Of a stretch of DNA of 23,497 nucleotides, positions 1-23,497 are shown in pieces. Origin of the DNA: a virus; IMG/VR virus record IMGVR_UViG_3300043466_000493, positions 1 to 23,497 of that record; one strand, written 5' to 3'. The notes beneath the pieces are model-generated. The model saw only the letters and a program-made list of their open reading frames with translations. It had not been told where the DNA came from and did not search any database. The translations under genes were made by a program, and so were the position numbers. Each line of letters opens with the position of its first letter. Position 1 is the stretch's first letter.

Positions 1-2112
1 CATATAACGTAATAATGGATATCTATTTAAAATTGTTTGCACTTTAGTTTCTGCCGCCAACTGGAATTCCTTTAATTCTTTATAGATATTATCGTTGGAA
101 TATATATTCGCCAACATCATATAGGAATTAATTGAACCTGGTTTGTTGTTTTTCGAATTATTTGTTATATTGAATTCTTGAACAACTTTCTTGAATGGAG
201 AATTATCATTCAATTTATCCAATATATTTTTATTATACTTGAATTTATTGATGCAGTCAATATTCAAATCTGCATAAATTCGATTCTTAATGGATTCTTT
301 TTCGGATTGTAATTTATCGATAATAACACGTTCAATATTTATCCAATTTGGATAATTCGAAAGTGATTCAATATCCCCTTTTCTGATTCCATAAATAGTC
401 ATACGTGAACCAATCGGTCCAAAAAAACCACATTCTTTCAATAATTTATAGACTCCTTTAAAGTCAGTAGTGTAATTTGAAATAACATTATACCCAGAAA
501 GAGGAATATAATACATGGTATTCGTCGTGTTATTTAGATCTTGTAATTTACCACATTCTTTCCAAGTATAATTTGGATTGTAATATTTTCTATTATCTTC
601 TTGTATTTTAACAACTGTTACATCTTTGGTTCTCTTTTTCTTTTCCAATTCCGGAAGGGTAGAAACATTTATGATAATATCATCTGGTGGATTACTTATT
701 GACTTGAAGAATTCTTCAAGATTCATATCTTTATCTTTATCGATTTTCTGTAAAAGGATAAATTTCTTTATCTTGTGTCCTGTTTCTAGATTATCGATAT
801 ATCGTTTACATCTTTCTCCAGCACCAATAGTCGTATCATTAATAATGAACTTGTATTTTGAACATGTTTGATACATATTAATGCCAGAGTTATTTAGATC
901 ATATCTTCTAGTTCTTCCAGAATACGAATCCTTTTCGAAAGAATTAATTGAAATATTGAATTCAGAACACTTTTCTCGCGAAATAGAAATTACATTGTAA
1001 TAGATTTCATGTAAATTATTGTATTTGTTAATTGCGACAACATTTAAGTTATTATTATTTACATATTCTGTCACAGTCATCTTCCAAATAGGAAGAGAAT
1101 TTTTATTAACTAAGAAATCTGCAAGAAACCAAGAATTATGATTGTGTTGTTTAGCTTGTTCATCTAGAATACAGTACAATGAATCACTTAACTTTTGAAG
1201 TTTATTCTTGATTGAAGAAATAGTCAACGGAGTGTAAGCCAAACCTTCTCGAGAAGCTTGGAAATCTAATTCTCCAATATTGAATTCCATTACAAGATTA
1301 TTGGATAGTAAAGAATGCAGTTTATCCGTTAAATTCGTTTTTGCGTTTGGAACATCAATAGGATAACAGATATTTCCCATCAGAGCTTTACTAGTACCAT
1401 AACCTCTTGTAGATAATACATGAATTCCTGGTATGATATTCTGTTCTTCGTAATTCTTTTCTCTTTTAACGACGTAATCGAAAGATAATGTATACTCTCT
1501 ATTACCGGAGATATTTGGTTGTGTCTCGAACCAGATAAATACGTTAGGAGCTTCTGTGACAAACTTAACGATATCGTCTTGGTTATCTACTGAAAATTTA
1601 ATCTCAACGCCGTTCGGTTCTGTCGTATCAGAAACTCCCATAGACGCAATGGAAGGGATGCCATGTTCATTCACGAACGCACTAAAAATCCAACACTTAC
1701 CGTTCTTAATCGTAGTGATGCTGAAGTTTTCAGTATAACTGAATGGTGATTTGGAACCAAGTCCAAGTGCACCAACGAATTCATTCGAATGCGTTTTCGT
1801 TGATTCGAAATAAGTTGTATAGATAGATTTCACTTGTGTGTCATCTAGACCAGTTCCATAATCACGAATAGAGAACCATGGTTCAATACGATTAGGAAGG
1901 TGTACGTCAAACGGAATATCCTTCTTTCCTGCTGCCACATGCGAATCATAAGCATTACAAGAAAGTTCTCGAATAATCGCTTTAATCTTATTTGCATATA
2001 AACCAGAACTTAAAATCGAGAATGCTTTCGAAGAATTCTTGATTTTAAATTCATCTGTTCTATCAATAGAAGAAAGAACAACATTATTATCAGGAGAATG
2101 TGAAATAATCAT
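1..2112 (-). CDS. rIIA: RIIA-like protein, GHKL ATPase (3' end cut by window edge)
   Basis: The frame is open from ATG 2112 to the window edge, giving 704 codons with no stop; T4 RIIA is about 725 aa, so only a short C-terminus is missing. The N-terminal 130 residues show a GHKL ATP-binding fold: an N-box RELSCNAYDS near residues 48-57, a G1 box DYGTG at 84-88 and a G2 box GALGLGSKSP at 114-123. This order and spacing match phage RIIA rather than a histidine kinase, since there is no H-box, receiver domain or membrane segment. In T4, RIIA with RIIB gives membrane-associated protection against RexAB exclusion; the exact biochemical role is unresolved. An AAGG ribosome site lies 9 nt upstream of the ATG. 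No rIIB is visible; it may lie beyond the left edge. Confidence 0.85.
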   Translation of the reverse strand, partial: MIISHSPDNNVVLSSIDRTDEFKIKNSSKAFSILSSGLYANKIKAIIRELSCNAYDSHVAAGKKDIPFDVHLPNRIEPWFSIRDYGTGLDDTQVKSIYTTYFESTKTHSNEFVGALGLGSKSPFSYTENFSITTIKNGKCWIFSAFVNEHGIPSIASMGVSDTTEPNGVEIKFSVDNQDDIVKFVTEAPNVFIWFETQPNISGNREYTLSFDYVVKREKNYEEQNIIPGIHVLSTRGYGTSKALMGNICYPIDVPNAKTNLTDKLHSLLSNNLVMEFNIGELDFQASREGLAYTPLTISSIKNKLQKLSDSLYCILDEQAKQHNHNSWFLADFLVNKNSLPIWKMTVTEYVNNNNLNVVAINKYNNLHEIYYNVISISREKCSEFNISINSFEKDSYSGRTRRYDLNNSGINMYQTCSKYKFIINDTTIGAGERCKRYIDNLETGHKIKKFILLQKIDKDKDMNLEEFFKSISNPPDDIIINVSTLPELEKKKRTKDVTVVKIQEDNRKYYNPNYTWKECGKLQDLNNTTNTMYYIPLSGYNVISNYTTDFKGVYKLLKECGFFGPIGSRMTIYGIRKGDIESLSNYPNWINIERVIIDKLQSEKESIKNRIYADLNIDCINKFKYNKNILDKLNDNSPFKKVVQEFNITNNSKNNKPGSINSYMMLANIYSNDNIYKELKEFQLAAETKVQTILNRYPLLRYM

Positions 2113-2139
2113 TATTAATAACCTTGTCAGTTGTATACA

Positions 2140-2145
2140 ATTATA
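2140..2145 (-). promoter_or_regulatory. Candidate -10 box upstream of rIIA
   Basis: A perfect TATAAT occurs on the minus strand 28 nt before the rIIA start codon. No convincing -35 hexamer sits 16-18 bp upstream; TTGATC is only 7 bp away and TTTACA is 23 bp away. It could be an activator-dependent (middle-type) promoter or chance in AT-rich DNA. Confidence 0.3.
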
Positions 2146-2154
2146 CTACATTGA

Positions 2155-2190
2155 TCAAATAATTCTTTTGTAAATTGATTTCTTTATCAT
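2155..2190 (-). pseudogene. Truncated last copy of the hexamer-array gene (MIKKSIYKRII-stop)
   Basis: The copy of the repeat spacer nearest rIIA still encodes the N-terminal module MIKKSIYKRII but is followed directly by TGA instead of a hexamer array, leaving 11 codons. It is best read as the truncated terminal member of the tandem family upstream of it (2195-2856). Its 45-bp spacer is identical to the preceding copy. Confidence 0.45.
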
Positions 2191-2194
2191 ATTT

Positions 2195-2419
2195 TTAGTT
2201 AGACCCAGACCTAGACCCAGACCTAGACCTAGACCAAGACCCAGACTCAGACCCAGACCAAGACCAAGACCCAGACCCAGACCAAGACCTAGACCCAGAC
2301 CAAGACTCAGACCAAGACCAAGACCAAGACCAAGACCCAGACTCAGACCAAGACCTAGACCCAGACTCAGACCCAGACCTAGACCAAATAATTCTTTTGT
2401 AAATTGATTTCTTTATCAT
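2195..2419 (-). CDS. Repeat-array small ORF, copy 1 (Ser-X repeat, 74 aa)
   Basis: It begins at the ATG inside the conserved spacer with MIKKSIYKRI, then runs as Ser alternating with Gly, Arg, Trp or Glu, and ends Ser-Asn-stop. No known family is recognised. Support for coding is indirect: every spacer copy supplies an in-frame start, and a degenerate upstream relative keeps the same frame. Against it, a hexamer repeat is automatically open in several frames, and there is no Shine-Dalgarno site; the upstream stop is only 4 nt before the ATG, so any translation would rely on coupling. Arrays are whole multiples of six bases, so length changes in the array would preserve this frame. Confidence 0.4.
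   Translation of the reverse strand: MIKKSIYKRIIWSRSGSESGSRSWSESGSWSWSWSWSESWSGSRSWSGSGSWSWSGSESGSWSRSRSGSRSGSN
2201..2386. repeat. Hexamer array 1 (31 units of AGACNN)
   Basis: It consists of exactly 31 uninterrupted 6-bp units on the plus strand: AGACCC x10, AGACCA x11, AGACCT x6, AGACTC x4. AGACCG is absent. The minus strand is G-rich (GGGTCT, AGGTCT, TGGTCT, GAGTCT). The order of variants is irregular. Confidence 0.97.
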
Positions 2420-2429
2420 ATTTTTAGTT
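2387..2429. repeat. Conserved spacer between hexamer arrays 1 and 2
   Basis: This is a copy of a roughly 45-bp AT-rich spacer that recurs beside each array: about 2156-2200, 2385-2429, about 2632-2676 and, truncated, 2825-2855. The first two copies are identical. The third differs only at the array junction (AATATTTC for AATAATTC). The fourth shares that junction but diverges at its other end. On the minus strand it carries a stop, then ATG and a Lys/Ile-rich N-terminus. Confidence 0.9.
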
Positions 2430-2666
2430 AGACCCAGACCTAAACCTAAACCTAGACCTAGACCCAGACCTAAACCTAGACCTAGACCTAGACCCAGACC
2501 CAGACCTAGACCAAGACTCAGACCAAGACCTAGACCAAGACCCAGACTCAGACCTAGACTCAGACCCAGACCAAGACCAAGACTCAGACCTAGACTCAGA
2601 CCCAGACCTAGACCCAGACCTAGACCAAGACCCAATATTTCTTTTGTAAATTGATTTCTTTATCAT
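2424..2666 (-). CDS. Repeat-array small ORF, copy 2 (Ser-X repeat, 80 aa)
   Basis: It has the same architecture as the flanking copies: the module MIKKSIYKRNIG from the conserved spacer, then an alternating Ser-X tract with X = Arg, Trp, Gly or Glu, then Ser-Asn-stop. It is the longest copy (34 hexamers). It alone carries three AAACCT hexamers (plus strand), which introduce Phe in place of Ser near its C-terminus. Function is unknown; the composition is low-complexity, with Arg and Trp against Glu. The stop lies 4 nt before the start of the next copy. Expression is unproven. Confidence 0.4.
   Translation of the reverse strand: MIKKSIYKRNIGSWSRSGSRSGSESRSESWSWSGSESRSESGSWSRSWSESWSRSGSGSRSRSRFRSGSRSRFRFRSGSN
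2430..2633. repeat. Hexamer array 2 (34 units)
   Basis: It consists of exactly 34 uninterrupted units on the plus strand: AGACCC x9, AGACCT x11, AGACCA x6, AGACTC x5, AAACCT x3. The AAACCT variant occurs only here, at units 3, 4 and 8. Confidence 0.97.
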
Positions 2667-2670
2667 ATTT

Positions 2671-2856
2671 TTAGTTAGACCTAGACCAAGACCAAGACCC
2701 AGACCCAGACCCAGACCTAGACTCAGACCTAGACCTAGACTCAGACCTAGACCTAGACTCAGACCAAGACCCAGACCAAGACCCAGACCAAGACCAAGAC
2801 CTAGACCCAGACCAAGACCTAGACCCAATATTTCTTTTGTAAATTGATTTCTTCAT
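2671..2856 (-). CDS. Repeat-array small ORF, copy 3 (Ser-X repeat, 61 aa)
   Basis: It starts MKKSIYKRNIG and continues as a Ser-X tract (X = Arg, Trp, Gly, Glu) ending Ser-Asn-stop. Relative to the other spacers, two substitutions remove the usual ATG and create a new one a single codon later, so a start is kept in frame. Its ATG overlaps the stop of the upstream ORF (2853-2960) as ATGA, the usual arrangement of translationally coupled genes. These two points are the best evidence that this strand and frame encode protein. No homologous family is recognised. Confidence 0.45.
   Translation of the reverse strand: MKKSIYKRNIGSRSWSGSRSWSWSGSWSGSWSESRSRSESRSRSESRSGSGSGSWSWSRSN
2677..2826. repeat. 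Hexamer array 3 (25 units)
   Basis: It consists of exactly 25 uninterrupted units on the plus strand: AGACCC x7, AGACCT x8, AGACCA x7, AGACTC x3. Units 4-6 are three consecutive AGACCC, giving three GGG runs on the minus strand separated by TCT, a spacing compatible with G-quadruplex formation. Confidence 0.97.
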
Positions 2857-2960
2857 GATGTAGGAGTCCAAGTTGCTACCGACCAACCAGATGAATTAGA
2901 ACCAGATCTAGATGCAATATTTTTACAAGTTCTCTTGTAAACATATTTTTCATAGAACAA
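2853..2960 (-). CDS. Short ORF, apparent non-expanded relative of the repeat genes (35 aa)
   Basis: It reads from TTG 2960 as MFYEKYVYKR, then NIASRSGSNSSGW and a unique tail VATWTPTS before TGA. YKR, NI and S-R-S-G-S align in frame with the repeat ORFs downstream, but the hexamer periodicity is imperfect, so it resembles an ancestral or decayed copy. The stop overlaps the next ATG (ATGA). There is no good ribosome site, and the start is uncertain: an ATG at 2953 is in another frame, and the frame is open back to a stop at 2979. It sits just after the terminator of the upstream gene. Confidence 0.35.
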   Translation of the reverse strand: MFYEKYVYKRTCKNIASRSGSNSSGWSVATWTPTS

Positions 2961-2967
2961 ATAAAAG

Positions 2968-2992
2968 GATGGGGGATTTTAAATCCCCCATC
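2968..2992 (-). terminator. Rho-independent terminator of the small gene at 2995-3261
   Basis: A near-perfect inverted repeat (stem GATGGGGGAT with ATCCCCCATC, loop TTTAA) starts 2 nt after the stop codon on the minus strand. It is followed by the T-rich CTTTTATTTGTT. The hairpin is symmetric, but only the minus side has both a gene end and T-rich sequence. Confidence 0.8.
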
Positions 2993-2994
2993 AC

Positions 2995-3261
2995 TTAACC
3001 CTTCTTGCCGATGCCGAAAGACTCAATCGCAGAAGTCTGGATATACCAAGACTTGGTAGGAAGACTCTGAGCGTCCTTGTACTTCGCATCGCTGAACGGA
3101 CCAGTCTCATAAACAATCTTCGCATCGTCTAGAAGGACACATGTATCGTTCACTCCAGTGAGTGTACCAGCATAGATGTAGTTCGCACAGAACAACATCA
3201 CATGCTCACCTAGAAGGGCAACCAAACCTTCGCCCTGTACTTCTGTAAGAATCTTCTTCAT
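2995..3261 (-). CDS. Small conserved phage protein, possible Sm-like fold
   Basis: This is an 88-aa protein. Around residues 16-52 it reads as a short beta-barrel pattern: LLGEHVMLFCANYIYAG, then TGVNDTCVLLDDA, similar in layout to the Sm1 strand region of Hfq/LSm proteins. It then has a conserved-looking tail around YKDAQ and SWYIQTSAIESFG. I recall this type as a small hypothetical found in diverse phages and bacteria; a function is not established, and the Sm reading is inference. It has a strong AAGGAG ribosome site 8 nt before ATG, its own sigma70-like promoter (3282-3310) and a terminator, so it is a monocistronic unit. Its GC content is visibly higher than its neighbours, suggesting separate acquisition or strong expression. 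Confidence 0.75.
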   Translation of the reverse strand: MKKILTEVQGEGLVALLGEHVMLFCANYIYAGTLTGVNDTCVLLDDAKIVYETGPFSDAKYKDAQSLPTKSWYIQTSAIESFGIGKKG

Positions 3262-3281
3262 AATTATTTCTCCTTAGAATT

Positions 3282-3310
3282 ATTTTACTAAATTGCGGTT
3301 TAGTCGTCAA
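3282..3310 (-). promoter_or_regulatory. Sigma70-type promoter for the 88-aa gene
   Basis: On the minus strand TTGACG (3310-3305), 17 bp, TAAAAT (3287-3282). Transcription would start about 14 nt upstream of the ATG, leaving a leader that just includes the AAGGAG site. Confidence 0.7.
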
Positions 3311-3366
3311 TCAAAATTAACTGCGACCATAAATTTCAGCAATACCACAACACCAAACAAAACAAC

Positions 3367-3597
3367 TTACTTCGTCCCGCCATAATAATATCGTCTCGTG
3401 TCATCAGGCTGTTCTTTGTATCCACAAATCTTTCCGTCTTTGACATTATTATATCCCTTGTAATTTCCTGAGTCGTGAAGAATCTGTTCAAGAACAGCAA
3501 TCATGCCCCAGCGAGTATCGACAGAACACGTGGAAACATCTAAAATTCGATTCACAGTATCGACAACATCAGTCACCCGAACAGTTTTCCTTTTCAT
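3367..3597 (-). CDS. Conserved small phage protein of unknown function (76 aa)
   Basis: I take the start at MKRKTVRV (ATG 3597). An upstream in-frame ATG at 3666 would place the promoter inside the gene and add a 23-residue Arg/Lys-rich stretch with no ribosome site. The protein has a helical N-terminal half (VTDVVDTVNRILD), a central segment around RWGMIAVLEQILHDSGNYKGY, and ends PDDTRRYYYGGTK. This pattern (RxGxxxxLExxLxxxGxYxGF, then D-TRR-Y-Y) recurs in small phage hypotheticals I recognise, but no role is known. The -10 box of its promoter ends 6 nt before the ATG, so the mRNA is predicted to be leaderless or nearly so. Confidence 0.65.
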   Translation of the reverse strand: MKRKTVRVTDVVDTVNRILDVSTCSVDTRWGMIAVLEQILHDSGNYKGYNNVKDGKICGYKEQPDDTRRYYYGGTK

Positions 3598-3603
3598 AGA
3601 ACC

Positions 3604-3632
3604 ATTATACCTTATCCATTCAACCGAAGCAA
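3604..3632 (-). promoter_or_regulatory. Sigma70-type promoter giving a predicted leaderless mRNA
   Basis: On the minus strand TTGCTT (3632-3627), 17 bp, TATAAT (3609-3604). A start 7 nt downstream of the -10 falls on the A of ATG 3597. The hexamers match the promoter upstream of the NAMPT-like gene exactly (TTGCTT, TATAAT). Confidence 0.7.
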
Positions 3633-3704
3633 GTTTTTTTCGAAAGAATATTCTCTTTAGAATCAATAGTTTGCAGTAAGATATTGAAAATAAAGGAGAT
3701 ATTC

Positions 3705-3723
3705 TTTTTTTTTTTTATTTTTT
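3705..3723. promoter_or_regulatory. T-tract between divergent promoters (possible UP element)
   Basis: On the plus strand, T12-A-T6 lies 10 bp upstream of the -35 box of the promoter at 3734-3762, where A/T tracts contact the RNA polymerase alpha subunit. No plus-strand gene ends upstream, so a terminator role on this strand is unlikely. Confidence 0.4.
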
Positions 3724-3733
3724 CTAGAAAACC

Positions 3734-3762
3734 TTTACATGCTTGACTCAGTACGCTATAAT
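3734..3762 (+). promoter_or_regulatory. Sigma70-type promoter for the rightward early block
   Basis: TTTACA (3734-3739), 17 bp, TATAAT (3757-3762). The spacer also contains TTGACT, but only 8 bp from the -10, too close to act as its -35. Transcription start is expected near 3769, giving a leader of about 29 nt for the gene at 3798. Confidence 0.7.
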
Positions 3763-3797
3763 GGGTATGTACCGATTGAAAGGAATATTAAACTGAA

Positions 3798-3998
3798 ATG
3801 GCTTCTGAAAAAAACTTCAATGTTTCGTTCTCTTTCAATCCGATGTTTGGACTACTATTCATCGGATTGAAATTAACTGGTCACATTACCTGGTCTTGGC
3901 TTTGGGTACTCTCTCCTCTTTGGATTCCAGCCGCAATATTCCTTGGTTTGTTTTTGCTTGCTGGGTTCTTCCTGTTTTTGGCAACTATTTTTAAGTAA
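3798..3998 (+). CDS. Small membrane protein with two hydrophobic segments
   Basis: This 66-aa protein has an uncharged N-terminal stretch, then hydrophobic segments around residues 16-26 (FGLLFIGLKL) and 31-65, rich in Trp/Phe/Leu and containing TWSWLWVLSPLWIPAA. This Trp-rich signature (GLKLTGxIxWSWxWVLxPLWI) is typical of small inner-membrane proteins in many phages whose function is not known. AAAGG lies 14 nt upstream of the ATG, a long spacing, so translation may be modest. It is the first gene of the rightward block; the next promoter lies immediately after its stop. Confidence 0.7.
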   Translation: MASEKNFNVSFSFNPMFGLLFIGLKLTGHITWSWLWVLSPLWIPAAIFLGLFLLAGFFLFLATIFK

Positions 3999-4001
3999 AG
4001 C

Positions 4002-4030
4002 TTGCTTTCTGATTCTATATTTAGTATAAT
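4002..4030 (+). promoter_or_regulatory. Sigma70-type promoter for the NAMPT-like gene
   Basis: TTGCTT (4002-4007), 17 bp, TATAAT (4025-4030). Start is expected near 4037, just before the AGAAAGG ribosome site. This argues that the gene begins at ATG 4050 and not at an upstream in-frame TTG at 4002. Confidence 0.75.
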
Positions 4031-4049
4031 GAATAAAGAAAGGTTAATT

Positions 4050-5525
4050 ATGAACACCATCCCAGTTCTCTTAGCAGACTTCTACAAGATTGATCACGTT
4101 CGCCAATATCCAGAAGGAGTGACACGAGTCTACTCAAATTGGACTGCACGAAAATCTCGTGTCCCTGGTATTGAAAAAATTGTTGTTTTTGGACACCAGT
4201 ATTTTCTACTTGATCTTCTGAAGGAATTCGATAATAGCTTTTTCTCTGTGCCTTGGATCGAAGTAGAAGCAGAATATGTCCGTGTAATCTCTAAAACTCT
4301 TGGAATTCAGAATCCCAAAACAGACCACATCAAGGCACTTCATGATGAAGGACGTCTTCCTATTAACATCTACGCAATTCCGGAAGGATATTCGGTTAAT
4401 ATTGGAATTCCATCTCTTGTCATTTACAATACAGTCGACCACGCTTTCTGGCTTCCTAATTTCCTAGAAACGATTCTTTCTCTATCTATTTGGAAACCAT
4501 ACACTTCGGCAACGACTGCTCTTGAATATCGTAAGATTGGTATGGAATGGGCACGAAAAGCAGGAGAGACTGATTTTGGTTTCATCGATTATCAATTCCA
4601 CGATTTCTCCATGCGTGGTATGTCGTCTCTAGGTGATGCAGTAGCTTCTGGTATGGGTCACCTTCTATCGTTCAATGGAACTGATACTATCCCTGCTATT
4701 CTAGCAGCTGAGCATTATTATGATGCAAACATTGCTACGACAGGTTCTTCTGTTCCTGCTACAGAGCACTCTGTTATGTGTGCTGGTGGTAAAGAAGACG
4801 AATTTGAAACTTTCCGTCGTCTAGTTGAAGATATCTATCCAGAAGGAATCGTTTCGATCGTTTCTGATACTTGGGATCTGTGGACTGTTCTAACAGACTT
4901 CATGCCTCGTTTGAAAGATAAAATCATTGCTCGTAACGGTAAGATTGTTATTCGTCCTGATTCCGGTGATCCTGTTGAGATTGTACTAGGCAAGAATAAT
5001 TCTAGCATTCAAGAACGAGGTAATGGACCAGCTGATCTTGGTGTCTTGGCTCTTCTGAAAGAAGTTTTTGGTTTGGATCATAATCGTATGATCAACAAAG
5101 CAGGTTGTATCTATGGTGATTCGATTACGTTGGATCGTGCACGCCAGATTCTATCTGGCATCGTTGAGAAATTGAAGATCTCACCATATAATATGGTGTT
5201 TGGTGTCGGGTCATATACTTATGAGTATGTCACAAGAGACACTTTCGGATTCGCAATGAAGGCGACTGCTATCGAAAAAGATGGAAAAATCATTCCTATC
5301 TTTAAGGATCCAAAGACTGATTCTGGAATGAAGAAATCTCGTAAAGGTATTCTTGCTGTCTACAAGGCTCCAGATTGGACTCCGGAAAATAACAACTGGA
5401 TTTGTAAGGAAGAAGCGACTCTCGAAGAACTTGAAAATTGCGACTTGACTTGCATCTTGAAAGACGGTATACTGAATAAAGTGAAGTTTGAAACCATTAA
5501 GGAGCGTGTTCGTGTCCAATCGTAA
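4050..5525 (+). CDS. nadV: Nicotinamide phosphoribosyltransferase-like (NAMPT/NadV or Namat)
   Basis: At 491 aa it matches the usual NAMPT length. NAMPT joins nicotinamide to PRPP to make NMN. Family motifs are in order: an N-terminal DFYKIDHVRQYPEG with SNWTARKSR, a central FHDFSMRGMSS near residue 184, FNGTDTIPA near 208, PATEHSVMCAGGKEDEFE holding the phosphorylatable catalytic His at about residue 240, VSDTWDLW near 272, and the substrate-binding IVIRPDSGDP near 299. The start is chosen from promoter and AAAGG placement. It overlaps the next gene, a PRPP-synthetase-like enzyme, by 14 bp. That pairing fits NAD salvage, or alternatively the phage NARP1 pathway, in which a NAMPT homologue uses ADPR-pyrophosphate. 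The sequence alone does not separate the two. Confidence 0.93.
   Translation: MNTIPVLLADFYKIDHVRQYPEGVTRVYSNWTARKSRVPGIEKIVVFGHQYFLLDLLKEFDNSFFSVPWIEVEAEYVRVISKTLGIQNPKTDHIKALHDEGRLPINIYAIPEGYSVNIGIPSLVIYNTVDHAFWLPNFLETILSLSIWKPYTSATTALEYRKIGMEWARKAGETDFGFIDYQFHDFSMRGMSSLGDAVASGMGHLLSFNGTDTIPAILAAEHYYDANIATTGSSVPATEHSVMCAGGKEDEFETFRRLVEDIYPEGIVSIVSDTWDLWTVLTDFMPRLKDKIIARNGKIVIRPDSGDPVEIVLGKNNSSIQERGNGPADLGVLALLKEVFGLDHNRMINKAGCIYGDSITLDRARQILSGIVEKLKISPYNMVFGVGSYTYEYVTRDTFGFAMKATAIEKDGKIIPIFKDPKTDSGMKKSRKGILAVYKAPDWTPENNNWICKEEATLEELENCDLTCILKDGILNKVKFETIKERVRVQS
5445..5473 (+). promoter_or_regulatory. Internal sigma70-type promoter for the prs-like gene
   Basis: TTGACT (5445-5450), 17 bp, TATACT (5468-5473), lying inside the 3' end of the NAMPT-like gene. 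Both hexamers and the final GG of the spacer match the promoter at 6874-6902. Confidence 0.7.
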
Positions 5526-6372
5526 TGTATTGCGTATCGACGAAAATTCGTACGAGTGGTTTAAGTATCCAGGAGGCGAACTTCAGGTTCGCCTCAAACC
5601 CGAAACTATCAAAGCATTGACTTCGTGTTTTGGTGTTGTCTTAATTCATCGAATTAAGAATTCCGATGATGTAATGAAGTTGCTTCTGTTGCAAGATGCA
5701 ATCAACGATATTACTTTGTCTATGCCATCCAATAATATTGCTGTTGTGATTCCTTATCTTCCATATTCAAGAGCCGATCGTCGCTTCGTAGAAGGAGATT
5801 GTCTCGGTAAGAAAGTTTTCTTGAATATCATTACCTGCGTCTGGCCATATGCAAAAATCTATACTTTAGATTGTCATTCTAACAGGTTTGATTATGAGTA
5901 TAAAGATATTCCGATTAATAAGATTATTCAAGAAATTCTTGTAACTGATCCTGAAGCAAATATTATCTTTCCGGATGAAGGTGCGAAGAATAGATATGCT
6001 GATATGCTTTCCGATAATCATCCGAAATATTACTGCAAAAAGAAACGTGATCCTGTTACTGGCAGATTTCTTGGTTTCGAAGTTCCAGCAATCAAAGACA
6101 CGACACGAAATTCTTATATCATCGACGATATCTGTGATGGTGGTGGAACTTTCTTGGGTATTGCTGAAAAGTTGCAGATCCCAAATCTTCGGTTGTTTGT
6201 GACACACGGAATCTTCTCGAAAGGATTCGATGATCTATCGAAATACTTTGATAAGATCTACACAACAAATTCTTTCACAGAGTCTGGTATTTCTGATAAT
6301 GTCGAAGTTATTGACGTTATTGATTGGATGGCTGAAATTGCGAAAGAAGAATTGGATAGTTTATATGTTTAA
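5512..6372 (+). CDS. prs: Ribose-phosphate pyrophosphokinase-like (Prs or ADPR-PP synthetase)
   Basis: This 286-aa enzyme is somewhat shorter than bacterial Prs (about 315 aa). It transfers pyrophosphate from ATP to the C1 hydroxyl of a ribose phosphate. Visible motifs: YLPYSRADRRF near residues 82-92 (ATP-binding region, cf. YARQDR), LDCHSNRFDYEYKDIP near 119-134, and the PRPP loop IIDDICDGGGT at 203-213. The loop KKKRDPVTGRFLGFE near 177-190 corresponds to the catalytic flexible loop and differs from the usual KRR-type loop. Start GTG 5512 is chosen because AAGGAG lies 7 nt upstream. It overlaps the NAMPT-like gene by 14 bp and has its own internal promoter. In NARP1 phages the homologue (Adps) acts on ADP-ribose, which is a live alternative here. 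Confidence 0.88.
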   Translation: MSNRNVLRIDENSYEWFKYPGGELQVRLKPETIKALTSCFGVVLIHRIKNSDDVMKLLLLQDAINDITLSMPSNNIAVVIPYLPYSRADRRFVEGDCLGKKVFLNIITCVWPYAKIYTLDCHSNRFDYEYKDIPINKIIQEILVTDPEANIIFPDEGAKNRYADMLSDNHPKYYCKKKRDPVTGRFLGFEVPAIKDTTRNSYIIDDICDGGGTFLGIAEKLQIPNLRLFVTHGIFSKGFDDLSKYFDKIYTTNSFTESGISDNVEVIDVIDWMAEIAKEELDSLYV

Positions 6373-6868
6373 TGTAATCAAACCTCCAACTAAGTTGACT
6401 GCAAAGCACCTTGAAAATATCACCATCTTTCTTGGTGGATCTATTGAGATGGGTATCGCTGATAATTGGCAAGACCGTGTAATCCAACATCTATCTCTTC
6501 ATGAAGATGTTGTTGTTATGAATCCCCGTCGTGATGACTGGGATTCATCCTGGAGGCAGCATCCGGATGATCCAAGATTTCACGAACAAGTGATGTGGGA
6601 ATTGCGGTGTCAAGAAAATTCAGATATTAACTGTTATTATTTTGATCCGAATACTAAATCTCCTATTACTCTATTGGAACTTGGAATATTTGGAAGTAGA
6701 TCTGGCCGAAAGGTAATCGTTTATTGTACAGAAAATTTCTGGAGATATGGTAATGTCAAAATCGTGTGTGATTTTCTGAATATTAAGATCGTCGATAATT
6801 GGTTCGAATTCTTGAAAGAGATTGACGACTCGATCTACCGAACAAAATTAAAATATTTTAATTTTTGA
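6365..6868 (+). CDS. Nucleoside 2-deoxyribosyltransferase-like protein
   Basis: The 167-aa protein has the features of the phage/bacterial 2-deoxyribosyltransferase-like family (PF15891 type). A Rossmann-like start IFLGGSIEMG lies at 21-30, followed by DNWQ. NPRRDDWD is at 53-60. QVMWEL is at 75-80, and SPITLLELG at 99-107 holds the probable catalytic Glu105. ATG 6365 overlaps the prs stop by 8 bp, so the genes are co-translated. Family members cleave N-glycosidic bonds of deoxynucleosides or related nucleotides; in this setting it could process nicotinamide or nucleotide intermediates or salvage bases. The substrate cannot be told from sequence. Confidence 0.8.
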   Translation: MFNVIKPPTKLTAKHLENITIFLGGSIEMGIADNWQDRVIQHLSLHEDVVVMNPRRDDWDSSWRQHPDDPRFHEQVMWELRCQENSDINCYYFDPNTKSPITLLELGIFGSRSGRKVIVYCTENFWRYGNVKIVCDFLNIKIVDNWFEFLKEIDDSIYRTKLKYFNF

Positions 6869-6873
6869 TGAGC

Positions 6874-6902
6874 TTGACTTTACCCGTCGGATACGGTATA
6901 CT
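6874..6902 (+). promoter_or_regulatory. Sigma70-type promoter giving a predicted leaderless deaminase mRNA
   Basis: TTGACT (6874-6879), 17 bp, TATACT (6897-6902). A start 7 nt downstream of the -10 falls on the A of ATG 6909. The hexamers are identical to those of the promoter at 5445-5473. Confidence 0.75.
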
Positions 6903-6908
6903 TAATGT

Positions 6909-7328
6909 ATGGAATCTGAGCTGAAGATCTCTAGAGTCTTTTCTCTCCTCAAACAAATAGCGATAGCTAATCCGAAAGTTTCTGGCGCTAAACTTGCTGC
7001 CGCTATTGTTTACAAAAACAAGATAGTTTCGGTTGGAGTAAATTCTATGAAATCATCTCCACTCCAAGCTAAATATGCAACAAACAAAGATCTGTCTATC
7101 TATCTACACGCAGAGATATCTGCAATTAAGAATGCATTGAGACAAATAGATGTAGAAGATTTCAAGAAAGTTAGTCTATATGTTTGTCGTGTTAAGTATG
7201 ATATTTTGACTAATAGTATAGTCTATGGGTTGGCGAAACCTTGTTCTGGTTGTATGCGGGCAATATTTGAATTTGATATCAAGAAAGTATATTATACTCT
7301 TGAAACAGAAGGTTGGGATCAATTGTGA
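6909..7328 (+). CDS. Zinc-dependent cytidine/dCMP-type deaminase
   Basis: This 139-aa protein has the CDA-fold zinc signature: HAE at residues 67-69 (zinc ligand His and catalytic Glu) and PCSGC at 111-115 (Cys112 and Cys115 as ligands). The N-terminus GAKLAAAIVYKNKIVSVGVNS fits the deaminase first strands. Length and a single domain fit a nucleoside or nucleotide deaminase; T4 Cd is larger (about 190 aa) with an extra zinc site, so this is not a close copy of it. There is no ribosome site before ATG 6909, and the promoter spacing predicts a leaderless transcript. Its stop overlaps the next start (GTGA). Confidence 0.85.
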   Translation: MESELKISRVFSLLKQIAIANPKVSGAKLAAAIVYKNKIVSVGVNSMKSSPLQAKYATNKDLSIYLHAEISAIKNALRQIDVEDFKKVSLYVCRVKYDILTNSIVYGLAKPCSGCMRAIFEFDIKKVYYTLETEGWDQL

Positions 7329-8239
7329 TTTATCCTGGATATTGTTGCATTAATCTTACTCTCCAGAAATCATTAGGACTTACTTCTAATAGAACCATGC
7401 GCAAAGATACATTCCTCACAAAAGGAATAGATTATGCGTCGGATCTTATTGTTCAGAACGTGTCAGATCTACTCAGGATTGTAGATTGGAATGGCCAGAA
7501 TAAGATTAAGAATTTCCGCATGTCTTCCGAGATGTTTCCTTGGGCTTCAGAATATGTATTCGAAGATCTTCCTGATTGGTCGAAAATTAAAAGCATCCTA
7601 CAAGATATTGGGTCTTTGGCAAAATATTATGATATGAGATTATCATTTCATCCTGGTCCATTTGTTAAGTTGGGATCGATGAAAGAGAATGTTGTTCTAA
7701 ATTCGATCAAAGATTTAGAGATTCACAATTCTATCATGAATCATATGGGTCTTGAGGCCAGTGAATTTTATCCAATTAATATCCATGTTGGAATGTCTTA
7801 TTCCGAAGAGACTTCCGATCGATTCTGTGCAAACTTTGGAAGATTATCTGATAGTATGAAGAAGAGACTTGTTGTGGAGAATGATGATAAACAATCGTCA
7901 TATTCTACATCTCATCTATTCTTGGATATTCACTCGAAGATTGGAATTCCTCTGACGTTTGACTTCTTCCATCATTCGTTATATAATGGTAATGAATATG
8001 AATTAACTGAAGAAGAAGCATTCGATATGGCTTTCTCTACTTGGAAAGAGGTTCCTCTATTCCATTATTCAGAATCAAAAGCGATTCATGAAGGAATTGT
8101 ATGTAATCGAACTGCTCACTCTGATTATATTAATTCGCTTCCTGATGATTATGGAAAAGATTTCTATCTTGATCTAGAAACAAAAGCAAAAGATTTGGCT
8201 CTAATGAAAATTCTTAAGGAGAGTAATTATGCTAGTTAA
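7325..8239 (+). CDS. uvdE: UV damage endonuclease (UvdE/UVDE family)
   Basis: At 304 aa it falls in the usual UvdE catalytic size range. UvdE nicks DNA 5' to UV photoproducts and some abasic sites, starting an alternative excision repair. Metal-site motifs of the TIM-barrel fold are visible: IYPGYCCINLTL at the N-terminus, LSFHPGPFVKLGS near 104-116, NIHVGMSYSEE near 154, LVVENDDK near 183, PLTFDFFHHS near 215, and LFHYSES. GTG 7325 overlaps the preceding stop (GTGA); the ribosome site AGAAGG lies about 12 nt upstream. An in-frame TTG at 7313 is a less likely start. It is probably co-expressed with the deaminase. Confidence 0.88.
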   Translation: MIYPGYCCINLTLQKSLGLTSNRTMRKDTFLTKGIDYASDLIVQNVSDLLRIVDWNGQNKIKNFRMSSEMFPWASEYVFEDLPDWSKIKSILQDIGSLAKYYDMRLSFHPGPFVKLGSMKENVVLNSIKDLEIHNSIMNHMGLEASEFYPINIHVGMSYSEETSDRFCANFGRLSDSMKKRLVVENDDKQSSYSTSHLFLDIHSKIGIPLTFDFFHHSLYNGNEYELTEEEAFDMAFSTWKEVPLFHYSESKAIHEGIVCNRTAHSDYINSLPDDYGKDFYLDLETKAKDLALMKILKESNYAS

Positions 8240-8387
8240 GTTCTCTAATGATTGTTTTTCGATTTACACAACCGATAATCCTTCGGTTCGAATCAAGACT
8301 AATGAAGAATCTTTTGATGAGATCCTATCACTTTTCTTTGATACGACTCAAGAAAAGAAGAAGACCCGAAAGATTCGGTTTGAATAA
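8229..8387 (+). CDS. Small protein of unknown function (52 aa)
   Basis: It begins MLVKFSNDCFSIYTT and ends with a basic tail EKKKTRKIRFE. A perfect AAGGAG lies 7 nt before ATG 8229, and the start overlaps the UvdE stop by 11 bp, so it belongs to the same operon. The predicted shape is two short strands then a helix (EESFDEILSLFF). I do not recognise a family. Confidence 0.7.
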   Translation: MLVKFSNDCFSIYTTDNPSVRIKTNEESFDEILSLFFDTTQEKKKTRKIRFE

Positions 8388-8400
8388 TTAAGGAGAAATA

Positions 8401-9192
8401 ATGATTAAGAAAATTGCAGTTGTATTTAGTTTATGTTTGGTTCTAATGGGAACTTCTTGTACGAGAGTAAATGTTGAACCTGGACATGAAGCAGTTCTAA
8501 TCTATAAACCATGGTTGTTTGGTCATGGTGGTATTGACAAGGAACCAATTAAACCTGGTTCTGTTATCGTGGCTCTATCTACAGATTCTTATGATGTAGA
8601 TAAGAAGCCAATTAAATATGACGAGCCATTTGATGATATTATGCCCAAGGATAATAATCCAATTGATTATCATGCTTCCGTTCTTCTACAAATTACAGAT
8701 TCTGTTGCTCTAGTAGTGAATTTTGGGCCGGAATTCTATCAGAAGAATATTCAACGACCTTTCCAAACAATGAATCGTAATCAAGTTCGACAATATTCAA
8801 TGCCAGAATTGGCACTACAACAAGAGGTTGTAGAGAAAGTTGAACGAGAATTAGAAATTCAATTACAAGAATATGTAACCAAACATAAGATTCCTGTAAA
8901 AGTTTTAGATGTATCGCTTGGTAAGATTTCTCCACAAAAAGAAATTATTGCGGCATATAATGAAACGGGTGTTCAACAACAACGATCTAAGACTGAAACA
9001 CAAAGAGCTCTTGCTGAAGAGTCTCGTAAGTCGGCTGAGATTAAACGTGCTGAAGCAGATCGTGCATATCAGGATTCTAGAGGCTTAACTCCAGATCAAT
9101 ATCTTCGTATGTTACAAATCGAAGCTTGTTCTAAATCGAATTGCACTATGATTCTTGGTACAAATGCTGTTCCTCTAGTTAATGTGAAGTAA
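8401..9192 (+). CDS. SPFH/prohibitin-domain lipoprotein
   Basis: This 263-aa protein starts with a lipoprotein-type signal: basic MIKK, a hydrophobic core to residue 17, and Cys20 in GTSC (Gly at -3 is unusual for a lipobox). The body reads as an SPFH/PHB domain: VEPGHEAVLIYKPWLF (about 25-40), repeated beta strands to about 105, and VEKVERELEIQLQEYVTKHKIPVKVLDVSLGKISP (about 142-177). An Ala/Glu/Arg coiled coil (about 190-222) and the closing LGTNAVP are typical of prohibitins. SPFH proteins assemble ring-like membrane scaffolds and often control proteases. The strong AAGGAG is 7 nt before ATG. A ClpP-like protease is encoded nearby. A role in host membrane control or superinfection is inference. 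Confidence 0.85.
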   Translation: MIKKIAVVFSLCLVLMGTSCTRVNVEPGHEAVLIYKPWLFGHGGIDKEPIKPGSVIVALSTDSYDVDKKPIKYDEPFDDIMPKDNNPIDYHASVLLQITDSVALVVNFGPEFYQKNIQRPFQTMNRNQVRQYSMPELALQQEVVEKVERELEIQLQEYVTKHKIPVKVLDVSLGKISPQKEIIAAYNETGVQQQRSKTETQRALAEESRKSAEIKRAEADRAYQDSRGLTPDQYLRMLQIEACSKSNCTMILGTNAVPLVNVK

Positions 9193-9193
9193 C

Positions 9194-9358
9194 ATGACAA
9201 CATACAAGTGCTCATTTTATTGCGGTCAACAAAGATCCGTAATGATGAGGGATTATGAGGTGCAAGCCTCTAATCCCTTTGATGCTTCTAGGATTGTTGA
9301 GTCCTTATATTCATCTGATAAATATTTTCGTTGGAGTTCGATTCCTCAACCGAAATGA
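9194..9358 (+). CDS. Small protein of unknown function (54 aa)
   Basis: It reads MTTYKCSFYCGQQ and ends WSSIPQPK. It starts 1 nt after the SPFH gene stop, and its stop overlaps the next start as ATGA, so it is tightly packed between the two. Two cysteines near the N-terminus (C6, C10) could form a disulfide or part of a metal site. There is no good Shine-Dalgarno site, so translation would be coupled. No family is recognised. Confidence 0.55.
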   Translation: MTTYKCSFYCGQQRSVMMRDYEVQASNPFDASRIVESLYSSDKYFRWSSIPQPK

Positions 9359-9945
9359 GAACTAAAATGTCTAAAATCAAACCAAAGCCAGAGATTCCTC
9401 AGATGTATATCTCCTTCGAGGGAGCAGGTTATTATCTTCTCTCTGGCGAGATAAACATAGAATCTACATCTGATGCTATTCAGTATATTGTTGAGAGAAA
9501 TTCCAATTTCCAAGATCAAAAAGATCGAACAGAAATCAGGATGCTGATTAATTCAGTTGGTGGTGATCTTTGTTCTGGATTTGCCCTTATTGATATTATG
9601 AAAGGATCCGAGATTGATATCTCTACTTTTGGGTTAGGGACAATCGCTTCTGCTGGACTTGCAATTTTCATGGCTGGAAAGAAAGGAAAGAGATATATTA
9701 CACAGAATACTTCTATCCTTTCACATCAATTCTCTTGGGGTTCTTTTGGAAAAGAACATGAATTGTATGCAAGAAATAAAGAGTTTGAATTAACTACCCA
9801 GAGAATGCTTGCTCATTATAAGAAGTGTACAGGATTGAATGAAAAGAAGGTAAGAGAAATTCTTTTGCCGTCTCACGATGTGTGGCTTTCTGCCGAAGAA
9901 GCAGTAAGATATGGAATTGCCGATAAGATTGTAGAATGGTATTAA
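9355..9945 (+). CDS. ClpP-like serine protease
   Basis: The 196-aa protein has the ClpP fold with all triad positions. Ser99 sits in TIASAGLAIFMAG (ClpP nucleophile elbow), His124 in ILSHQFSWG, and Asp175 in HDVWLSAEEAVRYGIADKIV. INSVGGD at 65-71 matches the oxyanion-region INSPGG. No Clp-ATPase is encoded nearby. The start ATG 9355 overlaps the previous stop (ATGA); ATG 9367 is an alternative. It lies one small gene after the SPFH lipoprotein, recalling stomatin/NfeD pairs, where a ClpP-class protease partners an SPFH protein. It is unlikely to be the prohead protease because a gp21-type enzyme is present at 13657-14298. Confidence 0.88.
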   Translation: MRTKMSKIKPKPEIPQMYISFEGAGYYLLSGEINIESTSDAIQYIVERNSNFQDQKDRTEIRMLINSVGGDLCSGFALIDIMKGSEIDISTFGLGTIASAGLAIFMAGKKGKRYITQNTSILSHQFSWGSFGKEHELYARNKEFELTTQRMLAHYKKCTGLNEKKVREILLPSHDVWLSAEEAVRYGIADKIVEWY

Positions 9946-10199
9946 TCACCAGACATTGAATCGTTAAGATCTGAAATGATTGATGCAACCAAATCATTGA
10001 TCATTTCATTCTCTTCTTCGGAAGCATCCATCTTACCCATCAAAGCCATAACACCCATCTTAAAATGATCTGCTGCAGATAATTCGTTTTCAGGTGTTTC
10101 TTCATCGACATCAGTTACTTCTGTTTCGACTACTTCGGTCTCTTCAATTTCTTCATTAATAACTGTTAAATAAGCTTCTTTAAAATTTTCTAGGTTCAT
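9942..10199 (-). CDS. Small acidic protein with putative capsid-targeting N-terminus
   Basis: The 85-aa protein begins MNLENFKEAYLTVINEE, nearly the same as the N-terminus of the unrelated gene at 15201-15593, and then becomes very acidic (Glu/Asp/Val-rich to residue 40). I14-N15-E16 fits the I/L-x-E cleavage rule of T4 gp21-type proteases, so the first 16 residues may be a removable capsid-targeting peptide and the rest an internal head or core protein. That is inference. AGAGGA lies 6 nt before ATG, and a late-type octamer (10214-10221) precedes it. Its stop shares the palindrome TTAA with the stop of the convergent ClpP-like gene. Confidence 0.65.
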   Translation of the reverse strand: MNLENFKEAYLTVINEEIEETEVVETEVTDVDEETPENELSAADHFKMGVMALMGKMDASEEENEMINDLVASIISDLNDSMSGD

Positions 10200-10212
10200 A
10201 TATTCCTCTCAT

Positions 10213-11022
10213 CTATTTATTAATTTTAGGAATTCTACCAGGAAAGAATCCAGATGGAGGATTGTTAGGATGGATCCTAATTTGTTCTAAGGTAATGGGA
10301 TTATGGAACCATTTCTTTCCATAACTAGGATTATTTTCACCACTCTTGGCAGCAGACAGCTTCTTTAGTGTTTCTTCTGAACGATTACTATGCGTCTCTT
10401 TCATCTTCTGAATTGATTCTGGAGAATGTGTCTTTCCATAAAGAGGATGCTTTTCACCCTTTCTCATATCAGATAATTTCTTCTTAGTTTCATCAGAAGC
10501 AACAATACCAATATGATTTAAAGACATTTTTCGTTTAGATTCTTCAGAATGTTTCTTACCTGTATTTGCCAATGCAATTTTTCTTTTATGTTCTTCAGAC
10601 TTAGGAATTCCTTTATATTTTCCTTTTCTATTCTCAGACATCTTTCTTCTTGTTTCTTCTGAATGATTCTTACCGTGTAGGGGATTATCTTTTCCATTTA
10701 GAGCACGACCAAAATAACCATTTGTCACAGCCAATGATTCATTGAAATACATTGGTGATTTAACTACAGATAATTTTATTTGAAAGAACAATTCTTTCTC
10801 ATAAGCTTCTTCTCTGGTTTCATGTGTTGTAAGTATTTTTGTTTTGAATAGGTGAGGATTAGATATTAATTCTTGTTTATAGATATCTTTATATTTCTTA
10901 GAAGACACGGTTCCATGATAACCTTTGTTAATTCTATTAACAGAAGTTGAACCAATATAATATAGAGGGAGTTTGTTACCTTTGTAGATTGTAAGGTATG
11001 TACAATAAATATTATTAGGCAT
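10213..11022 (-). CDS. GIY-YIG homing endonuclease with NUMOD3 repeats
   Basis: The 269-aa free-standing endonuclease resembles the Seg family of T4. The GIY-YIG core is at the N-terminus: YCTYLTIY near 6-13, YYIGSTS near 21-27, an Arg at about 30, and ETREEAYEKEL near 89. From about 113 onward there are tandem NUMOD3-like DNA-binding modules, each with NPLHGK or a related turn plus HSEETRRKMSE-type helices, about five in all. It lies immediately downstream of the major capsid gene and its terminator, a classic place for such genes, and not inside an intron. The start ATG 11022 has AAGGA 10 nt upstream. Confidence 0.92.
   Translation of the reverse strand: MPNNIYCTYLTIYKGNKLPLYYIGSTSVNRINKGYHGTVSSKKYKDIYKQELISNPHLFKTKILTTHETREEAYEKELFFQIKLSVVKSPMYFNESLAVTNGYFGRALNGKDNPLHGKNHSEETRRKMSENRKGKYKGIPKSEEHKRKIALANTGKKHSEESKRKMSLNHIGIVASDETKKKLSDMRKGEKHPLYGKTHSPESIQKMKETHSNRSEETLKKLSAAKSGENNPSYGKKWFHNPITLEQIRIHPNNPPSGFFPGRIPKINK
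10214..10221 (-). promoter_or_regulatory. Late-type promoter octamer AATAAATA
   Basis: One mismatch from the T4 late consensus TATAAATA, 14 bp before the start codon of the 85-aa gene. That spacing to the ATG is close, so initiation would give a very short leader. Confidence 0.4.
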
Positions 11023-11116
11023 ATGCTAATTGTCCTTAGTATGTGTTTAGAGGGTATTGGATGTTAGTTGCATCTAGTATCCTCATTCTTATTTAGTAAA
11101 ATACAAATTTCGAGAC

Positions 11117-11143
11117 AAAAAAAGGGAACCCGAAGGTTCCCTT
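11117..11143 (-). terminator. Rho-independent terminator of the major capsid gene
   Basis: On the minus strand, stem AAGGGAACC, tetraloop TTCG, stem GGTTCCCTT, followed by a run of T. It lies 21 nt after the capsid gene stop. Confidence 0.95.
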
Positions 11144-11164
11144 AGTTTATTGCTATCCTCTAAT

Positions 11165-12424
11165 TTAGAGAATATTTTTAATTTTGACGAGTCTATAATA
11201 ATCGTTGGAAGCTGCACCTAGAGTGTTTCCGTCGCCAGATAGTGGGTTTGCGACCATGCCGTAGCGGGTCTTGAAACCTATTTTTGGCTGGAATGTATCT
11301 GGATCAACTGCCTTGACCATTTGTAATGGAACGTATGGGCAGTAGAATAAACCAGCGTCATAAGCGTTAGATCCCTTGTACCCAACAACCATGACGTCAG
11401 AGAATGTTACGCCAGAACCTACTGCGAAGTATGGATCAACATAGACCTTGTACTTGCCGTTTAGAACACCAGCAAATGTATTACCAGTATCGTCGACGTT
11501 TAGATCAGTAGATAGAGCTGGAGTATAATCTAGCTTGCCTGCCATTGCTAGAGCAGATGCTACGTCAGAAGAGCAGATAATGATATTACCCTTTCCTCTA
11601 CGAGTTGCCTTTGCAATTTGGTTTGCTTCTCTTTCAGCATGGAACATTAGACCCTTGAATCTTTCAACTGACCAACGTCCGTCAGAATCTGTATCAAGAT
11701 CGAAATAACCTGCTGTAGTTGTACCAGAAGATGCACCAGACTTTGCAATCTTGTATAGAGTTCTGATAACTTCACGGTTGATTTCTGCCATGATTTCAGT
11801 TGATAGGATGTTAGATAGCTCAGATTCTGCATCTAGATTGTGCATAGCCTTTAGGTCTTGTGCCAATTCTAGAGAGTATTCTGCCTTTAGAGCACGAGTC
11901 TTTGCAGTAACTGTTACCTTCTCGATAGAGAAACCCATGTTTAGTGGTGAGAAAGATTCGCCGTCTGCAGTTGCCATACCAGTACCATAAGTAGATAGTG
12001 TATCTGAAGAAGTTCTAAAGATATTATCTTGGTGAGTACCAGTTCCAGAGAAGTCAGTATCTGCTTCATTGAATAGAGCTTCAGTTGAAGATAGAGGACC
12101 AGTTGCGCCTGAACCATACTTTGACTTCATTGCGAAGATCAAACCTGTTGGCATGTTCATTGGCTGAACGCCGCAGATATCATAAGCCATTAGATTTGGC
12201 ATAGATCTACGAACTAGAGCAATTAGAATTGGATCAAACTTATCAACGTTTCCTGCAACGTTTGATGGAACACCAGATTCAGTGATGATCTTTCTTGATT
12301 CTGCTAGAGCCTTTTCTTGGTTTTCTAAAAGAACTGCAGTTACTTGCTTTCTGTAAGCGTCCTTAATTGGAGCAGCTTCTGGGTGTTCCAGAATCGCTTT
12401 CCATTTGTTTTGTAGATTAGACAT
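11165..12424 (-). CDS. 23: Major capsid protein (gp23 family)
   Basis: The 419-aa protein has the gp23 layout. It has an N-terminal NKWKAILEHPE (cf. LLNKWKPLLEG in T4) and VLLENQEKA, a probable gp21 processing site after I47-T48-E49 (T4 cleaves at LTE), then RRSMPNLMAYDICGVQPMNMPTGLIFAMKSKYG, the most conserved gp23 segment. The C-terminus FKTRYGMVANPL is also typical. It is shorter than T4 gp23 (521 aa), as in many distant T4 relatives. A TATAAATA late octamer, an AAGGAG ribosome site and a terminator make it an independent high-expression unit downstream of the scaffold gene. Confidence 0.97.
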   Translation of the reverse strand: MSNLQNKWKAILEHPEAAPIKDAYRKQVTAVLLENQEKALAESRKIITESGVPSNVAGNVDKFDPILIALVRRSMPNLMAYDICGVQPMNMPTGLIFAMKSKYGSGATGPLSSTEALFNEADTDFSGTGTHQDNIFRTSSDTLSTYGTGMATADGESFSPLNMGFSIEKVTVTAKTRALKAEYSLELAQDLKAMHNLDAESELSNILSTEIMAEINREVIRTLYKIAKSGASSGTTTAGYFDLDTDSDGRWSVERFKGLMFHAEREANQIAKATRRGKGNIIICSSDVASALAMAGKLDYTPALSTDLNVDDTGNTFAGVLNGKYKVYVDPYFAVGSGVTFSDVMVVGYKGSNAYDAGLFYCPYVPLQMVKAVDPDTFQPKIGFKTRYGMVANPLSGDGNTLGAASNDYYRLVKIKNIL

Positions 12425-12454
12425 ATTTCTCCTTAAGAAATAAATTTATAATAG

Positions 12455-12462
12455 TATTTATA
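12455..12462 (-). promoter_or_regulatory. Late promoter of the major capsid gene (TATAAATA)
   Basis: Exact T4 late consensus on the minus strand, 30 bp upstream of the capsid ATG, followed by the AAGGAG ribosome site. Confidence 0.75.
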
Positions 12463-12467
12463 AAAAA

Positions 12468-13619
12468 TTAAAACTTGACATTCTTAGAAATTGCTTGAGA
12501 ATAAAGGTTCATGATAGGATCTTCAGAAATAATTGTATTTTCTTCAGATACTTCAATCATTGATTCTTCGGTCAATTTCTTCTTTGGTTTAGAAGAATCG
12601 AACGCATTCTTAACAATATCTTTCAACTTTTCTTCGTAAGATTTCTTTGATTCATAAGTTACAGATTCTGTTAACTTCGCAAATCTTTCTTTTTGTGAAA
12701 GAGATAGATCCTTTGAAACTGATTCAAATACAGCTTTCTTAGTAGATTCTTCTGCTTTGTTTTTGTATACAATTGATCTATTAATTTCTTCGTTTATCTT
12801 TTCTTCATATTGAGCCTTTTGCTTAGATAATTCTTCAGCAAATGCTTGCTTTTCCTCAGAAAGAGTTGATTCTAGATCGGCAATTTTTGTATTTAGATCT
12901 TCAACAACATTAATTTCTTCTGGTAGAACAATATTATTTTCGACGTATAGAGTCTTTAATCCATTCCAGAAAGATTCCATGATCTCAATCTTTAGACCTT
13001 GTTCAACAGCTAGAGCGTTTTCTTCGATCCACGATTCAGCAACATAAGTTAGATACTTATCTACTGATTCGATAACATTTTCATAAACTTCAAGTTCAGC
13101 ATTAACTTTAACTTGATTCATGTTATCAGCTGGCTCTTCTGAGCTTTTCTCAGTTTCCATATCTTTAAGTTCTCTTGCAATCATAGTAGAAATTCTAGAA
13201 TCATCTGCGATCACTTGTATAATACTCATGACTAGAGATAAGAACGGTTCTGCTATACTGTTGCCAGATAGATCTGTAACTGCAGCACGCATAGAATTTA
13301 AGAATTTTGTTCTTTCTACGTCTGAAGATTGTAGTAATCTGACGATATCGATATCAGTTAATAGTGCTCTGATATCTTCAAGAGAATATGTTTTAGATTC
13401 GTCTTGTTCTACAACTTCTTCCTCATCATCTTCCATCTCACCTTCGGATTCTAGATGAACAATCTCCTCTTCCTCTTCAGTTTTCATAACACCTTTAGTT
13501 GCTTGTTTTAATTTTTCATCAACTGCATCGTCGAATGCTTTCTTCAACTTAGCAGCAAAATCTTCCGGAAGATCGATGCCTTCGAAGATTGAATCAAATG
13601 GATCTTGTTTGTTTTCCAT
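12468..13619 (-). CDS. 22: Prohead core scaffold protein (gp22 family)
   Basis: This 383-aa protein is highly charged, helical and without Cys, as expected of a prohead scaffold. An acidic stretch (EEEEEIVHLESEGEMEDDEE) covers about 47-68, with long coiled coils from about 240 to 330 (for example KIADLESTLSEEKQAFAEELS). The C-terminal PIMNLYSQAISK is the best conserved gp22 segment. T4 gp22 is shorter (269 aa). It lies between the protease and the capsid protein, as in T4. Several I-x-E and L-x-E sites would allow its removal by gp21. AGGAG precedes ATG 13619. Confidence 0.88.
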   Translation of the reverse strand: MENKQDPFDSIFEGIDLPEDFAAKLKKAFDDAVDEKLKQATKGVMKTEEEEEIVHLESEGEMEDDEEEVVEQDESKTYSLEDIRALLTDIDIVRLLQSSDVERTKFLNSMRAAVTDLSGNSIAEPFLSLVMSIIQVIADDSRISTMIARELKDMETEKSSEEPADNMNQVKVNAELEVYENVIESVDKYLTYVAESWIEENALAVEQGLKIEIMESFWNGLKTLYVENNIVLPEEINVVEDLNTKIADLESTLSEEKQAFAEELSKQKAQYEEKINEEINRSIVYKNKAEESTKKAVFESVSKDLSLSQKERFAKLTESVTYESKKSYEEKLKDIVKNAFDSSKPKKKLTEESMIEVSEENTIISEDPIMNLYSQAISKNVKF

Positions 13620-13644
13620 TAATTATTCTCCTATATTCTTAATT

Positions 13645-13652
13645 TATTTATT
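13645..13652 (-). promoter_or_regulatory. Late-type promoter octamer AATAAATA for the scaffold gene
   Basis: One mismatch from TATAAATA, 25 bp upstream of ATG 13619. Confidence 0.5.
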
Positions 13653-13656
13653 AAAT

Positions 13657-14298
13657 TTACAATCTCGAAAGAAAGTCTGTAAAAATGGCAATCTTATCTT
13701 CTTGTAATCTTTTTGATGTTGTTAGCTTCTTCTTATATGAATCAATAGTTACTTCCTTCACAATTCCATTATTCCAAACCCATTCTTTTGATTCCATAAC
13801 AGCTTCCACAAATGCTTCGTGCGCAGATGGATCAGCAACAATATCTGCGGCAGTCATAATTTTGTAATCTGGTTGAACCATAGAAAAAGACTTTTCTTGT
13901 TGAAGAGAACCTAATCCTCTAGTAGAAACACCTAACATACAACCACCATCGATAAATGCTTTAACAATCTTTCCGTTTGGTGTATCTAGAACTTTTGCTT
14001 TACCGATATAATCATTACCTTTTTGTTCTAGAACAGTAATAAGATGCGATACTCTATCTAGATTAATTGTAGGATTATCTGGATGACCTAATTCACCAAA
14101 AGCTCTATTCTTGTTGACGTATTCTTCAACATAACGATCTACTTCTGGTTGCATATATTCCATCTTATATACTCTATTATTTCTATTTGGCTTCTCGCAT
14201 TGGATGAAAATACCTTCAATAAAATAATCTTTTGGTTTACCTTCAGCAGATTCTGAAACAATTTTTATGAATTCATTTACTTCTGTTAATAGTTTCAT
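13657..14298 (-). CDS. 21: Prohead core protease (gp21 family, peptidase S77)
   Basis: At 213 aa it has the same size as T4 gp21 (about 212 aa). The catalytic His72 lies in FGELGHPDNPTINLDRVSH and the nucleophile Ser125 in LGVSTRGLGSL, both hallmarks of the family; Asp156 in VADPSAHEAF is conserved nearby. It cleaves scaffold, capsid and internal head proteins at I/L-x-E sites during head maturation, and processes itself. The N-terminus EFIKIVSES resembles the shared peptide of the two small late proteins (YVKTISES) and carries V14-S15-E16. ATGA overlap with the upstream basic-protein gene indicates coupling. Confidence 0.95.
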   Translation of the reverse strand: MKLLTEVNEFIKIVSESAEGKPKDYFIEGIFIQCEKPNRNNRVYKMEYMQPEVDRYVEEYVNKNRAFGELGHPDNPTINLDRVSHLITVLEQKGNDYIGKAKVLDTPNGKIVKAFIDGGCMLGVSTRGLGSLQQEKSFSMVQPDYKIMTAADIVADPSAHEAFVEAVMESKEWVWNNGIVKEVTIDSYKKKLTTSKRLQEDKIAIFTDFLSRL

Positions 14299-14564
14299 TT
14301 GTATATTCCTGCTCTTTTACCTTTTTTAATTGAGATCTTTCTTTTCTTTAAGATTGATGATAATTTTGCTGCTCTTTTTCTTGACGCTTTTCTAGCAGAT
14401 ATTGCTCGTTTTCTTTTTTCAGCGGGATTCATTCTAACTAATTTTTTACCAGAAACTCTATATCCTGCTTTAGCAGATTTAATCTTCTTACGTTGAATCT
14501 TACCGCCACGAACCCTATCGTAGCGGATTTTCTGACCCATCTTAACTGTTTTTTCGTTAAGCAT
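14295..14564 (-). CDS. Small highly basic protein in the gp68 position
   Basis: The 89-aa protein is dominated by Lys and Arg (for example GGKIQRKKIKSAKAGYR and NPAEKRKRAISARKASRKRAAK), with a predicted helical middle and no hydrophobic core. In T4 the gene just before 21 is 68, a basic prohead core protein. Position and composition suggest an equivalent, but I cannot see residue-level homology. Such a protein could bind DNA or the acidic scaffold. Its ATG overlaps the upstream stop by one base (TAATG), and its stop overlaps the protease start (ATGA). Confidence 0.65.
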   Translation of the reverse strand: MLNEKTVKMGQKIRYDRVRGGKIQRKKIKSAKAGYRVSGKKLVRMNPAEKRKRAISARKASRKRAAKLSSILKKRKISIKKGKRAGIYK

Positions 14565-14983
14565 TAAGAGTATTGTCCAACCTTAACAAATCCCGATGTT
14601 TTTTCTAGTTTCATAACAAGAACATATGGATCGGATGTAGTAGAAGTTAATAAGATTGTTGAATCTGTGGCTGGGGCGATATTAGTAATCTTAGTTTGAT
14701 AATCTCTATAATAATCAATTCTACCAGATCCATCATAATGACCAATCAATTGATCAGTTGATCCGTTGAAATATAATGAGATTTTGTTAGTTCCTGTGAT
14801 AGACCAATCTATCTTTTCTAAAGAAACAATTCCAACGCCTGTTGTTCCAGCGAAACCAGTGGCGCCGATTGGACCTGTTGCACCACCTGGATGTAAAACG
14901 AATGCTAGAGTTTCTGCTCCAGCACCAGAAATAGTAACAACTGCAGAATTTTCGTCTTGTCTTAAGATAGTTGTTGTCGCCAT
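14564..14983 (-). CDS. Probable virion protein with a short collagen-like segment
   Basis: The 139-aa protein has an N-terminal beta-rich part (TTTILRQDENSAVVTISG), then six Gly-X-Y triplets at residues 34-51 (GATGPIGATGFAGTTGVG), then a beta-rich C-terminal domain with Ser/Thr-rich strands. Collagen-like triplets in phage virion proteins usually form trimeric stalks, so a trimeric head decoration or fibre-like protein is plausible. I do not recognise the C-terminal domain. It lies inside the head gene cluster between the core genes, and GAAAGAG precedes the ATG. Confidence 0.65.
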   Translation of the reverse strand: MATTTILRQDENSAVVTISGAGAETLAFVLHPGGATGPIGATGFAGTTGVGIVSLEKIDWSITGTNKISLYFNGSTDQLIGHYDGSGRIDYYRDYQTKITNIAPATDSTILLTSTTSDPYVLVMKLEKTSGFVKVGQYS

Positions 14984-14986
14984 TTA

Positions 14987-15142
14987 TTATATCTCTTTCT
15001 TAATTTGATCTCTCTTTTGATCTAATAAATGAGAAATTCTACTAGCAATTAAAGAGTTCATTAGTGGTTTTATTGCTTGCGGATTATCTTCTTTGCAATA
15101 ATTAATAATGGTTTCAATTTTTGTTCTTTCGGTTTGTGTCAT
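14987..15142 (-). CDS. Small prohead core candidate (gp67 position, 51 aa)
   Basis: It starts at MTQTERTKIETI (ATG 15142, GAGG 5 nt upstream). An earlier in-frame ATG at 15184 would force translation through the strong hairpin at 15161-15184. The sequence is all helical, and its middle, QAIKPLMNSLIASRISHLLDQKR, has the pattern of gp67-type core proteins, in which a helix ends in a Lys/Arg-rich repeat just before cleavage. Homology is weak at this length. It sits between the portal and protease genes, where T4 has 67 and 68. Confidence 0.6.
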   Translation of the reverse strand: MTQTERTKIETIINYCKEDNPQAIKPLMNSLIASRISHLLDQKRDQIKKEI

Positions 15143-15160
15143 ATAATCCTCGATCTCCGT

Positions 15161-15184
15161 GTGAGGCTCCTGCAGGAGCCTCAC
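15161..15184. promoter_or_regulatory. Perfect 24-bp palindrome (hairpin, processing or terminator-like)
   Basis: GTGAGGCTCCTG followed directly by its own reverse complement, centred on CTGCAG. It begins 16 nt after the stop of the 130-aa gene and ends 18 nt before the ATG of the next gene. It lacks a T-run on either side, so it is not a standard terminator; mRNA processing, 3' end protection or protein binding are possible. Confidence 0.85.
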
Positions 15185-15200
15185 AATATTATACTCTATT

Positions 15201-15593
15201 TTATTTTAATGATTTAAGATCTACGAGTAACTCATTGAATTCATCAATAAAGTCATCAATGTATTCATTCTTGATTTTGGTATCTAATATTCTTAGTAAA
15301 TCATCTATCTCCATAAAATAATTTCTAATATTATCTAATTGTTCCATGGCTTGTTCTTGTTCTTTTGGAGTACCAACTTTGTCTTTTGGTTTGAAGCCAA
15401 AATTTGGTTCGTTTTTTGATCCAATCCCAGCCATTTTCCCTAAACGTCCGACCGCCGTTTTCGCTAAACTAGATAGTTTGCCTTCAGTTACCGCTTCTTC
15501 TACAATAGATCTGATATAATTCGTGAGATCCGAATCATCTGTTGATTCCGATATTGTCTTTACATATGCTTGCTTAAAATTTTCTAGGTTCAT
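15201..15593 (-). CDS. Small head protein candidate with putative capsid-targeting N-terminus
   Basis: The 130-aa protein begins MNLENFKQAYVKTISES, matching the 85-aa gene at 9942-10199 (MNLENFKEAYLTVINEE) over the first 16 residues only. I14-S15-E16 is a good gp21-type cleavage site. The remainder has a Gly/Lys-rich middle (GRLGKMAGIGSKNEPNFGFKPKDK) and a helical acidic C-terminus (EQLDNIRNYFMEIDDLLRILD). Located right after the portal gene, it may be an internal or core protein. ATG 15593 overlaps the portal 3' end by 20 bp and has an exact TATAAATA late octamer 16 bp upstream, then AAAGGG as ribosome site. Confidence 0.65.
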   Translation of the reverse strand: MNLENFKQAYVKTISESTDDSDLTNYIRSIVEEAVTEGKLSSLAKTAVGRLGKMAGIGSKNEPNFGFKPKDKVGTPKEQEQAMEQLDNIRNYFMEIDDLLRILDTKIKNEYIDDFIDEFNELLVDLKSLK

Positions 15594-17190
15594 TTTCTTT
15601 CCCTTTCTTATTTATAATTGTTGAGGGATTTTGTTGAGGTAATTCAATGTTAGAAATCTCTGGAGTTTCTAATGGTGGAAGTTCTTCAGGAGAAGGATTA
15701 CCAAGGTCCGACATTCCTAGATCCATCTCAGGTTCTACAGGAGTCTCTTCATCAGGAACAGATTCTTTATCTGTTTCCATTTCCTTCAATTCTTCATCAG
15801 ATAACTTCAAGAAGTGTTTCTTAATATAATCTTCAGAGAAATAATTATCGCCTAAACTTATAGCAGTGGAAGCCAATTCCATTCTTCTAGACATGATTTC
15901 AGCTTCATTATATTCTGCGAAGTGAGAATCTTTTCTGAAGTCATAATAGATATTATTCTTCACATAAGTATCCCATTCTTCAGTAGTTATAATATTCTTT
16001 AGAATTAACTGAGTTCTCAGAAGATCTGTGAAGATAGAAGAGAATCTTACTCTTAATCTTTTAATAAATTTGTTAAACTTAACTTCTTCTCTATCTATTT
16101 CTGCAGATCTGCCTGTATTGAATGTAGATCCTTCTGAAATTCTAGTGATTGGGACATGTAGGGCATTATATAATTTCTTGCGGAAGTATTCCACATCTCC
16201 CATTTCACCGAGATTTTGTCCACCAGGTAGAGTAGAGATGTCTGTTGTCTTACCATCTTCTCCAACTGGAATCCAGAAATCTTCAAGAACGGATAGAGTT
16301 CTTGAATCGTCTCTGAGATCTCCTGTTGCTTGATCATATACAATCTTATTTCTGAATTTATTCATCAATGAATTTACATATTGTTCTGCTTTAATTTTTG
16401 GAAGCCCACCAGTTCCAATCTTGAAGACTCTTCTTTCAGGAGCTCTTGCTAACCTGTAGATTACAGTAGCATCTTCTAACATTCTCAATTGATTGTACGG
16501 TTTAATTGATTTGTGTAAGTACGAAATTACTGTTGCTTTATTTTTATAATCAATCAATCCTGAGTTACAATATGCTACTGAATCTGCAGGTAACTTAATA
16601 TCGTTTTTATAAAAATAATATTCTTGTACAGTCTTTTGTAACTTCACACCACGCTTAGAAAATTCTTCTTTCACTTCTCTGATCTTTTCAATTTCTCTTG
16701 GATCAATATATCTTAGTTCTTGAATACCATCTTTTGTATTCTTCGAATCAATTACAACTGAAAAGAATAATCTTCCATCTATATACCATCTTTTGAATAT
16801 TTCGTAAGCATTTTCATTGAAATCAAGTAGATTCAAGACTGCAGAAAATTCGTCTTGTATTACTTCTTTAATATCTTCTGAAAAAGGAAGACGGTCTAAA
16901 ATAACTCCGACCGGAGATTCTGGGTCCCCAGTCACAATTGCTTCGTTAACGATTTCATCAATTGCCGATTCGATTTCTGGCATAAGAGAAAGTTCTCTAT
17001 ATTTGTTTATAAGAACTCTCTTATCTGAAGAAGAAAACTCCGTATTAAACGATGTGTTGACGAAACCACCACTAGAAGTTACTATAGTAGCTTCGTCGTC
17101 AGATTGTGGTGGAACAGGAGAAAGTAATTCTTTCTCCTCTTCCGGACCTCTTCTCTTGATAGTAAAACCAAAGAAATCAAATAGTGCCAT
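15574..17190 (-). CDS. 20: Portal protein (gp20 family)
   Basis: At 538 aa it is close to T4 gp20 (524 aa). It forms the dodecameric head-tail vertex through which DNA is packaged. Typical features: the start LFDFFGFTIKRR, an early RVLINKYRELSLMPEIESAIDEIVNEAI, FNENAYEIFKRWYIDGRLFF near 128, YIDPREIEKIREV near 165, the segment RLARAPERRVFKIGTGGLPK near 252, and HVPITRISEGSTFNTGRSAEIDREEVKFNKFIKRLR near 355-390. The C-terminus (from about 470) is acidic and Pro-rich. The ribosome site AAGGA is 6 nt before ATG 17190. Standard T4 position, between tube and core genes. Confidence 0.96.
   Translation of the reverse strand: MALFDFFGFTIKRRGPEEEKELLSPVPPQSDDEATIVTSSGGFVNTSFNTEFSSSDKRVLINKYRELSLMPEIESAIDEIVNEAIVTGDPESPVGVILDRLPFSEDIKEVIQDEFSAVLNLLDFNENAYEIFKRWYIDGRLFFSVVIDSKNTKDGIQELRYIDPREIEKIREVKEEFSKRGVKLQKTVQEYYFYKNDIKLPADSVAYCNSGLIDYKNKATVISYLHKSIKPYNQLRMLEDATVIYRLARAPERRVFKIGTGGLPKIKAEQYVNSLMNKFRNKIVYDQATGDLRDDSRTLSVLEDFWIPVGEDGKTTDISTLPGGQNLGEMGDVEYFRKKLYNALHVPITRISEGSTFNTGRSAEIDREEVKFNKFIKRLRVRFSSIFTDLLRTQLILKNIITTEEWDTYVKNNIYYDFRKDSHFAEYNEAEIMSRRMELASTAISLGDNYFSEDYIKKHFLKLSDEELKEMETDKESVPDEETPVEPEMDLGMSDLGNPSPEELPPLETPEISNIELPQQNPSTIINKKGKENEPRKF
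15609..15616 (-). promoter_or_regulatory. Late promoter TATAAATA inside the portal 3' end
   Basis: Exact consensus on the minus strand, 16 bp upstream of the 130-aa gene start, followed by AGAAAGGG. It would drive the small core genes, the protease and the scaffold independently of the portal gene. Confidence 0.7.
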
Positions 17191-17209
17191 TATTTATCCT
17201 TAATCTATA

Positions 17210-17752
17210 TTATCTATCGGTAACAGCATTCTCGGTTTTTTCCCACCAGTCGTAATTAAGAGTTACTGTGAATTCTTCAATCTGATCATTAGAATCCCAA
17301 GCAACGTCGATTGCAGAAATATCTGAGGGCCACATTCCAGTAAATTTATATGTAACATCAGATGGTAATTCTCTAATCTTAGTATATTGGGTTACAGAAG
17401 CCTGACATTTATAATTAACTATCTCTTTTTGATTACCAACGTGTGAATTAATTAGACTCATCCAACGTTCGAAAGAATTTCTCACACTAAATGTTTCTTC
17501 ATTAAGTACAGTTACAGTCCATTCGGCGAAAGTTAGATCGCCAGCGACTTTAATCTTTCTACCAAAATAAGGAAGTTCGATCATACCTAAAGTTTTACCA
17601 GGTAATTGTGCCGCCTTACAGTGAAATGTGAAATCCTTCGTGCCAGTTCCAACCGCAACATTCGCAGGAAAAGTTATATTTGCTTTGAATAGAGTTGGTC
17701 TTGCACCTTCGAAGGTCAAATTTGATTTGAAATCTTTTATGTTAAATGGCAT
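17210..17752 (-). CDS. 19: Tail tube protein (gp19 family)
   Basis: The 180-aa protein is slightly longer than T4 gp19 (163 aa). It builds the inner tube of the contractile tail. Features: NLTFEGARPTLFKANITFP at the N-terminus, then CKAAQLPGKTLGMIELPYFGRKIKVAGDLTFAEWTVTVLNEE, SVRNSFERWMSLINSH near 90-105, and a C-terminal IDVAWDSNDQIEEFTVTLNYDWWE. These are characteristic of the tube beta-barrel fold. It follows the sheath terminator and has its own late-type octamer and AAAGGA ribosome site, so tube and sheath can be expressed separately. Confidence 0.95.
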   Translation of the reverse strand: MPFNIKDFKSNLTFEGARPTLFKANITFPANVAVGTGTKDFTFHCKAAQLPGKTLGMIELPYFGRKIKVAGDLTFAEWTVTVLNEETFSVRNSFERWMSLINSHVGNQKEIVNYKCQASVTQYTKIRELPSDVTYKFTGMWPSDISAIDVAWDSNDQIEEFTVTLNYDWWEKTENAVTDR

Positions 17753-17774
17753 ATGTGTTTAAATCCTTTATTCT

Positions 17775-17782
17775 TATTTATT
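17775..17782 (-). promoter_or_regulatory. Late-type promoter octamer AATAAATA for the tube gene
   Basis: One mismatch from TATAAATA, 22 bp before the tube ATG and directly downstream of the sheath terminator. It continues AGAA, as does the octamer at 15609-15616. Confidence 0.55.
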
Positions 17783-17790
17783 CGTTAGAA

Positions 17791-17812
17791 ATGGGAGGAT
17801 TTCTCCTCCCAT
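17791..17812 (-). terminator. Terminator hairpin of the sheath gene
   Basis: Minus strand: stem ATGGGAGGA, tetraloop GAAA, stem TCCTCCCAT, then TTTCT. It starts 2 nt after the sheath stop. The T-tract is short, so termination may be partial. Confidence 0.75.
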
Positions 17813-17814
17813 CA

Positions 17815-19743
17815 TTAGAATTGTCCAACAATCTCAGAAAATTCCACGCCAGTTCTGACAGCTACGAAATTCAATTGAATGAAATTGATAGATCTTGCTG
17901 GCTTAATATAGATATCACCAACGAATGAATTAGAATCAATTACTTGAGGAGTATTATTGGTTTCGTCACACACAACCTTGAAATCGATAATTCCTCTTCT
18001 ACCTTGCACATCTCGTAGATAAGGTTCAACTAATCCAATAAATTGTGCTCTAGTAAATTCGTCGTTCAATTCAAATAGAGAGAATTTAGAAGCAGTTGCA
18101 ATTGCCTTTTCAAGAACAATAAACAATCTACGAACGTTAATTCTATCGAAAGCAGAAGGCTTAGAAAGAAGAGTCTTATCTCCATATAAGATAGTGCCTT
18201 GTCCTGGGAAATTTACCACAGGATTGACGCCGATCTTATATAGATCATCTCTATCAGCCTTATCTGGATTGAATGCCAACTTCACAACGTTTTTGATATT
18301 TCCTCTGTTAAATCCAGCTGGCGAGAACCATGGATCGTTAGTTTGATCGGTTCTAGCACATAGACCAGCAATATCTGCATTTAGAGGAACCCAGCGGAAT
18401 ACATCATTGTACTTATCGTATTGATACTTCCAACCAGAATCAACAACAGCATAAGATGATGAAGGTAGTGCAGTTCGAGTTGTTGAAATGTCAGTTACTT
18501 CTTGTCCTTTATTATCTACAACATCTGATTTGGCTGGTGATAAGAACACAATAGCATCCTTTCTATTTTCTGCAATAGATTGGACTAGATAAGTTCCCAC
18601 TGTAGTATTTGAAGATCCACCAATAATTAGATTTACGTCAATAGTTTCTGGATCGGCAAATAGATCATAACCAGCTTGGATTTCGCCATTAGTTAATGTA
18701 TTTGCATCAACTCCTGCAGATAATGAAGCAGTTAGAGGACCGGATAGATCGAATGCAATACCAGTTGAGGCAGAACCCCAATCAACACCAACTGAAGGGT
18801 GATTAGTCCACCAGATATATTGTGACTTGGTATTGATTACATTTGCATAATAATTAGTTTCTCCGGATTCAGTCTTAGCATCAGAAGCTTTTGATAAGAA
18901 AGCATATTTTTCTAATACTGTTCCTGGCGTTCCAGTAAACGCACCATCTTCGTCAATAACAATAACATGCAATTCGTCATTAGAACCACCACGAGTAGAT
19001 ACATAATCAGAAGTTCCTGGTGTTACTGTAAATGCATTCTTATATGTCCAACTGGAAAAAGTTTGAGAGTCGCAAATTGAAACTTTCAGAGAATTTCCTA
19101 AGATTCCTGGATACTTTGCAGTCCAAGTACCAGCAGCTGAAGCTGAACCAGAAATATAATTTTGTTGATAATCAGTTTCATTCTTAATAATTAAAGTATT
19201 TGCAGTTGATGATGTGATAGAGAAATTTGTAGTAAATCCTGTAGCACCTGTAATACCAACTGTTGGAGCAGAAGTATATCCTGATCCTGCATTTGTCAGA
19301 GTTACTGCAGAAACAATTGCTCCTGTTGCACCATAAGATATAGTTGCAGTACCAGCAGCACCAGAACCTGCTCCAGTAAATGATAATGCAAAAGTTCCTG
19401 GTGCCATATTATTTGACACACCAGCATTTGCAATAGTCAATCCGGAAATACCAGAAGCGCCATTTGTTGCATTTCTAGCATCAGTACCAACATTTCTAAC
19501 AACTCTTAGAGCATTAGAATATTGTAAGAAATTTGCTGCAGAAAAGAAAGTATCTGCAACAGTGTTATTTGGTTTAAAGAAAGTATCTATTAATTCAATT
19601 TCTGAAGAAATTGTTCTTATTTCTAAAACTGGGCCCCATTGGAAAGCGCCAGCAATTGCTCCAATTGAAGTTGCAACTGCAGGAACCGTAGTTGTTAAAT
19701 CGATTTCAGAAACATTTACGCCTGGACTAAGCTGAAAAGCCAT
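17815..19743 (-). CDS. 18: Contractile tail sheath protein (gp18 family)
   Basis: At 642 aa it is close to T4 gp18 (659 aa). The N-terminus LSPGVNVSEIDLTTTVPAVATSIGAIAGAFQWGP is diagnostic of phage sheaths. Residues about 95-190 form a Gly/Ala/Thr-rich insertion with low-complexity repeats (TGAGSGAAGTATISYGATGA), probably a surface-exposed domain. The C-terminal half contains the conserved RINVRRLFIVLEKAIATASKFSLFELND and FTRAQFIGLVEPYLRDVQGRRGI, which form the inner sheath core and connecting arms. An exact late octamer and AAGGAG precede the ATG, and a hairpin follows the stop. Confidence 0.96.
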   Translation of the reverse strand: MAFQLSPGVNVSEIDLTTTVPAVATSIGAIAGAFQWGPVLEIRTISSEIELIDTFFKPNNTVADTFFSAANFLQYSNALRVVRNVGTDARNATNGASGISGLTIANAGVSNNMAPGTFALSFTGAGSGAAGTATISYGATGAIVSAVTLTNAGSGYTSAPTVGITGATGFTTNFSITSSTANTLIIKNETDYQQNYISGSASAAGTWTAKYPGILGNSLKVSICDSQTFSSWTYKNAFTVTPGTSDYVSTRGGSNDELHVIVIDEDGAFTGTPGTVLEKYAFLSKASDAKTESGETNYYANVINTKSQYIWWTNHPSVGVDWGSASTGIAFDLSGPLTASLSAGVDANTLTNGEIQAGYDLFADPETIDVNLIIGGSSNTTVGTYLVQSIAENRKDAIVFLSPAKSDVVDNKGQEVTDISTTRTALPSSSYAVVDSGWKYQYDKYNDVFRWVPLNADIAGLCARTDQTNDPWFSPAGFNRGNIKNVVKLAFNPDKADRDDLYKIGVNPVVNFPGQGTILYGDKTLLSKPSAFDRINVRRLFIVLEKAIATASKFSLFELNDEFTRAQFIGLVEPYLRDVQGRRGIIDFKVVCDETNNTPQVIDSNSFVGDIYIKPARSINFIQLNFVAVRTGVEFSEIVGQF

Positions 19744-19797
19744 TATTTTTCTCCTTGTTGAGAGGTTTTTATTCTTTCGAATATATATTTCTAGTTA

Positions 19798-19805
19798 TAT
19801 TTATA
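19798..19805 (-). promoter_or_regulatory. Late promoter TATAAATA of the sheath gene
   Basis: Exact consensus on the minus strand, 54 bp upstream of the sheath ATG, immediately after a run of T on that strand (19806-19812) that follows the terminase gene end. The run of T with only a 4-bp stem before it is at best a weak terminator. Confidence 0.65.
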
Positions 19806-19818
19806 AAAAAAAGGTTTT

Positions 19819-21408
19819 CTAAATTAACCAAGAATTATCTGCAGTTTCTTCTTCAGATCCAGTAGTAATTCCAGCAAAAGAATAGATTTCTTCTACAGAT
19901 TCTTCCTGTGAATCGAAAAACGATTTTCTTAAATCAGAATTTGTTATTTCTTTAAAGAAAGATTGGTTTGTCGCCCAAGAAAACAACACTAAAGACATAA
20001 CAAGATCATCATGTTTTCCTGCTTCTCCACCCCAAGAACCATGTTTATTAATAAATGAATATAATTCATTAACAATATCTTCTGTATAATTAATTAACTT
20101 ATCTTCTTCAACAAGCGTTTTTAGAATAGAAGTACCCAATCTTTTCACTTGTGAAGTCATTTCAACACCGATTTTATTTGATTTTGAAAATGATGATCGT
20201 AATTCTTGTCCAGATTTTCCTGGAATAGTTGTGAATATATTTTCATATTCTAAATCCCAATAACAGGATTCTGCAACTGTTTGTCCTACTGTATTTCTTT
20301 CTATTAACAAAAATGCCATATTATATTTCTTTGCCAAATCAACAATGATATTCGGTAGAAGTATTGGTCTAGTTGTATTATCTTTAAATCTTGCAACTAT
20401 TTTATATGGAATTTGTGTTGTATCGATAACAATTGCAACTGAATAATCATTTTCGACTCCTCTAGAAGAATCTACTGAAATTACATAATTATGATTTTGA
20501 ATAGGTTCTTCCAAAATAATTAAAGAATCAGAATCTAATTTTGGTTTTTCCCAAGTTAGAGATTGCAATTTATATCCAGAAATTAGAGTATTCGAAGATC
20601 CAAGAAATTCATTTCCGAATTCTTGTCTAAATCCATGTTCTCCGAGTTGCGCAATTTGTAGATTCTTCCAAGATTCGTCTCTTCCTGGAACTTGATCCCA
20701 AGTTATCTCTGTCGGTACATAATCATTATTTCCATCTATAGCATCTTTCCACAATTTATGGAAAAGATTCAACCCATTTGGTGTAGATGAAATAATAACT
20801 TTTGTTGTTTCGCCCGATGAAATTGTTGGAATAACTGATCTAAAGAATTCTTCCGCATTATCTACGAAACCAAATTCATCTAGATAAAGTAACGAAACTG
20901 AAAAACCACGAATTGCGGATGCTGAAGTTGCAGATGCAATTATTCTAGAAGAATTACCCAATTCTACAGAACCTTTATTTAGAATTTTAACACCAGGTTG
21001 TAAGAAGAATGGTATTCGTTCGAAAGAAGCAACTATTCTTGCTAGAATTTCTCTTGCTACTGCAGCTTTATTTGCTAGAATTGCAACATTCTTATCAGGA
21101 TTAAAGAATATATACCAAAGAATGAATGATGCAGTAGTAATCGTTTTTCCACTCTGTCTACTTGAAAGTACAATATTCTTTTTATTTTTATGGTATTTTT
21201 CTATTAGATCTTGTTGATAACCACGTGTTTTGAATTTCACGAATCCTCTATCAAGAGAATTAATCTCTACATAATTTTCTATAAAGTATATTGGATCCTG
21301 TGAACATTTAACATACTCTTGAATCTGTTCTGTGGTGTATTCTTCCGATAATCCAGATCTTTTTATTTGTGGATTTAGATAATAATTCTTATCACCTGTA
21401 TTAAACAT
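19819..21408 (-). CDS. 17: Terminase large subunit (gp17 family)
   Basis: This 529-aa packaging motor and nuclease is shorter than T4 gp17 (610 aa). The ATPase domain shows the Q-rich start RGYQQDLIE, Walker A SRQSGKT at 83-89, Walker B LLYLDE at 173-178 and coupling motif SSTPNG at 207-212. The RNase-H-like nuclease domain shows Asp313 in YVISVDSSRGVENDYS, Glu370 in AFLLIERN and Asp467/468 in KHDDLVMSLVL. No intein or insertion is seen. It overlaps the small-subunit gene by 8 bp. No good terminator follows it: there is a 4-bp stem and then T8. Confidence 0.97.
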   Translation of the reverse strand: MFNTGDKNYYLNPQIKRSGLSEEYTTEQIQEYVKCSQDPIYFIENYVEINSLDRGFVKFKTRGYQQDLIEKYHKNKKNIVLSSRQSGKTITTASFILWYIFFNPDKNVAILANKAAVAREILARIVASFERIPFFLQPGVKILNKGSVELGNSSRIIASATSASAIRGFSVSLLYLDEFGFVDNAEEFFRSVIPTISSGETTKVIISSTPNGLNLFHKLWKDAIDGNNDYVPTEITWDQVPGRDESWKNLQIAQLGEHGFRQEFGNEFLGSSNTLISGYKLQSLTWEKPKLDSDSLIILEEPIQNHNYVISVDSSRGVENDYSVAIVIDTTQIPYKIVARFKDNTTRPILLPNIIVDLAKKYNMAFLLIERNTVGQTVAESCYWDLEYENIFTTIPGKSGQELRSSFSKSNKIGVEMTSQVKRLGTSILKTLVEEDKLINYTEDIVNELYSFINKHGSWGGEAGKHDDLVMSLVLFSWATNQSFFKEITNSDLRKSFFDSQEESVEEIYSFAGITTGSEEETADNSWLI

Positions 21409-21787
21409 CTTCTTTTTGTCCTTTCAAGAACTTCTGTAATTCTGCAGTTGAACCGACGAAAAGATTATTCTGTGTATTATTCTGAATTTCTGGTTTAGCT
21501 TTTGTTTCTTTATTCTTGATTTCTACTAGTGTTTTTGCAACTTCTGAAGTCGTCTTAATAAGATTGGCAACAACTTCATATGCACGTGGTGATTCAGATG
21601 CTTTTGCAAATTCAATCAGATTATCTAAAGCATCTTGTGATTTTTCCATTAGATCACGATGTATCTTTTTTGCTGCTTCAATATCTTCATCAATATCTTC
21701 TCGTACTGGTGGGACGTTTTTAATGATATCTGATTGATTTGGTGTAGACTCTATATCGAAGATTTCATTCAATTTATCATCGATCAT
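21401..21787 (-). CDS. 16: Terminase small subunit (gp16 family)
   Basis: The 128-aa protein is nearly all helical with a central coiled coil (ESPRAYEVVANLIKTTSEVAKTLVEIKNKETKAK), which fits the oligomerising core of T4-type gp16 (164 aa). The N-terminal acidic helix DEDIEAAKKIHRDLMEKSQDALDNLIEFA and a Gln/Asn-rich tail also fit. Small terminases recognise DNA and stimulate the large-subunit ATPase. Position directly upstream of, and overlapping, gp17 is the strongest argument. It starts 1 nt after the previous gene; TTGGAG lies 9 nt before ATG. Confidence 0.88.
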   Translation of the reverse strand: MIDDKLNEIFDIESTPNQSDIIKNVPPVREDIDEDIEAAKKIHRDLMEKSQDALDNLIEFAKASESPRAYEVVANLIKTTSEVAKTLVEIKNKETKAKPEIQNNTQNNLFVGSTAELQKFLKGQKEDV

Positions 21788-21788
21788 T

Positions 21789-22118
21789 TTATTCGCTCCA
21801 AGGAACGGGTTTGGTTATTAATGGCGGATTCTTCAAATTTTCAATCTGAGACACCAAACTTAAATCATAATTATCAACAGTTTCTTGTGTTAATTTGGAA
21901 ATAGTCCAGTTAATTATATCATCTTTTGTTAAAGTTTCATAATCTTTAAAAGAATCTTGGTCAGGATCTGATAGAGATAATAAACCATAACAATCTATAA
22001 AATACTCTCCATCTTTTGCTCCTCTTCGCCATTCATAGGAAACCAATACATCTTCTAGTTCATCCAAACTTGGTTTGACTTTGAAGTTGCTGAATTGCCA
22101 CGTAAAATTAATTGCCAT
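21789..22118 (-). CDS. Conserved phage protein of unknown function (DUF7936-like)
   Basis: The 109-aa protein begins with the strand pattern MAINFTWQFSNFKVKP, continues with VLVSYEWRRGAKDGEYFIDCYG and ends LKNPPLITKPVPWSE. The order (beta strands with W, then YE.LT.DDIINWT, then a helix and a terminal PPL.....PW) is that of a short conserved protein seen near phage structural genes, which I recall as DUF7936. Its function is not known. The ribosome site AAAGGG is 8 nt before ATG, and a late-type octamer GATAAATA lies at 22136-22143. Confidence 0.65.
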   Translation of the reverse strand: MAINFTWQFSNFKVKPSLDELEDVLVSYEWRRGAKDGEYFIDCYGLLSLSDPDQDSFKDYETLTKDDIINWTISKLTQETVDNYDLSLVSQIENLKNPPLITKPVPWSE

Positions 22119-22135
22119 ATATTACCCTTTTAATG

Positions 22136-22143
22136 TATTTATC
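22136..22143 (-). promoter_or_regulatory. Late-type promoter octamer GATAAATA
   Basis: One mismatch from TATAAATA, 17 bp before ATG 22118. It would drive the DUF7936-like gene and both terminase genes. Confidence 0.45.
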
Positions 22144-22145
22144 TC

Positions 22146-22241
22146 TTATAATAACTGTTTATTTTGTTCAGAAAGTTCTTTGATCCATCTAGTCGATCCT
22201 TGAATCAAAGGGGTTGAAGATCCAATCGTATGTGATAGCCA
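22146..22241 (-). pseudogene. In-frame remnant beyond the tail fibre stop
   Basis: After the fibre TAA (22242-22244) the same frame runs 31 sense codons to a second TAA, ending GSTRWIKELSEQNKQLL. The charged helical end resembles a fibre or structural-protein C-terminus and is AT-rich like the rest of the genome, unlike the fibre itself. It may be the end of the gene replaced by the incoming fibre. Confidence 0.35.
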
Positions 22242-22242
22242 T
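22189..22242 (-). pseudogene. 17-codon ORF overlapping the fibre stop, possible gene remnant
   Basis: ATG 22242 overlaps the fibre stop (TAATG) and reads MAITYDWIFNPFDSRID-stop. The start MAI-T/N-Y/F-x-W-x-F resembles the next gene (MAINFTWQF), so it may be the beginning of a decayed duplicate. It is too short to assign. Confidence 0.25.
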
Positions 22243-23497
22243 TAATTTCCTGCTTTCAGAAGGTCAATCTCTGCCTTCAGTTCTTGAATTGCTTTGACCA
22301 ATACGGGGATCAGCTTGGCATCCGCCATGCCGTAGAATTCTTCAACAGATCCATCGTCTCGCTTTAGCTCGTTGCGCTTGATGACTGAATCCAGGTACGG
22401 AGTATCCGCAAGAACCTCCTTAACTTCCTGAGCGATGAAGCCAACCTGAGTGCCACTCTCAAAGTTGTGAATATCGTGATCCTTCCAGTTAAAAGTGACT
22501 GGATTGAGCTTTTCTATCACGTCTAAACCAGACTGCAACGAAACAACGTTCTGCTTGTATCGTCCATCAGAGGTTTCGATGGTTGCGTTAGTAGCAAATA
22601 TCTGAGAGTTAACCTGGAGTTTGTATGATCCGTTTGAAGAAGTGTATCCAACAAGAAGGTATCCATCAGTATTAACACGCATCTTTTCAGAGTTATTCGT
22701 GTAGAACGTCTGGAAGTAATTGGTATCGCAAAAGAATTTTGTCTCGCCAGTCCCTGTGTTTGCCGTAACTGAAAAAACTTCTTGCGAGGTGGGGGAATAC
22801 TGGATCGCAAAGCCGTCCGTCCCGGCAGTCCCTACGGAACCTTTCTTAGATGGACTTGTCGTTCCAATACCGACATTGCCAGAACTTGAGAATGTAGCAA
22901 TAGCAGTGCCAGCAGAATTATTGTTGTTCCAGGTACCGCAGAATACATCCAAGCAGTAGTTTGCGCCAGTGTCCTGGCGAGGCTGTAATCTAGCCATGAT
23001 AGTGTTTGTATATCCACCATTGGTGTTTGCATTCCAGGTCAGAGCCGCCCCACTAGTAGCAGTGGCATACACCATGTTAGTGCCAGCACTAAGAGTGACA
23101 TCGCCGTCGAGGGCAGCGACAGCACCTACATGTAGTGTGGTTAATGGACTCGTCGTTCCAATACCAAACTTCCCATCAGAGTTAAAACGGCCTTTTTCTG
23201 CGCCGCTAACTAGAAATTCAACAGTAGATCCGCCAACAAGAAGTCGTTTACTGGCTACGCCAGTATTGTTGGATATTACATATCCATAATCTCCACCAGT
23301 GCTGTATCCGATTCTTACCGCAGATCCGGCTGAATCGCCTGGGTCATAACTTGATCCACTAGTTGTAAACAATCCTTGCCCAGCTACATGCAGCAATTGC
23401 TGTGGACTCGTCGTTCCAATACCGACATTGCCAGCGGTGGTGATCCGCATCCTCTCCGTCAAACCGTTGACGGCGAAAATAAGGGGGTGGGCACTGT
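22242..23497 (-). CDS. Tail fibre/spike C-terminus with S74 chaperone domain (5' end cut)
   Basis: The frame is open through the right edge; residues upstream of the in-frame TTG at 23462 continue the same protein (IFAVNGLTERMRITTAG). There are three GIGTTSP modules (near the start, at about 23146-23190 and 22852-22890) with VGI-type beta repeats between, and a long beta-rich central part. The C-terminus has TSDGRYKQNVVSLQSGLD, LNPVTFNWKDHD, GFIAQEVKEVLADTPYLD and a final coiled coil LIPVLVKAIQELKAEIDLLKAGN. The last part is the intramolecular chaperone (peptidase S74), which trimerises the fibre and is released by self-cleavage using the Ser and Lys of S-D-x-R-Y-K. GC content is clearly above that of the morphogenesis genes, suggesting acquisition from another phage. 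Confidence 0.92.
   Translation of the reverse strand, partial: SAHPLIFAVNGLTERMRITTAGNVGIGTTSPQQLLHVAGQGLFTTSGSSYDPGDSAGSAVRIGYSTGGDYGYVISNNTGVASKRLLVGGSTVEFLVSGAEKGRFNSDGKFGIGTTSPLTTLHVGAVAALDGDVTLSAGTNMVYATATSGAALTWNANTNGGYTNTIMARLQPRQDTGANYCLDVFCGTWNNNNSAGTAIATFSSSGNVGIGTTSPSKKGSVGTAGTDGFAIQYSPTSQEVFSVTANTGTGETKFFCDTNYFQTFYTNNSEKMRVNTDGYLLVGYTSSNGSYKLQVNSQIFATNATIETSDGRYKQNVVSLQSGLDVIEKLNPVTFNWKDHDIHNFESGTQVGFIAQEVKEVLADTPYLDSVIKRNELKRDDGSVEEFYGMADAKLIPVLVKAIQELKAEIDLLKAGN

Follow-up and report, generated by a model that had tools for sequence, protein, structure and literature searches.

The window, the whole stretch of 23,497 nucleotides that was analysed, is to judge by its sequence a contig of a T4-like phage, with a capsid protein that shares 63% identity with its counterpart in Pelagibacter phage HTVC008M and 61.5% with the one in Methylophilales phage Melnitz. 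An rIIA-like gene (1..2112, minus strand, extending beyond the window) lies 3' of three tandem genes on the same strand, here called S-X repeat genes, whose products consist of a short head of about 10-12 aa followed by serine in alternation with a variable residue X. Gene 1 (2671..2856; array 2677-2826) encodes 61 aa as MKKSIYKRNIG-(SX)n-SN-stop, gene 2 (2424..2666; array 2430-2633) encodes 80 aa as MIKKSIYKRNIG-(SX)n-SN-stop, and gene 3 (2195..2419; array 2201-2386) encodes 74 aa as MIKKSIYKRIIW-(SX)n-SN-stop. The head consensus in the window is MIKKSIYKR(N/I)I(W/G), X is W, G, R or E, and every full unit has an ATG, the conserved head, an open frame and a stop. A fourth head without an array (2155..2190, minus strand), 11 aa reading MIKKSIYKRII and then TGA where the others have TGG, is the last of the tandemly duplicated units, in truncated form. 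At the other end, the ATG of gene 1 overlaps, as ATGA, the TGA of a 35-aa ORF with a TTG start (2853..2960, minus strand; LFYEKYVYKRTCKNIASRSGSNSSGWSVATWTPTS), which resembles a remnant or a diverged relative and has no family match in PHROG or Pfam. A terminator-like hairpin of 11 pairs on the minus strand (2968..2992), found by consensus scan only, lies between these genes and the gene at 2995-3261.

The initial annotation had described the region as an unexplained DNA element in which hexamer arrays alternate with a conserved spacer. Direct counting reproduces its 31, 34 and 25 whole, uninterrupted hexamers (genes 3, 2 and 1, respectively) and its pooled variant numbers (AGACCC 26, AGACCT 25, AGACCA 24, AGACTC 12, AAACCT 3 and AGACCG 0), and the tandem-repeat analysis that it proposed detects the region, with Tandem Repeats Finder scores of 328-377. 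The spacers at 2387-2429 and 2634-2676 measure 43 bp and not the 45 bp reported. A gradient among spacer copies is present as described: the two nearest rIIA are identical, and the third departs from them at the junction with its array. The fourth copy (about 2827-2860) marks the start of the first gene and has no array upstream, which accounts for its divergence. The idea of a DNA element with a spacer does not survive. On the minus strand the spacer reads TAA-AAAT-ATG, which joins gene 2 to gene 1, and continues into a head 10-11 codons long; it comprises a stop codon, a start codon and a gene's N-terminal head, with the array forming the gene body. The array reads as a series of TCT-NNG codon pairs, in which AGACCC stands for Gly-Ser, AGACCT for Arg-Ser, AGACCA for Trp-Ser, AGACTC for Glu-Ser and AAACCT for Arg-Phe. 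As for the extent first given to the feature (2155-2960), the arrays stand and 2857-2960 does not, as it holds the short upstream ORF and no array.

Could the array be an assembly artefact, as had been considered? This is unlikely, because the same array is found in two assemblies from other samples. It is repeated letter for letter in IMG/VR contigs 3300002835_005179 and 3300042309_000358, where the flanking sequence matches the window at 99.7% identity over 14.3 kb and at 99.5% over 8.3 kb, respectively. A separate observation concerns window positions 6670-6795, where about 40 differences from 3300002835_005179 and a 9-base indel cluster against a background of near identity, as a short recombination tract.

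A search with the head sequence found a second S-X locus within this phage group; it lies downstream of DNA polymerase, flanked by genes for a UvsX-like recombinase and a DnaB-like helicase. At this locus, strains with flanks 99.0-99.5% identical (99.5% over 14.3 kb) differ in the length and order of their arrays, and the gene products are of 68 and 49 aa, of 68 and 55 aa, or a single one of 67 aa. In more distant phages, as many as six genes sharing this head are found within 6 kb. The proposal that whole units were duplicated and that arrays changed internally is borne out here, since comparison of the second-locus strains reveals hexamers gained, lost or replaced; at the level of sequence, both tandem duplication and array turnover in six-base units are demonstrated. 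Directly downstream of the second locus lies a less regular ORF rich in Ser, Trp and Gly, perhaps an older relative (L004, from 6805 onward, MIHKLRKKSEYIYWTRLFSGSWSGIGNSRRSGSWSWSG...; also in L003, L005, L007 and L008).

How widespread is the design? Scans for relatives, with no fixed positions other than Ser codons TCN plus Trp in one pattern and TCT plus a final G in another, found it at no fewer than 111 viral loci with at least 190 ORFs, in environmental phage sequences and with many unrelated heads. The figure of about 110 loci is a lower bound, counted among the matches listed (120 per scan), and sequence collections mask or filter low complexity. Recurrent head types are MIRGKKQKW, MKSFKQKYRS, MNxAxLRxGFD and MIILKANEW, and tandem runs reach 13 genes in L041 and 7 in L069. 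Pattern controls gave 13 of 60 loci for threonine (a complete scan) and 19 of 120 for alanine (among the matches listed), mostly simple repeats, compared with 57 of 91 new loci for serine. The alanine control scan also turned up (A-[G/R/W])n arrays at L437, L452 and L469, with alanine instead of serine.

A bacterial origin of the gene was considered and rejected. Among 120 TCTNGG matches listed in GTDB genomes, only two (L272 and L302, both labelled Patescibacteria MAGs) carry S-X genes, and a third match (L320) is a chance-like short stretch. L302 may itself be a phage contig, because an endonuclease VII-like HNH gene lies nearby. Among cultured relatives, the array is absent from seven phage records, including those of HTVC008M and Melnitz, and a gene of this kind was found in no cultured phage. 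Searches of INPHARED with tblastn and blastn, both of which apply filters that mask such sequence, gave no useful match. The S-X proteins have no match in PHROG or Pfam (E <= 0.001 or curated level) and no credible match in NCBIfam, and no publication on them was found in the open-access literature. They thus form a gene class without a family match in the libraries searched, and the class was probably overlooked because low-complexity filters mask such sequence.

Which frame of the repeat is read? In the window alone the answer could mislead, because its most variable base is silent in an alternative (LG)n frame. The dominant serine codon is TCT at 61 loci, TCG at 41, TCA at 8 and TCC at 1, each locus being nearly pure. 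With these codons the product of the alternative frame shifts from LG to RG, H/Q-G or PG, whereas the S-X frame stays constant. Because the serine codon differs between loci, only the S-X frame gives the same protein at all of them, and coding in the (LG)n frame was rejected. Arginine is likewise encoded by either AGG or CGG at a given locus, the minor codon making up at most 10% in 85 of 102 loci, and the choice tracks GC content (rho 0.66). A striking DNA repeat can therefore be coding, with its frame visible only when unrelated loci are compared.

The X positions point in the same direction. Across loci X is W in 30.6%, R in 30.1% and G in 27.5% of cases, with a dispersion only 1.31 times multinomial. 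Where X is encoded by NAG, the codon is GAG 51 times, CAG 36 times and AAG 22 times, and TAG is absent (0 of 109), although T comes first in 36% of NGG codons and about 60 TAG codons would be expected if T were equally common in NAG. In this count, two flanking units were required on each side and ORF ends were ignored; the sequences are related, so that the counts are non-independent, yet a count of zero carries weight. The minor-allele fraction within arrays reaches 0.56 at the first X position and 0.11 at the second, as against 0.024 and 0.041 at the synonymous third positions of Ser and Gly. Such low synonymous variation beside varied X codons suggests that the arrays arose recently or have been homogenised, and that either selection or the reshuffling of a small set of unit types maintains the mixture at X. 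Among 52 tandem successors, 15 have an ATGA overlap with the preceding gene; short gaps also couple tandem copies. The locus-specific Ser and Arg codons, the near 1:1:1 ratio of W:R:G and the lack of TAG argue for translation and for selection at the protein level, and it is nearly certain from this codon evidence that the S-X repeats are translated genes. The initial annotation had allowed that related phages might share an identical order of variants through selection on one coding frame. Selection on one frame is upheld; a conserved order is not, as it differs between the second-locus strains.

The predicted proteins are small and unusual in composition. Among 157 complete S-X proteins, in which head and repeat make up the whole protein, the median length is 66 aa, with most between 46 and 91 aa. 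Ser accounts for 40% of residues, Arg for 14%, Trp for 13% and Gly for 12%, with Asp at 0.4%. The net charge is positive in all 157 (median +10), and the pI is about 12. The order of X within arrays is near random, with few modest departures.

The genes found next to S-X loci vary among phages and include those for DNA polymerase, a UvsX-like recombinase, replicative helicase, a Sak4-like annealing protein, DNA methyltransferases, GTP cyclohydrolase and, once, an endolysin. In L023 (2511-6240) and L028 (5617-9553), about a dozen small genes, S-X genes among them, each stand behind TTGACA-N14-TGN-TAnnAT, a strong sigma70 promoter of the extended -10 type, with the ATG mostly exactly six bases past the -10 box. 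It is likely that these genes give rise to early mRNAs from one promoter per gene, and the mRNAs are perhaps leaderless. The second locus of the window phage has a comparable arrangement, TTGACT-17-TATAAT-6-ATG, and its position between uvsX and the DnaB-like helicase gene likewise fits an early gene. A consensus scan found no such promoter at the window operon itself, and over all loci the mean promoter score is near that of shuffled sequence, strong sites coming mostly from one group. The case for early promoters, as read from sequence, thus applies to one group of relatives and to the second locus of the window phage.

What might such proteins do? In composition, the S-X proteins combine arginine and aromatic residues, candidate stickers, with Ser and Gly as candidate spacers. 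Tentatively, and on the basis of composition, the product may be an early, cationic sticker-and-spacer protein that binds nucleic acid, perhaps by condensation; this is the reading preferred here, at somewhat less than even confidence. It would be a non-essential protein of the host-takeover type that acts through its bulk composition and needs no fold. In a strongly basic chain, Trp and Arg would be the sticky residues, spaced by Ser and Gly; the chain would bind RNA, DNA or ribosomes and either form condensates or coat the nucleic acid. In what order the X residues come would be of little consequence as long as W, R and G remain nearly equal. Recombination between near-identical heads or arrays would add and remove gene copies, and slippage or unequal exchange would reshuffle the arrays; with two codons to a unit, such reshuffling always leaves the frame intact. 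A broader proposal is more doubtful: that these proteins are a widespread, undescribed class of early, composition-only Ser-[Trp/Arg/Gly] polymers, arisen several times from different serine codons, condensing with host nucleic acid or ribosomes and kept as many tandem variants per genome. If the S-X proteins approximate a minimal sticker-and-spacer polymer of natural origin, function by composition might be put to the test in phages.

It is improbable, though worth weighing, that the products are membrane-active. Trp-Arg peptides are a known antimicrobial type, and short proteins rich in Trp and Arg with a net charge of +10 might act on the host membrane by permeabilising or depolarising it, either to lyse the cell or to exclude other phages. 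The S-X genes of L099 are near an endolysin gene, and the window copies adjoin rIIA, a lysis-control gene in T4. However, serine makes up half of the array, the sequences read show neither a signal peptide nor a hydrophobic stretch, the identified neighbours are mostly genes of DNA metabolism, and many tandem copies are atypical of lysis genes.

The chance is similarly small that the proteins fold or assemble as beta strands, with a serine face and a Trp/Arg/Gly face, into silk-like or amyloid-like sheets or fibres in the cell or the virion. The strict alternation of residues would favour such strands. AlphaFold2, run without an alignment on the 80-aa protein, gave one three-strand model of pLDDT 74, with strands at 7-20, 26-38 and 44-56 and blocks at about 90, but the other four models reached only 53-59. 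For one relative, also modelled without an alignment, two strands were predicted at a pLDDT of 54. A Foldseek search found no match at E <= 0.001, and the near-random order of X and the many glycines also speak against a regular sheet.

A third unlikely alternative accepts translation and holds that the arrays persist as fast-changing variants, comparable to contingency loci, in which new orders of X or new lengths are favoured, for example as decoys against a host recognition system. The differences between strains with 99.5% identical flanks, the excess of non-synonymous over synonymous variety and the 13 tandem paralogues of L041 are in line with this. By contrast, the narrow dispersion around equal W, R and G suggests that composition is favoured over novelty, and the array at the rIIA locus is identical in three assemblies. 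Finally, a function of the repeat as DNA or RNA (a recombination hotspot, an origin, or a regulatory or sponge RNA) with an incidental open frame is very improbable and largely refuted by the codon evidence: the (LG)n frame is also open in TCT loci and repeats can recombine, but unrelated loci alter the DNA in both Ser and Arg codons while keeping the protein, TAG is missing, and start, head, stop and ATGA coupling are all in place.

For the preferred reading as a cationic sticker-and-spacer protein, there is a likeness in composition to phase-separating domains of the FUS type, in which Arg and aromatic stickers are set among Ser/Gly spacers. The S-X proteins are much shorter and share no homology with these domains. 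The RS domains of eukaryotic SR proteins resemble them in Ser-Arg alternation, basic charge and low complexity. In contrast to SR proteins, S-X proteins have Trp and Gly as commonly as Arg, have no RNA-recognition motif (no Pfam domain was found) and belong to prokaryotic hosts.

The tandem DNA repeats behind the SD repeats of staphylococcal Sdr and Clf proteins gain and lose units without frameshift (PMC3324548). SD and S-X repeats both alternate serine with one other residue; however, SD repeats are acidic stalks in large secreted surface proteins, whereas S-X proteins are small, stand-alone, basic phage proteins with W, R or G at the position held by Asp in the SD-repeat MSCRAMM adhesins. 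The signal peptide, ligand-binding domain and LPXTG anchor of MSCRAMMs are missing from S-X proteins. NCBIfam hits to serine-aspartate adhesins and similar families are compositional only and far below cut-off, at 14-19 bits for SdrC/ClfA against cut-offs of 999-2500. Archaeal Borg elements also contain fast-evolving in-frame tandem repeats, under strong protein-level selection and of independent origins (PMC9879509). Both are found in mobile elements, but the units of Borg repeats are identical in amino-acid sequence and occur in many different proteins, whereas the S-X repeat is nearly the whole protein, has mixed X residues and is common to many phages. A survey of low-complexity regions in prokaryotes and phages found 116 of them in 51 of 102 phage proteomes, with aromatic residues and arginine heavily under-represented (PMC6821194); in S-X proteins, Trp and Arg together fill about 60% of X positions.

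Elsewhere in the window, gene names read from translations place a nicotinamide phosphoribosyltransferase-like gene beside a ribose-phosphate pyrophosphokinase-like gene, an NAD salvage pair, followed by a UV damage endonuclease-like gene (4002-6372 and 7313-8239). A homing endonuclease-like ORF of the GIY-YIG/NUMOD type, recognised by its repeated motifs only, adjoins the major capsid gene at 10213-11022.
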